Positions 1-64,000 of a stretch of 64,000 bases of DNA are shown piece after piece; the first letter of the stretch is position 1, and each line of letters begins with the position of its first letter. Location of the stretch: the NCBI GenBank assembly GCA_019752635.1, contig JAIELX010000008.1, positions 62,001 to 126,000 of the forward strand. Reading direction: 5' to 3'. Made by a program: the position numbers and the translations under genes. The notes beneath the pieces are model-generated. The model was not told the DNA's origin, made no database searches, and was given only the letters and a program-made list of their open reading frames with translations. The DNA comes from Candidatus Obscuribacterales bacterium. Its GTDB lineage: Bacteria > Cyanobacteriota > Vampirovibrionia > Obscuribacterales > Obscuribacteraceae.

Positions 1-1107
1 AGTTTTGTAGATATCATCGAATTGACCGAGAACGACAAGTTCTTGTCGATTCTGCCGCTAAACCACCTTTTCGAACTAACAGGAGGATTCCTGGGCATTC
101 TCAACAAGGGAGCAACGGTGTGCTTCTGTCACAGTCTCTTCCCTCAAGAAATCATTCGTATGATGCATGATGAGAAGATTTCAGGCATGGTGGGAGTACC
201 TCTATTCTTCAAATCGCTGAAAGGCGGAATCGAAAGAGAAGTGAAGAAGAAGGGACCCGACGAGCTGGCGCGCTTTCATGGCGCTCTAGAAAAAGCGGAA
301 GCGCTTCCCGTCGCTGAGCGTCGCAAACTTTTTGCTCCGGTGCTCGAAGCACTTGGCGGCGAATTGCGAGTGCTCATATCCGGTGGGGCGCCGCTTGAAG
401 ATGAGATTGCTCAGTTCTTCAATCGACTCGGCATTCATATGTTGCAAGGCTACGGCTTAACTGAGACCAGCCCGGTCATTAGCGGCAACGCGATCAAAGC
501 AAACAAAGTCGGTTCGGTCGGAAAGCCACTTCCCGGACTGGAAGTGCGCATCGATAAGAAAACAGCTTCCGACACGGAAGGTGAGATTCTGACTCGCGGA
601 CCACACCTGATGCAAGGTTATTACACCCGCGAAGACTTGACCAAAGAAGTGATCGATTCGGAAGGCTGGTTTCACACAGGCGATTTGGGACACCTTGATC
701 AAGACGGCTTCTTATACATCACCGGTCGAATCAAGAACATGATAGTGCTCGGCGGCGGCAAGAAAATCTTCCCGGAAGAGGTCGAAGCATGCTTGTCCCA
801 GTGTCCGCTAGTGAAAGAACTTTGCGTACTCGGGCACAAGTCTTCCAAAGAGGGCGGGTTCAAAGAAGGTACGGAAGAAGTAGTGGCGGTAGTAGTCCCT
901 GCCGATGCTGTTATCGCAGAACACAAAGATGACCCGCAAGCACTTCGAAAGACAATCGAGAAAGAACTCGACCAGTTAGCGGAACACCTCGCCTCGTACA
1001 AGAGACCGTCGCGAATTGTCATCAAGATGGACGAATTTGAAAAAACAGCAACAAGAAAAGTGAAAAGGAATACTGTCCAGGCGTGGCTTAGCGAGCAAAA
1101 GCCATAA
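1..1107 (+). CDS. AMP-dependent acyl-CoA/acyl-ACP synthetase, C-terminal part (5' end outside window)
   Basis: C-terminal 368 codons of an adenylate-forming (ANL) enzyme that activates a carboxylic acid, probably a fatty acid, as an acyl-adenylate. The reading frame is open from base 1, so the start lies outside the window. Visible family motifs are the A5-like YGLTETSP, the A7-like GWFHTGDLG followed by GRIKNMIVLGGGKKIFPEEVE, and a C-terminal lysine region (TATRKVKRN). Residue content resembles long-chain fatty acyl-CoA synthetases more than NRPS domains, because no carrier domain follows. A TPR gene and a 4'-phosphopantetheinyl transferase follow on the same strand, so the acid may be passed to a carrier protein; that link is inference. 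The exact substrate cannot be read from the sequence. Confidence 0.9.
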   Translation, partial: SFVDIIELTENDKFLSILPLNHLFELTGGFLGILNKGATVCFCHSLFPQEIIRMMHDEKISGMVGVPLFFKSLKGGIEREVKKKGPDELARFHGALEKAEALPVAERRKLFAPVLEALGGELRVLISGGAPLEDEIAQFFNRLGIHMLQGYGLTETSPVISGNAIKANKVGSVGKPLPGLEVRIDKKTASDTEGEILTRGPHLMQGYYTREDLTKEVIDSEGWFHTGDLGHLDQDGFLYITGRIKNMIVLGGGKKIFPEEVEACLSQCPLVKELCVLGHKSSKEGGFKEGTEEVVAVVVPADAVIAEHKDDPQALRKTIEKELDQLAEHLASYKRPSRIVIKMDEFEKTATRKVKRNTVQAWLSEQKP

Positions 1108-1196
1108 ATTTCGCAACCCGCTTGACATTCCGGTTTGCTACGCCCCTCTTTTCTGCGAGAATATGGCGGTGTAGCCGCCGCTTCAGGAAATGAAGA

Positions 1197-2159
1197 ATGA
1201 CCACCCAAACCCAACAGCTTCTTGACGAAGCCTATGTAGCTCTTGATTCGGAAGAACCGGATCGCGCGCTGGATCTCGGCAAGAAATTGCTCGAAATGAA
1301 GCAAGTCCGGGGGTTTGAGATCGTCGCACTTGCCCTGGACCAGCAGGGTAAATCTGATGAAGCAATTTCGGCGCTTCAGACCGGGGTAACCAAAGCACCG
1401 GATGCATTTCCGCTGTGGCAATTGCTGGGGAATTTCTTCTCCGAGCGCAATCGCTTCAATGATGCAAAAGAGGCGTACACCCGTGCGCTCAGCTGCACCG
1501 GAGCTGACACGGACGCAATCAACTATGATCTGGCAGTTATGTTACGCAGCGCCGGACAAACTCTGGAAGCGCTGGGCATCTGCGACCAGTTCGCCAATCC
1601 GGAATGGGGAATAAAAGTCCGCACGCTCCGAGCTTCATTGCTGAACAACGCCGGTCGCTGCGAGGAAGCAGCACAAGTAGCGCTGGCCGATATCGCCGAG
1701 CTTCTGAACCAGCCGGAAGTGTCGGAAGACGAAATGCTGGACCTCGCCCAAAACTACTCGGAACTTGGTCGCGCCAACTGGCTTGGTCGGCGCGACGGAA
1801 ACGCCGCATTCGAGAATGCCTGCAAGGCACTGGAGTGGGATCGCTCAGACCCCTCGGCCCTGTGGTTGATTCGCGAATTGATGTCGATGAAAACACCCTC
1901 GTCTCACTGGTTCCGCATTGAGTTAAGCGGGCAATGGCATTTCCCTCTCGAGCCGGATCAATTACCGCCCCCCTTTATCGCCAGCTATGACATAGTTGCT
2001 GATACCGTGGATGATGCCTTGCGTTATGCTCAAAATATCGAGCCGCCGGAAATCAGAGAATCAATGATCGTGACCGCAGCTGAAGACAAGGGATTGCACG
2101 CGGAGCACCTGCAAGGCGTCTATTGGAGGAGCCCGTACGCTTTTCTCGCCGACGAGTAG
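1197..2159 (+). CDS. TPR-repeat protein
   Basis: A 320-aa soluble protein with no signal peptide. The N-terminal ~230 residues carry helix-turn-helix pairs of TPR type (spaced A/G/Y positions, for example in DEAISALQTGVTKAPDAFPLWQLLGNFF). The last ~90 residues are acidic and less repetitive, with no recognised domain. It starts at an ATG 89 bp after the acyl-activating gene, behind a weak AGGAAA. It runs directly into the phosphopantetheinyl transferase gene, so the three genes may be one transcript. TPR proteins are generally protein-binding scaffolds; no partner can be named. Confidence 0.8.
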   Translation: MTTQTQQLLDEAYVALDSEEPDRALDLGKKLLEMKQVRGFEIVALALDQQGKSDEAISALQTGVTKAPDAFPLWQLLGNFFSERNRFNDAKEAYTRALSCTGADTDAINYDLAVMLRSAGQTLEALGICDQFANPEWGIKVRTLRASLLNNAGRCEEAAQVALADIAELLNQPEVSEDEMLDLAQNYSELGRANWLGRRDGNAAFENACKALEWDRSDPSALWLIRELMSMKTPSSHWFRIELSGQWHFPLEPDQLPPPFIASYDIVADTVDDALRYAQNIEPPEIRESMIVTAAEDKGLHAEHLQGVYWRSPYAFLADE

Positions 2160-2809
2160 TGATTGATATCTTCGATACCGAAAGACTAGCGCAATCTCTC
2201 GGAAACGCCGTGAGAACGCCCCTGCGATTTCGCATAATTTCCGGCGATTTCGAATCACTTCCGCTCTCGAACGCTGAAAGCGCGGCGTATGAAGGTTACA
2301 CGAACCCTCGTCGCAAGCAGTCGTGGCTGCGTGCGCGATGTGCTCTAAAAGAACTTATGGCGACGATAGGCGAACGCACCGATACTAGCCTTGTGCCGTT
2401 CCCCGATAAACGCTACTCAATCTCTCACGCGGGGGAGATTGCAGTAGCAGTTGCTCGCCTGGATGACGATCCGCAAGGCATGGGCGTCGATCTCGAAATT
2501 TGCCGATCCCTAAAAGCAGGATCGGAGCGGTTCTTTCTCAATACAACTGAAAGAGAATGGATTCACGCGTGCAACGAGGCTCAGCGAGACGACGAACGCA
2601 TCAGACTATGGACGGTCAAGGAAGCAGTGTACAAGAGCGATTGCATTGCGCAAGACGGCGTGTTCAAGAACTACGGCATGGATTCACCCTGCGAGCATTT
2701 CGGCAACGTCAAGCTCGAATCAGAGCAAGGCGAAACTCGGCAGTTTCGTTATGCAAGCACTCGACTCACCAATGAGCTCTGGCTCACGGTAAGCTTGCTC
2801 GAAGGTTGA
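2123..2809 (+). CDS. 4'-phosphopantetheinyl transferase (Sfp/AcpT type)
   Basis: Transfers 4'-phosphopantetheine from CoA to a serine of a carrier protein. The Sfp-family signature is present: MGVDLEIC supplies the first metal-binding Asp/Glu and RLWTVKEAVYK supplies the WxxKEAxxK motif, with a Phe-rich stretch and a conserved Glu (TEREW) between them. The length of 228 aa is normal for the family. The listed start is a TTG inside the end of the upstream TPR gene. A GTG at 2159 that overlaps the upstream TAG stop by one base is an equally reasonable start and would shorten the protein by 12 residues. The neighbouring acyl-activating enzyme fits a role in lipid or polyketide carrier modification. 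Confidence 0.88.
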   Translation: MEEPVRFSRRRVVIDIFDTERLAQSLGNAVRTPLRFRIISGDFESLPLSNAESAAYEGYTNPRRKQSWLRARCALKELMATIGERTDTSLVPFPDKRYSISHAGEIAVAVARLDDDPQGMGVDLEICRSLKAGSERFFLNTTEREWIHACNEAQRDDERIRLWTVKEAVYKSDCIAQDGVFKNYGMDSPCEHFGNVKLESEQGETRQFRYASTRLTNELWLTVSLLEG

Positions 2810-2814
2810 GCCAC

Positions 2815-4341
2815 CTATTCTCCGTGCTTTATACGCGCTATCAGTTTAGCGACCTGCTTGCTGCCGAACAAATCGCGATCCTTTTCGTAGAGCGCTGCGG
2901 CCTTCTCCAAATCCTCAAGCGCGCCGGTCTTGTCCCCCAGGGCACGCTTGGCTTGTCCACGAAACTTATAACAAACGGTAGTATCTTTGCCGTTCTTAAT
3001 TGACGCGGTGAAGTCTTCAATCGCAGCAGCATAGTTCTTTTGCACAATATGTTCCAGACCACGATCAAGATAGGCACCGGAAGTGGTCGGCTCGATTGCA
3101 ATAGCTTTGCTAAAATCAGCAACCGCTTTCTCCGAGTTGCCGTGTCGCGAATAAACCAGCCCGCGAGCTTCATAGAGGCTCGCCGGAGCTCCACCGGCCG
3201 ATAAGTCGATCGCCTGAGAATAATCCTTGATTGATTCGTCACAATAACCCAATTCAAGATTGGCCTTCGCACGTAGCGCATGCAGGCGCGCATCAGCCGG
3301 TGTGATTTCAATTGCCCGACTCAAGTCATCACGAGCAAGCTCAAACGAAGACATGGACATGTAGAGCTCCGCACGCCATTTGTACGCTTCAAGACTGTCA
3401 GGGGAAGCTAGAATCGCATCGGTAAACTCTTTGATGGCCGAAAGATGATCGCCCGCGCGTTCAAGGTCAAGTCCGCGACCTATCAGCTTGGTTGCGATCG
3501 CTGAATGCTTGCCGTTGAGCTTGATTATCTCCGCGAGGTTGTCGCCGGTATCAGTCCTCGCTACGTTCAGGTCCTTGTCTTTAGCCAGGTAGGCTTTATC
3601 CAATTCAACCGCTTTGTGCAAGTCTTCAATTGCTTGATCTTTCATATTCTTGCGCTTGAACACTTGCGCACGCAAGAAGTAAGCATGAGGCTGCGCCGGA
3701 TCCAATTTCAGCGCACGCTCAAGATCACGCAACGATTTGTCGTCTTCGCCGAGCGCCAGATAGGCCTCTGCTCGTCCGATGAATGCCAACGATGCCTTCG
3801 GGTCCGACTTGATTGCCGAACTAAAATCATCAAGGGCTCTTTCATAATTCTTCAATCCAAAATGTGCCTTGCCTCTGCAAATCGAAATGGCAAGACTGTT
3901 TGGCTTATCGAATTCCAGGGCTTTGTCCAGATCAGCTAAAGCCAGGTCGAACAAGCCCTCTTCGATGCGCGCTAAACCGCGCTGCAGGTACAACACACCG
4001 CGCGTCGGAGCCAACTTGATGGCATCGGTGTAGTCATTGATGGCTCCGGCAAAGTTCGCTTGCGAGAATTTACCCAAACCTTCTGCCTGAAGCCGTTCAA
4101 CTTCGCTCTCGGCAAAAGGCGGTTGATCATCCGGCGTGTTGGCGGACAGGTAGTGCGTGGTGCGATCGCGACAGGTCGCACCACTGATAGTGGCAGCGCG
4201 CTGCGCGGCGTCAGGCTCGGAGGGGGTTGTCGGAACGCCGGAAACTCCGGCCTCAGCGCTGAACATCGACGAACTTACAACGACGCTTACAAAAGCGACC
4301 AGCCCGGCAACCAAGAATTTTTTTGTCAATTTGCTTGTCAT
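2815..4341 (-). CDS. Exported TPR-repeat protein
   Basis: A 508-aa protein with an N-terminal signal peptide: a basic start, a hydrophobic stretch and an AEA-type cleavage site near residue 31. At least ten TPR units follow, from about residue 80 to the C-terminus, many with the pattern A...Y..RG.A....G....A..D...A. It probably acts in the periplasm or at the outer membrane as a binding scaffold. It converges on the phosphopantetheinyl transferase gene, with only 5 bp between the stops. Similar exported TPR proteins occur at 48150-49310 and 55270-56223, so this is a paralogous family in the genome. No catalytic domain is visible. Confidence 0.85.
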   Translation of the reverse strand: MTSKLTKKFLVAGLVAFVSVVVSSSMFSAEAGVSGVPTTPSEPDAAQRAATISGATCRDRTTHYLSANTPDDQPPFAESEVERLQAEGLGKFSQANFAGAINDYTDAIKLAPTRGVLYLQRGLARIEEGLFDLALADLDKALEFDKPNSLAISICRGKAHFGLKNYERALDDFSSAIKSDPKASLAFIGRAEAYLALGEDDKSLRDLERALKLDPAQPHAYFLRAQVFKRKNMKDQAIEDLHKAVELDKAYLAKDKDLNVARTDTGDNLAEIIKLNGKHSAIATKLIGRGLDLERAGDHLSAIKEFTDAILASPDSLEAYKWRAELYMSMSSFELARDDLSRAIEITPADARLHALRAKANLELGYCDESIKDYSQAIDLSAGGAPASLYEARGLVYSRHGNSEKAVADFSKAIAIEPTTSGAYLDRGLEHIVQKNYAAAIEDFTASIKNGKDTTVCYKFRGQAKRALGDKTGALEDLEKAAALYEKDRDLFGSKQVAKLIARIKHGE

Positions 4342-4468
4342 ATAGATACGATTGCCAAAAAAGAGCAGTCCTGAATTGTAACCTCTATTCCATACTTTAT
4401 GTGCGGGGTTTACCAGGGTCCAACGTTACATGGTCCGCGTGGAGAAATTGTGAGGGCATTCAAACTCA

Positions 4469-4975
4469 ATGATAGTTGTCATCACTGGAGTTTCAGGCTC
4501 AGGTAAGAGCTCCGTCGGAAGAAAGCTTGCCGAGCGGTTAGGCTGTCGATTCTATGACGCGGACGACTTTCACAGCCAGAGCAACATAGACAAGATGACG
4601 CGCGGCGAGGCACTAACCGATGAGGATCGCGCGCCGTGGTTACAGAGTATGCGCAAAGCTATCACTCACTGGAACGATCTCGGTGAGTCGGCGGTTCTAG
4701 CTTGCTCGGCGCTCAAGCGCTCCTATCGCGAGACCTTAATCGGCGGACTAAACAACGCCGTGCTGGTCTATCTGAAGGCCGGCGCCGAAACAATCTCAGC
4801 CCGACTAAAACAGCGCCAGGGACACTTTATGAAAGCCAACATGTTGGCAGGACAGTTTTCAACCCTGGAAGAACCGGACGACACAGAAGCCATCATTGTC
4901 GATGGAGCAAAAACAATTGAAGAAATTGTCGCTAAGCTGTCATCACAACTGAAAGCAGCAAAATCAGAGAGCTAA
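4469..4975 (+). CDS. gntK: Gluconokinase
   Basis: A 168-aa P-loop kinase that phosphorylates D-gluconate to 6-phosphogluconate, feeding the pentose phosphate or Entner-Doudoroff routes. The Walker A GVSGSGKSS is at residues 7-15. The family-specific block YDADDFHSQSNIDKMTRGEALTDEDR follows, and later CSALKRSYR and the QRQGHFMKANMLAGQF lid region match GntK proteins. It is full length. It starts with ATG 128 bp from the divergent TPR gene and appears to be a single-gene unit. No gluconate transporter or regulator lies nearby. Confidence 0.93.
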   Translation: MIVVITGVSGSGKSSVGRKLAERLGCRFYDADDFHSQSNIDKMTRGEALTDEDRAPWLQSMRKAITHWNDLGESAVLACSALKRSYRETLIGGLNNAVLVYLKAGAETISARLKQRQGHFMKANMLAGQFSTLEEPDDTEAIIVDGAKTIEEIVAKLSSQLKAAKSES

Positions 4976-5198
4976 GGATACTTACCGGACATAAAGGAAG
5001 ATCATTAAAGAGGCTGTCAAGCAATTGAAGCCGCAGATTATGAAATGATAAACTTGCCTACAAAGTCAAATCAAAAAAGTCTCGTCGAGCCCGCAAGGGT
5101 TTGAGCCTTTTCCTGCAAGCGGAATCCCTCTCGCCGATAACAACGTTGCTCCGGAGTGAGCGGCGTGTTTCCGGTTCTGCCTTATCGAAAGCGGTCAA

Positions 5199-7685
5199 AT
5201 GGAAGATTTAGCAGTGGTGGCATTGGGCTGTCTCTTGCACGACATCGGCAAGATAGTTCAACGCGCGGACGATACGCCACTCCGGCAGGGGCACTCACGA
5301 TTCGGCGCCGACCTGATTCAATCCGCCGGCTTGCTGAAGGAAAGCAAGTATTGGTCTCTCGTTTTCGAAAGCATTCGCTATCATCACGCTAAGTACATAG
5401 AGGAACGGGCACATTCGCAGCTGTCCGCAAGAATCGCTTGCGAAGCCGATAAGTTTGTTGCCGAAACGACCGCTCGCGATGCAGCAGGCTTTCCATTGGA
5501 AGAGACGGAGTATCCGACTGAAATCAAATGGGAGCGTCACCGCAAACTCGATTCAGTATTTGCACTCTTGCAAACAGCCAATGGCAAAGAACCCGCGCGA
5601 GCTTACTTTCCGCTAGCCCTGCTCGAGGGCAGACGGATAACGTTGCAACGGTGTCCTCACCCGGAAGAAACAAAGATCGAAGATCGCGCGCCAGAATGTT
5701 ACTCGCACATGCGCGACCTCGCAGTGTCACCCATAGTGGCATACCTGCAAGGGCGCGATCCGCGTTCGGCCTTGCTGGTCAATGACGTGTCTCGTTACTT
5801 GGAAAATCATTTGAGCTTTGTTCCTGCTGAGTGCGTGACCGACGAACCTTGCTACATATCTCTTTTCGACCATATGTCTTTGAGCGCCGCTACCGGCAGC
5901 GCAATCTACCTCTGGTTGAAAGAGATGCACCCGGAAGCGCTCATCGGCGAAAACAAAGAACTACCCGATAAGGGCACGCTGGAAAACTCTCCCCTGTTTC
6001 TGATTTTGACAGCCCGGGTCCAAGGTGCCCGCAGGTTCATTTTCGAAGGCGGCTGTCACGCGCAGGCACGCGACAGGAGCACAGCCAAGACTGCCATGTG
6101 CGGACCGCCGGCCATGAAAGCCAGAGCCCGCTACGTGGACCTCTTCCGGGAGTGGATGGCGGAACAATTCTTGCGGGCGTGCGGACTCACGCGGAACAAC
6201 TTGCTTCTTTCCTCCGGAAATCAATTTTTTCTCCTGCTGCCGAATACTCCGCAAACTTTGGCGATGGCCGCGCGTATGCAAGTGCGCGCTAACGAATGGT
6301 TGCTTGAGACACTCGGCGGACTAATGCATCTGGTGCTCGATTGCACCGAAGTAAACGACAACGATCTCAGAGTGCAGCACGACGTAAAATCGAATCACAA
6401 ATCTCTCTTCGAGCTTACTGCCGAAAAAATGCAGTCTTCTAAGGAGCCGTACCGCGGAATGCTGAAGTCTGTCTTTGCGGAACGCAAGCCGCACCGACAG
6501 TGTTCAATGTGCGGGCAAGACCGATTACCGACGGATGTCAACCCCGACAGCGTGCATTGCCTTGTTTGTGTCGCCGTTACAACTGTTGATTCAGTGGCAA
6601 CCGAATTTGATTCCATGCTCGAAGCTCCTTACCGGCTCTCGGGCACCGCCACAACGACCGGAGCCTTCCCGATCTGGAATCAAGCAAGCGCAAAATTCGA
6701 AACCGGCGCACTTTCTCTTTCACGGGATGACGATGCTTTACTCGTAGCAACGCCACGCGGTCTTCCCTCCCCAATCCGCACAACAGTCATTTTCGGTCCG
6801 TTCGCAGTAATGCACGCAAGGATCACGCAGCCCCCCGGCTCAGAAAAGGTTTCAGCGGCATTAAAACACTCGTTCCAGCGCGAGCTTATTCTAAAACGAT
6901 ACATCGAGCGCTTCGTTCGCAACTACATTGATGAGTTCAAAGCCGAAAGAGATCCGGCTCCGTTTGCTCGCATCGAACGCATTATTTGCTCACCAGAAGA
7001 TCTGGTATTCACCGGACCGGCGGACAAACTGATTGATTTCGCCATTCAGTTTCAACAACGCCTGCATAAGTTCAGTTCTGGAACCCTGACACTGAGTTGC
7101 GGTGTGGCCGTAACACGCGATGCAAACCGCAGATACGCCTTACAGAAACTGGCCATAAGGGCTGAGGAGCTAGACCGCATCACAAACAGCGGCATGTGCG
7201 TCGATTTCGACACTGAATCACCCGGCAGCTCACATGTGCAGGCAGTCAATTGGCACGACTGGCGTCGAGAAGTGCGCCCGCTCATGCACGACCTGCAAAG
7301 ACTTAAAAGTCGCAATACAGCAGCAGCTCCACTCTGGAACAAGATGCTGAATTTTGTACTTGGCTCCACTTCCGGTTCCTTCTATCAACTGCTATACACG
7401 GTTGCGCGCGTCGACGAGCGAGCACCGGACTTACAAGCCGATCCTTTATGGCAACGATTCAAGCGTCACAGGCTCCTGCCGCTCGGAAGCCGCAACTCAG
7501 ACCCGCGACAGCGCCAAATTTTAGCGGCAGCCTTGCTTTGGGTCGAATTGACCCGAAAAACGAACCATAGCAATCCTGTTTCATCAGCAGATTCGAACGC
7601 GGAAGTCCTTGATCCCGCTGCCGATGTCGAACCGCCAATGATGGCGGAAGAAGAGCCGGACACCTTGACGGTGGGAGGGGGATAA
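5199..7685 (+). CDS. cas10: Cas10/Csm1, large subunit of a type III-A-like CRISPR complex, cyclase motifs lost
   Basis: An 828-aa Cas10-family protein, the signature subunit of type III CRISPR interference complexes. The N-terminal HD nuclease motif is intact (HDIGK, H14-D15, then GHSRFGADL), so single-stranded DNA cleavage is plausible. A Cys4 zinc knuckle is at C435, C438, C454 and C457. The palm region is recognisable by its order: a degenerate first palm (VQGARRFIF, then SSGNQFFLLLPNT), a second palm, and LTLSCGVAV. The second-palm catalytic GGDD is replaced by SPED (598-601), and the usual DxDN strand reads FAVMHARITQ (535-544). Cyclic oligoadenylate synthesis is therefore unlikely. It is first in a tight operon with csm2 (TAA directly followed by ATG). 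The 223 bp upstream hold no gene and no repeat array. Confidence 0.92.
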   Translation: MEDLAVVALGCLLHDIGKIVQRADDTPLRQGHSRFGADLIQSAGLLKESKYWSLVFESIRYHHAKYIEERAHSQLSARIACEADKFVAETTARDAAGFPLEETEYPTEIKWERHRKLDSVFALLQTANGKEPARAYFPLALLEGRRITLQRCPHPEETKIEDRAPECYSHMRDLAVSPIVAYLQGRDPRSALLVNDVSRYLENHLSFVPAECVTDEPCYISLFDHMSLSAATGSAIYLWLKEMHPEALIGENKELPDKGTLENSPLFLILTARVQGARRFIFEGGCHAQARDRSTAKTAMCGPPAMKARARYVDLFREWMAEQFLRACGLTRNNLLLSSGNQFFLLLPNTPQTLAMAARMQVRANEWLLETLGGLMHLVLDCTEVNDNDLRVQHDVKSNHKSLFELTAEKMQSSKEPYRGMLKSVFAERKPHRQCSMCGQDRLPTDVNPDSVHCLVCVAVTTVDSVATEFDSMLEAPYRLSGTATTTGAFPIWNQASAKFETGALSLSRDDDALLVATPRGLPSPIRTTVIFGPFAVMHARITQPPGSEKVSAALKHSFQRELILKRYIERFVRNYIDEFKAERDPAPFARIERIICSPEDLVFTGPADKLIDFAIQFQQRLHKFSSGTLTLSCGVAVTRDANRRYALQKLAIRAEELDRITNSGMCVDFDTESPGSSHVQAVNWHDWRREVRPLMHDLQRLKSRNTAAAPLWNKMLNFVLGSTSGSFYQLLYTVARVDERAPDLQADPLWQRFKRHRLLPLGSRNSDPRQRQILAAALLWVELTRKTNHSNPVSSADSNAEVLDPAADVEPPMMAEEEPDTLTVGGG

Positions 7686-8426
7686 ATGAGTAACGAGCAG
7701 CAAAAAGCCGACGGGGGCAGCGGTGAACAAGAAGGTGGCGGCGCCGAAAGCCCGAACCGCGCCGCACAGCAAAACGACAGTGAACGTCCCGTTAGCGGCC
7801 AGCAGCAAGTCGGCGGTGAACGCCATGGCGGCGGAGAACGCTCAAGCGGGAGCAGCGGACGACCGGGCGGCGGACGCCAAGGCAGCGGTGGTCGCCAGGG
7901 TGGCAATCGCGAAGGCGGTGGCAATCGCGATGGCAGCGGGAGAATGCGCCCGAAAGGTCCGGGGCAACAACAGCCACAACGCTCGCAACAAAGACCGCAA
8001 GCCCCCAGACCTGCTCTTGTTAGCGGAAAGCTTGTTGAACTTTTCCGCGCTGGTGAAGAATCAACCCAAGACCTGGTCCAGCTTGCACACGACTTCGCAT
8101 CACAGACCGGTCACGTAAAGCATCATCAATTGCGCAACTTGCTCGATTTGGTAATTTGGGCGAAACAAAGCCATCACGAAGGCAAAGACTCCATCCTGGC
8201 GGCTCCCGTAAAGGGACGCCTGGCGTGTCTCCGTCCACGAGTGGCCTACATGGCTGCTCGCGAGCGGGGACTACTTTCCTTACGTGACGAACTCGACCTG
8301 CTGCTTAAAGATAAGGAAGCATTCACTCGCGGAGCCGACCTCGATAGACTCTACACCTTCGTAGCAGCCGTAGTGGCATACCATAAGTTTGAAGAAGTCA
8401 CACGCGAACATCAACGAAGCAAGTAG
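7686..8426 (+). CDS. csm2: Csm2, small subunit of the type III-A complex, with a Gly/Arg/Gln-rich N-terminal tail
   Basis: A 246-aa protein in two parts. Residues ~114-246 match Csm2, the small helical subunit that lines the crRNA-target duplex. Typical stretches are HHQLRNLLDLV, LRPRVAYMAAR and FVAAVVAYHKFEE near the end. Residues 1-112 are a low-complexity tail rich in Gly, Gln, Arg and Ser, with repeated GGGxRxG and GGRQGG motifs resembling RGG boxes. Csm2 proteins are normally about 120-150 aa, so the tail is an extra part. The gene starts immediately after the cas10 stop. An alternative start inside the tail cannot be excluded, but the tail stays in frame throughout and no strong internal ribosome site is seen. 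Confidence 0.88.
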   Translation: MSNEQQKADGGSGEQEGGGAESPNRAAQQNDSERPVSGQQQVGGERHGGGERSSGSSGRPGGGRQGSGGRQGGNREGGGNRDGSGRMRPKGPGQQQPQRSQQRPQAPRPALVSGKLVELFRAGEESTQDLVQLAHDFASQTGHVKHHQLRNLLDLVIWAKQSHHEGKDSILAAPVKGRLACLRPRVAYMAARERGLLSLRDELDLLLKDKEAFTRGADLDRLYTFVAAVVAYHKFEEVTREHQRSK

Positions 8427-8437
8427 AGGAGACGAAA

Positions 8438-9142
8438 ATGCCTTTTGCCGGAAGACTAACAATTCGCGGAACGATCACGGTACTGAGCGGCTTACACATA
8501 GGCGCTGGAATCACTGGCGGCATCGGACTGATCGATACTCCGCTTGTTCGGGATCCACTAACTCGTCGCCCGATCGTACCGGGCTCATCCCTCAAAGGTC
8601 GCCTGCGCCACGCGTTGGAACTGTTGGTTGGAGCACATCATCCCGAGGTGTCAAGACTCTTCGGCGCTCCAACCGATCACAGTTCGAAAGAACGCACAAG
8701 ACTTTTCGTCAGAGACGCAGTATTGACGGCTCAATCAGCCTCCAAACTTGAATCCATGGATACAGACTCACTGTATGTAGAGATCAAGTCCGAAAACAGA
8801 ATCAATCGGGCCAGCGGCGTCGCTGAACACCCCCGGCAAATAGAACGACTCCCGGCCGGAGCAATTCTGAATCTGGAAATGGTCTACAACCCTGACTCAA
8901 CCGATCAAGTCAGCGACGATCTGCAAAACCTGGCAGCCGCGCTGGACTTTATCGAAGACGAATACCTCGGCGCAAACGGATCCCGTGGATACGGCAAAGT
9001 AGCGTTTCAAATTTCCAGCCTTGAGTGGAAATCGCTGGATCACTATAAAACGCGCCAACGCGCTAACGCGAAAGACGCAACGACCAGCTGGGTGCAAGAA
9101 GCAGTTGAACTAGTAAAATCTCCGGCAACAGCGGGAGCCTGA
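8438..9142 (+). CDS. csm3: Csm3, backbone RAMP subunit and target-RNA nuclease
   Basis: A 234-aa Cas7-family RAMP protein that forms the helical backbone of the Csm complex and cuts target RNA at 6-nt intervals. The family signature is clear: IGLIDTPLVRDPLTRRPIVP then GSSLKGRLRHALE. D33 in LID corresponds to the catalytic Asp of characterised Csm3 proteins, so RNase activity should be kept. A Gly-rich RAMP loop (EDEYLGANGSRGYGKV) lies near the C-terminus. It starts at an ATG behind a strong AGAGGAGA ribosome site, 11 bp after csm2. Confidence 0.93.
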   Translation: MPFAGRLTIRGTITVLSGLHIGAGITGGIGLIDTPLVRDPLTRRPIVPGSSLKGRLRHALELLVGAHHPEVSRLFGAPTDHSSKERTRLFVRDAVLTAQSASKLESMDTDSLYVEIKSENRINRASGVAEHPRQIERLPAGAILNLEMVYNPDSTDQVSDDLQNLAAALDFIEDEYLGANGSRGYGKVAFQISSLEWKSLDHYKTRQRANAKDATTSWVQEAVELVKSPATAGA

Positions 9143-9144
9143 AC

Positions 9145-10227
9145 TTGCAAGTTTATGAAGTGTCGATTAACTTTGCGTCTGTTCCGATAACAGGAAACGT
9201 TTCAGCGTCAACAATTACGCCCGCCCTGCCTGCAGACCGCTTCTTTTCCTGGCTATCGCTGGGCTGGCTTCAGTTGTTCGGGATTGAGGACTACAGCTCA
9301 ACACTGCAGTCATTTTTGTCCGGGACCCCGTCATGGCGACATTCCGACCTCTTTCTGCACACGGCTGACTCCGTTTGGCTCCCGGCGCCGCGATGGACAC
9401 CAGATGCTGCGTTGTGGCGAAAAACTGGTCGCGCATCTCGCCCGGGCAAAAGTGCCGCAACCGATATGCCGGACACTAAGGACGTACAAGGCGAACAAGC
9501 AGAACAAAATCAGCAGAGTGAACGTTTCGCAGCGGATACGGTAGAATCGCCAAAGAAGGATGCCCCTGCAAGCGAACCAAACGCTAAGCAATCGACTACG
9601 TATTCGCTAAGAGATTCAGGATCTGTGGCGTCGCCTGAGCAGCTATCAGACTCAAACACGTTAGTCTGCGCAGAAGCATTCCTTGCCGCTGTTCAGCAGG
9701 GTCGACCGATTCGGCGACACGAACTGCTCACCGGTGTTAACAAAGAACCGCTCAAGGACACTTGCAGTTATCATGGCTGGTTGGCGACCGACGATGTAGC
9801 CTTGATCGAAAAACTAAGGGCGTGCATCGAGTTTATGTCCGATGAAGGATTGGGCGCGAACCGAAGCACCGGCAACGGTGCCATTAAGTCTGCATCAATT
9901 AGCGCGACTGAGCTATCTGAGAAATTACAACCAGGCAACGAACGAAAGTTCACAAGGCACGTTATACTATCCGCATGTTGCCCAACTCCCGAGTTTATCG
10001 AGCAGTTAGAAGCAACCACACCCGGTTCCAATAATTATTCACTTGCATACAATTCCGGCTGGGTCTATGACGCGGACGGTAGGGCGACGGCTTTTCGCAA
10101 ACCAGTTACATGCGCATTTGAAACTGGCAGTGTTTTTTCATGCAAACCGGAGGGACGCTTAGTCGAAGTCGGAAGCGAAGAACATCCTTCGTTTCGTTAT
10201 GGTTTTCCATTCGTCCTATCTGTCTAG
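9145..10227 (+). CDS. csm4: Csm4, Cas5-like RAMP with a long hydrophilic insertion
   Basis: A 360-aa protein in the csm4 position. Csm4 binds the 5' repeat-derived handle of crRNA and joins Cas10 to the backbone. The N-terminal region (TPALPADRFFSWLSLGWLQ) and the Gly-rich loop MSDEGLGANRSTGNGA match the Csm4/Cas5-like RAMP pattern. Residues ~96-172 are an unusually polar stretch rich in Asp, Glu, Gln, Ser and Ala, with no predicted order and absent from typical Csm4. The start is a TTG two bases after the csm3 stop, with GGGAG upstream. Identification relies partly on operon order, since Csm4 sequences diverge strongly. Confidence 0.82.
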   Translation: MQVYEVSINFASVPITGNVSASTITPALPADRFFSWLSLGWLQLFGIEDYSSTLQSFLSGTPSWRHSDLFLHTADSVWLPAPRWTPDAALWRKTGRASRPGKSAATDMPDTKDVQGEQAEQNQQSERFAADTVESPKKDAPASEPNAKQSTTYSLRDSGSVASPEQLSDSNTLVCAEAFLAAVQQGRPIRRHELLTGVNKEPLKDTCSYHGWLATDDVALIEKLRACIEFMSDEGLGANRSTGNGAIKSASISATELSEKLQPGNERKFTRHVILSACCPTPEFIEQLEATTPGSNNYSLAYNSGWVYDADGRATAFRKPVTCAFETGSVFSCKPEGRLVEVGSEEHPSFRYGFPFVLSV

Positions 10228-10238
10228 AGGTCTCTGCA

Positions 10239-11423
10239 ATGCCGGTTGCCGCACGAAACTCCCGACTGCAAACTTGCAAGCTCAAAGCGGAAACGTGGAC
10301 CCATGTGCATGTTGGTTGCGGAAAAACACTGAGTCGGTGGGAATACTACTTCGACAAAGACAGGCTGGTACTTCTCGATTATGCAAAGTTGGCGGACGAA
10401 GCAAATCGCTCTCCCGACCTTATCGACAGAATGGTTGAAGCTGCCCGGGATCCAGGAGGAAGCTTGCACGCATTCCTGCGGACAAGAGATCTTCTAACGA
10501 AGCGGAAGCTCGCCGCTGCTTACAGATCGTTGCCGGAATATCTCGCGAAGCTCGACGAAGAAGACAGGCAAATTCGCAATCTCAAACTGTTCTCCGGCTC
10601 GCCTCGCTGCTATGTACCGGGCAGCTCGATCAAAGGCGCCTTACGTACGGCTTACATGTCCGACCGAGTTTCCCGCAGCAAAGACAAGCAAGCTATATTC
10701 GCCAGAGAAGCCGACGATGAATCTGTAAGCTTCAAGAATTTTCAATTTAACATCGGTCGTCCTTTTCGCGATTTGCGTTCGCTGGACAACGATCTCTTTC
10801 AGAGCATTATTGTTCGAGACACTACGAACTTTTCCGACAAAGACATCGGTATCGCGGGGATCAACATCTTTGCGCGACAACGCCCGAACATCAAGGGAGA
10901 GAAGAAAAGCCCCCTTGCTGATGAGGACGAATACTGCGAAGTGATTCTTTGCCAAAGTAAGTTCGAAATTGAAATTGTTTTGCGCACGGAAAAGCTTCGC
11001 AACAAGCCAGTAAAATCGGCAGTGGATTTGCTTGAAACCGCCGACCGGTTTTACCGGCGTGTCTGGGAGTTCGAAAAAACAAATCAAAGCGAACTTAAGC
11101 GCCGAAAATCAGATGTGTCCGACTTTTACCTGGACGAAGGGACAAAACCGCCGGATGACTGCTACCTGCTTCGCATGGGACACGGCACGGGTCAACACGG
11201 CACTAGCCTTCTCATAGACTACAAAGAGCATTACGCAGCAGAACACGGTAACGCAGCCGATGCACCGCTTCGGCACCCGTCAATTTATCGCAAGAATCCC
11301 AGAATGAAAGCGCGTACGCCGTACCCGTATTCAGCACGTGCAGCAGCCGGAGGAGGAGTTTCCGAAAGACAACCGCTTGGATGGATCGTAATTGCAAAGG
11401 ACATGGTGGTCGAAAATGATTGA
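10239..11423 (+). CDS. csm5: Csm5, RAMP subunit capping the crRNA 3' end
   Basis: A 394-aa RAMP protein. Csm5 caps the complex at the crRNA 3' end and takes part in crRNA maturation. Visible features are an N-terminal TWTHVHVGCG strand, the central YVPGSSIKGALRTAY that is the conserved RAMP helix motif, and a C-terminal region with Gly-rich turns. The ATG at 10239 is chosen because AGAGG lies nine bases upstream, just after the csm4 stop. A longer frame extends back into csm4 but gives implausible sequence. The 3' end overlaps cas6 by 8 bp. Confidence 0.88.
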   Translation: MPVAARNSRLQTCKLKAETWTHVHVGCGKTLSRWEYYFDKDRLVLLDYAKLADEANRSPDLIDRMVEAARDPGGSLHAFLRTRDLLTKRKLAAAYRSLPEYLAKLDEEDRQIRNLKLFSGSPRCYVPGSSIKGALRTAYMSDRVSRSKDKQAIFAREADDESVSFKNFQFNIGRPFRDLRSLDNDLFQSIIVRDTTNFSDKDIGIAGINIFARQRPNIKGEKKSPLADEDEYCEVILCQSKFEIEIVLRTEKLRNKPVKSAVDLLETADRFYRRVWEFEKTNQSELKRRKSDVSDFYLDEGTKPPDDCYLLRMGHGTGQHGTSLLIDYKEHYAAEHGNAADAPLRHPSIYRKNPRMKARTPYPYSARAAAGGGVSERQPLGWIVIAKDMVVEND

Positions 11424-12234
11424 GCGCTACGAAATTCTTCTGGAAGTTCAGTCCGAGCAAGATCCGCTGTGGCGATCACCGGCCCGCGGCACATTGATGC
11501 ACGGCCTTATCATGAGCGAAGTCGGCGCCGACTCATTGCACTCCGGCGCGTCTTCCGTCAGACCATATACGCAACACCTCCAAGCACTGTCGCCAGGGCG
11601 CTACGTGTGGACAATCAACACACTAGGCGAAGCCGCCGCTCCGCTTGCAGATTGGATCACCAGCGAACAAAAAAAACTTTTTCTCGAGCACTACAACCTG
11701 GAACTACAAGTCGGCGAAGTAAAGAAGGTCTTTTCGAATACCTATTCCGAGTTCATGGATAGTGCCTTTGAACAAATGCCACCGAAGTATGTCACGTTCG
11801 AGATTGTCACACCCATGGTATTCAAGAAATCCGGTCAGCAAAACGTGTGGCAATGGCCCGAAGCACGACTAATGGTCCAAAGTGCACTCTCGCGTTGGAA
11901 CTGTTTTGCTGAAACAGCAAAACTGGACGACCCGCAGATTCTTGAAGATATCTCCTCAAAAGTGCAACCATCCTCATTCCAGGTAAAATCGCAACACGTC
12001 TCGATGGACGGCGTAAACTTCGCGGGAACCGTGGGCAAAATTTCATTCGTCGTACAAAATCGCACTGAGGTGCGCCAGATTCTGAATCTTGCCGGCAAAT
12101 ACTCAGAGTTTTGCGGCTTGGGTGCAAAGACAGCGATGGGTCTGGGAGCAGTTCGCTTCTTGGCTTCAGAAGTTTCGCGCCCGGTAAAGCAGCGCAACTG
12201 GCGTGAGCATGAAGGTCAACAGCTGGCCGGTTAG
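11416..12234 (+). CDS. cas6: Cas6 crRNA-processing endoribonuclease
   Basis: A 272-aa Cas6-family protein that cuts precursor crRNA within each repeat. The C-terminal signature is present: FAGTVGKISFVVQ, then the Gly-rich FCGLGAKTAMGLGAVRFL, as in Cas6 proteins of type I and III systems. An N-terminal RGTLMHGLIM supplies a candidate catalytic His. The ATG at 11416 overlaps the csm5 stop by 8 bp, typical of translational coupling. It is the last gene of the operon. An active Cas6 implies repeats to process, but no array lies in this window, so the complex probably uses an array elsewhere. Confidence 0.88.
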   Translation: MIERYEILLEVQSEQDPLWRSPARGTLMHGLIMSEVGADSLHSGASSVRPYTQHLQALSPGRYVWTINTLGEAAAPLADWITSEQKKLFLEHYNLELQVGEVKKVFSNTYSEFMDSAFEQMPPKYVTFEIVTPMVFKKSGQQNVWQWPEARLMVQSALSRWNCFAETAKLDDPQILEDISSKVQPSSFQVKSQHVSMDGVNFAGTVGKISFVVQNRTEVRQILNLAGKYSEFCGLGAKTAMGLGAVRFLASEVSRPVKQRNWREHEGQQLAG

Positions 12235-12299
12235 ACCGTAAGGTTAATGAATCCGAAATTGGCGCGACAAATAGCTCGCGATCAGGTAAATTGTGATCA

Positions 12300-12434
12300 G
12301 GTGCTTGGTAGTAGTATTCGCAACGAAGGATTGCAGGCTTCTCCATCTGGAGACGGAGCCTAAATAATTCAGCTCTCCTTTCGAATGACGATTTTTTTCT
12401 ACCTCCCCGTCAGGGGACGACGCTACCAAGCACC
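12300..12434. repeat. 12-bp perfect inverted repeat pair
   Basis: GGTGCTTGGTAG at 12300-12311 and its exact reverse complement CTACCAAGCACC at 12423-12434 enclose 111 bp. A 12-bp perfect match within so short a space is unlikely by chance. It could be the ends of a small eroded element or the arms of a long hairpin. The right arm directly adjoins the CRISPR-repeat-like hairpin. Confidence 0.5.
12395..12430. repeat. Possible solitary CRISPR-repeat-like hairpin
   Basis: TCCCC (12404-12408) pairs with GGGGA (12413-12417) around the loop GTCA, flanked by a T/C-rich 5' side and GACG on the 3' side. Many type III repeats processed by Cas6 have this shape, with a short CCCC/GGGG stem near the centre. 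It lies 160 bp after cas6. Only one copy is present, so it may be a relic of a lost array or coincidence. Confidence 0.25.
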
Positions 12435-12636
12435 ACTTTTCATTCCGCCACACACACACCTCTACGGAACGCCCAAACTCAGCGAGTAGCCTTAAGGGCT
12501 AGAACGTTCCAAACGAGCTGCACCGACGTCGCCATTCATGAAATCAGAGATACTGCCTGGATTTCGGAAGGCCAACGGTGAGCCAGAGACGCGCCTGATA
12601 GGTCTGCGCTTGCTGGATAGAAGGTCTGCACTACAA

Positions 12637-12652
12637 TATAGTAGTGAACGAG
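12637..12652 (+). promoter_or_regulatory. -10-like element before the histidine kinase gene
   Basis: TATAGTAGTGAACGAG, 14 bases before the ATG. It differs at one of 16 positions from TATACTAGTGAACGAG at 23478-23493, before the P-II gene. No well-spaced -35 box is seen at either site. Confidence 0.35.
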
Positions 12653-12665
12653 GCGTCTTCGAAAA

Positions 12666-14330
12666 ATGAACTACAAGCGTAAACACATGTTAGTGGCCGC
12701 AGCTCTGGCCTTACCTTGCGCGTTGTTCTGTCTCAACCTCGCTTGCGCAGGTCCCGACGAAGCAGAAGCTGAACCAGAGACTGTCGACCAGTTTTCCAGC
12801 AACGTTTCCGGTGCTCTTGCCTTACTTCGCACAGCCAGGATTACCGGCAATTCCGATTTGACCTGCAAAGCAGAAATTTTTCTAGACGACTGTATTACAG
12901 CTGAGATCAAGGCTAAAAACCCTCCTGCAGTTAAGGAACAACTGTTGCAGGTAAAGAGAGGATTAGCCCTACTTTGCACGGAACAACTTCCAACAAAATC
13001 AGAAGCACAGGCTTTGGAACGGAAGTTGGAACTTCAGCTCAGCCAACTTCTTGAGAAGCATAATGCAGACAAAGTCGGATTCGCCGGAGGGCTGCTGGCA
13101 CCGGTATCAGCTGCGGTGCTCGGGTTTGTCCTCGGCGCCTTGGCGATGACAGTTCTGAATAAACGTCAGAAAGCAACAGCGGATTTGGCGAAGCCGGTCG
13201 AACCGGTAAAGGTCGCCGTGGCCAGCCCCCCCGATCCTCGGCTGCAGCGAAGCATCAGCCAAAGCTATTCGATGATAGATGAAATACTACCTTTGGCCAC
13301 GGCTTCACGCGATCTTGCGTATTTCGATAATGTCCCCATGGGGTTGGTATCGGTGAACGAGGATGGCACGATTCGTTCGGCGAATGCTCGCGTAGCGGCA
13401 ATGATTGGAGCGAAAGTATCTCAGTTGACAGGTAAATCGATTACGGACCACCTGTCATTAGACCCGCAAGGCTTTGGCAATTCGGATACTTACGCCGAGC
13501 TCCGCCGGAGCTTTAATTCAGGCACTGCTGAAGGATGGCTCAAGAATTCAGAGGGACAATTGATTCCGGTAGACCTCTCAAGTGCGGACTTTGCAGCACG
13601 CAACAAGCAGGGCACCTTGATAAGCATTCTGGATCGAAGCGCCCGGCAAGAGATGGAAGACCTGCGCAGACACTTTGTCTCAGTCGTCAGCCACGACCTG
13701 CGAACACCGCTTACCTCACTCGGGTTGTTCTTTCAAATCTTGCGCCAATCCAATTCCTTCGACTCGGAAGATTATAGAGAAGCCGTTGTCGATGCAGAAC
13801 ACGAAACAGGCCGACTAATTAAGTTGGTAACCGATCTGCTAGACATAAGCAAGCTGGAGTCGGGAAAATTCTCTCTCGACGTCACAAGCGTAGAAGCATC
13901 AACCTTAGCGGGCGCAGCCGTTAGCAGCGTAACACAAGTAGCGAAACAGAAAAATGTAGCTATAGAAGTGAATTGCACCACAGCAGCCATCGCAGTCGAC
14001 CCGGACCGAATAATCCAGGTCCTGGTCAACCTTCTTTCGAACGCATTGCAGTTCACGCCGCCCGGCAGCACCATCAAGCTCCAGGGTGCCATTACTGACG
14101 GTGCAATGGAGTTTGCCGTCGAAGACGAAGGTCCCGGGGTTCCGGAGGCAGAACGCGAGCGCATCTTCGATCGCTTCGTGCAGGCCACGAAACAGAGGAA
14201 AGAAGGCGCAGGACTGGGTCTGGCAATATCAAACTTGATTGTTCAACAGCATGGGGGCACCATTTCCGTTGAAGGCGCGCCCAACAAGGGCGCGATTTTC
14301 AAAGTCAGAATTCCGCTGAACCAACGATAG
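12666..14330 (+). CDS. Membrane sensor histidine kinase with PAS domain
   Basis: A 554-aa sensor kinase. An N-terminal hydrophobic segment (residues ~8-28) is followed by a charged, probably periplasmic region with paired Cys residues. A transmembrane helix at ~139-163 leads to a PAS domain (~216-325) and a HisKA domain with the phospho-acceptor H343 in SHDLRTPLTSL. The HATPase has an N box (NLLSNALQFTP), G1 (DEGPGVP) and G2 (GAGLGLAI). It autophosphorylates and should pass phosphate to a response regulator, but none lies next to it, so it is an orphan kinase here. The ATG lies just after the -10-like box at 12637. Confidence 0.93.
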   Translation: MNYKRKHMLVAAALALPCALFCLNLACAGPDEAEAEPETVDQFSSNVSGALALLRTARITGNSDLTCKAEIFLDDCITAEIKAKNPPAVKEQLLQVKRGLALLCTEQLPTKSEAQALERKLELQLSQLLEKHNADKVGFAGGLLAPVSAAVLGFVLGALAMTVLNKRQKATADLAKPVEPVKVAVASPPDPRLQRSISQSYSMIDEILPLATASRDLAYFDNVPMGLVSVNEDGTIRSANARVAAMIGAKVSQLTGKSITDHLSLDPQGFGNSDTYAELRRSFNSGTAEGWLKNSEGQLIPVDLSSADFAARNKQGTLISILDRSARQEMEDLRRHFVSVVSHDLRTPLTSLGLFFQILRQSNSFDSEDYREAVVDAEHETGRLIKLVTDLLDISKLESGKFSLDVTSVEASTLAGAAVSSVTQVAKQKNVAIEVNCTTAAIAVDPDRIIQVLVNLLSNALQFTPPGSTIKLQGAITDGAMEFAVEDEGPGVPEAERERIFDRFVQATKQRKEGAGLGLAISNLIVQQHGGTISVEGAPNKGAIFKVRIPLNQR

Positions 14331-14342
14331 CAGCAATAGTCG

Positions 14343-15290
14343 CTACTTCGATGTCTTTTCGGGCAATTCCGCTTCCTCATAGTCCGAAGATTCACCGGTG
14401 GCCGCACCGAGGAAGTTAGCCAACGCCTTCGCATCTGAACCGCGATAAACAAGAGGATCACGGTCCTTATATAGAATTCCCACGGAGGGGAACCCGGTTA
14501 CCCTGCAGCGTTTAAGAAGCTCCCGGTCTATATCTGAATCAGGTTTATTTAACCGGCTCACGCTCGTAACCAGAATCGGAGTGCACTTACTGTTTGCAAT
14601 TCGCCGAACCCGAGATTCTGTCAGTAGGGGTCCCTTAGTCCGCAAGCAATGCAAATCGTTTACTTGATTAAAGTAAACGAACAAGGGTTTCTTAGCGGAC
14701 ATCTCCGCCAGTGCCTTTGCCTTGTCTCGCTCCCAAAAAATATAGCCGCCGCCATGCTCGTCAAATGAGATCGGCAGCGATTGTCGTTTATCCCGAGTCA
14801 AAAACTCCTTCAGATCACCAGGATAGCTAAAGTATAGATTGTAGTCGGCGATAACGGTTCCATGATCAACATTCCAGCCGTCCGGCATTACTATCGACAA
14901 ACATGGCACATCAATTCCCGTGCGCCGGTCAAGAAACTGCTTTCCAACTACGTCCTCATTACTCTTTTCCGATGTGCCTCGAGTATCTATCAATTTTACG
15001 GGGACAAATTTCTCTGCTATGTTCCTGGCATTAGTTTCGTCCTGCAGGCGTCGCTCCGCCCGTTGGCAGCTCGCGCAGTCGTCGCCGTGAGTTGTGAACA
15101 GCAACACAGGCTTCGACGGAGCGACCTTCGATTCAATGGTTTCCTCAAAGGACTTCCAGGCAATTCGTGAAACTGACTTGTTCTGCGATACGCTTGCCCA
15201 GCCGTCACACGTAAATCGTCCAACGGACGAAAGCAGTACTGCGACTACAAGCCATCGCGGAATCTTGTTGCACTGCTCAGGCATTGCCAT
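14343..15290 (-). CDS. Exported protein with two thioredoxin-like domains
   Basis: A 315-aa protein with an N-terminal signal or anchor segment. The first thioredoxin-like domain (residues ~45-130) carries a CxxC (CASC) after HGDD and a cis-Pro region (VPCLSIVMPDG). The second (~165-290) has the fold pattern (KPLFVYFNQ, then VTGFPSVGILYKDRDPLVYRG) but only a single Cys where CxxC would be, so it may be structural. It probably acts in periplasmic disulfide exchange. Its start overlaps the end of the ABC-2 permease gene by 14 bp, which ties it to that exporter. The product is not assigned beyond the fold. Confidence 0.75.
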   Translation of the reverse strand: MAMPEQCNKIPRWLVVAVLLSSVGRFTCDGWASVSQNKSVSRIAWKSFEETIESKVAPSKPVLLFTTHGDDCASCQRAERRLQDETNARNIAEKFVPVKLIDTRGTSEKSNEDVVGKQFLDRRTGIDVPCLSIVMPDGWNVDHGTVIADYNLYFSYPGDLKEFLTRDKRQSLPISFDEHGGGYIFWERDKAKALAEMSAKKPLFVYFNQVNDLHCLRTKGPLLTESRVRRIANSKCTPILVTSVSRLNKPDSDIDRELLKRCRVTGFPSVGILYKDRDPLVYRGSDAKALANFLGAATGESSDYEEAELPEKTSK

Positions 15291-16068
15291 ACCCTACTTC
15301 TCGTCTGTTGATTGTCCACACCGCAAGCAACAAGGCCAGTCCGACGTTTGACGCGTAGGAGAAAAGCGTATGCGGTGCCAACGTAGCATCCAGAGGGAAC
15401 CGGATATACGGAAAGAGCAAGAACCACAGCGGACCGGAAATTACTGTACAAACTTCCTTCAAGAGATGCTGCCCCTGAGCCGCCAGCAGAATCCATCCGT
15501 GCTCTCCACCAGTCTTCATTGGTGCCATGGTACTGACGGCCAACGATATGAGCGCCGTGCTGAATGCCATGCTGAAGAGCGTCAGCTCCGAAGTCGCTGC
15601 ACCAATTGTCGAACACAGAATCAAAAGCGACGATGTTCCCAGAGTCAAGAGAAGAGACGTAAGAATGGTGCTAAGAAAATCCGACCAGACGATGAGGTCG
15701 GGTCTGTTAACCAAATAAACCAACAGTGTCAGAAGTCCCACGCCCAGATTTACAAGCCAAACTCCCAGACCCAGGGCCAACCATTTTGAAAGAACGTAAG
15801 TGCTTCTCTTGATCGGGCGCGCAAAAATAGTGGCAAGCAATCCCTGCTCGCGTTCTCTGGCTATAATTCCCGTCGAGAAGTTGAACAAGAGACCGGCGCC
15901 GGTGACAAGGAAGGTCAATCCATTGAGCGAAGACATTTCTCCGTCCGGCGATAGCACCATGCTGAGTGAAGGAAGAAATACAGCAGCGACCACAATCAAT
16001 AGAACTGCGGTAACCCTCATCGGGCTTCGCATCCAGCCTACCCATGTTGCCCAAATCAGTGTACTCAT
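15277..16068 (-). CDS. ABC-2 type transporter permease
   Basis: A 263-aa integral membrane protein with about six hydrophobic segments (residues ~18-42, 50-70, 98-125, 140-165, 170-190 and 235-255). A cytoplasmic loop with IIAREREQGLLATIFARPI is the hallmark of ABC-2 permeases (NosY/NatB-like). Its start overlaps the end of the ATPase gene by 4 bp (ATGA), and its own end overlaps the thioredoxin-like gene, so the three form an operon. It probably exports a substrate or aids assembly of a membrane or copper-type enzyme; the substrate is unknown. Confidence 0.88.
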   Translation of the reverse strand: MSTLIWATWVGWMRSPMRVTAVLLIVVAAVFLPSLSMVLSPDGEMSSLNGLTFLVTGAGLLFNFSTGIIAREREQGLLATIFARPIKRSTYVLSKWLALGLGVWLVNLGVGLLTLLVYLVNRPDLIVWSDFLSTILTSLLLTLGTSSLLILCSTIGAATSELTLFSMAFSTALISLAVSTMAPMKTGGEHGWILLAAQGQHLLKEVCTVISGPLWFLLFPYIRFPLDATLAPHTLFSYASNVGLALLLAVWTINRREVGYGNA

Positions 16069-17096
16069 GATACACCCGCTGGTTTGGTCGCATCAGTCGA
16101 ACCCAAAAACATGCGTTCCAATTTATTGTGCTTCGGCACGGCTTCCACCAAAGGCAAATCTTTCCGGACAATGGCTTTTAGCAAGCGAACATTGTCGTCA
16201 TCGCACTCAACCAGAAACTCTGCGTTTTCGTTCCAGGTATTCTGCAATGTCAGCTCAAGATCAACAGCAATCTGTTCCAATTTGAGCAACATATCGGATT
16301 CGATTGTTCGCTGAAACCGCAGTATTACGGCTCGACCGATACTGTTCATTTGCTCCAGCAAATCGGTGTTCACAGCGCGACCATGTTGAACAAACACCAT
16401 TCGTTCACAGATTTTTTGCACCTGATCTAGTTGATGGGAATTCAGTACAAGGGTAATGCCCTGATTTCGTACATCCGTCAAAACCGTGGTCAACTCCAGC
16501 ACGCCACCAGGATCTATACCAGATGTCGGCTCGTCCAGAAACAAGTACTTCGGCTCGGCAATCATCGCTTGCGCGATCGCCAGACGCTGCAACATGCCTC
16601 TTGAGCATTTGCCGACCGGCAAAGTCCACTTAGATTTGTCGAGACGAACAAGAGATAGAAGTTCTTCAATTCTTACGTTCTGTTTTCCAGCCGGCAATCC
16701 GGCCAATTGGTAGTGAAATCGGAGAAACTCCAACATCGTGAAGTATTCCTGGAAGTTCAGACGCTCGGGAACGTACCCAATCAGTCTACGCACAACGGTA
16801 GAATTTGGATTATGTCCTTCAATTTCGACCTTGCCGGCATCAGGATAGATAAAGCCGAGCAAGCAGCCCATAAGTGTAGTTTTGCCGGCGCCGTTCGGAC
16901 CGATAACGCCCACGGCCTCGCCCGGCGAAACGGTTAGCGAAATGCCGTCCAGAGCTTTCACAGACTTCTCTCGCATCACCGGCATTGAGATCCCCATCAG
17001 TCTGAGAGCTCTGCCGCGAAAGGTTTTATGAACGGACTCGACGTGAATGCCTTGCAACTCTATTGTTCCGCAACGGAGAAGCCTACACAGCTTCAT
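16065..17096 (-). CDS. ABC transporter ATP-binding protein
   Basis: A 343-aa ATPase partner of the adjacent ABC-2 permease. Walker A is GPNGAGKTT, the signature is CSRGMLQRLAIAQ, Walker B is YLFLDEPTSGIDP, and the H-loop lies in VLNSHQLDQVQK. A C-terminal ~80-residue extension is typical of ATPases in NosF/CcmA-like exporters. The ATG at 17096 is preferred: it follows a GGGG site. A TTG further upstream (17144) would place the start inside the terminator of the protease gene. Confidence 0.93.
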   Translation of the reverse strand: MKLCRLLRCGTIELQGIHVESVHKTFRGRALRLMGISMPVMREKSVKALDGISLTVSPGEAVGVIGPNGAGKTTLMGCLLGFIYPDAGKVEIEGHNPNSTVVRRLIGYVPERLNFQEYFTMLEFLRFHYQLAGLPAGKQNVRIEELLSLVRLDKSKWTLPVGKCSRGMLQRLAIAQAMIAEPKYLFLDEPTSGIDPGGVLELTTVLTDVRNQGITLVLNSHQLDQVQKICERMVFVQHGRAVNTDLLEQMNSIGRAVILRFQRTIESDMLLKLEQIAVDLELTLQNTWNENAEFLVECDDDNVRLLKAIVRKDLPLVEAVPKHNKLERMFLGSTDATKPAGVS

Positions 17097-17132
17097 TACC
17101 CCAGCAGGAACAGATCTACACCCTATTTGCAG

Positions 17133-17170
17133 AAATACAAACAAGGAGCGACCGCTGGCAGCCGCTCCTT
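17133..17170 (-). terminator. Intrinsic terminator of the subtilisin-like protease gene
   Basis: AAGGAGCG (17143-17150) and CGCTCCTT (17163-17170) form an 8-bp stem. Read on the minus strand it is followed by GTTTGTATTTC. It lies 40 bp after the protease stop. Confidence 0.6.
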
Positions 17171-17209
17171 GAGGATGGATGAAACAGAATGATCAAGCAA
17201 GAGACGAGG

Positions 17210-18490
17210 TTAGATCGCCTTCAATACAGCGGCATGAGCGTTCGGCAAGCCGAATCCATAGTACGGGGTGTATTCTTGTCCACCGGCTTTATAGCGGGTT
17301 TGGACCAGAATTCTTTCGATGTCCGTATTCTTGAGCGTAGGCTTGCGACCCAAAACCATTGCCGCAACAGCAGCGACGCACGGTGCAGCGAACGATGTCC
17401 CGCTAACTACGGTCACGCGACCGGCGGCATTGGTGCAGTAGATATTGGAAGCGGGCGCAGTCAACCATACATTGCTACCGTAATTGGAGTAACTAGCCAG
17501 GCTGAATAGCGGATTAAGTCCGGAAACAACCATGATGTTAGGCGAAAGCGGAGAACTGTCCTGCATGCCATCATTACCGGAAGACACGATTAGAAGTCCG
17601 TTCTTCTTGTTGTGATACCAGTCTGCGATATTGTGAAATGCCGGGTGATCTTGCCTGTTGGACAGCGAATGAGGCGGGGCGGCATTTGCACTCAAGTTGA
17701 GAATGCGAATACCTTTCTTGCCCGCGAAGTCGATACCGCGGATGATGGCAGCTTCGCTAATCTCACCTTTCGCATTGGAGATCTTGATCGGGTAGATCAT
17801 TGCGCCAGGTGCAACTGCAGCACCGTTTATCTTGTTATTGGTTTGCGATGCGGCCGTCGAACTGACTAGCGAACCATGGTCCGTCGAGGCAGATTGTCCC
17901 ATTTTGTTGGCTACGGCATCATAGCCAACATAGGCCTTGCCCTGCATGTCACGCGCTCTGTAGTTAACGCCGGTGTCCATAACACCGATGATAGCGCGGT
18001 TACCGTTGCCGTTGGGTACCTTCCAGGCAGCGGCAGCATTAACACCGGGAATGTGCCATTGTGCCGGGAAGAAGGGATCATTCACCGCCGGCGGTGCTAC
18101 GACATCCACTTTCATTTTCCAGTTGCGCTGAACAACAGCAATGTTCTCATCTTTCGCGAGCTGGCGTTCGGTCTCAACCATCTTGCCCTTTTCGGTTTGC
18201 ACGACATAGACCAACGAACCGGCTTCGCCAATGGTTTCAATAACGGTACCATGTACTTTCTGCATGGATTCGCTGAAGTCGTCCTGGTCGGCAGTTCCGG
18301 AAGCCATCACGAGAAGCTGGTCGGCGACGCAATCGGCAGGGCGAGTGGCACGAGGAGCGGGGAGCGCTTTTGGTAAGTTGAGTTGCGGCTCGGCGGCAGA
18401 AACCGGCGCAAAAGAAGTAACTGCAGTAAGTGCCAATACGGCGGTTAACGAACACAGGGCGACTTTGTTTGCCTTCGATACTTGGAACAT
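17210..18490 (-). CDS. Exported subtilisin-like serine protease (S8)
   Basis: A 426-aa protease with a Sec signal peptide (hydrophobic core and SAAEP near residue 33) and a prodomain-like region (~55-115). The S8 catalytic domain has Asp in GVMDTGVN, His in STDHGSLVSS and Ser in SGTSFAAPCVA; the oxyanion Asn is in IVSSGNDG. It should cleave proteins outside the cytoplasm. The ATG at 18490 is chosen because GGAGGAAG lies just upstream; an earlier in-frame ATG includes that ribosome site itself. A hairpin lies directly 5' of the ribosome site. Confidence 0.93.
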   Translation of the reverse strand: MFQVSKANKVALCSLTAVLALTAVTSFAPVSAAEPQLNLPKALPAPRATRPADCVADQLLVMASGTADQDDFSESMQKVHGTVIETIGEAGSLVYVVQTEKGKMVETERQLAKDENIAVVQRNWKMKVDVVAPPAVNDPFFPAQWHIPGVNAAAAWKVPNGNGNRAIIGVMDTGVNYRARDMQGKAYVGYDAVANKMGQSASTDHGSLVSSTAASQTNNKINGAAVAPGAMIYPIKISNAKGEISEAAIIRGIDFAGKKGIRILNLSANAAPPHSLSNRQDHPAFHNIADWYHNKKNGLLIVSSGNDGMQDSSPLSPNIMVVSGLNPLFSLASYSNYGSNVWLTAPASNIYCTNAAGRVTVVSGTSFAAPCVAAVAAMVLGRKPTLKNTDIERILVQTRYKAGGQEYTPYYGFGLPNAHAAVLKAI

Positions 18491-18508
18491 CCTGACTTCC
18501 TCCATTTT

Positions 18509-18542
18509 GCCGTAAAAAGACCATCCAGCTTGGTCTTACGGC
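18509..18542 (-). promoter_or_regulatory. 5'-UTR hairpin next to the protease ribosome-binding site
   Basis: GCCGTA (18509-18514) pairs with TACGGC (18537-18542), and AGACCA (18518-18523) with TGGTCT (18531-18536), with a 3-base bulge and a 7-base loop. On the minus strand it ends 6 bases before the GGAGG site. It may stabilise the mRNA or tune translation. Confidence 0.4.
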
Positions 18543-18761
18543 GTTTTCCTTAGCTTCAGGATACGTTTTCAAATCTAACCAAGTCTTGGCTACCGGCTAT
18601 TGCCTACTACACGCCACCGTTTTTCACATCCACAGAAGACGCCCGGCTCAATGGTCTTTCGGGAATCGATGCGAGAATGTTCCCAAATAGCATTCAACAA
18701 GAATCGGATACTGCGATCCGCAAAGTGTTCGGTCTGCGCACTTCGACAGGGTTGTCCGAAG

Positions 18762-18792
18762 AAAAAAAACCGCGACTGAAATTCAGTCGCGG
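18762..18792 (-). terminator. Strong intrinsic terminator after the Ala/Lys-rich exported protein gene
   Basis: CCGCGACTGAA (18770-18780) and TTCAGTCGCGG (18782-18792) are exact complements. The run of eight A at 18762-18769 becomes a U tract on the minus strand. It lies 26 bp after the stop of the gene ending at 18819. Confidence 0.9.
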
Positions 18793-18818
18793 TCTCGAAT
18801 ATTGATGTAATCCAAGTA

Positions 18819-19856
18819 TTAGAGAGACTTGGGAGCTTCTTTCGCAGCCGTGGAAGTTTTCTCCGGAGCTTGCTTGTCTTTGTTGAATGGATTCAATTTG
18901 CCGAAAGTGTTTCCTATCGCGGTAAATCCGGATTTGGGAACGCCAGCCAACTTTTTGAAACCTGCGACCGGTCCACCATCGGACTTCGGCGCAACTGCGG
19001 AAGCGTTCATTGGGACCGCCGGTCGCAATCCTTCAGCGGCTCCGACTGCCGCGGTCGAGCTGTCGGAGGCAGCGCCCGATGCGGAAGATGACGGAGTAGA
19101 AGCCGCTAACGCAGTAGTTTTCGGCTTCGGCGCTTTCCCGCCAATTCCGATAGCCTTGGGAAGCGAAGCGACCTTCGCGCCGGCGGCCTGAGTTCCATCA
19201 ACCAGTTTGCCGCCAGCAGACTTGAATCCCTTCGCTACACTAGCGGTGCCGCTCTTCATAGCGCCTCCGGCAGACATGAAACCACCGGCAACGGCTTTAT
19301 TCATGCCGGAGAACTTTTCGCCGATTCCGCCCAATGCGGAGCCTTTCTTCTCTTCCTTCTTCGGTTGTTCCGCTACTTTAGCCGGAGCACTTGATGCTGG
19401 CGTGGACGAATGCGTCGATGAAGCGACTTTGTTGTCGGCAGAAGCGGAATCATTTTTGCCGCCTCCTAGTAGTTTCGAAGGAAGCGCCGCGGTACTGCGG
19501 AACACGCCGGCAGTACCTGAAGCAATCTTGCCCCCGGCAGCTTTAGCCCCCTTGCCCAATCCGGCAGTGCTTTGCTTGACACCGTCGAATACTACGTCGA
19601 ACGGTCCGGCGATACCATTTTGTTGGTTTTGAACCGACCGGTGCAGAACTTCACCGTTGGAACTAGCGGACTCCTCGGTCTTTTTCTTCTTCGTCTTCTT
19701 TCTGGCAAGCGTGGCTTCGCGCTCTTCTTTGGTCGGCGCTTGGATATAAGAATAGGGATCTAACGGCGCAGATGACCCGCCGGCCCACGCCGCGCTTCCA
19801 AATCCGAAAAACATTGCTGTCATCACAATCGGCAGAGTAACGTTGACAACTCTCAT
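18819..19856 (-). CDS. Exported low-complexity Ala/Gly/Lys-rich protein
   Basis: A 345-aa protein with a signal peptide (MRVVNVTLPIVMTAMFFGFG then AWA). A Lys/Glu segment follows (KEEREATLARKKTKKKKTEE). The rest is low complexity, with recurring short Gly/Lys/Ala units such as GKGAKAAGGKIASGTAGVFRS and MKSGTASVAKGFKSAGGKLV, each with a K(A/S)xGG core. It is probably extended or membrane-surface associated; no enzyme domain is seen. The ATG at 19856 is chosen for its ribosome site (AAAGGGG) and clean signal peptide. The gene ends at a strong terminator. Function unknown. Confidence 0.75.
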   Translation of the reverse strand: MRVVNVTLPIVMTAMFFGFGSAAWAGGSSAPLDPYSYIQAPTKEEREATLARKKTKKKKTEESASSNGEVLHRSVQNQQNGIAGPFDVVFDGVKQSTAGLGKGAKAAGGKIASGTAGVFRSTAALPSKLLGGGKNDSASADNKVASSTHSSTPASSAPAKVAEQPKKEEKKGSALGGIGEKFSGMNKAVAGGFMSAGGAMKSGTASVAKGFKSAGGKLVDGTQAAGAKVASLPKAIGIGGKAPKPKTTALAASTPSSSASGAASDSSTAAVGAAEGLRPAVPMNASAVAPKSDGGPVAGFKKLAGVPKSGFTAIGNTFGKLNPFNKDKQAPEKTSTAAKEAPKSL

Positions 19857-20124
19857 CCGTGAACACCCCTTTAGAATTAGGTCCGCCCCTTTATAGCACA
19901 CCCATCTTTTCGAAGTAGGAGAAAGCTTTAAGTTGCTAAGCGTGCAAAACACCCCAACGTCATACCTTTTCCGCATTTCACCCTAGGTTGACTCAAATGT
20001 TTATAAGCAACTGACAACCCGAAAGGGCTTACAGCCAATGCATATACTGCAATCAGACCTGTAACGGAAACGATAGAATACAAACGATAAAGGGAATGAA
20101 ACCGGGGGCGCCCGGGGGAGTTTT

Positions 20125-20424
20125 ATGCGAAGCGACAGCGAGATAAAGACCAAGATAGTGGAGCTTCTGGGGATTCAGGGAGAGCAGCGCACTGAATTGA
20201 TCCAGGCAATGGACAAGCTGGACATCACGGCACTGCAGCTTGGACAGGTAGACACTCATTCCGTACGAGGCATGTTGTCGGCACTTTATTGGACACTGGG
20301 ATACACATTCGCAGACATTCGCGAACATCTGGTCGAGCGCTCGCTTTCGGCAAGAGGTCCGTCCTATCAGCCAGGACGAGAAACAATGCAAGGAATGCGT
20401 GCTTTCACCGAGAGCGAAGAGTAG
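20125..20424 (+). CDS. Small hypothetical protein
   Basis: A 99-aa soluble protein, mostly helical, charged and without signal or membrane segment. A GGGGGAG ribosome site precedes the ATG. The middle (QLGQVDTHSVRGMLSALYWTLGYTFADIREHLVER) resembles a winged-helix or helical-pair segment, but no family is recognised. It stands alone, about 125 bp before a small membrane-protein gene. Confidence 0.65.
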   Translation: MRSDSEIKTKIVELLGIQGEQRTELIQAMDKLDITALQLGQVDTHSVRGMLSALYWTLGYTFADIREHLVERSLSARGPSYQPGRETMQGMRAFTESEE

Positions 20425-20489
20425 CCTCGGTCCGACATATCCCGTACCTTAATTCCATTCCAATTTATAAAGCTGGTACAACCGGGTTA

Positions 20490-20519
20490 CTGACGCAGTA
20501 ATCGGGGAATGATTATAAT
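20490..20519 (+). promoter_or_regulatory. Sigma-70-like promoter for the 48-aa membrane protein gene
   Basis: CTGACG (20490-20495) and a perfect TATAAT (20514-20519) are separated by 18 bases, 32 bp before the start codon. Confidence 0.5.
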
Positions 20520-20551
20520 GCTGGATAGTGCGTCGTTTAGAAGGTACGAAC

Positions 20552-20698
20552 ATGGCAGATTTGACAGGACAATGGTTCTGGGTTGTTTCGATAATGGGTC
20601 TCTGGGTCGCGGCTTGCGGCGGACTTGGTGCCTATCAAGTGTTTTTCTCCGGCGAGCTTGACGCCGAAGAATCTCCCGCTGAAGCACCTGCTCACTAG
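20552..20698 (+). CDS. Small single-pass membrane protein (48 aa)
   Basis: A 48-residue ORF with a promoter-like TATAAT upstream and AAGG before the ATG. After a short polar start (MADLTGQ), residues ~8-31 form one hydrophobic helix (WFWVVSIMGLWVAACGGLGA) that ends in an acidic tail (GELDAEESPAEAPAH). Its stop overlaps the stop of the convergent universal stress gene by 4 bp. No family is recognised. Small proteins of this type are often subunits or regulators of membrane complexes; here that is inference. Confidence 0.6.
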   Translation: MADLTGQWFWVVSIMGLWVAACGGLGAYQVFFSGELDAEESPAEAPAH

Positions 20699-21144
20699 CC
20701 TGCTTTCTTCTTAACTATTTCCACCGAGCAAGGCGCGTGTGCCACCACGGCCTGCGAAACGCTGCCTAGCAAGAATTTTTGAATGCCGCTACGTCCGTGC
20801 GACCCCAGCACTAAGAGGTCGGCCCCCCAAACGTGAGCCGTATCAATAATGGTATCTTTAACGCGGCCTTCCTTTAATTCGAAAGACACGTAGTCGCTTC
20901 CGAATTTTTGACGAAGCCGCCTTACGGCTTCGTCGCCAAATTTTTCATACTCTTTGCGAACAGCGACCTGAAAATCCAGCGCGTCCTGAATTGTAGAGGG
21001 ATCCCAGCCGGCGTAATCCGGATGAAACGGCTCCAAAACAACCAGCACCTGCACATGGCTTTCTTCCGGCCATGGGCGTTGCAACACGGATTCCAATGCG
21101 TCTCTGGAATGAGGTGAATCATCCATTGCAAGCATGATTTTCAT
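20695..21144 (-). CDS. Universal stress protein (UspA family)
   Basis: A 149-aa single-domain Usp. It begins MKIMLAMDDSPHSRDALESV, and near the C-terminus has GSHGRSGIQKFLLGSVSQAV, matching the ATP-binding pattern G-2x-G-9x-G(S/T). It probably binds ATP and responds to stress. The ATG at 21144 follows a GGAG site; upstream in-frame codons belong to the leader region. Confidence 0.92.
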   Translation of the reverse strand: MKIMLAMDDSPHSRDALESVLQRPWPEESHVQVLVVLEPFHPDYAGWDPSTIQDALDFQVAVRKEYEKFGDEAVRRLRQKFGSDYVSFELKEGRVKDTIIDTAHVWGADLLVLGSHGRSGIQKFLLGSVSQAVVAHAPCSVEIVKKKAG

Positions 21145-21512
21145 TTTGAAAACTCCGGTTCGAAATACGCCTGGCACAACACTAATTATAGACGCGCAAA
21201 AGTCTTCATCACAAACATCCCCCGGCCGCACGCTCAGGTGCTACGCTCCTCACCCCGAAGCACGACCGGTGTTTATGACACTGCCGCTGGCACCGGCACG
21301 ACCGAAGGCACCACGGACGCACCACTACAACTAACATCCGAAAAAGCGTAACACGCGTAGTTGATTGGTATACAGGCATTGCGAGCCATCGCCCAGATCA
21401 ACATTCACTTTCTGTTAATAATTACTTGTGCGTACGAAGGTTGTCCTGTAGCATCATGTAATCGACTCAAATCAGGCGGCGCACAGAACGCTGCATAAAG
21501 CAGGACCCCACC

Positions 21513-21563
21513 GTGCAAACTTCTTTCTTTAGCTTTTGGTTTTTTGAGGTTCATCCGGAATGA
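21513..21563 (+). CDS. Phe-rich leader peptide 1 of the aroF attenuator
   Basis: A 16-codon ORF, GTG start to TGA: MQTSFFSFWFFEVHPE, with five Phe and one Trp codon within seven consecutive codons (21525-21545). An AGGA site (21502-21505) lies seven bases before the GTG. Its last codons (GAG GTT CAT CCG GA) are also the 5' arm of the antiterminator, and an intrinsic terminator follows 27 bp after the stop. This is the layout of ribosome-stalling leader peptides such as PheL. The regulated gene is DAHP synthase at 21796. The peptide itself probably has no other function. Confidence 0.85.
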   Translation: MQTSFFSFWFFEVHPE

Positions 21564-21626
21564 GCCAGGAAGCTCGCGTTTAACCGGATGGACCGCAGAC
21601 TGAAACTGCGGTCCTTTTGTTTTTTA
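21548..21626 (+). promoter_or_regulatory. Attenuator 1: antiterminator versus intrinsic terminator
   Basis: Two RNA structures exclude each other. Antiterminator: GGTTCATCCGG (21548-21558) pairs with CCGGATGGACC (21584-21594) over 11 bp including one G-U. Terminator: GGACCGCAG (21590-21598) pairs with CTGCGGTCC (21606-21614) over 9 bp, followed by TTTTGTTTTTT (21615-21625). They share 21590-21594. A ribosome at the leader 1 stop codon covers the antiterminator 5' arm, so the terminator forms. A ribosome stalled on the early Phe codons leaves the arm free, so transcription continues. Confidence 0.85.
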
Positions 21627-21638
21627 GGAGTTCGCTCA

Positions 21639-21692
21639 ATGAAATTATGGCTGTTCAACTTTTCCTTTATCAGCAGAGAAAGTCCCGGGTGA
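21639..21692 (+). CDS. Phe-rich leader peptide 2 of the aroF attenuator
   Basis: A 17-codon ORF, ATG to TGA: MKLWLFNFSFISRESPG, with three alternating Phe codons (21654-21668) and one Trp. A perfect AGGAG (21626-21630) lies eight bases before the ATG and begins directly after the U tract of terminator 1. The last codons AGT CCC GGG T are the 5' arm of a second antiterminator. The last Phe codon is 12 bases before that arm, about the distance covered by a stalled ribosome. Confidence 0.85.
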   Translation: MKLWLFNFSFISRESPG

Positions 21693-21748
21693 CTCGCTCT
21701 TCCGTCAAGGATTTGCATTTACCCGGGACTAGAGGTTCCGGGTTTTTT
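21681..21748 (+). promoter_or_regulatory. Attenuator 2: antiterminator versus intrinsic terminator
   Basis: Antiterminator: AGTCCCGGGT (21681-21690) pairs perfectly with ACCCGGGACT (21721-21730). Terminator: CCCGGGAC (21722-21729) pairs with GTTCCGGG (21735-21742), 8 bp with one G-U and a 5-base loop, followed by TTTTTT (21743-21748). The 3' arm of the first is the 5' arm of the second, so they exclude each other. Completion of leader 2 should favour termination; stalling on Phe codons should favour read-through into DAHP synthase 47 bp further on. Confidence 0.85.
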
Positions 21749-21795
21749 ATTACTACTGTTTGAGCGCGCCTGAATGCCGCTCGTAAGGAGGAATC

Positions 21796-22701
21796 GTGGA
21801 AGGACTCAAAGTTAGCAAGCTCGATAAATCAACAAGTATTATCAAAGTTTCGGAACGCTGTTCAATCGGTGGAAAAGCACTAACCATAATCGCCGGTCCC
21901 TGTTCGGTTGAGAGTAGTGCACAAATGGAAACGGTTGCATCCACACTTGCTTCCGGACCGGTACAAATGATCAGAGGCGGCGTTTACAAACCAAGAACGT
22001 CGCCTTACGCTTATCAGGGCATGGGCGAAGACGGGCTAACCGTGCTCGCAAATGTCCGACAGAAATACAACGTACCGGTCATTACCGAGATTATGTCGAG
22101 CGAACAACTCGCAGGAGTCGATGCGTGCGCCGACATGCTGCAAATTGGCAGCCGCAACATGCAAAACTATGAACTGCTGAAGTCGCTGGGCCGCGCATCA
22201 CGCCCCGTAATGCTCAAGAGAGGCTTATCAGCTACGATTGAAGAGTTCTTGCTCGCAGCGGAATACATCGTCAGTCATGGTAATCCCAACGTCATTCTCT
22301 GCGAGCGGGGAATTCGCAGCTTCGACAACTACACGCGCAATGTACTTGACCTCGGCGCCGTTGTCGCACTGAAGCAACTGACTCACCTCCCGGTTATAGT
22401 TGATCCAAGCCATGCCGCCGGAAAACGCGAATTAGTGGCCGACCTGGCAAAAGCAGCCATCGCGTGCGGAGCGGACGGACTCATGATAGAGTGTCATCCC
22501 GAGCCGGAGAAATCCATTTCCGACGCAAGGCAAGCACTCGCCCTGGAATCAATGCTTGAACTCATTGCAAGCTTGCGTCCAATAGCAAGAGCTGTAGGTA
22601 GGACGATGGAAGAGTGCATCGAAAAATCACATTCATCCGTAGTTCCGCTACCTGTCCGCCACCAATCCACCCGTTCGTCAAATTGGGGTAGACAGCAATG
22701 A
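21796..22701 (+). CDS. aroF: 3-deoxy-7-phosphoheptulonate (DAHP) synthase
   Basis: A 301-aa enzyme for the first step of the shikimate pathway: erythrose 4-phosphate plus phosphoenolpyruvate to DAHP. It is the type I-beta (KdsA-like) form: IIAGPCSVES, MIRGGVYKPRTSPYAYQGMG, IGSRNMQNYELL, LKRGLSATIEEFL, then DPSHAAGKRELV and a metal-site CHPEPEKSISD. There is no regulatory domain; the last ~30 residues are a polar tail. It starts at a GTG behind AAGGAGG. It overlaps the chorismate mutase gene by 4 bp, and two Phe attenuators precede it, so transcription should respond to charged tRNA-Phe. Confidence 0.95.
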   Translation: MEGLKVSKLDKSTSIIKVSERCSIGGKALTIIAGPCSVESSAQMETVASTLASGPVQMIRGGVYKPRTSPYAYQGMGEDGLTVLANVRQKYNVPVITEIMSSEQLAGVDACADMLQIGSRNMQNYELLKSLGRASRPVMLKRGLSATIEEFLLAAEYIVSHGNPNVILCERGIRSFDNYTRNVLDLGAVVALKQLTHLPVIVDPSHAAGKRELVADLAKAAIACGADGLMIECHPEPEKSISDARQALALESMLELIASLRPIARAVGRTMEECIEKSHSSVVPLPVRHQSTRSSNWGRQQ

Positions 22702-22997
22702 GTCAACAACAGGCAAAACGCGTGACCAGCAGCGAGCAATACACCCGAATTCACAATCTTCGCAAAGATATTGACGCGGTCGACGCGGAAATTGCTCGCT
22801 TACTGGAGAAACGGTTTTCTCTATGCAGTGAAATCGGCAAGCTCAAGCGTGAGTTTGATTTATCTGTCGAAGATCCACGCCGAGAGATTGTTGTGCTGAC
22901 AAGAGTGGCGGAAGCCACGGAAGACCGACAACTGCGAGAATCGGTCCTAAACGTGTATCGCATCATCTTGAAAGAAAGTCGCGAAATCCAGACTTAG
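22698..22997 (+). CDS. aroQ: Chorismate mutase (AroQ type)
   Basis: A 99-aa all-helical chorismate mutase converting chorismate to prephenate. The family core is LRKDIDAVDAEIARLLEKRFSL then IGKLKRE and a D(P)RRE stretch. It is a free-standing domain without dehydratase; a separate prephenate dehydratase lies at 62985. Its ATG overlaps the aroF TGA (ATGA), suggesting coupled translation. In type I-beta systems a free mutase may bind the DAHP synthase to give feedback control; here that is inference. A long hairpin lies 48 bp downstream. Confidence 0.93.
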   Translation: MSQQQAKRVTSSEQYTRIHNLRKDIDAVDAEIARLLEKRFSLCSEIGKLKREFDLSVEDPRREIVVLTRVAEATEDRQLRESVLNVYRIILKESREIQT

Positions 22998-23044
22998 TCT
23001 GCTCGTACACACCACCGGTGGAACCAACGCAATCTCAAGTCTGT

Positions 23045-23091
23045 CAACCTACGTAGCCCGAACAGCCCCTCATCTCGGGCTACGTAGGTTG
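23045..23091. repeat. 17-bp perfect inverted repeat downstream of aroF-aroQ
   Basis: CAACCTACGTAGCCCGA (23045-23061) and its exact complement (23075-23091) surround 13 bases. No U tract follows on either strand. It may end or stabilise the aroF-aroQ mRNA. Confidence 0.6.
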
Positions 23092-23109
23092 GATTCGACG
23101 GACTAACTA

Positions 23110-23337
23110 ATGCAATATATAGCAACGGACTACGACGGGACGCTCGCGTCCCGAGGGAAGGTTGCACCACGAGTGGTGACAGCACTAGCAGTATTCCAAG
23201 TGGTTCACTGAAATGATCAAAGACAACGAACTGGCGAAGAAGCGGCAAAGGTCGAGAAGAACACGAATCTGTCACCAAAGGAAAGTCGACAACAGATTAA
23301 ACAAGCGATCGAAGAACGCTATACCTCAGCAGCTTAA
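23110..23337 (+). pseudogene. Decayed HAD-family hydrolase fragment
   Basis: The ATG at 23110 opens a frame reading MQYIATDYDGTLASRGKVAP, the N-terminus of a Cof-type HAD phosphatase with the DxDGT nucleophile motif. The frame stops after 33 residues at a TGA (23209-23211). It continues open in the same frame after the stop to a TAA at 23335-23337, ending in a plausible helix (KESRQQIKQAIEERY). Intact HAD proteins are over 200 residues, so the gene has lost most of its interior. No function is expected. Confidence 0.6.
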
Positions 23338-23477
23338 AGCTTTTGCGTTTTCCTTCAGTTATCTTTCCACCCGTAAGCCGATTCCAGTGCAAGCGTTTGC
23401 AGCTTGGTCGACGCCGTTTCAGGTTATTTCACGTTGAGAGTTGAGTTAATCAACCACCGGAGAAGATCGGCGTTAGC

Positions 23478-23493
23478 TATACTAGTGAACGAG
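23478..23493 (+). promoter_or_regulatory. -10-like element before the P-II gene
   Basis: TATACTAGTGAACGAG, 22 bases before the start codon, is 15/16 identical to the element at 12637-12652 before the histidine kinase gene. Confidence 0.35.
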
Positions 23494-23515
23494 TATTGTT
23501 GACGAGCGAATTCTG

Positions 23516-23845
23516 ATGAAATTAATAACTGCTGTCATTCAACCCAAGATGCTGGAGCGGCTCTGCAGCGCTTTGCGCAAAGCCAAAGTACCAGGCATTA
23601 CCGTAGTAGAAGCGAAGGGATTCGGTCGAGAGACATTCTTGTCAGATTGGGATTTTGCCGGCTACCTCACTCCTAAGACCAAAGTTGAGCTGGCTGTCAA
23701 CGACGACCAAGTCGAGGCACTGGTGGAACTGATTCAAAAAACCGTTACCACGGGAAAGAGCGGCGACGGAATGATTTTCATCACGGACGTACTTGGCTCG
23801 GTGCGTATCGGCAGCGGAGAATCCGGGGAAGTAGCATTGCAATAG
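23516..23845 (+). CDS. P-II family signalling protein, shortened T-loop
   Basis: A 109-aa member of the P-II (GlnB/GlnK) family, which senses ATP/ADP and 2-oxoglutarate and regulates nitrogen or carbon targets. The start MKLITAVIQPKMLERLCSAL, then GITVVEAKGFGRE, then TGKSGDGMIFITDVLGSVRIGSGESG match the conserved frame, including the phosphate-binding loop. The T-loop between GFGRE and LTPKTKVE is several residues shorter than usual and has no Tyr at the uridylylation position. Control by uridylylation is therefore not expected. The gene stands alone. Confidence 0.88.
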   Translation: MKLITAVIQPKMLERLCSALRKAKVPGITVVEAKGFGRETFLSDWDFAGYLTPKTKVELAVNDDQVEALVELIQKTVTTGKSGDGMIFITDVLGSVRIGSGESGEVALQ

Positions 23846-23885
23846 ATAGGCATAGAGCGAGCGACCATTGGGCATAATCTGTGCT

Positions 23886-24539
23886 ATGCAAACAACTCTG
23901 GTGGTCGTCAGCGATACGCACGGCAAGTTAAGTAACATCAGCGTACCTGATGGCGATGTTCTGATTCACTGCGGCGACTTTTGCAAGTTCGGAAGTTTGT
24001 CCGAATTTGATCAGTTTTGCGCTGAGCTGGCGGCGTTGCCTCATCGCCACAAGATTGTAGTAGCGGGAAATCATGACTATATGATGGTGGCGGCTGACAG
24101 GCCGGCAGCGGAGAAAAAGCTTCGCCTTTCCGCAACCTACCTCCGTGATGAAGGTGTGGTCATTGAGGGCTTGAACTTCTTCGGCGTCGCGTGGCGTGGT
24201 CGTTCTATCTTCCGGGATGGACCATCGGTATGGGACACGATCCCAATTGAGACGGACGTCCTGGTAACGCATAACCCCCCGCTCGGAGTTTTGGACACAG
24301 CGGCGAACGGCAGTCACATCGGCTCAGAAGAACTACGCACCAATATCACCAGAGTCAAACCGCTGGTCCATTGTTTTGGTCACGTTCACTGTTCATATGG
24401 AAATCATCGACAAGGTGGAACACTTTTCGTCAATGCAGCGAATGCTGACGAGTCCTACCAACCGACGCATCCTGCAACAGTTGTGCGGGTCACGGACGGT
24501 GTTGCAGAGATTCTGACGCCGGTTGATCGGCGCTGCTGA
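23886..24539 (+). CDS. Metallophosphoesterase
   Basis: A 217-aa calcineurin-like phosphoesterase. Metal-binding motifs in order are VVSDTHG, IHCGDFCKFG, VAGNHDYM, VTHNPPLG and FGHVHCSYG, as in the Rv0805/MPPED-type group. It should hydrolyse a phosphoester; the substrate is unknown. The ATG at 23886 is chosen because the family begins at the first beta strand (TTLVVVSDTHG). It follows the P-II gene by 40 bp and may be co-transcribed. Confidence 0.9.
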   Translation: MQTTLVVVSDTHGKLSNISVPDGDVLIHCGDFCKFGSLSEFDQFCAELAALPHRHKIVVAGNHDYMMVAADRPAAEKKLRLSATYLRDEGVVIEGLNFFGVAWRGRSIFRDGPSVWDTIPIETDVLVTHNPPLGVLDTAANGSHIGSEELRTNITRVKPLVHCFGHVHCSYGNHRQGGTLFVNAANADESYQPTHPATVVRVTDGVAEILTPVDRRC

Positions 24540-24617
24540 ATCCGGTCTGCTTGAGTGCGAACATCGCAATTACAATTGATTTACGCTCACGAGGACTACG
24601 GCCCGGGCGGCCACGAA

Positions 24618-25559
24618 CTATTCCTTGGGATGAAATTTGATAGCCGACTTGATCGAATCCTTTTGTAGCTTCGCGAGCTCATCGGCCGAGAAAGGATCAC
24701 CAGTATCTTGAGGAATCTTGTCTCTAACTTTCCGCGCGTCGGCTTCCAGCCCTGCGGCTACCAGAATATCGGCGAGATAGCGGCAACAATCGCTTAGCAA
24801 ATACCGATCTTTAATCTGGTTCGATTCAAGCACCGACAGCACAGCTTCTAGTTGAGCGCGTGCATCAGATGCGGTGCCTATAGGATGGTCTTCCGACCAG
24901 AACTCCGCCTGAATAATTCTCCACTTCAAAGCCGGCAACGATGTCGGTCCACCGCTTTGTTCACACAGGGCAATCGCTCGTTTAATGATCTGATCCCGCT
25001 CTTCAAGCTGTTTCAACAAGGGTTTCTTGTCCCACCCATACATCAAGAATTGACACCACTGTAGCGAATCCAGAGTCGGCAGCAAGCTTACATCATCCTT
25101 ACCGAAGGCTCGCTCCTGACCGTGCAGCAATTCCTGAAACACTTTCTTGGCGGGACCTGCGGGTCCCCGAGAACTCAACATAGACTGCCCCAGAGCCTCA
25201 AGCGCCGCAAAGTACTCTGCGCTGGTCTCGCCGCGAACCTGCAATGCACTATCGGCAGCTCGCCGAAAATGTGCGCCGGCCTTTCTGGTCTCGCTATTCT
25301 GCCAGCACCGCGCGATCTTCATCTGTACGTCATAGTAAGTGGGGTCTGAGTCCGGCAGAACAGCAGTTACTCTGTCAACAATCAGGGTGAACTCGAGCAG
25401 CGAACCATCCATACTCGCCATAGACAGCAGCCTATCCACAAGCTCGGTCGGCGAGGCAGACTTGAGCCACTTCTCAAATTCGGGATCAGGACCGAACAAC
25501 GAATACACGGCAATGTCTCCTTGCGTTCGCTCTTGACGAACAGTAGTCCGGCGCACCAA
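24618..25559 (-). CDS. TPR-like helical protein
   Basis: A 313-aa soluble protein without signal peptide. It is helical throughout, with TPR-like pairs (for example YYDVQMKIARCWQNSETRKAGAHFRRAADSA and YFAALEALGQSMLSS). No catalytic domain is seen. The start is uncertain: TTG at 25559 or the adjacent GTG. It converges on the phosphoesterase gene. Function unknown. Confidence 0.65.
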   Translation of the reverse strand: MVRRTTVRQERTQGDIAVYSLFGPDPEFEKWLKSASPTELVDRLLSMASMDGSLLEFTLIVDRVTAVLPDSDPTYYDVQMKIARCWQNSETRKAGAHFRRAADSALQVRGETSAEYFAALEALGQSMLSSRGPAGPAKKVFQELLHGQERAFGKDDVSLLPTLDSLQWCQFLMYGWDKKPLLKQLEERDQIIKRAIALCEQSGGPTSLPALKWRIIQAEFWSEDHPIGTASDARAQLEAVLSVLESNQIKDRYLLSDCCRYLADILVAAGLEADARKVRDKIPQDTGDPFSADELAKLQKDSIKSAIKFHPKE

Positions 25560-25671
25560 TCCGTTGGTAACTCAAGGTATTATAGAGGGTCATTATGCGG
25601 AAAAGTGATAAAGATGAACATGCGCTTTTATCCATGCCCTAGACAACCAACTTGATGAGCAACGAAGTAGC

Positions 25672-26676
25672 ATGACAGTAAAACCCAAAAGCATCGCAAT
25701 TTACGGACCGGGCGCCATAGGTCTGGACATGTCCGTGCATTTGATTGAGGCAGGTCATAACGTTTCGCTGATAGCTCGCGGCGAAACGAAATCGAAACTG
25801 CAAGGTCGCGGAATTGAGTATTCGTCTTCGGACAATCAAATTAGCATTTCACCGGACCGCTTCGCGTGCACAGATTCACCCCGAACACTCACCAAACAAG
25901 ACTACGTCATCCTTACGGTCAAAGCCGACGCGTTGCTGGATATCAGAGAAGAACTGCCCCATCTCATCGGCGACCACACCATTATAGTGTCGGCAACAAA
26001 TGGAATACCTCCATGGTATTCGTATCTTCAAGATGACACAGTCTGCCGTTATCTAAAAAAGAGCCTGCCTCGCGAGCAATTCCTGTCCTGTGTTCCAGCG
26101 GCACAAATCATTGGACTCATTATTGAGCGTAGTGTCACACGGGAGGACGGCTACAGAGTCTTTCACAATTCCGGCACGGGCTATGTCATCGGAGAGCCTG
26201 ACCACACGACAAAGGAGCGAACTGTCGCACTCAAAGCTCTGCTGGAGGATGCGGGTTTTACCGTACAGATCAGTGACAACATTCATCGCGATATCTGGGT
26301 CAAATTGCTAGGAAACATCTTCGTGAATCCGCTAAGCGTGATGACGGAACAAACAATCGGGCAGATGATGGGAAACCCCGAAGTCAAAGCGCGCGCAATA
26401 TCGCTAGTGGAGGAAGCCCTGGAAATCGGAGTGCGGCTCGGAGTTTTGACACGCAATGATTTCAGCATGAATGCTCTGATTCAGCGATGCGAAGGACGCC
26501 TCGCGAAGCATGAAACGTCAATGCTACGCGATTACAAATCCGGCAATCCACTTGAGCTTCACCGCATACTAGAAGTCGTGATCATGTTTGCAGATCTTCC
26601 CGACATGAGTTACCCGGTGCCGGCGCTGAAATCCATACGCGCGGACCTATTGGAAAAACTTGCGTGCAGACAATAG
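25672..26676 (+). CDS. panE: 2-dehydropantoate 2-reductase family protein
   Basis: A 334-aa NADPH-dependent reductase of the ApbA/PanE family, which reduces ketopantoate to pantoate in CoA biosynthesis. The Rossmann start IAIYGPGAIG carries the GxGxxG pattern. ATNGIPPW and the C-terminal domain (DIWVKLLGNIFVNPLSVMT and the KHETSMLRDYKSGNPLEL active-site block) fit. No other pan genes are adjacent, so a different 2-oxo acid substrate remains possible. Confidence 0.88.
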   Translation: MTVKPKSIAIYGPGAIGLDMSVHLIEAGHNVSLIARGETKSKLQGRGIEYSSSDNQISISPDRFACTDSPRTLTKQDYVILTVKADALLDIREELPHLIGDHTIIVSATNGIPPWYSYLQDDTVCRYLKKSLPREQFLSCVPAAQIIGLIIERSVTREDGYRVFHNSGTGYVIGEPDHTTKERTVALKALLEDAGFTVQISDNIHRDIWVKLLGNIFVNPLSVMTEQTIGQMMGNPEVKARAISLVEEALEIGVRLGVLTRNDFSMNALIQRCEGRLAKHETSMLRDYKSGNPLELHRILEVVIMFADLPDMSYPVPALKSIRADLLEKLACRQ

Positions 26677-26809
26677 CTGTCGGCGATTGTCCATTTATGT
26701 ACCAACTTCAATCGAGTTGGTTTTTGGGACAGAACCAATCGGGAGCATGCAATCCGGCTGTCGAGGTTATAATTTCAATCAATCACCCACACGTCGAATT
26801 GGTATCAAG

Positions 26810-27673
26810 GTGATCTGTTTCAGCTCTCTGGGAAAGTTTGGTCGGCTGGGCAATCAGCTCTTTCAAATCGCGACGACGATTGCTGCTGCTAAACGGTTCG
26901 ACGACACAGCCAAGTTTCCGGTCTGGGAGTTCGCGAAATTTTTCAAGGGCGAGTTCGACCAAACTCTTGCCCAGTCGGAGATAAAGGCTGTCTACCGGGA
27001 GCCTCATTTTCACTATGCTCCTGTTCCGTATTTCCCTGATTTGGATCTGCAAGGTTACTTTCAATCCGAAAGACACTTTGTCGATTGTGCTGATTTCATT
27101 CGGTCGCAGTTCGAATTTGTGGACGACCTTTTGCCGTTCCGCTGGCGCAATGAGCGTTACGACTGCTCCATTCACGTTCGCCGGACGGACTATACTAACA
27201 AGCCGCACTTTCACACAAATTTGGAAGCGGACTACTATTTGCGCGCGATCAAGATTATGCGCGAGTGTGGTTCCCGGTCGTTTCTGGTGTTCTCTGATGA
27301 TATTGAGTGGTGTAGGCAAAATCTGCCGAAAGATCTAGTTTTCGTCGATGATATAGATAACGTTCAGAGCTTGTGTCTGCTAAGTCGATGCCACAATCAC
27401 ATCATCGCCAACTCGAGTTTTTCCTGGTGGGGTAGCTGGTTGTCGCAATTCGCCGACAAACGAATTGTTGCTCCGACCAACTGGTTTTCACTTTCGTACA
27501 GAATTGGTGGAGAGATGGATCCGAGGGATCTTTATTGTCCGGAATGGCAGGTAATAGACCATCGCTATAACGTAGTCCGAGCCCTTGGATTCATGCTCAA
27601 TGACATGTGTGCTCGTCCGAGACTCTATAAGCGTTTATTGCTGAAGCAACCACGAAAGTTCTACTGGTACTAA
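26810..27673 (+). CDS. Alpha-1,2-fucosyltransferase-like glycosyltransferase (GT11)
   Basis: A 287-aa protein matching the GT11 family. RLGNQLFQIA sits near the N-terminus, the donor-binding motif HVRRTDY in the middle, then LVFSDDIEWC and IIANSSFSWWGSWLSQ. GT11 enzymes transfer fucose from GDP-fucose to O-antigen or other glycans. The GTG at 26810 gives the usual start (VICFSSLGKFGRLGNQL); the frame extends upstream into panE but that part has no family match. It converges on the GT2 gene with 4 bp between stops. Confidence 0.88.
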   Translation: MICFSSLGKFGRLGNQLFQIATTIAAAKRFDDTAKFPVWEFAKFFKGEFDQTLAQSEIKAVYREPHFHYAPVPYFPDLDLQGYFQSERHFVDCADFIRSQFEFVDDLLPFRWRNERYDCSIHVRRTDYTNKPHFHTNLEADYYLRAIKIMRECGSRSFLVFSDDIEWCRQNLPKDLVFVDDIDNVQSLCLLSRCHNHIIANSSFSWWGSWLSQFADKRIVAPTNWFSLSYRIGGEMDPRDLYCPEWQVIDHRYNVVRALGFMLNDMCARPRLYKRLLLKQPRKFYWY

Positions 27674-27677
27674 ACGG

Positions 27678-28769
27678 CTACCGCTGGCTCCTAGCGGCAA
27701 AGAGCATTTGGATAAACTCGCGCACATCGGCGGACAGAGCTGTAAGCTCCTTCTTGATCCCGACCGGTCCATCTTCAAAGTATGCCAGTGTCATGCGTGT
27801 GCCAATATCTAGCCTGCGGACAATGCGTCGAGACATGTTCGTAAAACTCCGCATTCTCAGCCGCTGTTTCACGGTCGCAGCCGCCGTACCACTGCGGCCC
27901 AATGTTTCTGCAATCCGCAAAATGCAAGGCAAAGCAAACAGTTTTCGCCGATCGCGCAGAGCAATTGCTGACTCCGGCTCGATGCCGAAAGTAGCTTTGA
28001 TAGAACGGCGCACAGACTCGTTCGTTTTGGAGCGCAGTAAGCCTTCTCCGGCCGTTCGGGCCGTTATGCTGTCAGGAGTCCTTCGATAATAGACTAGCGG
28101 CTCGGGAATATTTGCAAGCTTAAATTGAGCCGCCATGCGGATCCACAGATCATAGTCCTCGAAAAACGTATAATGATCGAATCCTCCCGCCGGATGCGAT
28201 GCGTAGTTTCCTGCGGACAGCACTGCCGAACGCCGAAACATGATGCTTGGATGACAGAGCGGATTCTCGACGAACAAGGCATGGAGTACATCGTCCGGAT
28301 CTGTCGGACCGGTAACCACGGCAAACGTGACCCGCTGCTCCGAATCCATCGTTGCAACCTGTCGACCATCTGCATCGATGAGATACATGAACGTGCCCAC
28401 CACTGCTATCTCCGGACGGGACAGCATAAAAGCGACTTGCTTTTGCAGACGGTCTGCGGCGCTAATGTCGTCGTGGTTCATAATGGCGCACAGTTCCGTG
28501 GGGCACTCTTGAACCAGTTCAGCTAGTGAGTGCCCCAGTCCTTTGCATTCTCTATGAATTATGCGTCCGGGGATATTGCCCGGAATCCACTCAGAGAGAA
28601 TCGCCAACGTTGCATCAGTCGAACCGTCATCCAGTGCCAGAATCTCGCTGTTTGTGTATTCCTGGTTGGCGATGGACTCGAGGCATTTTTCCAGAAAAGG
28701 CTGGCCGTTGTGCACTGGCAAGAGCCAGGTCACTTTCGGTTCGGTTGTGGGCGAAGTTTGTTCGTTCAC
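27678..28769 (-). CDS. Family 2 glycosyltransferase
   Basis: A 363-aa GT-A fold glycosyltransferase. It opens KVTWLLPVHNGQPFLEKCLESI, with DDGSTDAT as the nucleotide-binding turn, MNHDDI as the DxD-type metal site and EDYDLWIRMA as the catalytic-base region. It uses an NDP-sugar; the acceptor is unknown. Its ATG overlaps the end of the C39 exporter gene by 4 bp, so it is the last gene of the secretion operon. It may glycosylate the exported protein or a surface glycan. Confidence 0.9.
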   Translation of the reverse strand: MNEQTSPTTEPKVTWLLPVHNGQPFLEKCLESIANQEYTNSEILALDDGSTDATLAILSEWIPGNIPGRIIHRECKGLGHSLAELVQECPTELCAIMNHDDISAADRLQKQVAFMLSRPEIAVVGTFMYLIDADGRQVATMDSEQRVTFAVVTGPTDPDDVLHALFVENPLCHPSIMFRRSAVLSAGNYASHPAGGFDHYTFFEDYDLWIRMAAQFKLANIPEPLVYYRRTPDSITARTAGEGLLRSKTNESVRRSIKATFGIEPESAIALRDRRKLFALPCILRIAETLGRSGTAAATVKQRLRMRSFTNMSRRIVRRLDIGTRMTLAYFEDGPVGIKKELTALSADVREFIQMLFAARSQR

Positions 28770-31700
28770 GTAGCTTCTTTAGCGCACAGATTGTAGTACA
28801 ACCCTCTCGCAGCCAGCAGCTCGGTATGGTTTCCGCGCTCGACAATTTGACCGTTATCCAAAACTAAAATCAGGTCTGCTGATTTAATCGTAGACAGCCT
28901 ATGCGCTATCACAAACATGATTCGCCCCTGGCGGAGCAGTTCCATAGCTTGCTGAACCTGTCGTTCGGACTCCGTATCAAGGGCGCTGGTTGCCTCGTCG
29001 AAAATTAAGATTGCAGGCTTGTTCAAGACTACTCGTGCGAGCGCCAATCGCTGGCGCTCTCCGCCCGAGAAATTCTTCGCGCCTTCTTCTATGAGCGTAT
29101 CGTATCCTTTGCTCATCGATTGGATCTTGCTGTCGATGCCAACACTCACTGCGGCGGCGATTACTTCTTCAATGGTGGCATGAGGCCGGTACATGCAGAT
29201 GTTCTCTCGAATAGTTCCTCTGAAGAAGAACTCATGCTGAGCGACCGTGCCAATTTGTCGGCGATAATCCAGCAGATTTAGTTTTTGAATGTCAGTTCCA
29301 TTAACAAAGATACCGCCCGAAGTAGGCGGGTAAAGACATTGAATCAGTCTGGCCAGGGTTGTCTTTCCACAACCCGAACGCCCGACCAAAGCCACGAATT
29401 GTCCGGGGCGCACGTTGAATGAAACGTTTAAGAGTGTATTCGTTTGCGCATGGTCGTTGTAGCGAAAGGTGACCTTTCGGAATTCCAGCGAGTTAATTGA
29501 TGAATGGGTAGGACCATCAACGTTCAAAGGCTCCGGCACGGAATCCATTACATCATTTAGTCGCTCGACTGATACACGCACCGCTTGCAACTGGTTCCAC
29601 ATCGAAATTATTCGCATCAACGGGTCTATCGTCATCGAAGCAAGCATATTTGCCGCCATGTATTGACCGACGGTGAATCCCCCGGAAATAACCAGGTGCG
29701 CACCGACCCACATTAAGAGAATCCGACCGCACAAATGAACTAGCTCTGTGGCGGTATTGTAGCCGTCCAAAAACAGTCCCTGACGAAAGAGAACGTTCAA
29801 CTTGTCGACTAGCGCTAAATCCCACTTCCAACGGATTTGATTTTCAGCAGCTGCGGCTTTGATAATCTCGACACCGCTGAGCGCCTCAAGAATTAGTGAG
29901 TCATTGGTTGAGTTGCGTTTAAATGTTTCGCGATTGTAACTGTTAATAGACGGAGTGTACACCACTGTAAGCACGGCGAGAACACACAAATAGGCTAACG
30001 TCGTTACCGCAAAGAGCCAGTTATACACAAACAATACAGCGATGTAAATAATCGCCATTCCGCCGTCGAGGAGAGTCGTTATCGACGCTCCGGAAAGAAA
30101 CGCACCGATGGTACTGTTCTCACTGAATCGAGCAATGATATCGCCCGTGGAACGATCTTCAAAGAACTTTAGCGGAAGGCGAAAGAGCTTTCGAAAGAAT
30201 TCGCTGAACAGTTCGTGACTAACCTTAGTCGAAAGCGCGCTAAGCAGAATCCCCCTCACGAAGCTGATTGCCAGCTGAAAGCCGGTAACCAGGAGCATTC
30301 CAACCAACAGCACATTCAGCAGTGAAACGTCTTGATGTACTAGAACCCTATCAACAATCGATTGCGTGAAGAAGGGAGTAACAACGCTCAGAACTTGAAA
30401 AATCAAGCCGGCAAGCATAATGTCTCGCACTTGCGCTCGGTAAGGATGAAGCAAGGGGAGGAGCACGGCCGTTGGATTTTTCATCGACGGTGCGAGCTCC
30501 AGCTGTTTGGTCGCCCTTAACTCCAACGCGTGGTGAGAAAAGCTTGCAATGAAATCCTCTCTGGAAACAGTCAGGATTCCCTCGGCGGGGTCGCCTATTA
30601 CTGCATGGGTTTTGCAAATCTCATAGAGCACAACAAAGTGATTATTCCGCCAGAAACAAATCGAGGGAAGCGAACTCTTAAGAAGTCCGTCGTAAGTCGC
30701 TTTAAGACCACGCGTAACGAATCCGACCTGCTCAGCAGCGTTGGCCAGCGCTTGCAGGCTAGATCCTTCGGTGGACACACCGCAACGAGCGCGCAAGTCG
30801 TTAATGTCTAGCCGTTTGCCGTAAAAGACACCAATCATCGCGATGCAGGTGATTCCGCAATCCATTTGGCTTTGCTGCATCAAATACGGGTAGAGATGAA
30901 GCTTGTTTCTCCATCGAACAACAAGAGACGGAGGGCTCGGGACGGGCTCGGCCAATACGGTGTTCTGCAACTTGTTGTCGGCAGAGGCGCTCATTCCTAT
31001 TCGCGCAAGAGGCGCAGAGGCGGCATCATTGACGGACTGCGCCACGATTGACATTAAGTTAGCCGCAAGTTTAGGATTCTGTGCCGAAAGTTCTTTGAAT
31101 CGTTCGTCGGAGAGAACCAGAACTTCTGTGCGTTCACCTGCTTCCAGCCCCGCGGTGCCGCTCATGCCGGCGAAACTATGTTGCACAAAGAAGTCACCGG
31201 ACACCAGCTTGTTCCCGGCAGAATCCGCAATAGACCCGCCGGTAACAATGCTCAGTCCGTTGGGTATGCACTGCTCCACGGAACCAGTAACCAGTTCGCA
31301 CCTACATGCTCGTATAAGATCCCAAAGTTGTTTCGGCGGAAGCTTTGCCCATGTGGACAACGAACGCAATAAGACCAACTGATTGTTCGCTACCTCAAAT
31401 GAGGCAAACGCGGCATTGAATTCAGCATTCCTGTTGCGAATGTCTTCGACTAAGCGGCGTTCAATTCTGGCGACGAAGACTTCATCGGCCCCGGTTCTAA
31501 CCACCAGCTTATGATCATTGTGACCTAACGTGCTCAAGGCCCTAATAGGCATGTCAATCCAGGCACTACCGCATTTGTCCTTCGTCAGCACAGTTGCTTC
31601 ACTCTGGTCTGAGCGGCAAAGCAGGCGAACTTTACCTTTAAGCAAAACAAATAGATCTCCACCGTAATCCCGTGGTAAGAGCTGCCCGAATACACCGCGC

Positions 31701-31816
31701 AGAAGGCCGGCACCCTCAAACAGACCCGCAAGCTCCGTATCACTTAGCGAGTTAAACAAATCGAAGTCGGCAGCAGCCAAATTTTCACGATTAATTGCCG
31801 AAGGTGCGGTGGTCAT
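28766..31816 (-). CDS. Peptidase C39 ABC exporter with intact catalytic triad
   Basis: A 1016-aa exporter that should cut a double-glycine leader and transport the mature product. In order it has a cNMP-binding-like N-terminal region (~20-260), a C39 peptidase domain with C320 (SQMDCGITC), H393 (RNNHFVVL) and D409 (IGDPAEG), six membrane helices (~450-730), and an ATPase with VGRSGCGKTT, FSGGERQRLALAR and ILIFDEATSALD. The ATG at 31816 follows GGAGG by five bases and lies one base after the upstream stop. The neighbours (HlyD, TolC, leader-bearing substrates) make a complete C39/type I system. Confidence 0.93.
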   Translation of the reverse strand: MTTAPSAINRENLAAADFDLFNSLSDTELAGLFEGAGLLRGVFGQLLPRDYGGDLFVLLKGKVRLLCRSDQSEATVLTKDKCGSAWIDMPIRALSTLGHNDHKLVVRTGADEVFVARIERRLVEDIRNRNAEFNAAFASFEVANNQLVLLRSLSTWAKLPPKQLWDLIRACRCELVTGSVEQCIPNGLSIVTGGSIADSAGNKLVSGDFFVQHSFAGMSGTAGLEAGERTEVLVLSDERFKELSAQNPKLAANLMSIVAQSVNDAASAPLARIGMSASADNKLQNTVLAEPVPSPPSLVVRWRNKLHLYPYLMQQSQMDCGITCIAMIGVFYGKRLDINDLRARCGVSTEGSSLQALANAAEQVGFVTRGLKATYDGLLKSSLPSICFWRNNHFVVLYEICKTHAVIGDPAEGILTVSREDFIASFSHHALELRATKQLELAPSMKNPTAVLLPLLHPYRAQVRDIMLAGLIFQVLSVVTPFFTQSIVDRVLVHQDVSLLNVLLVGMLLVTGFQLAISFVRGILLSALSTKVSHELFSEFFRKLFRLPLKFFEDRSTGDIIARFSENSTIGAFLSGASITTLLDGGMAIIYIAVLFVYNWLFAVTTLAYLCVLAVLTVVYTPSINSYNRETFKRNSTNDSLILEALSGVEIIKAAAAENQIRWKWDLALVDKLNVLFRQGLFLDGYNTATELVHLCGRILLMWVGAHLVISGGFTVGQYMAANMLASMTIDPLMRIISMWNQLQAVRVSVERLNDVMDSVPEPLNVDGPTHSSINSLEFRKVTFRYNDHAQTNTLLNVSFNVRPGQFVALVGRSGCGKTTLARLIQCLYPPTSGGIFVNGTDIQKLNLLDYRRQIGTVAQHEFFFRGTIRENICMYRPHATIEEVIAAAVSVGIDSKIQSMSKGYDTLIEEGAKNFSGGERQRLALARVVLNKPAILIFDEATSALDTESERQVQQAMELLRQGRIMFVIAHRLSTIKSADLILVLDNGQIVERGNHTELLAARGLYYNLCAKEAT

Positions 31817-31817
31817 C

Positions 31818-34800
31818 TTAGCCTCCAACCGCTTGCTGCGCGCACAACACTTTATAGGGACCGTCAGCAGCTACCAGCTGAGCGTGGGTGCCCCTTTGTA
31901 TGATTTCGCCATCGTCCATTACCAAGATAAGGTCCGCAGTGCTAATGGTGGAAAGGCGATGGGCAATGACAAGCACTGACCGGTCTTTTCGAAGCTCATT
32001 GATAGCGGTCTGCACTTGTCTCTCAGACTCGTAATCAAGCGCGCTAGTTGCTTCATCAAAAATCAAAATGCGCGGGTCGTGCACCAATGCCCTGGCAATG
32101 GAGAGCCTCTGGCGCTCGCCACCCGACAAGTTTTTCCCTTCTTCGCTGAGCATCGTGTCATAGCCGCTGGCCATGTGTTCAATGCGCTCATGAATTCCAG
32201 CTTTGCGAGCAGCTTCGATCACAGTCTCAAGTGGTGCCTCCGGCGCGCAAAGAGACAGATTCTCTTTTACTAGATCGGCAAAGAAGAAATCGGTTTGCGA
32301 GACCGATCCGATTCGCCGGCGATAATCCTTCAGATTCAGTCGTGACAAGTCGACCCCGTCAACCAGGATGCTGCCGGCCGAGGGTGAATGAAGCCCTTGC
32401 ATCAGCTTACTCAATGTAGACTTTCCACAACCGGATCTTCCAACGATTGCAACCATCTGTCCCGGCGTCAGAGCGAACGAGACATTTCTAAGCGCGTATC
32501 GCGACGAGTTCGGGTAGCGAAATGACACATTACGAAACTCGATGCTTCCTTGTATGCTACGCAGACGAGTTTTCCCGGTGAGCTCTTCCGGTTTTTCCTT
32601 GAATACATCGTTTAGCCGACCGGCAGCAATTGAGATCGACTGCACGCTGCTCCACTGCTGAAAAAGGCGCATAGCAGGTCCCACAACCATCGAGGCCATC
32701 ATTGTCGCTGCCATGTATTGCCCAACTGTAAACTGTTTTTCGATTACCAGATGTGCCCCAAGGAACAGTATCAAGATGCGCCCGACAAGATGCGCAAGTT
32801 GCGTGACCGAGCTGTATCCGGTCATCGCGAACTCATGGCGAAAAGAAATTGCCATGTACTCCAAAAAATGTGATTCCCAACGAGCGTGGAATCGTGGTTC
32901 GACCGCGCTTGCTTTAATTCTTTCCACTCCCTTGACAGACTCGATCACCGCAGAGTCTACAAGAATTTCTTTGTTGAAGAGTTGCTGTGTGTAACCGCGC
33001 AGTAGCGGCGTGTACAATCTGGTGGTCAGAACGAGAATTGCCAAGTAAGCAAGAGTAGCACAACCAAAGGAAACGTTGTAGCTAAACAGAATGCAAATGT
33101 AGAAGAGGCTTCCCGGTCCGTCTAGTAGCGTTGTAATTGCATTGGACGATAGGAATGCTGTTATCTTGCTGTTTTCGTTAAACCGAGCAAACAAATCCGC
33201 GATGCTTCGCTGTTCGAAATACGCTATCGGCAAGCTAAACAGGTGTCGAAAAAATTGACCGAACAAAGCATGATCAATTTTGCTGGACAAAGCGCTGATT
33301 AGCACTCCGCGCCCGAAGTTCATTGCCATCTGAAAAACGGTTACAATCAGCATGCCAATAAGCAGCATGTTGAGCATGGATATATCCTCGTGAACGATGA
33401 CATGATCCACTATTGTTTGTGTGAAGAAAGGCACCATGGTTGCTATCAGCTGGCAAGTCAGGCTGGCAAGTATGATGTCTCGAACCTCCGCCCCCCAGGG
33501 CTTCAACAAGGGCATAATCAGCGTCAACGGGTTTTTCGAGTTCGGAGGCATTAGCAGAGATACCACTGGCACCAGTTCCACTGCCAACTCCCGATAGTGA
33601 GTGTCGAATTCGTTGCGTGATATCCGGCTCAGCCCGGTGCTCGGATTAGCAACCAAAGCATCCTTCGACCCGATCTCATACAGAACAACAAAATCCTGGT
33701 CGCCATAAAGGCAAATCAGAGGTAATTTGGCGTTACGCAGCCCGTCGAACGAAGCCTGAATTGCTCGAACCATGAAACCTTGTTCTTCTGCAGTTTCAAC
33801 TAAGTGCGCCACTTCGTCGCGCACCAAATCATGCTCACCGGGAGCGCCGGCTTCTTGCAAATCGATAGACTTGTTCAGATAAAGAGCGACCATGGAAAGG
33901 CATGCCATTGCTGAACTCCCGGCATCTTTGCTCGTCACGACCGGATAGTTTTGCAGCAAATCGCGAAACTGCACCAGGAGAGATTCATCGACAGCAGGAC
34001 GTGGATTTGCCCCTACCGCCGCGCTGTATTTTCTAGCGCCGGATTTGCTTGAGTCGAACGCGGGCTTCTTGCTCAACTCGCGAAGGAGTTGCCGACTTAT
34101 CTCCGGACTGCGAGACTGCAATAGTTCAAGCTGAGACGCAGATAAAGTAATCACGGCGGCTGGTTCCACGACCTCGACCGTACCGTCGATTCCGCAAAGC
34201 GATGCAAAAGTTCCGGACAAGAAATAATCCCCAGCGGAGAATTCATGACTTGCGCCCGAGCCACTTACGCGCAGCCCCCCTTGCTCTAGGATGTTGACGC
34301 CGGAATGAGTCGCCAGGTTTTGAGTGCTGTCGACTTCCATATGAAATCGGCGAATGTAGCGAGTTAGCTCCCTGAGCTGCGAACGAGAGAGACTAGCAGC
34401 GATGCCAGTAGCACGAAAAGCCAGCAGAAAGTCCCACTGTTCCACGCACTCTTTCCAGGCGGCGTCAAATTCAATGTTCTTTGAGCGTGCATCTTGCAAT
34501 AACTTCTCATCGAGCTTCAGAACCGTAAGATTGTCGCCGGCTCTTCCATATATTCCACCTTCTATGAACTGCGGAAAGGAATCAATCCAGAACTCGCCTG
34601 CTTCAAGAATGTCGAACGTCCTCTCCGCCTCGGCCTGGTGGCTCAAAAGTCTCAGTTTGCCTGTTAGCACGATATGGCAGACTGACGAGTTGCCCAATGA
34701 AATTTGTTCGGCAAATTCATACGAAATGCCTTTCGCCCGCTCACATAACGAAGAAAATTCCTGGTTGGTGAGCTTTGAGAATGGCAAAGTATGCTGCAGT

Positions 34801-34841
34801 AGCTGCAGTGCTTCAGTCTCGAAATCTATCGGTACGCTGAT
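31818..34841 (-). CDS. ABC exporter with degenerate C39-like domain
   Basis: A paralogue of the next gene with the same order: N-terminal cNMP-binding-like region, C39-like domain, membrane domain, ATPase (VGRSGCGKST, LSGGERQRLSIAR, ILIFDEATSALD). Gap-free alignment shows all three peptidase residues replaced: Cys to Ser, His to Asp, Asp to Asn. It may bind substrate without cutting it, like the C39-like domain of HlyB. The start is unusual. The first canonical codon is a TTG (34787), but homology with the paralogue begins earlier and AAGGAG lies five bases before an ATC at 34841, listed here as start. This gives 1007 aa. Confidence 0.88.
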   Translation of the reverse strand: MSVPIDFETEALQLLQHTLPFSKLTNQEFSSLCERAKGISYEFAEQISLGNSSVCHIVLTGKLRLLSHQAEAERTFDILEAGEFWIDSFPQFIEGGIYGRAGDNLTVLKLDEKLLQDARSKNIEFDAAWKECVEQWDFLLAFRATGIAASLSRSQLRELTRYIRRFHMEVDSTQNLATHSGVNILEQGGLRVSGSGASHEFSAGDYFLSGTFASLCGIDGTVEVVEPAAVITLSASQLELLQSRSPEISRQLLRELSKKPAFDSSKSGARKYSAAVGANPRPAVDESLLVQFRDLLQNYPVVTSKDAGSSAMACLSMVALYLNKSIDLQEAGAPGEHDLVRDEVAHLVETAEEQGFMVRAIQASFDGLRNAKLPLICLYGDQDFVVLYEIGSKDALVANPSTGLSRISRNEFDTHYRELAVELVPVVSLLMPPNSKNPLTLIMPLLKPWGAEVRDIILASLTCQLIATMVPFFTQTIVDHVIVHEDISMLNMLLIGMLIVTVFQMAMNFGRGVLISALSSKIDHALFGQFFRHLFSLPIAYFEQRSIADLFARFNENSKITAFLSSNAITTLLDGPGSLFYICILFSYNVSFGCATLAYLAILVLTTRLYTPLLRGYTQQLFNKEILVDSAVIESVKGVERIKASAVEPRFHARWESHFLEYMAISFRHEFAMTGYSSVTQLAHLVGRILILFLGAHLVIEKQFTVGQYMAATMMASMVVGPAMRLFQQWSSVQSISIAAGRLNDVFKEKPEELTGKTRLRSIQGSIEFRNVSFRYPNSSRYALRNVSFALTPGQMVAIVGRSGCGKSTLSKLMQGLHSPSAGSILVDGVDLSRLNLKDYRRRIGSVSQTDFFFADLVKENLSLCAPEAPLETVIEAARKAGIHERIEHMASGYDTMLSEEGKNLSGGERQRLSIARALVHDPRILIFDEATSALDYESERQVQTAINELRKDRSVLVIAHRLSTISTADLILVMDDGEIIQRGTHAQLVAADGPYKVLCAQQAVGG

Positions 34842-34854
34842 AGGAACTCCTTGG

Positions 34855-36513
34855 TTAGTCTTTGAAATGGGTGAACTGAAGCTTCAGTAGTGGCGCCAAC
34901 TGCTTGAGCAGCAACCGTTGTTTTCGCGTGGCTAATCGAGCCTGCACGTCAAGCCCCTTCCTCAGTTTGATTTTCTCGCCATTGCAGGTAATCCAGTCCC
35001 TGTTCAGTAAAATCAAAGCGCGGTAGGTAGAGACGCCCCTCGGTGAGACAGTCGGAGCAGCGTCAATTAGTTTTACTGTTCCATTAACGGTTCCATACTG
35101 TTGAAAAGGATAAGCAGGAAACTGAAGTTTATAAATCTGTCCGGTTTTCAGAAAGGCCATTTTGTCGTTCGGTACGGCGACATCAGCCATGAGAGCCTCG
35201 TTGTCCGGAACGATGGTCATCAATTGCTCACCGGGCTGAACAACCTGACCGGGTCCTTGTAAATTTACCAGCGCGACGACGCCATCGGTCGGGGCTCGAA
35301 GATCGCATTTTTCCAATACATGCGATGCGGCACGCAGTCTCTCCTGCAAACGCAGTATCTGATTTTCTTCTTCGACGGTTGCGCTGCTTTCGCTTGCCAA
35401 AGTGGATCGCCCCTGACGCAGCGCCATGATAAGACTAGTTCGCGCTTCTCTTAGTTGAACCTCTTCCCCCCGCATTTTGAGGCCAATATTGGCGGCAGAA
35501 GCTGTTAACTGATTCAGCTCGCTCAAGGTCTCAGCGTTAGAGACTGCATGCGCGCTCCTGATCTCATCAAGTTCGTGCTGCGCTGACTCCAGACTGCCTT
35601 GCGTTTGCCTCAAGGAATACTCGGCTGTCGTTAGGGCACGCTTCTTGCCTTCCATCTGCATGCGCGAGTCCAGACATTCAGTTCTGGAAGAGGCGCCGGA
35701 TTTGAAGGCAGACTGATAAGCTTCATACTGCTTTCTGGCAAGTTTGTATGAGCTTTCGCGTTGACTGACTTCGTTAGTCTGGTACTCCAATTGTTGTTTC
35801 AAGGAGGCAATGGTTACCGACAGTTTGTCCTCTTCAATCTTACGTTGCTGTGCTGAATTCTTGAGCGATTCGTGTTTAAACTTCTCTTGCTGCGCCAGTG
35901 CGTCTTTTTGTTGTGTCAACACCATCATTCGCGCAACAGGTCCGTTCTCTGCTCTCAGCATGTTTTGCTCAACCTGCCGCAAGTGTTGCTGTGCAGCATA
36001 GATGCGGCCGATCGCCTCTGCAACAGGTGCGCTGCTAGAAAGGTCCGCCGGTAGCATATTCGGTGCTTTCAAATAATTTTCCAGCACTGTCTTGGCATGA
36101 CGGTGACTTTGCAAGGTGCGCTGAGCAACCTGCAGTTCGTGCTCCAAGCGATTCACGTCCGCAGCCATCCGATACTTCTCTAGCGATGCTACTACCATCC
36201 CCTTACTGACGTGTTGTCCTGACTTGACAAAAATGGACGTAACCTTTCCGTCGAAAGGAACCTTAACTGGCTGAACGTCATTTTCTGGAACAAGGCGCCC
36301 CGGAGCCTGCGCGATTTCATCCACTTCAGTGAACCAGGACCACAGCAACAGCAGCACCACTGTCATTGCCATTACGATGGTCGCACCATCGCGCCCCATC
36401 CTGTTGAATTCGACTCTTTCCGACTTCTTGCCAAGCTCGCCATCATTCGAGTTGTGCCGTAGTTTGCCCGGCGATATTGCATTTATGGGAGTAAACTTCG
36501 GAGCAAACAACAC
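34855..36513 (-). CDS. HlyD-family membrane fusion protein (adaptor 1)
   Basis: A 552-aa periplasmic adaptor linking the ABC exporter to TolC. A single transmembrane helix (~46-65, IVMAMTVVLLLLWSWF) is followed by the biotinyl-lipoyl half-motif VKVPFDGKVTSIFVKSGQHVSKGMVVASLE. Two long coiled coils (~115-390) come next, then the second half-motif DLRAPTDGVVALVNLQGPGQVVQPGEQLM and a beta-barrel. The start is a GTG at 36513, 9 bp after the parvulin gene stop. Its end lies 13 bp before the start of the degenerate C39 exporter. Confidence 0.92.
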   Translation of the reverse strand: MLFAPKFTPINAISPGKLRHNSNDGELGKKSERVEFNRMGRDGATIVMAMTVVLLLLWSWFTEVDEIAQAPGRLVPENDVQPVKVPFDGKVTSIFVKSGQHVSKGMVVASLEKYRMAADVNRLEHELQVAQRTLQSHRHAKTVLENYLKAPNMLPADLSSSAPVAEAIGRIYAAQQHLRQVEQNMLRAENGPVARMMVLTQQKDALAQQEKFKHESLKNSAQQRKIEEDKLSVTIASLKQQLEYQTNEVSQRESSYKLARKQYEAYQSAFKSGASSRTECLDSRMQMEGKKRALTTAEYSLRQTQGSLESAQHELDEIRSAHAVSNAETLSELNQLTASAANIGLKMRGEEVQLREARTSLIMALRQGRSTLASESSATVEEENQILRLQERLRAASHVLEKCDLRAPTDGVVALVNLQGPGQVVQPGEQLMTIVPDNEALMADVAVPNDKMAFLKTGQIYKLQFPAYPFQQYGTVNGTVKLIDAAPTVSPRGVSTYRALILLNRDWITCNGEKIKLRKGLDVQARLATRKQRLLLKQLAPLLKLQFTHFKD

Positions 36514-36522
36514 AAATGATAC

Positions 36523-37323
36523 CTAGAGATTCAGCGTTAGGGGATTGCGTGATCGAGTTTCAGTAAGCCATTGATCAAACAACTCTTGCATCAATTTTTC
36601 CCGGGTTTCTGCATCTAAGCTGGCCTTGTGAAATTTGTGCACAAGAATAATTTCGTAATGTTTGAAAATCTTGACCGGTCCTATCAAAGCACCTTCGGGA
36701 CTATCTGCAATCAGCTCTTGAACTTGCGGCTGGAGACTGGCGACTGCCACTTTGCCCTGATATCCGCAAGCCAAATTTGTCTTAGTGTCGGTACTATAGC
36801 GACGCGCAAAATCGAAGAAGGAAGCGTTATCCTCCCGAATGGCCGCCACCATTTCTTTGGCGGCCTCTTCCTTTCCAGTCACTATCTTGTACATCTCTAC
36901 GCAATTCAGACTCAGCCTGCGCAGTTCAAAATATTTTTCGATCGACTCGGCAAATAGTGCTTCTTTGAGAAGTTCGAGTCCAGCCTCATAAGCGCACATG
37001 CTAACCAGTCCGACATCAGTGAGGTGATGGTTCGCCAACCACACCTGCATATCTTCTGCGGAAATGAGCCCTTTGTTCTTGCGAAACGCGATGATTTGCC
37101 TGGACAAGTGCTCCTGGTCCGGACTAAGCCCGCGGTCTTGCAACTCCCGCCTTATCAAAACTTCGTTCAGAACCTGCTCGATTGCCGTCCACTGCCCACC
37201 TATGATTAGACCCTGAACAAGTTCAAACGGAGTAATCTTGAGATTACCGAGCTGCACGAATTGCATTTGGCGAGTTGCCGAGGATGGCGCAGCCGAATTG
37301 TTGCCTGGTTCGCCAGTACTCAT
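36523..37323 (-). CDS. Parvulin/SurA-like peptidyl-prolyl isomerase family protein
   Basis: A 266-aa protein without an obvious signal peptide. Residues ~40-130 resemble the SurA N-terminal chaperone helices (VLNEVLIRRELQDRGLSPDQEHL). Residues ~155-240 resemble a PpiC domain: DFARRYSTDTKTNLACGYQGKVAVASLQPQV, then GALIGPVKIFKHYEIILVHKF. It may help fold or hold the secretion substrate. Similar proteins accompany HlyD/C39 systems. It lies between TolC and HlyD in the same operon. Confidence 0.82.
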   Translation of the reverse strand: MSTGEPGNNSAAPSSATRQMQFVQLGNLKITPFELVQGLIIGGQWTAIEQVLNEVLIRRELQDRGLSPDQEHLSRQIIAFRKNKGLISAEDMQVWLANHHLTDVGLVSMCAYEAGLELLKEALFAESIEKYFELRRLSLNCVEMYKIVTGKEEAAKEMVAAIREDNASFFDFARRYSTDTKTNLACGYQGKVAVASLQPQVQELIADSPEGALIGPVKIFKHYEIILVHKFHKASLDAETREKLMQELFDQWLTETRSRNPLTLNL

Positions 37324-37336
37324 TGGTTACTATTCC

Positions 37337-38992
37337 TCAATCATAGCGAAGTCGGGTATTGATACTACGCACGGTGAAGCCTCCTATGGCCTGCCGAAGC
37401 TGTGCTTGCTGCGTGTTATAGTTGTAAACAGCGTTTACATAGTTTTGCAGGGCTCTAGTCAAGTTAGATTGGGCCTGTATCACGTCAATATTTATCCCAA
37501 TCCCCGCCCTTAGCCTCTCTTCCGCAAGACTGAGCTGCTCTTCTGATTCGGCCTCTGCCTGCCGAGCAATCTCAATATTGCGCTCAGCGGCAGCGGAGTT
37601 AATGTACGCTTGACGGACCTGCGCGCGAATTTGCAGTTCTTGATTGTACAGAGCCATTTGAGCAGCGCGCGAGGACGACAGTCCTGCTGCAAAGTTGGCT
37701 CCCACGGGAACACCCAGGGCATTCAACTGCCACGCAAACTGAAGGGTCCTTTGAGTACCATCTGTGGTGCCTGCGCCGTCGGAAGGAAAAAACTTGCCCT
37801 CCTGAACCTGGTACGATGCGGTCGGCACGAGTGGTGTCAGTGTTTGCAGCGACTGCGCCAGCTGTTGCCGCACAGCATTCTTTCGCTCCGGAATCTCCGG
37901 ACGCTGTTTCATGGCAAGGGCAACAAGCTGGTCAACAGACAATTTAGGATCAACAAGAGTTGTCTTATCCAGCGGAGCCGCCATCGGCATTATGTAATCG
38001 GACAACGGCAAATTCAACGTGACTCCCAAGTTAATAGCGGAGGCCCGAGTCTGCACCTGTTGCGACACTAACGACTGGCGGTCTTGTGCCAATTGAGTCT
38101 TTGCCTGGAGCAATTGCAGTTTGGTGCCCATTCCTGTTTGCCACAGAGCTTCATTGAGACTGAGAATCTTTCTGGAATTCTCCACGGAGATATCAGCTAC
38201 GTGAAGCAGGGCTATCTCCTTACATAGCGCGAAATAGCTGTTCGCCGCGTTGAACAATGCGGTTTGCAAACTGGTGCGAACGGTTGCGGCCTGAACTCGA
38301 GATTGAAAGTAGTTTACTAGCAAGGCGGTCAGGGTCTGCCCGCCGTTGGCGATAGTAACACCATAAGTTCTGTATCTTAACCGCTCGATTTGTATTGTCG
38401 ATTGCTGCGCCGGAGGGGGCGTGTTATTCCGGTAAGAAGCAACCAACTGTGCCGTTTGTTCTGGAAGCGACGGAGGTGGAGTCAGCACTCTTACGTTCTG
38501 AGCATTTTCCGAAAGGTTGAATCCGTTAAGCGCGGCCAAACCGCCAAGCACTTGCAGATTGGCGGAGCGGCCAAGCCATCGTTGCTGCAGGTACGGCAAG
38601 TTTCTCCTCACCGCAATTTTTAGGACCTGGTCAAGGGCAAGCTCTTTCTGCTTAAGTGCATCGAGGATCAACGGTGAGCTAAACTGCTTGAGCGGCTCCT
38701 GATCTGGAATATCCTGAAGAGTCAGCGTGATGCGAGCTGCAAGAGGGGCACGAAACTCTTTCGGCGATTTCGCGTCGTCCGCCTGCGAGTCTGACGAGTC
38801 GGAAAGTGCGGTACCCGGCCCCGCTGGTACTTGAGACAATCCAGCACGCAGGCGAGAATCCAGAGACTCCAGCTTGCTTCCCGGGTCGCTTGCCGCTCCG
38901 CTTTCCGCGCAGCAGGCAGGCTTGGTCAGAACTAGCGGAAGAATCATGCCAAGGAGGCAGACCGAAACTTTAGGCGAACAGGGCGTGACCAT
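37337..38992 (-). CDS. TolC-family outer-membrane efflux protein
   Basis: A 551-aa outer-membrane channel with a signal peptide (residues 1-30). The mature part has TolC-like repeats: long helices with ALDQVLKIAVRRNLPYLQQ, ANSYFALCKEIALL, LQLLQAKTQLAQDRQSL, then in the second half RQAYINSAAAERNIEIARQ and EERLRAGIGINIDVIQAQSNLTRA. It forms the exit duct of the tripartite exporter. It lies between the two HlyD genes. Confidence 0.92.
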   Translation of the reverse strand: MVTPCSPKVSVCLLGMILPLVLTKPACCAESGAASDPGSKLESLDSRLRAGLSQVPAGPGTALSDSSDSQADDAKSPKEFRAPLAARITLTLQDIPDQEPLKQFSSPLILDALKQKELALDQVLKIAVRRNLPYLQQRWLGRSANLQVLGGLAALNGFNLSENAQNVRVLTPPPSLPEQTAQLVASYRNNTPPPAQQSTIQIERLRYRTYGVTIANGGQTLTALLVNYFQSRVQAATVRTSLQTALFNAANSYFALCKEIALLHVADISVENSRKILSLNEALWQTGMGTKLQLLQAKTQLAQDRQSLVSQQVQTRASAINLGVTLNLPLSDYIMPMAAPLDKTTLVDPKLSVDQLVALAMKQRPEIPERKNAVRQQLAQSLQTLTPLVPTASYQVQEGKFFPSDGAGTTDGTQRTLQFAWQLNALGVPVGANFAAGLSSSRAAQMALYNQELQIRAQVRQAYINSAAAERNIEIARQAEAESEEQLSLAEERLRAGIGINIDVIQAQSNLTRALQNYVNAVYNYNTQQAQLRQAIGGFTVRSINTRLRYD

Positions 38993-39109
38993 GGGATTCC
39001 AACCAGATACGGACGCATTGTACTACAAATCCCCTGCAGGCCTCTTGCAAAATTTGGAGGGCCACTCGAAAGCGGCTCTAAATTTCGCATTCTCCATAGC
39101 CACCCCGAA

Positions 39110-40735
39110 CTATGAAGAGGACTTGAAAAATGGCTCACACAGCAGGGTGAGCATGCTGCGCTTTCTGACAACAATGTCTGCAGCTACATCTAGTCCGACC
39201 CTTAACTGATGGCGCTGATTCCCGGTCGCTATCCAGGTCCGGTCCGGAACAATATGAACTCGATAGGTGAGAACGTGAATGCCATCAGGTCCGCCTTTAT
39301 CTACCGTTTCTTCCGGATACGCATCAACCCACTTAACTTCTCCGTTCACAACACCGAACTCTTCGCACGGAAACGCCGAGATACGCAAGCGGACTTTTTC
39401 TCCCGGTTTCACAAAACCAATGTCCTCGCTGCGCACATGCGCCTCCACAATAAGCTCCTCGCTAATTGGAACAATCGTTGCGACTGATTGTCCCTTCTGA
39501 ATCGATTCACCCGGAACCAACTTGATCAGCTGCGACACAACCCCTGCAACGGGCGCGGTAATAATGCGGTCTTTGAGAATATTCTCCGAGAGTAAAATTG
39601 CATCTTGAAGCTCACGAGACTTTCTCTCCAAAGTCTCTAGATTGAAATTGGCTTTAGCCAATTCAGCTTTGGCAGTCACGATCGCTATGTCAAAATTGGC
39701 CTTGCGTTCTGCGACTTTGCGCGTTGCATCGCGAATAGACAACGGCAGATTTGCAATTTGTGACTCCGCCGACTTTATTGATGCCTTTATCTCAGCGCTC
39801 GAGGCTGCGGCGCCGAGGTCCGCGGCCTTAAGGTCCGACTCTGCATTAATCAAGTCCCTTTCGCATTGCGCCAATTGGCTCTTTGCCTGGAGAACGGCAA
39901 ACTCAGTGTCATGGACAAAACTCTTTGCATTCAAATATTTTACGCCGGAAGCAACACCCAACTGGTTTGCCTTTTCGTAAATTTTCAACTCCTCCTCTGC
40001 GTATTGCAGTGAGGTCTGCTGCTCTTCCAAAAGGCTGCGCGCCTTTTCTATTTCTTTGTGCAAAGTCTCTATTTTGGAAATCAATTTCCGCTTGTTGGCG
40101 CCCGCCTGGCTTTGGCGAAGGCGAAGGGCTTCCAGCTTTCCTTCTTTGCTTAAGCCCAGTCTAACTTGCTGAGTTTGCAACTGTTGCACATCAGGTATGT
40201 TCGCGAAATTGGATGATTTGATGTCTGACGTATCGTAGGACGCATTCTCCAGCGAGCTTCGCGCTGCCAATATCCCCCGACACGCGCGATCCGCACTCTC
40301 GATAGACACATCGGCGGCAATTTCTCGAGGGGGACTGCACAGAGCAGCCTCTAGCGCTTCTTTGGCTTGTCTGTTCTGCTCGATCTGTTTGCTAAGCAAC
40401 CGCAATTGGTGCATTTGCTCTTTCAATTCCGATTCAGCTTTAACCTTATTCAGCTCGACTAGAGCTTCGCCTTTTCGTACGACTTGTCCATCTTTCACAA
40501 AGTATTTTTCAATCATGCCCTGCTGCGATGAACGCACGACCTGAACGCGGCTCGTGGGCTCGATGGTGCCGGTCGCCTCCGCACAGACGTCGCTCTCTAC
40601 AAACGCTGACCAAAGTATGAATAGCATCAGAAGAACACCCAACACATACAGCGCTTTGTGCGCCATTGCAGCAGGTTTGTCCAGAGCTGCGAACTTGACG
40701 ACTGCAAGCGAATGACCGCTCCTCTCCGATGTCAT
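39110..40735 (-). CDS. HlyD-family membrane fusion protein (adaptor 2)
   Basis: A 541-aa second adaptor, paralogous to the one at 34855-36513. A transmembrane helix (~29-46, LYVLGVLLMLFILWSAF) is followed by a lipoyl half-motif (VRSSQQGMIEKYFVKDGQVVRKGEALVEL), coiled coils (~90-390), the second half-motif (ITAPVAGVVSQLIKLVPGESIQKGQ) and a C-terminal barrel. The ATG follows AAGGGG. Two adaptors with two ABC exporters suggest either two pumps sharing one TolC or a mixed assembly. Confidence 0.92.
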   Translation of the reverse strand: MTSERSGHSLAVVKFAALDKPAAMAHKALYVLGVLLMLFILWSAFVESDVCAEATGTIEPTSRVQVVRSSQQGMIEKYFVKDGQVVRKGEALVELNKVKAESELKEQMHQLRLLSKQIEQNRQAKEALEAALCSPPREIAADVSIESADRACRGILAARSSLENASYDTSDIKSSNFANIPDVQQLQTQQVRLGLSKEGKLEALRLRQSQAGANKRKLISKIETLHKEIEKARSLLEEQQTSLQYAEEELKIYEKANQLGVASGVKYLNAKSFVHDTEFAVLQAKSQLAQCERDLINAESDLKAADLGAAASSAEIKASIKSAESQIANLPLSIRDATRKVAERKANFDIAIVTAKAELAKANFNLETLERKSRELQDAILLSENILKDRIITAPVAGVVSQLIKLVPGESIQKGQSVATIVPISEELIVEAHVRSEDIGFVKPGEKVRLRISAFPCEEFGVVNGEVKWVDAYPEETVDKGGPDGIHVLTYRVHIVPDRTWIATGNQRHQLRVGLDVAADIVVRKRSMLTLLCEPFFKSSS

Positions 40736-40879
40736 GAGCCCCTTCCTTTGATTGCTTCCAAATTATACCCGCGTCACGCGGCACCGCAGCGCCCCTCCCG
40801 GAAAGACGTTCACGAATTGCAGACAATTCCGAGCTTACCTATGAGCAGGAAGTACGAAATTTGAACATGGGGTAGAGAC

Positions 40880-41437
40880 ATGGGTACTAGCTTTGAACAG
40901 GATTTCAGAACTGAAATCAATACGAAAACACGTTCGCAAGACGACGCAAACCAGAGGCTATTTGAAGATAGTTCCGCCATCGGCGGCAAGCTGCAAATCG
41001 GCGCAGGCTCTGCGGCTGAGCGATCGGAAGTAGCTAAGACAATGCCCACGGAAGGCAAGAAACCACCACCCTTCGAAATTGTGGATGAGAAGGATCCCGA
41101 ATCAAAGAGAGAGGCCGCGATAAAAGAAATCGCGCAGAAAATCAAGACCGGAAAATTCAATGAACAAGCCAAAGAGTTTTTGCTGGAAGCCTTAAATACG
41201 GGCAAAACAGATGACGCCCGAAGGAAATCATTAAGCGACGCTGTCAGCAGTATCAACAAAGAATTGACCAAAGCTTACAAGGAAAGCGGCGAAACGGACC
41301 GGTCCAAACAGTACGAAATACGCCTTCTCAACGTTAAAGGCGCTGATGGCACCTATGACAAGCTGCGGATCGGACTTCAGATCCGAAAGGGTGGCACCGA
41401 CTTCAACGACAGTTTTATGGTCCGAGTCCGAAAGTAA
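40880..41437 (+). CDS. Hypothetical protein in the secretion island
   Basis: A 185-aa hydrophilic protein without signal or membrane segment. The N-terminal third is polar and probably disordered. The middle (REAAIKEIAQKIKTGKFNEQAKEFLLEALNTGKTDDARRKSLSDAVSSINKEL) is helical, and the end is beta-like. It is the only plus-strand gene of the island, transcribed away from adaptor 2 and towards the 56-aa leader peptide gene. It has a GG at 35-36, but the usual hydrophobic leader positions do not fit. No family recognised. Confidence 0.65.
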   Translation: MGTSFEQDFRTEINTKTRSQDDANQRLFEDSSAIGGKLQIGAGSAAERSEVAKTMPTEGKKPPPFEIVDEKDPESKREAAIKEIAQKIKTGKFNEQAKEFLLEALNTGKTDDARRKSLSDAVSSINKELTKAYKESGETDRSKQYEIRLLNVKGADGTYDKLRIGLQIRKGGTDFNDSFMVRVRK

Positions 41438-41497
41438 TCGCCGGTGATACCAACCATTCGATGACCGACGGCGGACAAAGGAATAACTAGACGAAAC

Positions 41498-41668
41498 TTA
41501 CGCCTGAACCTGACTACCGATAGCCTTTTTCATGAGATAACTTAGTCCATCTGTGGCCGCGGCGGCTCCGCCCACTGTCGAGCTCATACCTTGGTCGTCC
41601 AACTCACTAAGCTCTGCGAGCTCCTGATAGACCTCTGATACTTCAGCTTCTTTTCGCCCACTCTTCAT
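41498..41668 (-). CDS. 56-aa double-glycine leader peptide (putative C39 substrate)
   Basis: A 56-aa ORF with ATG start. Residues 1-34 form a leader (YQELAELSELDDQGMSSTVGG) with GG at 33-34, Met at -7 and Leu at -12, as in C39-processed leaders. Cleavage would release a 22-residue peptide (AAAATDGLSYLMKKAIGSQV then QA). It is nearly identical to the first 56 residues of the 843-aa protein, with six substitutions. Where that protein has a Gln codon (CAA), this copy has TAA, and similarity ends there. It may be a true small product or a truncated duplicate. The same upstream DNA is present. Confidence 0.6.
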   Translation of the reverse strand: MKSGRKEAEVSEVYQELAELSELDDQGMSSTVGGAAAATDGLSYLMKKAIGSQVQA

Positions 41669-41788
41669 AGCCTGATTCTCCCCGCGACTACAACAAGAAA
41701 TCGTGCAAGTAAATTCAATGTGCCACCATGCCAACTAACGTCCACGTTACAAGGCTCATGAGAAAAACGTGAGGAACTTACAAAATTT
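41501..41788. repeat. 288-bp direct repeat, copy A (leader plus upstream region)
   Basis: Matches copy B at 44169-44457 in the same orientation, about 90% identical by eye. It covers the 56 leader codons and ~120 bp upstream. The two copies flank the body of the 843-aa gene, about 2.67 kb apart. Confidence 0.9.
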
Positions 41789-41804
41789 GGTCGATTCATC
41801 TTTG

Positions 41805-44336
41805 CTAAGGTTCGTCTCTGAACACTATGGAAACCAGCCCATCGTCCTCAGATGCATTCGCCCCATGGTCCTCAGGTTCGATGGGAGGAACTGGATCGCT
41901 TAGTTCTTCTCCATCATTCGCCAATCGCATCTCCGCTTTCCAGTCGCTTATATTAACATCGCTGGTTGTCATGCTAGCCAAGTCACGATTGAACATCGTC
42001 ATTTGGGCATTATCGAGATTGAGCGTCGTCAGTCGGGCACGATCGAAGCTCTGTCCCGATTCAGAGACAAGGTCGAAGCTCTTTTGCTCACTCTGCTGAG
42101 TCCCCCCCATTGACAGCTCACTCGGCTCAGCAGTGCTGGCTTCCCCACCTTCACTTCTTAAAGATTCTGCTTCGGCCTCTGCTTCAGCCCCGGCTTCTGC
42201 CACACTACCGGACGCAGCTGCCGCCCCGCCTACGATGGCTCCGGCGCCTAACGTGAGAACGGCCACACCAGCCATGATACCGGCCGTAGCTGCCTGGTGG
42301 TTTGCCATCCAGACCCCCGTATCTTCCATCCACTGAGCAGCACCGTAACCACCATCATCAACTTGGACTGTAATACCAAGTTCTTTCTGCAATCCCTGGT
42401 CATTTTGCATCGCGGCAAGCTGCGCTTGCGAGAATCCGCCATCTTTGCCTAAGTGCAAATTGTCTCTATCCGCGAGAAGGGGATCATTGGCTAAAGCTGC
42501 TAGATTTGCTTCCAGGTCCATTGAAGACGATAGTTTGGCAGTGATTGATTCTCCTCGAAGTTGATTTTCTTGAACGACCATGGAAGATATGATGCTCTCG
42601 GTCCCTGCACCTTGAGTCAATTGTTCAACGGTCTGTTCTGCTTGATGAAAGTTTGAGTTGGAATGAATTTGTTTGCTGACGTCCTGCAAGAACTCAGCCG
42701 CACCATAACTCGTGAGAACCTCGCCTTGGCCTAGAGCATTCGACAACGCCTTAGCATCGGCAGTGACTTCCATTGAGGCGATGTTCAACTCGGTCTTGTC
42801 GGCGGCTAGCGCTTGCTCAAGCTGAGAGGCGTTGTGAATGGAACTTTGCTGCTGCTTCACGATAGAATCGTATTGAGTCTGTAAGCCTGTCAGGACTGAT
42901 GATTCTAAATATTGAACTTCTAGTTTGCCGTCTATTTGCTCAGCGGTGGGCGTCTCTTTATTCGCAGCTATAGACTGAGAAAGCTGCGCTTCAATTTGGT
43001 TGCCCATTTTATCGACTTCGGCTTTTGCTGCTGCTTGATCGCTCTGGTTGAGAGTTGACACACCTTCCATGGCTTTGTCTTCCATTGCCTGGATGTAGTT
43101 GTGAAGGTTACCGTCTGCCACGCTCAATTTGTCTGAAACCAGCTCTTTGGCAATCGCCGCAGAATTCGACACCGCCGCCTCAGCAGAGGTAATGCCCAAC
43201 GTTTGTTCGACTTCCGAAAGCACAGCAGCATCGTTGTGCAAATTCTCCTGGCCTAACTGGCCATAAGCAGCTCGCACGTCATTTTCGATCCCGCTCTGAG
43301 TCATGTGGCTGTTTTGCATGTAAGGCGAGGCTGTCTCATAGTCCGAGATGGCCAGGTCCGTCACAAACTCGACGTGAGCCGCAGCGGCTATTCCGTCTTG
43401 TTTTTCAACTGATGAAACGATCGACTGGACATCTTTGCCTGAAAGTACATGACCGTTAGCTTCGAATTGCTGAATTGCCGTCTGAACTTCTCCATCGAGG
43501 GTCTTCTCATTCAAACCCGAAAGCTGCGAAAGCTGGGCAGACTGCCAGTTGCCATCAACAGATTGCAGGTCGTGATGAAGCGCGTCTTCGATGCTAGACA
43601 CGGTCTTTTCATTGAGCAACTCCTGAGCGGCGGTAGCACTGACAACTGATGACCATTTCACGTCACCAGCAAACTTGCCCTGGTCAAAATTCTCAGCAAA
43701 ATTCTTAAGTCCGGCTTCGGTGAGCACAGTTCCGTCAGCCTCTAGGGTCTGCAGCAGGGTTGAGACAGCGCCATGTATATCACCTTGTTCCGTTTTTGAA
43801 TCTGGTTGCCCCGTGGCTGCGGCATCCATAGACTTCTCGATTGAACGAACTTGCGCTTCTTGCTCGGCTATTCCGCCAGTAGCGGTGGCATAATCCAGCT
43901 TCTCCTGCCCGTGCTCGAACTTGCTCCACTCATGCCCTACTGTCGCTGCGTTTCCGGTCTCTGTCCCTTGGCCGAAAGAACTGTTGATCTGGTTGTCTAC
44001 GTTGTGGATAAAGGTCTCCATGCCCTTTTCGGTGAGAACCTCGCCTCGACTGGTCAGCTCCTCATCCAGATGGCTCACCGCAGACTGTACGATCGGCGAC
44101 ACAGACTGACCGTTTTCGCGATCTTGCCCGAAGCCGTCTTCTACCTTCTGCGCTAGAAAATCGACTTGCGCCTGAACCTGACTACCGGTAGCCTTTTTCA
44201 TGAGATGACTTAGTCCATCTGTGGCCGCGGCGGCTCCGCCCACTGTCGAGCTCATACCTTCGTCGTCCAACTCACTAAGCTCTGCGAGCTCCTGATAGAT
44301 CGCTGATACTTCAGCTTCTTTTCGCTCACTCTTCAC
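41805..44336 (-). CDS. 843-aa double-glycine leader protein, probable substrate of the C39/type I exporter
   Basis: A large helical protein with the same double-glycine leader (1-34, STVGG) as the 56-aa peptide. After the leader come degenerate repeats sharing G-x-VLT-x-x-G-x-x-x-F near residues 98-117, 201-220, 295-312 and 537-556. The sequence is rich in Gln, Ala and Ser. A hydrophobic Ala/Gly stretch at ~683-712 is followed by an Ala/Glu run and an acidic C-terminus. No known domain is recognised. The start is a GTG (44336) behind GGGGAG. Leader, location upstream of the exporter genes and strand all fit an exported protein processed by the C39 peptidase; this is inference. Confidence 0.8.
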   Translation of the reverse strand: MKSERKEAEVSAIYQELAELSELDDEGMSSTVGGAAAATDGLSHLMKKATGSQVQAQVDFLAQKVEDGFGQDRENGQSVSPIVQSAVSHLDEELTSRGEVLTEKGMETFIHNVDNQINSSFGQGTETGNAATVGHEWSKFEHGQEKLDYATATGGIAEQEAQVRSIEKSMDAAATGQPDSKTEQGDIHGAVSTLLQTLEADGTVLTEAGLKNFAENFDQGKFAGDVKWSSVVSATAAQELLNEKTVSSIEDALHHDLQSVDGNWQSAQLSQLSGLNEKTLDGEVQTAIQQFEANGHVLSGKDVQSIVSSVEKQDGIAAAAHVEFVTDLAISDYETASPYMQNSHMTQSGIENDVRAAYGQLGQENLHNDAAVLSEVEQTLGITSAEAAVSNSAAIAKELVSDKLSVADGNLHNYIQAMEDKAMEGVSTLNQSDQAAAKAEVDKMGNQIEAQLSQSIAANKETPTAEQIDGKLEVQYLESSVLTGLQTQYDSIVKQQQSSIHNASQLEQALAADKTELNIASMEVTADAKALSNALGQGEVLTSYGAAEFLQDVSKQIHSNSNFHQAEQTVEQLTQGAGTESIISSMVVQENQLRGESITAKLSSSMDLEANLAALANDPLLADRDNLHLGKDGGFSQAQLAAMQNDQGLQKELGITVQVDDGGYGAAQWMEDTGVWMANHQAATAGIMAGVAVLTLGAGAIVGGAAAASGSVAEAGAEAEAEAESLRSEGGEASTAEPSELSMGGTQQSEQKSFDLVSESGQSFDRARLTTLNLDNAQMTMFNRDLASMTTSDVNISDWKAEMRLANDGEELSDPVPPIEPEDHGANASEDDGLVSIVFRDEP

Positions 44337-44457
44337 AGCCTGATTCTCCCCGCAAGTACAACAGAAATCGTGCCAGTAAATTCAATGTGCCACCTTGCCA
44401 ACTGAAATTCACGTTACAAGTTTCTTGTGAGGCAAACGTGAGGAACTTACAAAATTT
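44169..44457. repeat. 288-bp direct repeat, copy B
   Basis: Partner of 41501-41788. Contains the first 56 codons of the 843-aa gene and ~120 bp of upstream DNA. One-base indels lie only in the noncoding part. Confidence 0.9.
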
Positions 44458-44523
44458 CAGTCGACGGAAAAGTCCAAGTAACTAAACAGTGGATTTTTTG
44501 GCAAGCCAAGACAAGATCGAACT

Positions 44524-44767
44524 ATGGTGCTGCCGATCGAAGATAGTGCCGATCATTGGGAGGCAGTTACCTGCTACTGCAAAATCACAGGACAAAGTAG
44601 TCGCTGTGATCGACGGACTCTTGGCTGCTACGGCACTGCATCACAATCTCGTGATAGCAACTCGCAATGCCAATGACTTTGCAGCAACTCCAGTTTTCGT
44701 GCACAATCCCTGGATGGCTCGCAGCGAAAGTTCATTCGTCATTCTTGCTCAACCAAAATTGCCTTGA
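44524..44767 (+). pseudogene. Frameshifted remnant of a VapC-type PIN toxin gene
   Basis: The 3' part reads LPATAKSQDKVVAVIDGLLA then ATALHHNLVIATRNANDFAA and FVHNPW, the C-terminal half of VapC PIN-domain RNases. The preceding VapC strand VLPIEDSADHWEA lies in another frame starting at 44524, so the gene is frameshifted near 44560-44575. The N-terminal half with the first catalytic Asp is missing, and no antitoxin gene is present. It overlaps the end of the calpain-like gene on the other strand. Confidence 0.65.
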
Positions 44768-45857
44768 ATTTTGCAACAAACTCTTGCACAGGCATCCAGA
44801 AGAAACCGTTTTTCATTTGCTCGCCCACTGCTTTATAGAGTCGCGTTGTTCCCCAAGGGTTCCAAATCAGCACCAGATTGCGCTCCGGTAGGAATTCAAT
44901 AACCGCCAGCGCATGACCGGGTACGTGCGCTGTAACGATACGATGTGCGGCAAATGCACCAGCAAGAATCTCCGGCACTTGCACGCTGGTTTCCGGGTTG
45001 TTGAAATGGAAGCCTCTGACCCTATGCCCTGTCAGGTTCTTGATGACCGTAGCAGTCGAACCGCCATGAAGCACAATGGTATCGATATCTTCCACCATTT
45101 CTTGCCCATCGATTGTTGCCTTGTTTACTCCGGCGCCGTAAGCCTTTTCCATAACTGTAAGCCAAGCACCGTCGATTCCGGCATCAGGGTAGGTAGCATA
45201 CTCGCCCGGCGACGGCGCTGATACAGTGACCGGTTCGCGCCCTGGGAACAGGACTGTATATGTCTGATTGGCATTTTCGACGTACATTTTCATGAACTCG
45301 GCTGTTCGCGCTTGACTGTATGCCGCAACGGCTGAGAGGAAATAACAATTTGAGTTTCGTCCTTGTTTTATCGCCCCAATATGAGGGACGCCATAATTAA
45401 ACAAGGCCGGCGATTGCTGCTTGAGCTTGGATAAGGCACCTTTGTAATAATCAACCAGCGCTTGGGCACTTCTGTCGGAGTTCATAAAAGCGCACTCAAG
45501 CTGGTCGATTTCGTTAAACGTGTAACATTCAAAGGCCTTATCTGAACGCCAATCAAATCGCTCCCGGGCCTTCAATGCCGATAGCGCTGCTGCGTTCTTT
45601 CCACTAATGTCCGAATTTTGCAGATCTTGCGAGATCTCTTCCCCTGTGAGTGCTCCGTCTTTGTTCAAATCCCATGCATTGAAGTTGGAGCGAAGTATCG
45701 TAAAAAAACCGTACGATGGTTTTGTCGAAGCCTGCTGTTTCGCAGGCTCAAGAGCGAATACTGGCAGCACACCGAGACAAAGAAGATTCAGCACGGCAAG
45801 CGTGTAAAAAAGTAGAGTTCTGAAATTTATGTCTAGTACTCCCACCCGATGCCACAT
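44739..45857 (-). CDS. Secreted calpain-like cysteine protease with EF-hand
   Basis: A 372-aa protein with a signal peptide (hydrophobic ~13-36, then FALEP). An EF-hand loop lies at 63-74 (DLNKDGALTGEE: D63, N65, D67, E74), so calcium binding is likely. The calpain (C2) catalytic core follows: Q165 and C171 in KQGRNSNCYFLSAVAAY, H315 in VPGHALAVIEF, and N333 in LIWNPWG. Calpains are calcium-dependent cysteine proteases; bacterial forms are uncommon and usually lack EF-hands. It lies beside the 843-aa secreted protein gene and might process it or host proteins. No C2-like domain is present. Confidence 0.85.
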   Translation of the reverse strand: MWHRVGVLDINFRTLLFYTLAVLNLLCLGVLPVFALEPAKQQASTKPSYGFFTILRSNFNAWDLNKDGALTGEEISQDLQNSDISGKNAAALSALKARERFDWRSDKAFECYTFNEIDQLECAFMNSDRSAQALVDYYKGALSKLKQQSPALFNYGVPHIGAIKQGRNSNCYFLSAVAAYSQARTAEFMKMYVENANQTYTVLFPGREPVTVSAPSPGEYATYPDAGIDGAWLTVMEKAYGAGVNKATIDGQEMVEDIDTIVLHGGSTATVIKNLTGHRVRGFHFNNPETSVQVPEILAGAFAAHRIVTAHVPGHALAVIEFLPERNLVLIWNPWGTTRLYKAVGEQMKNGFFWMPVQEFVAKFKAILVEQE

Positions 45858-45975
45858 CTCACAATCTTACCACCGCGAATTTCTCAAAATCCTGCTGCTG
45901 CAGCGACCGATCCTTACTACAGCAGGGAGTCCGCATTCCGAAGCACGTTTCAGATCATAGAGACCTGTTTGAATG

Positions 45976-47937
45976 CTATCGTGCACCAGAACCGCCATCG
46001 CCAATGTGCTCCATGATGCGATAGCGCTCATCAACAATGGTGTTGCCGCCAGCTTTCGGTGTACCCCTCAGGCTCCGGTCCAGCAAATCTTCATAGGTAC
46101 GCAGGCGATTCCAGTATGCGCGTGCAGTGGGCGAATTTTTATCGCAGTCCTCAAGCCAGTTTTTGCAATTACGCATCGGAGCAACCAGACGGAAACACCT
46201 ATCTAGAGACACAAAAGCCTCGCATATATCTAGGAAACATCCTGATATTTGAAGCTTCTGGTCGCGGTTTAGATTCACCCTGGCAGCCGCTTTAGAATAG
46301 CGATCGCAGAACTTCTCGACCCTGTCCGCAATCCTGCCCGCCACGTCTGGAGTATTGATATTGGAGAGCAGGGAGTCTGGAACATTGATATCGCATAGGG
46401 CAGATCGTAGTGCCTTTTGCGACTCCGCAAATCTATTAGTTTCCAGGCAAAGCTCTGCTCTATCTAGCCTTAGTTGTAATGACAGCTTGTAATTATTAGT
46501 CTTGGCGCACTCCTCGGCTGCCAGGTCTAGCATCTTCTCCGCATTTTGATAGTTCTCATCACGAATGGAGGATGACGTAGCCGCTCGTGCCATGGAAGAA
46601 TAGACCTCACGCGCATCGAGATACAATTCTGTGCATTCTTGGTTCGCTGAATCTGCAACACGTGCGTAAGGGACTGCCGCAAACAGTATGCGGCACGCAT
46701 TCTGCGGTTGGCATAGATTCTCCCAATACATACGCGCTAACTTTTTGGATCTGTCGCAAATTTCAAAAGAGAGCTTAGCTTTGGTTTCACCGACAGACTG
46801 TGTCCATCGATGGGTAAGCCGGTCAACCTCAGATTCTAATTGAATTGCCCGGGCAGGAATACCAGCGCCAGACAATGATGATGGCATGGTCTTTGTCGAG
46901 ACGGGTTTGGACCTAACATTGCTTACCAAGAGCACAACCGAAACTATCAATGCAAACAACAGTCCCAGCGCAACTTCAGGTCTGCCCCACTTGATGTTTG
47001 AATTCGAGCAGACAAATTTGGCTTCACTGGATGCATCATATTCGATATCACGAAGACGCTCATGTATCTCGGCGAATGAAGACGGTCTCTCACTCTGGGA
47101 CTTTCGCAAGCACTGCATAATCAAGCTACAAATTTCTGTTTTCAGTGCCTTGTTCTTCATCTGCAAGCGAATGGTAGCGGGCTCCTCATTCATGTGTTTC
47201 AACATAAGGGAGACATTGTGATCGCTGACAAATGGCGGTCTACCGGAGAGACATTCGTACATCACACAACCGAGTGAATAAATGTCGGCGCGCCTATCGA
47301 CTTTGGCACCGCAACATTGCTCAGGGCTCATATACGCAGGACTACCGAGTATGGCGCTAGTTTCTGTGATAGTAGTAGTAGCTTTTTGTTGCGACTTCTC
47401 CTCAGAGTCTCGGACGATACCAAAATCAAGCAGAACTGCATTCATTTCGTCAGAATTTTTGCTGGCACAGAGAAAGATGTTGCCAGGTTTGACATCTCGA
47501 TGTACAAGCCCAAGCTCGCTGGCATGATGCAACGCATCTGTTATCTGAAGGAAGATAACTCGAAACTCGTCAAACTTGAGCGGTCCTCCTTCTTTTAGCC
47601 GTGCCCCCAGCGTTCGCCCCTCCAAATAGTCGCTGACCTGATAGGGACCTCGTTTGGTCACACCAAACGAATGCAATTTAAGTACATGCTGGTGCCTTAG
47701 CGCCGACAATACTTTGGCTTCTCGAAGAAATCGAGCGCGATTTTCGTGCGTTTCCGCCAAGGCGGGCAGCAATAACTTTATAGCTACGGTGCGATCCAAC
47801 AATAAATCGCGAGCCAAGAAAACCTCGCCCATCCCACCCGAACCAAGTCGAGAAAGTATGGAATATCGGCCTTGTAGCTCTAGTTCGCTGGTAAGTCCGC
47901 TAAAATCTTCAGCAGAGGCTTCTTGTTGGTCTTGCAT
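45976..47937 (-). CDS. Membrane Ser/Thr protein kinase (PknB-like)
   Basis: A 653-aa eukaryotic-type kinase. The N-terminal catalytic domain (~25-290) has the Gly loop LGSGGMGEVF, VAIK lysine, HRDVKPGN, DFG and the APE-equivalent SPAYMSPEQ. A transmembrane helix at ~325-342 separates it from a ~300-residue extracytoplasmic helical region with several Cys and TPR-like pairs. It should phosphorylate Ser/Thr of target proteins in response to an external signal. It stands on the minus strand 118 bp after the calpain-like gene. Confidence 0.93.
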   Translation of the reverse strand: MQDQQEASAEDFSGLTSELELQGRYSILSRLGSGGMGEVFLARDLLLDRTVAIKLLLPALAETHENRARFLREAKVLSALRHQHVLKLHSFGVTKRGPYQVSDYLEGRTLGARLKEGGPLKFDEFRVIFLQITDALHHASELGLVHRDVKPGNIFLCASKNSDEMNAVLLDFGIVRDSEEKSQQKATTTITETSAILGSPAYMSPEQCCGAKVDRRADIYSLGCVMYECLSGRPPFVSDHNVSLMLKHMNEEPATIRLQMKNKALKTEICSLIMQCLRKSQSERPSSFAEIHERLRDIEYDASSEAKFVCSNSNIKWGRPEVALGLLFALIVSVVLLVSNVRSKPVSTKTMPSSLSGAGIPARAIQLESEVDRLTHRWTQSVGETKAKLSFEICDRSKKLARMYWENLCQPQNACRILFAAVPYARVADSANQECTELYLDAREVYSSMARAATSSSIRDENYQNAEKMLDLAAEECAKTNNYKLSLQLRLDRAELCLETNRFAESQKALRSALCDINVPDSLLSNINTPDVAGRIADRVEKFCDRYSKAAARVNLNRDQKLQISGCFLDICEAFVSLDRCFRLVAPMRNCKNWLEDCDKNSPTARAYWNRLRTYEDLLDRSLRGTPKAGGNTIVDERYRIMEHIGDGGSGAR

Positions 47938-48149
47938 TCTGCATCACATGCTCCTGCAGGCCAATATGCCCGGCTCACCGTTCTTCACATCGCCAGAAAT
48001 AGGCTACACTTTGTGTTGAAGATCTATAGCTCAGCGTTGGCAAAGCTAAGATTCATCTAGTTGATAGAACCAAGAATCTCTCCATCCGAAAGCAATGCAA
48101 ACTGCTTCAGGTGAATCGTTCCAGGCTGTACTATCGGCCATGCGACCGT

Positions 48150-49310
48150 TCACGGAGAGACGCGCCCGCTGCTTGCTAGAGCTCGATCTTTGCTCGCCAA
48201 TTTTTCCAGGCATTCTGCTCGCAATATGCGCGCTTGCGCTGACACGGCAAGCGGTTGCTGAATCAATCGATCGCAATCATGAACAGCCTGATTGAACTGC
48301 CCCAGTTTGTAGAGCGCCTTTGCCCGAATGAGCAAGGCCTCCGCTGTCGCAATCACGTCCAAAGAGCGAGAGGCAAGCTCAGCTGATTGCTGGTAGGATG
48401 CTTTCCCGAGGAATGCCGCAGCAGACAATCGCAACAGAAGCGCAGCTTCGTTGGCGTCAGGAGACAGCTTTGCAGCAGCATCACAATCGACCAGAGCTTT
48501 ATCGTACGCCTGGAGCTTTAGATTGCAGCCTGCACGCTCCAGCAATGCCGACTTCAGTTTCGGATTGAGCGCCAGAGCCTTGTCGTAGTCATTGGATGCT
48601 GCGCTAAAGTTTCCTGAATCCATCAGCAATGCTGCACGGTCCATATAGACCGCAGGCAAGTTCGGCGCAATGTTTACTGCAAGGTTCATGTCCTCAAGTG
48701 CTTGACCGGATTGACCGGACATCTTATTACAATAAGATCTGTTGTCCAGATACAAAGCAGCATTCGGGCGATCAATCAGCGTAAGCGCGGTGTAATCTTC
48801 CGCGGCCTTCTTATATTCATGCAGCGCGTTTAGGACGGCGCCTCGTGATTTATAGCCTCGTACTGCCTTCGGGTCTAGTGCAATTACTTTCGTGTAGTCT
48901 AACAAGGCACGCTTATTGAAGTGAACCATTCGAAACACGTCGCCTCTATTCGCATAGAGGCTGGGATCGTTTGGCGCAATCTTAATGGCTTCCGTTAAAT
49001 CGTCAAGTGCCGCTTCAAACTGCTCAAGCCCCACCAGTGCCAATGCATGATTGTTGAGGTATGCGGGACTGCGGGGCGATTGCTCGAGAAGTTTGCGAAA
49101 ATGCGTTTCGGCTTCTTTGAAGCGCTTCTGCGAGATCAGAATCAGCCCTTCCTGAGCAGGCAATCTCGACGCACCATTTACAGTGCCTGCATGTGCAGGC
49201 TTAACTGACTGATCTGGCGCAGCGGCGTGAGCGCTTGAGTGAACCAGTAACGTCAAAGTGACACTGCTGTAGATTGCCGCCAGAATTAGGTTCAGTGGTG
49301 AATTGTTCAT
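48150..49310 (-). CDS. Exported TPR-repeat protein
   Basis: A 386-aa protein with a signal peptide (MNNSPLNLILAAIYSSVTLT then HAAAP). About eight TPR units follow (SRLPAQEGLILISQKRFKEAETHFRKLLEQ onward). The ATG at 49310 lies five bases after the adhesin stop; the in-frame extension upstream lies inside the adhesin gene and has no signal peptide. It is probably co-transcribed with the adhesin and may help its assembly or tether it; that is inference. Confidence 0.85.
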   Translation of the reverse strand: MNNSPLNLILAAIYSSVTLTLLVHSSAHAAAPDQSVKPAHAGTVNGASRLPAQEGLILISQKRFKEAETHFRKLLEQSPRSPAYLNNHALALVGLEQFEAALDDLTEAIKIAPNDPSLYANRGDVFRMVHFNKRALLDYTKVIALDPKAVRGYKSRGAVLNALHEYKKAAEDYTALTLIDRPNAALYLDNRSYCNKMSGQSGQALEDMNLAVNIAPNLPAVYMDRAALLMDSGNFSAASNDYDKALALNPKLKSALLERAGCNLKLQAYDKALVDCDAAAKLSPDANEAALLLRLSAAAFLGKASYQQSAELASRSLDVIATAEALLIRAKALYKLGQFNQAVHDCDRLIQQPLAVSAQARILRAECLEKLASKDRALASSGRVSP

Positions 49311-49314
49311 GCGC

Positions 49315-52300
49315 TTAGAAGAGATAGCTGAGGCCAGCACCGGCGGCAAGATTGGCGCCGCTGTTTCCGGAAACCGACGGGGAGACTGATACCACGGATT
49401 GAACCTTGCCTGAGTGCGAAGTGCGGGCCCAAGACAAAGCGACTCCGACGTTACCATAGTAGTAGCCGGTGCCCATGCTGATCGCGTTCTTTCCTGCCGG
49501 TGGGGTTCGCATACTCATTGCCATCGCAGCGATCATCGCGATGCCTCTATAGGCGTTAGAACCTACTTTGTTCAGCTGATCCATATTAGCTGCGTCCGTT
49601 CCGCCCAGTCCCGGTGCAACATTGGTTATTCTTCTTTGGTTGAATGAGCTGCCCACAGAAACTGTGTTTGCATCGGTGGCTACTGAACCCGAGCCGAGAG
49701 CGACGCTATTGGGCATCATTGCCACTGAGTTGTTACCGATTGCGACACCGTTCACTGCGTTTGCCGTTGTTGTTGCGTACCCACCCAGAACAACGCTATT
49801 AGTACCCGCCGCACTTGAGCTGTTCCCTAGCGCAACGCTATTTGCGCTGCCTGCTTGGCTCTGAAAACCAATTGCTGTGCTGAACGGACCCGTCGCTTGG
49901 GTTAACGTACCAAGCGCCGTACTTCCTTCCGACCGTGCCAAACTTGAGTAACCTAATGCGGTGCTGTTAACTCCGAGTGCCTGAGCTCTGTCACCGATTG
50001 CTGTTGAGTCATCGTTCCCTGCGACCGCACCGCTTCCGAACGCCGTACTGTTATTACCGAAGGAAACGGCGTTTGCACCAAACGCTGCGCTAAAATCGCC
50101 AATTGCCTGAGCATTCATGCCTACGGCGGTCGCTGCGTTTCCGTTGGTTTGCGCACCGGTGCCTACGGCTATGGAATTCGCCGATGTGTTATTCGCCGCA
50201 TTGCCGATTGAAATTGTATTGACTATGCCGCCGGGTGTGTTTATGTTCTGCCCTATGACTACAGTGTTGGGAGAGTTACCCGCGATGGTGAGGGCATCGC
50301 CGATGGCAACGGACGAATCCGAGCCAAGATTCACCAAAATATTGTTGCCGCCCGCAAAAGTGTTGTTTGAATTGACTACTACCGGGTCACCGATAGCGGT
50401 GCTATTCGCGCCGGTTGTTGTAGCCAGCCGTCCAATGGCGATGGCATTCAGCCCGCTTGCTAGCGCACCGGTCCCCTGCGCAATACTGTCATTTGCAGTG
50501 GCTGCTGCGCCATTGCCAACAGCAATAGTGCGCTCAGCAGAAGCACTACTCGATAGACCAACAGCTACCGAGCTAAGCCCGGATGCACTTGCCAAATGTC
50601 CATAAGCACTAGCGCTGGTATTGGTTGCCGAGGCACCATTTCCGGATGCGATGCTGCTAGCGGCCGTGGCGCTGGCGTTGTTACCGAACGCACTCGCGTT
50701 AAGCGCTGAGGCCGTCGCATTGTTGCCCAACGCAGTAGTGTTGACCGCAGACGCGGTGCTGCTGCGACCGACGGCCGTAGAACTGGTGGCCGTTGCTCTT
50801 GCACTGAGTCCATATGCAGAAGAGCCTAGCGCAGATGCTAGCGAGGTGGTGCCGGATGCGATACTGTCTTGTCCACTGGCTGTTGAACTGACACCGATAG
50901 CGGTAGAGTTGAGATTGTTCGAAAGACTGTTCAGCCCCATAGCGATGCTGCTTACACCCGACGCTATCGAGGCAGTACCGTAAGCGATGCTGTTGCCACC
51001 GCTCGCGGCGCTGCTGGTCCCCATCGAAAGATCGTTGGTATTCGAAGCAGCACTGTTCAGACCTACAGCAACGCTCGCTGTTCCGCTGGCGGCAGAATTG
51101 ACACCGACAGCAGTTGCATTCGTGTTGGTAGCCTGAGCATTGTTACCGTAAGCAGATGTGCTGGCTGCATTCGCTAGAGCGGAGCTGCCGGCGGCAACGC
51201 TGTTGGTTCCGCTTGCTGTGGCATTGGCACCAACAGCGGCGGAGTTTGTATTTGTGGCCTGCGCATTATTGCCGTAGGCAGATGTGCTTGCTGCGTTTGC
51301 CAGAGCAGAACTACCGGAGGCAACGCTATTGGTTCCGCTAGCGGTGGCATTGGCTCCGACAGCGGCGGAGTTTGTATTTGTGGCCTGCGCATTATTGCCG
51401 TAGGCAGATGTGCTTGCTGCGTTTGCCAGAGCGGAACTACCGGAGGCAACGCTGTTGGTTCCGCTAGCGGTGGCATTGGCTCCGACAGCAGCGGCGTTGG
51501 TATTGGTGGCCTGCGCATTATTGCCGTAGGCAGATGTGCTTGCTGCGTTTGCCAAAGCAGAACTACCGGAGGCAACGCTATTGGTTCCGCTAGCGGTGGC
51601 ATTAGCTCCCACGGCGGCGGAGTTGGTATTGGTAGCCTGCGCATTGTTTCCATAAGCAGAGGTACTCGTAGCGTTTGCTAGCGCTGAACTCCCCGAAGCA
51701 ATGCTGTCAGCGCCGCTGGCAGTAGCGTTTATCCCAACCGCGCTAGCATTTGAATTCGTTGCCCTGGCGTTATTACCAAAGGCCGAGGTATTCGCTGCAT
51801 TGGCCAGCGAAGCGCTTCCTACCGCTGCGCTATTAGCTCCGCTTGCCGTGGCAGTAAGACCCACAGCGGTTGATTGAACTCCACTAGCGACGCTACTGTC
51901 ACCAAGAGCGGTGGTGCTGTTGTTCGTGGCCTGCGCTCCATTGCCATAAGCAGCGGCATTAGAGCCCTGCGCAAGGGCAGTGTTACCTGCGGCAGTCGAG
52001 TTGGTGCCGCTGGCCACTGAGCTCACGCCCAGTGCTGCTGCATTGGTATTTGTAGCTTGCGCATTGTTGCCATAAGCTGACGCACTGGCCGCGTTAGCTA
52101 GCGCTGAACTCCCCGAAGCAATGCTGTCAGTACCGCTGGCAGTAGAGTTTATCCCAACCGCGCTAGCATTTGAATTCGTTGCCCTGGCGTTATTACCAAA
52201 GGCCGAGGTATTCGCTGCATTGGCCAGCGAAGCGCTTCCTACCGCTGCGCTATTGGCTCCGCTTGCCGTGGCAGTAAGACCCACAGCGGTTGATTGAACT

Positions 52301-55203
52301 CCACTAGCGACGCTGCTGTCACCAATAGCGGTGGTGCTGTTGTTCGTGGCCTGAGCTCCATTTCCATAGGCAGCGGCATTAGGGCCCTGCGCAAGAGCAG
52401 TGTTACCTGCGGCAGTTGAGTTGGTGCCGCTGGCCACAGAGCCTACGCCCAGTGCTGTTGCATTCGTGTTTGTAGCTTGCGCATTGTTGCCATAAGCTGA
52501 TGTACTGGCCGCGTTTGCCAGCGCTGAACTTCCCGAAGCGATGCTGTCGGTGCCGCTGGCAGTCGAATTTATGCCAACCGCGCTTGCATTTGAATTCGTT
52601 GCCCTGGCGTTGTTACCCAAGGCCGAGGTATTCGCTGCACTGGCTAGCGAAGCGCTTCCTACCGCTGCACTGTTAGCTCCGCTTGCCGTTGCCGAGAGCC
52701 CCACCGCGGTTGATTGAACTCCACTAGCGACGCTACTGTCACCAATGGCGGTGGTACTGTTGTTGGTGGCTTGAGCTCCGTTGCCATAAGCAGCGGCATT
52801 AGACCCCTGCGCAAGAGCGGTATTACCTGAAGCGGTTGAGTTAGCGCCGCTGGCAACGGTTCCGACGCCCACTGCGGTGGCGTTCGTACTGGTAGCCTGA
52901 GCATTGTTTCCATAAGCTGATGCGCTGGCTTGGTTTGCTAATGAAGCCGTGCCTGTTGCGGTGCTATTCGCTCCACTGGCCGCGGCACTGGCGCCGATAG
53001 CCGTTGAATTAGTGTTTGTAGCCTGAGCGGTGTTACCAAATGCTGAAGCGCCGGCCTGGTTTGCTAAGGCCGCGTTTCCAGCGGCGATGCTATTCGCACC
53101 GCTTGAAATTGAGTTATTGCCGAGCGCTGTTCCGTTGGCTCCCGTGGCTTGAGCACTGTTTCCGAAGGCAGACGCATTTGCTGCGTTAGCAGTGGTTCCG
53201 CTGCCCACCGCTGTAGTGTTCGTCCCGCTGGCTGACGCTACATCACCGATAGCAGTGGCGCTCAAATTAGTGGCTTGAGCTCCGTTGCCGAACGCCGCGG
53301 CATTTGTCTGATTCGCCAGGGAGGCGTTACCAGCAGCTATGCTATTGCTGCCGCTGGCAGTGGTCCCGAAACCGAGCGCTGTCGCATTAGCACCGCTTGC
53401 TGCTGCAGTGGTACCAATAGAGGTGGCATTTGTATTGGTAGCCTGAGCACTATTGCCGAATGCCGAAGCACCAGTATTATTCGCTAGGGCGGAGCTTCCC
53501 GCAGCAATGCTGTTCTGTCCGCTGGCGGCGCTACTTTGCCCGACTGCTATAGCATTGGTATTTGTAGCTTGTGCGCTGTTACCGTATGCACTGGAGCTGG
53601 CACCGGTCGCAGTAGCGCTGCTGCCAGATGCGATGCTATTGGTTCCGCTGGCGGTGGCTGACGCTCCAAGCGCCGTCGCGTTGGTGTCAGTAGCCTGCGC
53701 CGCGTTACCGTAAGCAGCAGCCCCTGATGAATTCGCCAACGCTCCCGTTCCTGTAGCTGTAGCGTTGGCGGCTGTCGCCTGAGCTCCGAAACCTACTGCC
53801 GTTGAATTTGAACCGCTTCCGACAGTGTTTGTGCCCAGTGCTGTTGCTCCCACGGCGGAAGCGCTGGAACCGTTTCCGAACGCTGAACCGCTGACTGCCG
53901 AGCCTGTGGCACCATTACCGACGGCGGTGGCTGTGTCTGCTGTTGATTTTGCTCCTGGCCCCACCGCTACAGTGGAGTTTCCGGTCGCCAGAGCTTCTGC
54001 TCCCAGGAGAACCGCTTCAAAGCCAGCAGCAACGGAATCATTACCGATCGCTATTGCATTGAGTCCGGACGCGACAGGACGACTACCTATGGCGATGGTG
54101 TCCAGTGCGGAGGCTGTTGCCATAGAGCCGATCGCTATCGCTTCCACCCCTGCGGCGGCGGACAAGCCCCCGATCGCGATCGCGTCAGCTCCCGCAGCAC
54201 CGGCCGCCGAACCTATCGCTATAGCTTCGGCTCCTGCCGCACCGGCATGCGCCCCTACAGCGACGGACTCGAAGCCAGTAGCTGCGACATCGACACCTAT
54301 CGCAGCGCTGCCAAGTCCGGAAGCGGTCGCATTCACCCCGACAGCCGCGCTGCCACCACTAGCATTGACTTCAAGACCTATCGCGGCGCTGGCACCAACG
54401 GCAGTTGCTTCGACACCAACGGCTGCGGCCCCCGCGTCCGCATTGACTTCCAGACCGAGCGCAGCACCACCGGCGGCTGCAGTCGAAGTGACACCCATCG
54501 CCACGCTGCCCGCCGCAGCGGTCGCATCCAATCCTACTGCTGCCCCACCGTCTGCAGAGTTAACATTGTTCCCCACTGCCATGCTCGCACCGGTTGCGGT
54601 GGCATCAAGCCCTACAGCGGTTCCCGCAGCATCAGCTACCGCTTCCAGACCGAATGCCGCGCCGCCAAGATTGGCAGTAGATTCGATACCGACAGCGACT
54701 CCACCCGCGTCTGCGGCCACGTTGACCCCTAAAGCGGCCGCGCCACCATTGGCAGTTACCTGGTTTCCGACACCAACAGCCTCGCCGTCGGCAGCGATAT
54801 CGTTGCCAAGGGCCACGCCACCACCGTTGCCCGTGACCTGATTACCGACAGCGACCCCTTCTCCGGCAGCCGCGGCAGCAACGCCAAGGGCTGTTGAATC
54901 GGCGGCTGCATTGACACCCACCCCGTACGAGGCGGCACCGGCTTCAGCAGCGGCACCGAGGCCGATACCAACACCACCGATAAGGAATATGATGTCAATG
55001 TCTGTTGGTGCAGCAAGAAATGGAGGAATATAAATCGCAATTACATCTTGCGCTACAGCCGGGGGAGTCGCTACCCCCAAACAACTAAACGAAAGACACG
55101 TAGCCAACAGGATGCTCGCGCGAGACTGATTCCGGGAAGACTTAGGACTAGCAGCGGTCTGCAACGATTCGGCAGCAGGTTGGATTCTTAACTTGGATGG
55201 CAT
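49315..55203 (-). CDS. YadA-like trimeric autotransporter adhesin, 1962 aa
   Basis: A surface adhesin of the trimeric autotransporter (type Vc) class. A long signal peptide (to ~52, PPAVAQ) precedes more than 120 tandem 14-residue YadA head repeats with AxAxG/SxAxG cores. These are of two kinds: an N-terminal GGAAALGxxxxADA type and a longer AxGxxATASGxNSxASG type. The head ends in a neck motif (QRRITNVAPGLGGTDAANMDQLN), followed directly by a YadA anchor of four strands ending AGAGLSYLF. There is no coiled-coil stalk. The gene is highly repetitive (see repeats). It should bind surfaces or cells. An exported TPR gene follows immediately. Confidence 0.93.
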   Translation of the reverse strand: MPSKLRIQPAAESLQTAASPKSSRNQSRASILLATCLSFSCLGVATPPAVAQDVIAIYIPPFLAAPTDIDIIFLIGGVGIGLGAAAEAGAASYGVGVNAAADSTALGVAAAAAGEGVAVGNQVTGNGGGVALGNDIAADGEAVGVGNQVTANGGAAALGVNVAADAGGVAVGIESTANLGGAAFGLEAVADAAGTAVGLDATATGASMAVGNNVNSADGGAAVGLDATAAAGSVAMGVTSTAAAGGAALGLEVNADAGAAAVGVEATAVGASAAIGLEVNASGGSAAVGVNATASGLGSAAIGVDVAATGFESVAVGAHAGAAGAEAIAIGSAAGAAGADAIAIGGLSAAAGVEAIAIGSMATASALDTIAIGSRPVASGLNAIAIGNDSVAAGFEAVLLGAEALATGNSTVAVGPGAKSTADTATAVGNGATGSAVSGSAFGNGSSASAVGATALGTNTVGSGSNSTAVGFGAQATAANATATGTGALANSSGAAAYGNAAQATDTNATALGASATASGTNSIASGSSATATGASSSAYGNSAQATNTNAIAVGQSSAASGQNSIAAGSSALANNTGASAFGNSAQATNTNATSIGTTAAASGANATALGFGTTASGSNSIAAGNASLANQTNAAAFGNGAQATNLSATAIGDVASASGTNTTAVGSGTTANAANASAFGNSAQATGANGTALGNNSISSGANSIAAGNAALANQAGASAFGNTAQATNTNSTAIGASAAASGANSTATGTASLANQASASAYGNNAQATSTNATAVGVGTVASGANSTASGNTALAQGSNAAAYGNGAQATNNSTTAIGDSSVASGVQSTAVGLSATASGANSAAVGSASLASAANTSALGNNARATNSNASAVGINSTASGTDSIASGSSALANAASTSAYGNNAQATNTNATALGVGSVASGTNSTAAGNTALAQGPNAAAYGNGAQATNNSTTAIGDSSVASGVQSTAVGLTATASGANSAAVGSASLANAANTSAFGNNARATNSNASAVGINSTASGTDSIASGSSALANAASASAYGNNAQATNTNAAALGVSSVASGTNSTAAGNTALAQGSNAAAYGNGAQATNNSTTALGDSSVASGVQSTAVGLTATASGANSAAVGSASLANAANTSAFGNNARATNSNASAVGINATASGADSIASGSSALANATSTSAYGNNAQATNTNSAAVGANATASGTNSVASGSSALANAASTSAYGNNAQATNTNAAAVGANATASGTNSVASGSSALANAASTSAYGNNAQATNTNSAAVGANATASGTNSVASGSSALANAASTSAYGNNAQATNTNSAAVGANATASGTNSVAAGSSALANAASTSAYGNNAQATNTNATAVGVNSAASGTASVAVGLNSAASNTNDLSMGTSSAASGGNSIAYGTASIASGVSSIAMGLNSLSNNLNSTAIGVSSTASGQDSIASGTTSLASALGSSAYGLSARATATSSTAVGRSSTASAVNTTALGNNATASALNASAFGNNASATAASSIASGNGASATNTSASAYGHLASASGLSSVAVGLSSSASAERTIAVGNGAAATANDSIAQGTGALASGLNAIAIGRLATTTGANSTAIGDPVVVNSNNTFAGGNNILVNLGSDSSVAIGDALTIAGNSPNTVVIGQNINTPGGIVNTISIGNAANNTSANSIAVGTGAQTNGNAATAVGMNAQAIGDFSAAFGANAVSFGNNSTAFGSGAVAGNDDSTAIGDRAQALGVNSTALGYSSLARSEGSTALGTLTQATGPFSTAIGFQSQAGSANSVALGNSSSAAGTNSVVLGGYATTTANAVNGVAIGNNSVAMMPNSVALGSGSVATDANTVSVGSSFNQRRITNVAPGLGGTDAANMDQLNKVGSNAYRGIAMIAAMAMSMRTPPAGKNAISMGTGYYYGNVGVALSWARTSHSGKVQSVVSVSPSVSGNSGANLAAGAGLSYLF
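51131..51634. repeat. Four 126-bp tandem repeats inside the adhesin gene
   Basis: Units start at 51131, 51257, 51383 and 51509; a fifth, diverged one begins at 51635. Each encodes 42 residues, that is three 14-residue head repeats (NAAAVGANATASG then TNSVASG, SSALANAAS, TSAYGNNAQATNT). Confidence 0.9.
51781..52930. repeat. 420-bp higher-order repeats inside the adhesin gene
   Basis: Units start at 51781, 52201 and 52621 at exact 420-bp spacing (ten 14-residue repeats each). The first two are about 93% identical by eye; the third matches well for the first ~300 bp. A partial copy of the unit's end precedes at 51661-51780. Confidence 0.9.
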
Positions 55204-55269
55204 ATTGCTCTCACGCTTCTAAATGAATTCTAGATTGGTCCGCACAAAAATTCGCGTATACACTATATA

Positions 55270-56223
55270 TCAGTGCACCGCATTTGGTTTGGACACCGCC
55301 AACGCTTCCAATTCAGCAGCCTTACGTTGATCTAAATCAGCCAGCTTGCGCAATATCGTAGAGCGAAGAGCAAACAGTTGCGCCTTCGGCTTGCTTTGCA
55401 TCTTGATGGCGAATGACAAATCAGTTGCAGCATGCTCATATCGGCCAAGCTGCACCAGCGCCTCTGCGCGTTTTTCGAAAACCAGTGGAAAACGCGGGTT
55501 GAGCTTCAAAGCCTGGTTGAAATCTTGCACCGCGTTCACAGGGCGATTCAGCTTGGAGTATGCAATGCCGCGATTGCAGTATGCCAGAGCGCTTGACGGA
55601 TTGAGTTTCAGAGCATTAGTCGAATCGGCAATACTCTCTTTGAACTTTCCGAGCGTAACCAAGACACCAGCCCTATCAACGTATGCCTGCGCATAGCTTG
55701 GATCGAGCCCTATTGACCGGTTATATAGCTCGAGCGCTTGCTCTGTCTTGCCGGCGAGGAAGAACTGATAAGCCTGCCTGTATGCAACCTTAGCGGGCGA
55801 ACCCGTTCCGAGGTTAGGCGCGGCAGCACAGCTCCACGTGCCATTCGCCTTCTTTAGAGTAAAGACTTTGACAGGCTTTTCAAGATTGGTGCCACAATAC
55901 GCAAAAACCAGCGCCGTAGTGGCCCCCGATCGCTCCGCGTCTAACCTCAGCAGGTCCCAAATATCGTCAACCTCATTGCTCAGTGCGTCTACCTGTTTAT
56001 CCGCTGTTTCGCTAAGGTACTTGAGCATGATGAACTTGCCATCAGCCCTCGTCTCTTGTCCCGTAGCAATGATCTTGTATTTATGACCGGAAGGCGTTGC
56101 CAGAGTAGTATATTGCTGACAATCACCCGGTAGCTGGATCGCACCACACAGCAAGGAACAGCTTGTCAGCGCAAGTGACGTGCGGATTGCCAGTCGAAAA
56201 ACAGTGGAACTCTTAAACAGCAT
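55270..56223 (-). CDS. Exported TPR-repeat protein
   Basis: A 317-aa protein with a signal peptide (LAIRTSLALTSCSLLCGAIQ). It has an unknown N-terminal domain (~35-140; LATPSGHKYKIIATGQETRADGKF) and then five TPRs (~150-300; KVAYRQAYQFFLAGKTEQALELYNRSIGLDPSYAQAY). It lies just upstream of the adhesin gene on the same strand. It is another member of the exported TPR family in this window. No enzyme motif. Confidence 0.82.
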   Translation of the reverse strand: MLFKSSTVFRLAIRTSLALTSCSLLCGAIQLPGDCQQYTTLATPSGHKYKIIATGQETRADGKFIMLKYLSETADKQVDALSNEVDDIWDLLRLDAERSGATTALVFAYCGTNLEKPVKVFTLKKANGTWSCAAAPNLGTGSPAKVAYRQAYQFFLAGKTEQALELYNRSIGLDPSYAQAYVDRAGVLVTLGKFKESIADSTNALKLNPSSALAYCNRGIAYSKLNRPVNAVQDFNQALKLNPRFPLVFEKRAEALVQLGRYEHAATDLSFAIKMQSKPKAQLFALRSTILRKLADLDQRKAAELEALAVSKPNAVH

Positions 56224-56534
56224 GGAACAGTGCCCTTCGGTGATGATGCCGCTTAGAGACTAACAAAAATTGGCTTACCCTGATCTAAAGATTGACTTAG
56301 GCTCACAGCCCGAAGCCACTGTGCCAATAGCGTTCTCTCATGATCCACTTCGCGCCCCCGGCTGTTCTAGTCGCAGGCTGCCATCCGCGTCAAAGCGCAC
56401 CCAATTCGAAATCCATTTAATGGAGAGTCTCGTTTCGAATACATGAAGCTCATTTGTGGCCGGCTCGACAATGAGGAATATCTTTGAGGGGCGCCGCAAT
56501 ATTCGACCCGACGTACGGGATTACTCCTTGTGAG
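56224..56534. other. 311-bp intergenic region
   Basis: No convincing gene. A short interrupted palindrome (ATTCGAAA ... TTTCGAAT, near 56405-56440) is the only structure noticed. It presumably carries the promoter of the exported TPR gene. Confidence 0.5.
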
Positions 56535-57494
56535 CTACGATTGGGCTGCGGAGCCGGGCGCTTGGCGGTAGACGCGACACACGGCGCCGAGCCCGAGGAC
56601 CGCGAACAGAAAGAGTAGGCGCATACTTGCATGAGGCAGCGCCGCAGGGCTTGGCACCATTATTATTCCAGCGCAGCAAATACTGCCTATGAGCAACTCA
56701 ATTACACGCACAGCCTGAGCATTTTGCGAAACTAAAGGCCAATGTTTTACTCTAGCCAGAACTGCAAAGGCATGACCGATCATAGACACGATCACAGAGA
56801 AACCAATTAGCAAGCCGGCCTGAAAGCAGGCGGCAGAAACAATCCCGAGAGGCCAACCTACGTGCGTAAGAAACACCGCACGATTAAAAAGCAGCCAAAT
56901 GCCGACACAAAAGAAGCCACTACCGAAACACTTCCAGAACCCACCGCGAATGGCATCCTGCGCCATGGTCAACTTCTGTGGAATCAAGAACCAGAACACC
57001 CATGCAATAAATGTGCAAAAGGCAACCGCTGGCAAAAATTTCTGGGGCTGGTCCCACCAAAATCTCAACTGCGCCATCGGGCGAAACTTGCGATCAACTC
57101 TATCGTGAGGCATCAAATAATCTTTGAAAAACACCTTGTCTTTCAATAAATCATAGAGCGGTCCGCCCGCGTCCCGCGGACTGTCATCCAGGAACGCGTA
57201 GAAAAGCGTATTATCCTCGGACGGCTGCTTGGCACGAAGGATCTCGTCCGTCTCAGCATCGTCTAAGCCCACGCCCGCGGGCACCGCGCTCGGTGCAGCC
57301 CCCTGAGCATCGGATGAGCCTTGCTTAGTCGAAGTGCCGCCAGAATTACTTTGCGCAACCAGCACGCGATTACCGCCCGCGTGAAGTTGAGCATCGCTTG
57401 CGCCCACCGGCAGAGTCCCGCAGAACCAGCCAGAGCACAACACAGCCCACGCGAGCAGAATCAATAATCTCGATTGGCGAACCAACAGCATCAT
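56535..57494 (-). CDS. Membrane protein of the ECF-sigma operon
   Basis: A 319-aa protein with an N-terminal signal or anchor segment and a polar Ser/Ala-rich region (~35-130). About five hydrophobic segments follow (~155-172, 188-205, 212-235, 255-275 and 283-302). No family is recognised. It follows the anti-sigma gene by 4 bp, so it belongs to the sigma/anti-sigma unit; it could be a sensor or a target. Confidence 0.7.
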   Translation of the reverse strand: MMLLVRQSRLLILLAWAVLCSGWFCGTLPVGASDAQLHAGGNRVLVAQSNSGGTSTKQGSSDAQGAAPSAVPAGVGLDDAETDEILRAKQPSEDNTLFYAFLDDSPRDAGGPLYDLLKDKVFFKDYLMPHDRVDRKFRPMAQLRFWWDQPQKFLPAVAFCTFIAWVFWFLIPQKLTMAQDAIRGGFWKCFGSGFFCVGIWLLFNRAVFLTHVGWPLGIVSAACFQAGLLIGFSVIVSMIGHAFAVLARVKHWPLVSQNAQAVRVIELLIGSICCAGIIMVPSPAALPHASMRLLFLFAVLGLGAVCRVYRQAPGSAAQS

Positions 57495-57498
57495 CTCT

Positions 57499-57936
57499 TT
57501 ATCCAGTTACCTCGCTAGCACTGGTAGTTTTAACCAGTACTTGCAAAAGTACAAGCCCTGCGGCTGCTGCCATCCAAGATAAAGCGCCCTGCACACCATC
57601 AACCGGAAAGAGCAATACAACCGTCGCTGCGGCAACAATGCCCAACGGCATCGCTGGCAAACTTTCCAGTGATATCACTTTGCCTTTCTCTGTTTCAACT
57701 GAAGAAAGAATGCGCTGCGTTAGAGCCTCCGACACATCGAACTGAGGCATGGCCGCCATCATGTCCATAATGTCGTTCGACTGGCGTTGCCACGCCTGGC
57801 AAGGCTTACATGAACCGTCGTGCGCCTCATACCTCTTCCGCTCATCGGAAGATACACTCTTGTCGCCGTCTGCAAGGCGATCGAAGAGCACTCGAAACTC
57901 TTCACAATCTTTCCCGGATTTATCTATTTCACTCAT
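57499..57936 (-). CDS. Anti-sigma factor (zinc-finger type)
   Basis: A 145-aa protein with an N-terminal ZAS-like zinc site (H49 in YEAHDGSCKPC with the paired Cys of HxxxCxxC) and two C-terminal hydrophobic segments (~97-115, ~119-135). It should hold the neighbouring ECF sigma factor at the membrane until a signal releases it. It starts 26 bp after the sigma gene. Confidence 0.82.
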   Translation of the reverse strand: MSEIDKSGKDCEEFRVLFDRLADGDKSVSSDERKRYEAHDGSCKPCQAWQRQSNDIMDMMAAMPQFDVSEALTQRILSSVETEKGKVISLESLPAMPLGIVAAATVVLLFPVDGVQGALSWMAAAAGLVLLQVLVKTTSASEVTG

Positions 57937-57962
57937 CTCTTTTCACCGTATCTAATATTACC

Positions 57963-58631
57963 TCAGGCGGTTGACTGTTCTACAAGCATTTTTCTGAGCT
58001 TCTCCCTTATTCTGAATAGCAGCGATTTGATAGTTGTTTCCGGCTCATCCACCACGGTTGCGATATCGGCGTAAGACAAGTCGTGCTGATACCTCAGCAC
58101 AAAGACTTGTCTATGCCGGTCCGGAAGCGATTGCAACGCTTCAGCGAGCATGGCTTGCGAGAATCGCAGCTCAACCTCTGCCTCGACGTCGTCAGCGCTG
58201 GGTGGCTCGGCTAGAGGATTATCTCCGAGAATTTCCTCTAGTGAGTCATGCGCTCTCGCTTTGGAATCGCGAATATGGTTCAAAGTAGTGTTTGAAGCGA
58301 TACGCAAAATCCAGGGCTTGAATCTTGCCTCTGAACGAAACGACGCAAGTGCGCGATAGCTCTTAAGAAAGGTATCTTGAGTGAGATCCGCGGCGGTTTC
58401 GTGACTTTGAATCATCTGGTAGATAACGTTGTAAACGAGCTTTTGATAGCGCCGCACCAGCACCTCAAATGACTTTGAGTTACCGGAAAGCGTTAGCGCC
58501 ACCAACTTGGCGTCTTCAGCTTCTTCTAGTTGAAAAGCAGACAAGCCTTCCCTCTTCTTTAGGACCCCATCCCAGATGGACTTCGAACCCTGTGAAAGTG
58601 TCCCACAAATCGCTTCGTTTAGTGAAAGCAT
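57963..58631 (-). CDS. ECF-family RNA polymerase sigma factor
   Basis: A 222-aa sigma-70 family factor with regions 2 and 4 only. Region 2 is FEVLVRRYQKLVYNVIYQM, then AADLTQDTFLKSYRAL and RSEARFKPWILRIASNTTLNHIR. Region 4 is LQSLPDRHRQVFVLRYQHDLSYADIATVVDEPETTIKSLLFRIREKLR. It directs transcription of a stress or envelope regulon. It is followed by its zinc-type anti-sigma gene and a membrane protein gene; a Spy/CpxP-like gene lies upstream. Confidence 0.94.
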   Translation of the reverse strand: MLSLNEAICGTLSQGSKSIWDGVLKKREGLSAFQLEEAEDAKLVALTLSGNSKSFEVLVRRYQKLVYNVIYQMIQSHETAADLTQDTFLKSYRALASFRSEARFKPWILRIASNTTLNHIRDSKARAHDSLEEILGDNPLAEPPSADDVEAEVELRFSQAMLAEALQSLPDRHRQVFVLRYQHDLSYADIATVVDEPETTIKSLLFRIREKLRKMLVEQSTA

Positions 58632-58715
58632 GTTTTACTCCAGTCATGCGACTTCATCGAATCGCCTACGAAAGCCGCCCCTGCATGCGAACAAGGCACA
58701 GAGGCGGCTCGGCGA

Positions 58716-59219
58716 CTATTCCTCCATCAACATGCTTATTCGACGAAGCGGCCGTGCGTTGCCGGAAATCAAATCTTGTACTCGGTCGTGAATCAATTTT
58801 CGCTGATCAGCCGTCAGTATCTTGCGAACTTCGAGAACCGTGCTCAGCCTTCGGTCCTGGACTTTCTGCCTGATCGCTTTTACCTCCCCTATTTTGGCTT
58901 TAATCTGGTCGTCGGTTGCGTCTTTGGATGCCATAAGGTCGGACAAATCAAGCAAACCTTGCCGAACTTGTTCTCGGTCCGGGCGAGTGTCCTCCATCGT
59001 TTTGTCCATTAGCGTGCTGATTTTGGTGCGTTGCTCATCCGTAGCATCAATGCGATTGAAGAATCGTTTCGTCGCGAACTTGCGCAGCGCAGTTTCGAAG
59101 TCTTTGTCTATAAGAGAACCAGCTGATGGTCCGGCGAAGGCCGCCTGGGACAGCCCGACGATTGCAGGCACCACCAGCATTGCAGCAATCAACTTTTTCT
59201 TGTTTCGCAAATTGTTCAT
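58716..59219 (-). CDS. Spy/CpxP-like periplasmic protein
   Basis: A 167-aa protein with a Sec signal peptide (KKLIAAMLVVPAIVGLSQ, AFA). The mature helical part has two LTxxQ-like motifs (ATDEQRTKI, LTADQRKLIHDRV), typical of Spy/CpxP periplasmic chaperones or metal-sensing relatives. The ATG at 59219 follows GGAGAG by several bases; the frame upstream lacks a signal. It may be part of the ECF sigma regulon or its sensor; that is inference. Confidence 0.78.
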   Translation of the reverse strand: MNNLRNKKKLIAAMLVVPAIVGLSQAAFAGPSAGSLIDKDFETALRKFATKRFFNRIDATDEQRTKISTLMDKTMEDTRPDREQVRQGLLDLSDLMASKDATDDQIKAKIGEVKAIRQKVQDRRLSTVLEVRKILTADQRKLIHDRVQDLISGNARPLRRISMLMEE

Positions 59220-59501
59220 CTCACTCTCTCCGTCTGTTTGATGAAGTCGCGGGGGAATTGTTGTGTGCCGCTCCTTCCGAATTCCCATACACGGCCCGAT
59301 TCGACAAAGTTTCGTTCTGGAAGATTAAATCGCGTTTGGTAGACAGGAGGCAACTTTTGCGGGATTACTGCTTCTGCGGCGCAACCGAAATCCTGGTCTC
59401 GGCCGTGGCAAACCCACCGAGATCGGCTCTGATGCGTACTTACCGCAGTGACAAATTTGGACTTCACCATTACTATAGGTTCACTGGCGGGGGGAGAAAG
59501 T

Positions 59502-59705
59502 GTGATCAAGGGCGGTTCATATCCGGTGGCGTCACAATCGTGCGTGCTCGACGACAAACTGAGCAAAGCTATTGACCAGCTAGAAAAATCCGGTCTTCTT
59601 AAAGACGAACTAGCGGAATATAGAAGTATTCAAACCCGGTATGGCGGCGCCACCGCGAACGTTGCAGCGGAGCTGCTCGTCGCCATGTGGACGGAAGTGC
59701 TGTAA
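59502..59705 (+). CDS. Small hypothetical protein (67 aa)
   Basis: GTG start five bases after GGGGGGAG, a strong ribosome site. The product is polar and helical (LDDKLSKAIDQLEKSGLLKDELAEYRSI) without signal or membrane helix. No family recognised. It is short, so real expression is not certain. Confidence 0.45.
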   Translation: MIKGGSYPVASQSCVLDDKLSKAIDQLEKSGLLKDELAEYRSIQTRYGGATANVAAELLVAMWTEVL

Positions 59706-59810
59706 GCGTGCACGGTCCCAAAGTGCAAGTTACGTTTTCGTGGTTGTCGCGCTAATTTAACTAGTGCCTGCGTTTTCGCAAGCGAAACATAGTTACGCCG
59801 TCCGTATCTG

Positions 59811-60365
59811 TCAGTTCTCCGACACTGTGTAGACGACGTCCTCCTCCATAGCCAGCAGCGCATTCTCCGATAGATCCGACAACGCCAGTTTCTCGAACCT
59901 CTTGATCTGGACTTGCTCGCTTTGAAGAGTGCCACTGTACGTGTGTAAAAGCAGCCCCAGCCGTTTGGCCGCCCCCTCAGATAGCAAATCGCCAATGAAA
60001 TTGCGCCACAGCGTCAATTCTGCTTCGCGCTCGCTATGCTTTTTGTGGCGCTCAAGCGACCCGGACTTTTCCGCTAGCCAGCGGTCAATCTTGTGCTGAC
60101 TCCAGCCTTTCTTGCGAAGCCTGGCAATCTCCGCAAGATCGGGAACAGCCTTCTGCGCAGCTCCCTGCGGTTGAGCGGCAGAGCCCAAGGCAGAGTCGCA
60201 ATCGCACATACATCGCGTTGCCCGCAGATACTGATCGCCGCCAAGTTGCGATTGAACAAAGGGATTACTGATTTCCGTAAACGACATCTCGTGCCTTTCC
60301 AACAACACTTTGGAAGCCAAAAGATCAAAGCCCGCAGGCACGACGGCAGTAATAAATCGGCACAT
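59811..60365 (-). CDS. Hypothetical protein with clustered cysteines
   Basis: A 184-aa protein preceded by an excellent ribosome site (GGGAGGTGAT) four bases before the ATG. The N-terminal half has CMCDCD at ~52-57, a possible metal site. The central stretch (EIARLRKKGWSQHKIDRWLAEK) looks helix-turn-helix-like, and the C-terminal half is helical and charged. No family recognised. Confidence 0.65.
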   Translation of the reverse strand: MCRFITAVVPAGFDLLASKVLLERHEMSFTEISNPFVQSQLGGDQYLRATRCMCDCDSALGSAAQPQGAAQKAVPDLAEIARLRKKGWSQHKIDRWLAEKSGSLERHKKHSEREAELTLWRNFIGDLLSEGAAKRLGLLLHTYSGTLQSEQVQIKRFEKLALSDLSENALLAMEEDVVYTVSEN

Positions 60366-60652
60366 TGATCACCTCCCGGTCTGCTGAATCGGCGTCTATC
60401 ACCGTGTTGGTAAGGTTCCTGGAAACCGATTCTACCACAGGCCCTCTCGCGACAAAATGGACGCGCCGCCGACGGGGGGAACACCTTCAGGCCTTCTCGT
60501 GAGGCGGTTTCCCCGGTAGTCCGAAAACTCGAGACGGCTTACTCACGGGTAGGGATTTCACGTGGTTTCGTAAGCACCTTGCACGCACGAACACCCTTAG
60601 CGCAGAAGCGGGACGTGTTAAACTTGGCGCCATAATTTCGGAGAACGACACT

Positions 60653-61030
60653 ATGGCTCAAACACTTATCGCAGGCACTGTAAAGCTGGATGAAAACACC
60701 GAACTCGCAGATTTCTTTGAGAATTCCCCCATTGGCATGCTGTGGATAGCCGGCGATGGCACAGTGTTGAAAGCAAACAAATTCAAATTGGAAATGCTGG
60801 GCTATAAGGAAGAAGAATTCGTCGGTCACAACATCGGTGAGTTTCACCCGGACAAAGCCAACCTTAAGGAAGCGCTTGAAAGGCTCTCCTCGGGCGAAAC
60901 ATTGATTGATTTCCCCGTCGGATTGCTGTGCAAAGACGGAAGCGTAAAAAATCTTCTACTAAACTCCAATGGCCGCTTCGAAGCTGGACAGTTCGTTCAC
61001 ACCAGATGCATAACTCGCCCCGCCAACTAA
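60653..61030 (+). CDS. Single PAS-domain protein
   Basis: A 125-aa protein that is one PAS domain: FFENSPIGMLWIAGDGTVLKANKFKLEMLGY, then EEFVGHNIGEFHPD and DFPVGLLCKDGSVKNLLLNSN. No output domain is fused, so it must act by binding another protein or by sensing a ligand for one. No kinase lies adjacent. It ends before a good terminator. Confidence 0.85.
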   Translation: MAQTLIAGTVKLDENTELADFFENSPIGMLWIAGDGTVLKANKFKLEMLGYKEEEFVGHNIGEFHPDKANLKEALERLSSGETLIDFPVGLLCKDGSVKNLLLNSNGRFEAGQFVHTRCITRPAN

Positions 61031-61050
61031 TCAATACTTCAAGAGCAATG

Positions 61051-61088
61051 GAGGAAGGTGCGTAAGCAGCGCGGACTTCCTCTTTTTG
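61051..61088 (+). terminator. Intrinsic terminator after the PAS gene
   Basis: GAGGAAG (61051-61057) pairs with CTTCCTC (61076-61082), followed by TTTTTGTT. Confidence 0.7.
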
Positions 61089-61151
61089 TTTCATCGGACG
61101 CAGATGTCCACCAATCCCGATTGAGCTGTGGCGAATCTTCGAACGGTGGAA

Positions 61152-61973
61152 CTAAAAGAACATGGGCCCGTCGCCCCGCTCGCGGAACCATTTAGTGATT
61201 ACGATCTTGTGACCGGATTCAACCGGTAGTCCGGAGTGAAGTGTTGCCGGGTTCGGCGTGCCATCAGGATGAAGGTTGTTCCAGATAACCGCCATGCCTG
61301 TTTTAGGAGTGAAGGTCTTGTCTATGAGCCAGAATTTTGTGCCTCCGCCCATCATGTCTTCATTGAGATAGACCATAAAGGTCCAGGTGCGCTGTCCCGC
61401 TTTGTCAGCGAACTCCCTCATTTCCGCAGTACCCGGGTTAAAGTAATCTGTGTGTTTGCGAAACTCCTGACCGACATCATATCGCTGAGCTTGAATGCCT
61501 TCCGAATAAGCAAGTCTTACTCCAAGAGTTCTAGCGATTTTTTCATCCAACGATTCCACATAGGGATGATTCATTAACGACAGATCGCTGGTGCTACTTG
61601 TGCGGTAGGCGTAATCGCCCGTTGAAACCGTTGAGCGGCGCAAGGACGTCGCGGAGAGTTCAATGATGCGATCACACTCCTCGGGTGACATGAAATTTTC
61701 CAGCGTATAAAGCTGGAGCTTCTCGCTGGGAATTTTCTGCGCACCGCAGAACGTCAGCCTGACATTCGCAATTGCTCTGTAATCCGGTCGCGATGAGGAC
61801 TCCAACAGGGAAGGGAATGCCGAACCCATGTGTTTTCGGATCGAATCCAGATCAAATCCGTGCTCTTCTAAAGTCTTTCGCAACTCACGAGGATCGCATT
61901 TGCGCTCCAAATTCTCCCTCAGCCAGCCTTGCCAGGATGTATCCAATTCTTTTCCGTACTTCGTTTTTATCAT
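61152..61973 (-). CDS. Prolyl 4-hydroxylase-like 2-oxoglutarate/Fe(II) dioxygenase
   Basis: A 273-aa member of the P4H family. The C-terminal double-stranded beta-helix has the Fe(II) ligands HTD and the distal His in HSGLPVESGHKIVITKW, whose Lys would bind 2-oxoglutarate. FENFMSPEECDRII-like and TWTFMVYLNEDMMGGGTKF blocks fit the family. It hydroxylates a protein or peptide side chain, perhaps proline. The ATG at 61973 follows AGGAA; the longer frame starting at 62105 adds a hydrophobic stretch without clear support. Confidence 0.88.
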   Translation of the reverse strand: MIKTKYGKELDTSWQGWLRENLERKCDPRELRKTLEEHGFDLDSIRKHMGSAFPSLLESSSRPDYRAIANVRLTFCGAQKIPSEKLQLYTLENFMSPEECDRIIELSATSLRRSTVSTGDYAYRTSSTSDLSLMNHPYVESLDEKIARTLGVRLAYSEGIQAQRYDVGQEFRKHTDYFNPGTAEMREFADKAGQRTWTFMVYLNEDMMGGGTKFWLIDKTFTPKTGMAVIWNNLHPDGTPNPATLHSGLPVESGHKIVITKWFRERGDGPMFF

Positions 61974-62120
61974 CACAATTGATTCCTGCGCATTCACAGT
62001 GCCGGTAGCGGCTTCGGCGGGAGATCCGAGCAAGCCATAACATACCCTACTACCTACACGGTAAACAACGCCGTTGGAAAACGAATTCTTCCGGTAGACA
62101 AGCAACGTGGCGATCAGGAA

Positions 62121-62164
62121 TCCTAGTGCAATGGTAGAAGCGCGCCCCTACCATTGCACTAGGA
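62121..62164. repeat. 17-bp perfect inverted repeat
   Basis: TCCTAGTGCAATGGTAG (62121-62137) and its exact complement (62148-62164) surround 10 bases. It lies at the 3' end of the hypothetical gene at 62172. No U tract follows. Similar in shape, but not in sequence, to the hairpin at 23045-23091. Confidence 0.6.
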
Positions 62165-62171
62165 AGACTCG

Positions 62172-62864
62172 TTAGAATTTTGGTTTCTGGAAGCGATAGA
62201 CTTTGCCGTCGTATGAAACGGCATCTAGCTGGCCGCTGGGTCCAAACTTAATCGTGGTGCCGTCCTTAAGTTTGACGTATGGATCTTTCGGATCAAGAAA
62301 TGGCCGCCGCTCGGACTTGCCTTTCGCATCGGTCTCTGTAAGCGTATAGCCATCATCGCTCTTGGTCACCCTTACTTTGGTGCCGTTAGGCAAAGTGAGA
62401 GTATCGCCGGAATCATGGCGATCGAGTGTGGCGCCTTTACCCATAGTGGCACTCAAGTCATTGATACCACGAGCAACAACAACATCCACATCTTTTGGCG
62501 CTTCTTTTTTCGCATCACTGGCGGTCTCACCTGGCTTTACGGCTTCAGTCGGCTTCGTTACCTCAGGTCTTGTCAGTCCCGGCATAGCCGGCTCAACTTT
62601 CGTCGGAGGAAGGGTGACCATCTCCGGCGAAACGGGCGCAGGTGAAGTGCGATCCAACTTATCCGGGTTGGGAGGAGAGTCTTTGGGAACCTTCTGACTA
62701 TCGGTTAGCTCAATTGCCGGAAACCCGGACGGAAGTTTTTCAGAAGCACCGCCGCGCATCAACGGTCCGGCGCTCAGGGCTTCTTCGCAAAGCTGCACTC
62801 GCCCGGCATCCTCAGCCTTCTGAGGTCCTTCGAACTTGTCTAATTCGCTCTCTTGTCCGCTCAT
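62172..62864 (-). CDS. Pro/Lys-rich hypothetical protein
   Basis: A 230-aa soluble protein. The N-terminal ~140 residues are rich in Pro, Lys, Glu and Thr and probably disordered. The C-terminal ~80 residues form a beta-repeat region (LTLPNGTKVRVTKSDDGYTL, then VKLKDGTTIKFGPSG, then VSYDGKVYRFQ), like short two-strand hairpins. The ATG at 62864 follows GGGAGG. No family recognised. Confidence 0.65.
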   Translation of the reverse strand: MSGQESELDKFEGPQKAEDAGRVQLCEEALSAGPLMRGGASEKLPSGFPAIELTDSQKVPKDSPPNPDKLDRTSPAPVSPEMVTLPPTKVEPAMPGLTRPEVTKPTEAVKPGETASDAKKEAPKDVDVVVARGINDLSATMGKGATLDRHDSGDTLTLPNGTKVRVTKSDDGYTLTETDAKGKSERRPFLDPKDPYVKLKDGTTIKFGPSGQLDAVSYDGKVYRFQKPKF

Positions 62865-62984
62865 CCCATTCCTCCCGCGCATCAGCTTCAAATTTGCCTG
62901 TGCCGGTATGCTAAATGAACGAACCTTGCAAAAACGTTGCGTTATGTGCGGTGGTCAGCCTTGAGTACGAAACGGTCGTCCACT

Positions 62985-63830
62985 TTAGTCAATGTAGTCA
63001 ATGGGCGGAGGATAAGTCCCGAGCATTCTTGAATAAGTCAAGCCGTGAACAGTTTCAACATCATTGAAGTCTTCGCAGACAAAATCGATGAACACCGCAT
63101 AGGTCCAGCCCTCCTCAGGCACGGGACGAACGACGATGGATGTAACTTCAATTCTGTTTCCCTTAGGCAACAACTCCGACAGCGATATCTGTTTTCCTGC
63201 GCGGAGTTCAAATAGTACTGTCATTTTCATGGGCAGTGCCGGGGGCGGGCAGCCACCGACGGACACTAATGCAAACCGCGTGCAGTTGTCCTGGTAATCC
63301 TGAATGCCGCGCTCCAATATCTCCAAATCGTACTGAACCGCGGCGTCTTCACTGGCGATGGCTGCGACCGACGGATTCTCAGACTGGCTGACAAACAGCG
63401 CCGCGCCGGCTGTGTCGAACGCCTCCACCGGCAAGATCTCTTTGTGCTGCTCAAAGAACGATTTGCATTGCATCAAAGCAACAGGGTGCGAGTGAACCTC
63501 GCGAATCTCATCGATGGAAACGCCAGTCTTCGCAAGCAAGCAATGCGCAACAGGCAGGTACAGATCACGACTGATTCCAAGAACGCCGGTTCGCAAAGCA
63601 TCGTAGTTTGCAGCAATCGGACCGATAGAGGAATTCTCCAGCGGTAGTATGCCAAACCGATTCCGGGGGCTTCCGTTGATCGTTTCCTCCACTACTATGT
63701 CGAACGAGGCGCGGCTCTCAAACCTAACGTCTTGTCCTTCGAACTCGACCTGCGCAAATATTTGCGCTGCGCGATGACTAAACGCACCGGGAGCACCTTG
63801 ATAATAGAGGTGTATGACCGGATCAAGCAT
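62985..63830 (-). CDS. pheA: Prephenate dehydratase
   Basis: A 281-aa enzyme converting prephenate to phenylpyruvate in phenylalanine synthesis. The periplasmic-binding-like catalytic fold is seen in YYQGAPGAFSHRAA, GILPLENSSIGPI, HPVALMQCKSF and the catalytic Thr of DNCTRFALVS. The C-terminal ~75 residues are ACT-like but do not show the usual GALxxxL and ESRP motifs, so Phe feedback may be altered. Its ATG overlaps the end of aroB by 8 bp. Confidence 0.92.
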   Translation of the reverse strand: MLDPVIHLYYQGAPGAFSHRAAQIFAQVEFEGQDVRFESRASFDIVVEETINGSPRNRFGILPLENSSIGPIAANYDALRTGVLGISRDLYLPVAHCLLAKTGVSIDEIREVHSHPVALMQCKSFFEQHKEILPVEAFDTAGAALFVSQSENPSVAAIASEDAAVQYDLEILERGIQDYQDNCTRFALVSVGGCPPPALPMKMTVLFELRAGKQISLSELLPKGNRIEVTSIVVRPVPEEGWTYAVFIDFVCEDFNDVETVHGLTYSRMLGTYPPPIDYID

Positions 63831-64000
63831 GCGCGACGAAATCCTCCAGCGCACTCATTAGCTGATCCGCATCGATCACACAATCTATGTCGACCAGCCC
63901 TGCTTCACCGTTAGGAAGCACGAACTTGATTGAACTGCCCTGGCGCTTCTTATCTTTCATCATTGCGACCAATAACTGCTCCACTGGCAGCTCGTCGGGA
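63823..64000 (-). CDS. aroB: 3-dehydroquinate synthase, C-terminal end (5' part outside window)
   Basis: The last 59 codons read VEQLLVAMMKDKKRQGSSIKF then VLPNGEAGLVDID, matching the AroB C-terminus (the MxxDKKxxxGxIxFVLP pattern). It overlaps pheA by 8 bp, so the two form a shikimate/Phe operon. The rest lies beyond base 64000. Confidence 0.88.
   Translation of the reverse strand, partial: PDELPVEQLLVAMMKDKKRQGSSIKFVLPNGEAGLVDIDCVIDADQLMSALEDFVAHA

Follow-up and report, generated by a model that had tools for sequence, protein, structure and literature searches.

A candidate pair of leader-peptide attenuators in series upstream of aroF-aroQ in Obscuribacteraceae and Cyanobacteria

The aroF-aroQ operon of a Candidatus Obscuribacterales bacterium is preceded by two attenuator-like elements, which raises the question of what each of them senses and what a second gate adds to the first. 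The 64,000-nucleotide stretch of DNA that we analyzed (contig JAIELX010000008.1, positions 62,001 to 126,000; here called the window) had been annotated from its letters as carrying two Phe-sensing attenuators in tandem. Our preferred reading, to which we assign a probability of roughly 0.9, is that two independent ribosome-mediated transcription attenuators stand in series before aroF-aroQ and that both are opened by uncharged aromatic tRNAs.

Anatomy and predicted switching of the two gates

The locus occupies positions 21513 to 22997 of the forward strand. Leader ORF 1 (21513 to 21563), read from the sequence, has a GTG start and encodes MQTSFFSFWFFEVHPE; relatives keep the endings FYFWF-EVHLG or YFYFWFRVVHRE before the stop. 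Within this ORF lies the 5′ arm of antiterminator 1 (21548 to 21558), which pairs over 11 bp with a 3′ arm at 21584 to 21594, as indicated by folding, covariation, and ribosome modeling. The 3′ arm overlaps intrinsic terminator 1 (21590 to 21625; stem at 21590 to 21614, T tract to 21625), whose pairs are kept in relatives. Thirteen nucleotides after the T tract, leader ORF 2 (21639 to 21692) begins with an ATG preceded by AGGAG and encodes MKLWLFNFSFISRESPG; its cyanobacterial homologues end in SWFYGFYFWPRxSSG. The end of leader 2, including its stop codon, forms the 5′ arm of antiterminator 2 (21681 to 21692). Its 12-bp helix with the 3′ arm at 21719 to 21730 was found by folding and by pairing in relatives, and that arm overlaps intrinsic terminator 2 (21721 to 21748; stem at 21721 to 21743, T6 tract to 21748), identified by a terminator call and likewise by pairing in relatives. 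Both window leaders contain Phe codons and one Trp codon each and have no Tyr codon.

Downstream, aroF (21796 to 22701) encodes a type I-beta DAHP synthase without the N-terminal ferredoxin-like domain (TIGR01361 and NF006421 above cut-off; PF00793 only, no PF18152). Its stop overlaps the start of aroQ (22698 to 22997), which encodes a stand-alone chorismate mutase (PF01817; NCBIfam chorismate mutase models below cut-off). Shortly 3′ of aroQ there is a long inverted repeat, CCTACGTAGCCCGA...TCGGGCTACGTAGG, at 23049 to 23090, without a T tract. The window also carries pheA (prephenate dehydratase, PF00800) on the reverse strand at 62985 to 63828, after the end of an aroB-like gene and with no leader attenuator between the two.

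Both antiterminators folded better than dinucleotide shuffles (z scores of −4.35 for antiterminator 1 and −4.34 for antiterminator 2), and none of 200 shuffles was as good. A caller that required a short ORF rich in aromatic codons together with a terminator and a competing helix returned only the two aroF gates on the forward strand of the 64 kb and made no call in 12 simulated 64-kb sequences. Its single reverse-strand match (15677 to 15836), an ORF ending in LRARSREALTFFQNGWPWVWEFGL with a terminator-like hairpin, is probably due to chance.

We modeled folding as a function of ribosome position, assuming a ribosome footprint of 14 nt. With the ribosome at the stop codon, the antiterminator arm was covered and the terminator formed (P of 0.999 for gate 1 and 0.967 for gate 2). 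A stall at the early Phe codons let the antiterminator form before the 3′ arm of the terminator existed (P of 0.998 and 0.986), and it also formed with no ribosome present (P of 0.998 and 0.985). Once the full terminator of gate 1 was available, the two structures were almost isoenergetic (−16.5 versus −16.3 kcal/mol), so the decision at gate 1 would be kinetic. Relatives behaved alike: the terminator won with the ribosome at the stop codon in 122 of 123 loci for gate 1 and 91 of 95 for gate 2, and the antiterminator formed with a stalled ribosome in 122 of 123 and 92 of 95 loci, respectively.

These structures would operate as follows. When tRNA-Phe or another aromatic tRNA is uncharged, the ribosome translating a leader would stall on its aromatic codons, and the last part of the ORF would stay available for pairing with the terminator's 5′ arm; the resulting antiterminator would let RNA polymerase continue. 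If the ribosome instead ran on to the stop codon, it would cover that part of the ORF, and the terminator would form. RNA polymerase would have to pass both gates, so that DAHP synthase would be made only during a shortage of aromatic aminoacyl-tRNA at both leaders. As the initial annotation proposed, the effects of the two gates may multiply and their thresholds may differ.

The initial annotation had also stated that both gates lack the 1:2 pause or protector hairpin of the classical four-segment trp/phe attenuator. That hairpin is indeed absent from both window gates, and for gate 1 the statement extends to all relatives, in which the antiterminator was the default without a ribosome (123 of 123 loci); it does not extend to gate 2, where the same was true of 54 of 95 loci and about half of the cyanobacterial loci have a competitor to the antiterminator.

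Conservation and covariation of both modules

Both leaders precede an orthologous DAHP synthase gene at 30 Obscuribacteraceae loci (at one of them, L034, a contig end truncates leader 1). In a collection of named genomes, whose matches were mostly cyanobacterial, 72 cyanobacterial loci extended far enough upstream, and 70 of these had both modules in order; the remaining two were limited by the extent of the DNA examined. We also ran covariance models of modules 1 and 2 over whole genomes, blind to genes. In the main cyanobacterial class, 340 genomes were sampled and the leader 1 model matched 129 of them, representing 67 of 144 genera. Across the scans, the two modules of a pair started about 130 to 260 nt apart. 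Among 292 genomes of the phylum, leader 1 was upstream in 27 of the 28 that have the close DAHP synthase subtype; the remaining genome (G209) has just leader 2. One weak leader 1 match (L170 in G099) could not be interpreted as a functional leader.

Compensatory changes were strongest in antiterminator 1, where 94.3% of cells were paired, 8 of 11 pairs showed double changes, 36 double-change cells compared with 12.3 in shuffles, and pairing stood sharply above that at any slide. Terminator 1 was paired in 97.7% of cells across 35 sequences. The helices of module 2 were paired in 84% (antiterminator) and 82% (terminator) of cells; their covariation was weaker, with some rows poorly aligned, and less clean in Obscuribacteraceae. 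The anatomy, the covariation, and the phylum-wide order of the modules thus bear out the annotated arrangement of two attenuators in series before aroF-aroQ.

Module 1, with its ACCGCAG stem, and module 2, with its CCCGG stem, are each conserved with their own sequence, and both are shared with cyanobacteria; we therefore rejected the recent duplication of a single attenuator, in agreement with what the annotation had proposed on this point. No Rfam covariance model, the T-box included, scored above its gathering threshold, and the matches below threshold appeared to be due to chance. With no Rfam T-box match and with leader ORFs present, we rejected a T-box riboswitch or tandem T-boxes.

In a DAHP synthase tree, the cyanobacterial copies formed a clade (95 to 97% support) within an Obscuribacteraceae radiation that has long branches and is poorly resolved, and the tandem shared by the two groups may be either strictly vertical or lateral in origin. 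Three loci from more distant Vampirovibrionia (L032, L033, and L041) have only one aromatic leader ORF upstream of their DAHP synthase gene. In two of them (L032 and L033) we read by eye an ACCGC-type terminator resembling terminator 1, and the single gate may be older than the tandem.

Leader codons and the readings that they favor

Phe, Tyr, and Trp were all present in 92 of 93 cyanobacterial leader 1 sequences and in 80 of 81 leader 2 sequences. Such a codon set is expected because DAHP synthase feeds the synthesis of all three amino acids. The aromatic core of the cyanobacterial leaders is kept at the amino acid level, with silent changes between the Tyr codons TAT and TAC and with interchange of F and Y. 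At the Trp site of leader 1, all of the unique cyanobacterial sequences (67 of 67) have TGG.

The codons differ between paralogues. The closest paralogue of the window aroF in its own genome (66% identity; contig C14 of G000, locus L002) is preceded by two tandem leaders with essentially only Tyr codons, MQLSYYYYYYRREVRSR and MTFYYYYYGIVNRGSPG, each with an antiterminator and a terminator; an upstream in-frame start is also possible for the first, giving MVKVSKFLASKQLQLSYYYYYYRREVRSR. By best match, the gene that follows encodes a chorismate mutase-prephenate dehydrogenase (models below curated cut-offs). The same split between a Phe/Trp-coded and a Tyr-coded copy was found in three further genomes (G024, G033, and G064) and less clearly in a fourth (G034). 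Leaders of the Phe/Trp type did not form one clade (AU test, P = 3.4e-6), which implies at least two recoding events; for the Tyr-only leaders, one origin is compatible with the tree (AU test, P = 0.07). We dropped the rule that Tyr-coded leaders always accompany a downstream tyrA, since in two genomes the Tyr-type copy is followed by chorismate mutase alone. The sensing of Phe proposed in the initial annotation is therefore too narrow: Phe codons are present in the window leaders, as is Trp, while nearly all cyanobacterial leaders have Phe, Tyr, and Trp and the paralogue in the same genome has Tyr.

A more elaborate possibility, which we hold only tentatively, is that the two gates sense different things, gate 1 responding to Phe or Tyr shortage only and gate 2 to shortage of any aromatic amino acid, Trp included; the combined output would be a DAHP synthase that answers Phe or Tyr shortage and not Trp shortage alone. 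Gate 1 would be deaf to Trp because its Trp codon is so near the antiterminator arm that a ribosome stalled on it would cover part of the arm. Trp occurs in 93 of 93 cyanobacterial leader 1 sequences, yet only 6 have it 13 to 45 nt before the arm, whereas it is far enough from the arm in 76 of 81 leader 2 sequences. Set against dual-signal tandems of the mgtCBR type, both window leaders carry Phe and Trp, and the spacing of Trp differs between the gates. In window gate 1, a stall at the Trp codon (W21537) lowered the modeled probability of the antiterminator, before the 3′ arm of the terminator is made, to 0.69, compared with 0.998 at the earlier Phe codons. These values depend on the assumed 14-nt footprint, however, and partial antiterminators may suffice. 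An extension of the same idea, which we likewise consider doubtful, is a two-gate logic circuit common to Cyanobacteria and Obscuribacteraceae. Gate 1 would report Phe and Tyr charging and shut on a Trp stall, gate 2 would report Trp, Phe, and Tyr, the combined signal would replace the allostery of a DAHP synthase that lacks the regulatory domain, and the codons of both gates would have been reprogrammed at gene duplication.

It is very unlikely that each host has one functional gate and that the other is a decaying remnant, although relatives with one leader exist. Leader 1 alone was found in the g11 genomes (L021, L025, and L028) and at L020 and L163, and leader 2 alone was found at L190. 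A well-conserved leader 1 attenuator also stands before a chorismate mutase-like remnant with no DAHP synthase gene (L188, contig C175 of G017) and is possibly a relic after gene loss. In G014, an orthologous aroF without any leader (L012, 626 to 2364) directly follows a trpA-like (tryptophan synthase alpha-like) gene, possibly as the result of a move into a trp operon. The retention of both leaders in relatives, named in the initial annotation as the check on its proposal, was thus observed in most of them; the single leaders that it had named as a refutation occurred in a minority (the g11 genomes, L163, L020, and L190). Because relatives with one gate or none exist, the second gate is not essential everywhere. 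Against general decay, both modules keep aromatic codons and pairing at the 70 cyanobacterial and 30 Obscuribacteraceae loci, and for each paralogue in G000 the two gates have been recoded to the same set of amino acids.

The strikingly conserved leader 2 peptide of cyanobacteria might instead point to TnaC-like nascent-peptide arrest, in which the leaders would bind a free aromatic amino acid and would not sense tRNA charging. F and Y swap at several sites, however, length and spacing vary, both Tyr-only and Phe/Trp versions exist, and antiterminator pairing explains the conserved tails (EVH and SSG); we consider arrest highly improbable. Both hairpins are good intrinsic terminators, but the idea that they simply end an upstream transcript beside chance small ORFs has a negligible probability, given conserved aromatic ORFs and competing helices that recur phylum-wide at one gene and a chance rate near zero.

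Known attenuators and the gated enzyme

Serial attenuation by aromatic tRNA charging, the reading that we prefer, has parallels among known systems. The gates have the features of a leader-peptide attenuator, namely, an ORF with aromatic codons that match the pathway, an intrinsic terminator before the gene, and a mutually exclusive antiterminator that overlaps the leader end. As in E. coli trpL and pheL and in Salmonella his, a short ORF enriched in codons for the product and exclusive antiterminator and intrinsic terminator structures precede a biosynthetic gene. Here, in contrast, two complete attenuators stand in series, and in the window neither has a 1:2 hairpin that competes with the antiterminator, a hairpin that is present in trp and his leaders (Elf and Ehrenberg model, PMC1183508).

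Single leaders before aroF have been described. According to a review (PMC11802643), the Phe-Tyr-Phe leader aroR of Corynebacterium glutamicum controls aroF by ribosome-mediated attenuation (Neshat et al., 2014); it likewise attenuates a DAHP synthase gene but is a single leader in another phylum. The uORFC-13-1 motif before aroF in Acholeplasma is a predicted uORF with Phe codons beside a terminator; it has one uORF, and its known occurrences are confined to Acholeplasma and environmental sequences (PMC8632094). Attenuators have also been predicted near tyrA and aro genes of aromatic-pathway operons, with two attenuator units in Streptococcus pneumoniae; these units precede two separate gene groups as printed, and the available part of the table lists no cyanobacterium (PMC1173090).

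The closest tandem is Salmonella mgtCBR, in which one leader RNA holds two leader ORFs with attenuators, called a singular example for different signals (PMC3641672). Its signals are ATP and proline and its stem-loops are unlike intrinsic terminators (PMC3641672), whereas both aroF gates have intrinsic terminators and aromatic codons and precede a biosynthetic gene. Two leader peptides are also needed to control ermB, by translational attenuation through antibiotic stalling and not by serial transcription termination (PMC8274638). A 2016 survey of leader genes states that reliable data on cyanobacterial attenuation are lacking (PMC4833913), and we found no description of tandem aromatic leaders before aroF in the open-access literature. 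What appears new is the serial double aromatic gate with intrinsic terminators; leader-peptide attenuation, single aroF leaders, and the mgtCBR tandem were already known.

In type I-beta DAHP synthases, feedback inhibition is carried by the N-terminal ferredoxin-like domain. That domain (PF18152) is absent from the leader-bearing enzymes that we examined (the window aroF, L002, and L089) and present in the leaderless paralogues L003 and L050. Only 2 of 128 leader-bearing genes have room in the open frame for 60 extra N-terminal residues, while the open frame of most leaderless paralogues allows about 65. Because the leader-bearing enzymes examined lack the domain of their leaderless paralogues, these sequences suggest that control at the RNA level replaces allosteric control, the two charging gates standing in for feedback inhibition. 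A second terminator in series would lower leak.

The proposed mechanism is of a textbook type, doubled, and would control the first enzyme of the aromatic pathway both in many laboratory-culturable cyanobacteria and in their nonphotosynthetic relatives. Natural pairs with one gate or two, and with Phe/Trp or Tyr codons, make it possible to ask whether a second attenuator gains lower leak, a steeper response, or combined logic.

A tandem cassette was also seen before a different gene. At L187 (contig C20 of G009, reverse strand, matches at 2616 to 2883 of the locus), tandem Tyr-rich leaders with terminators precede a PvcA/isonitrile synthase-like gene (PF05141), and the locus also carries genes for a TauD-like dioxygenase and an FAD monooxygenase-like protein. 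This cassette, which fits starvation-induced biosynthesis poorly, seems to have moved to a pathway that possibly uses tyrosine.
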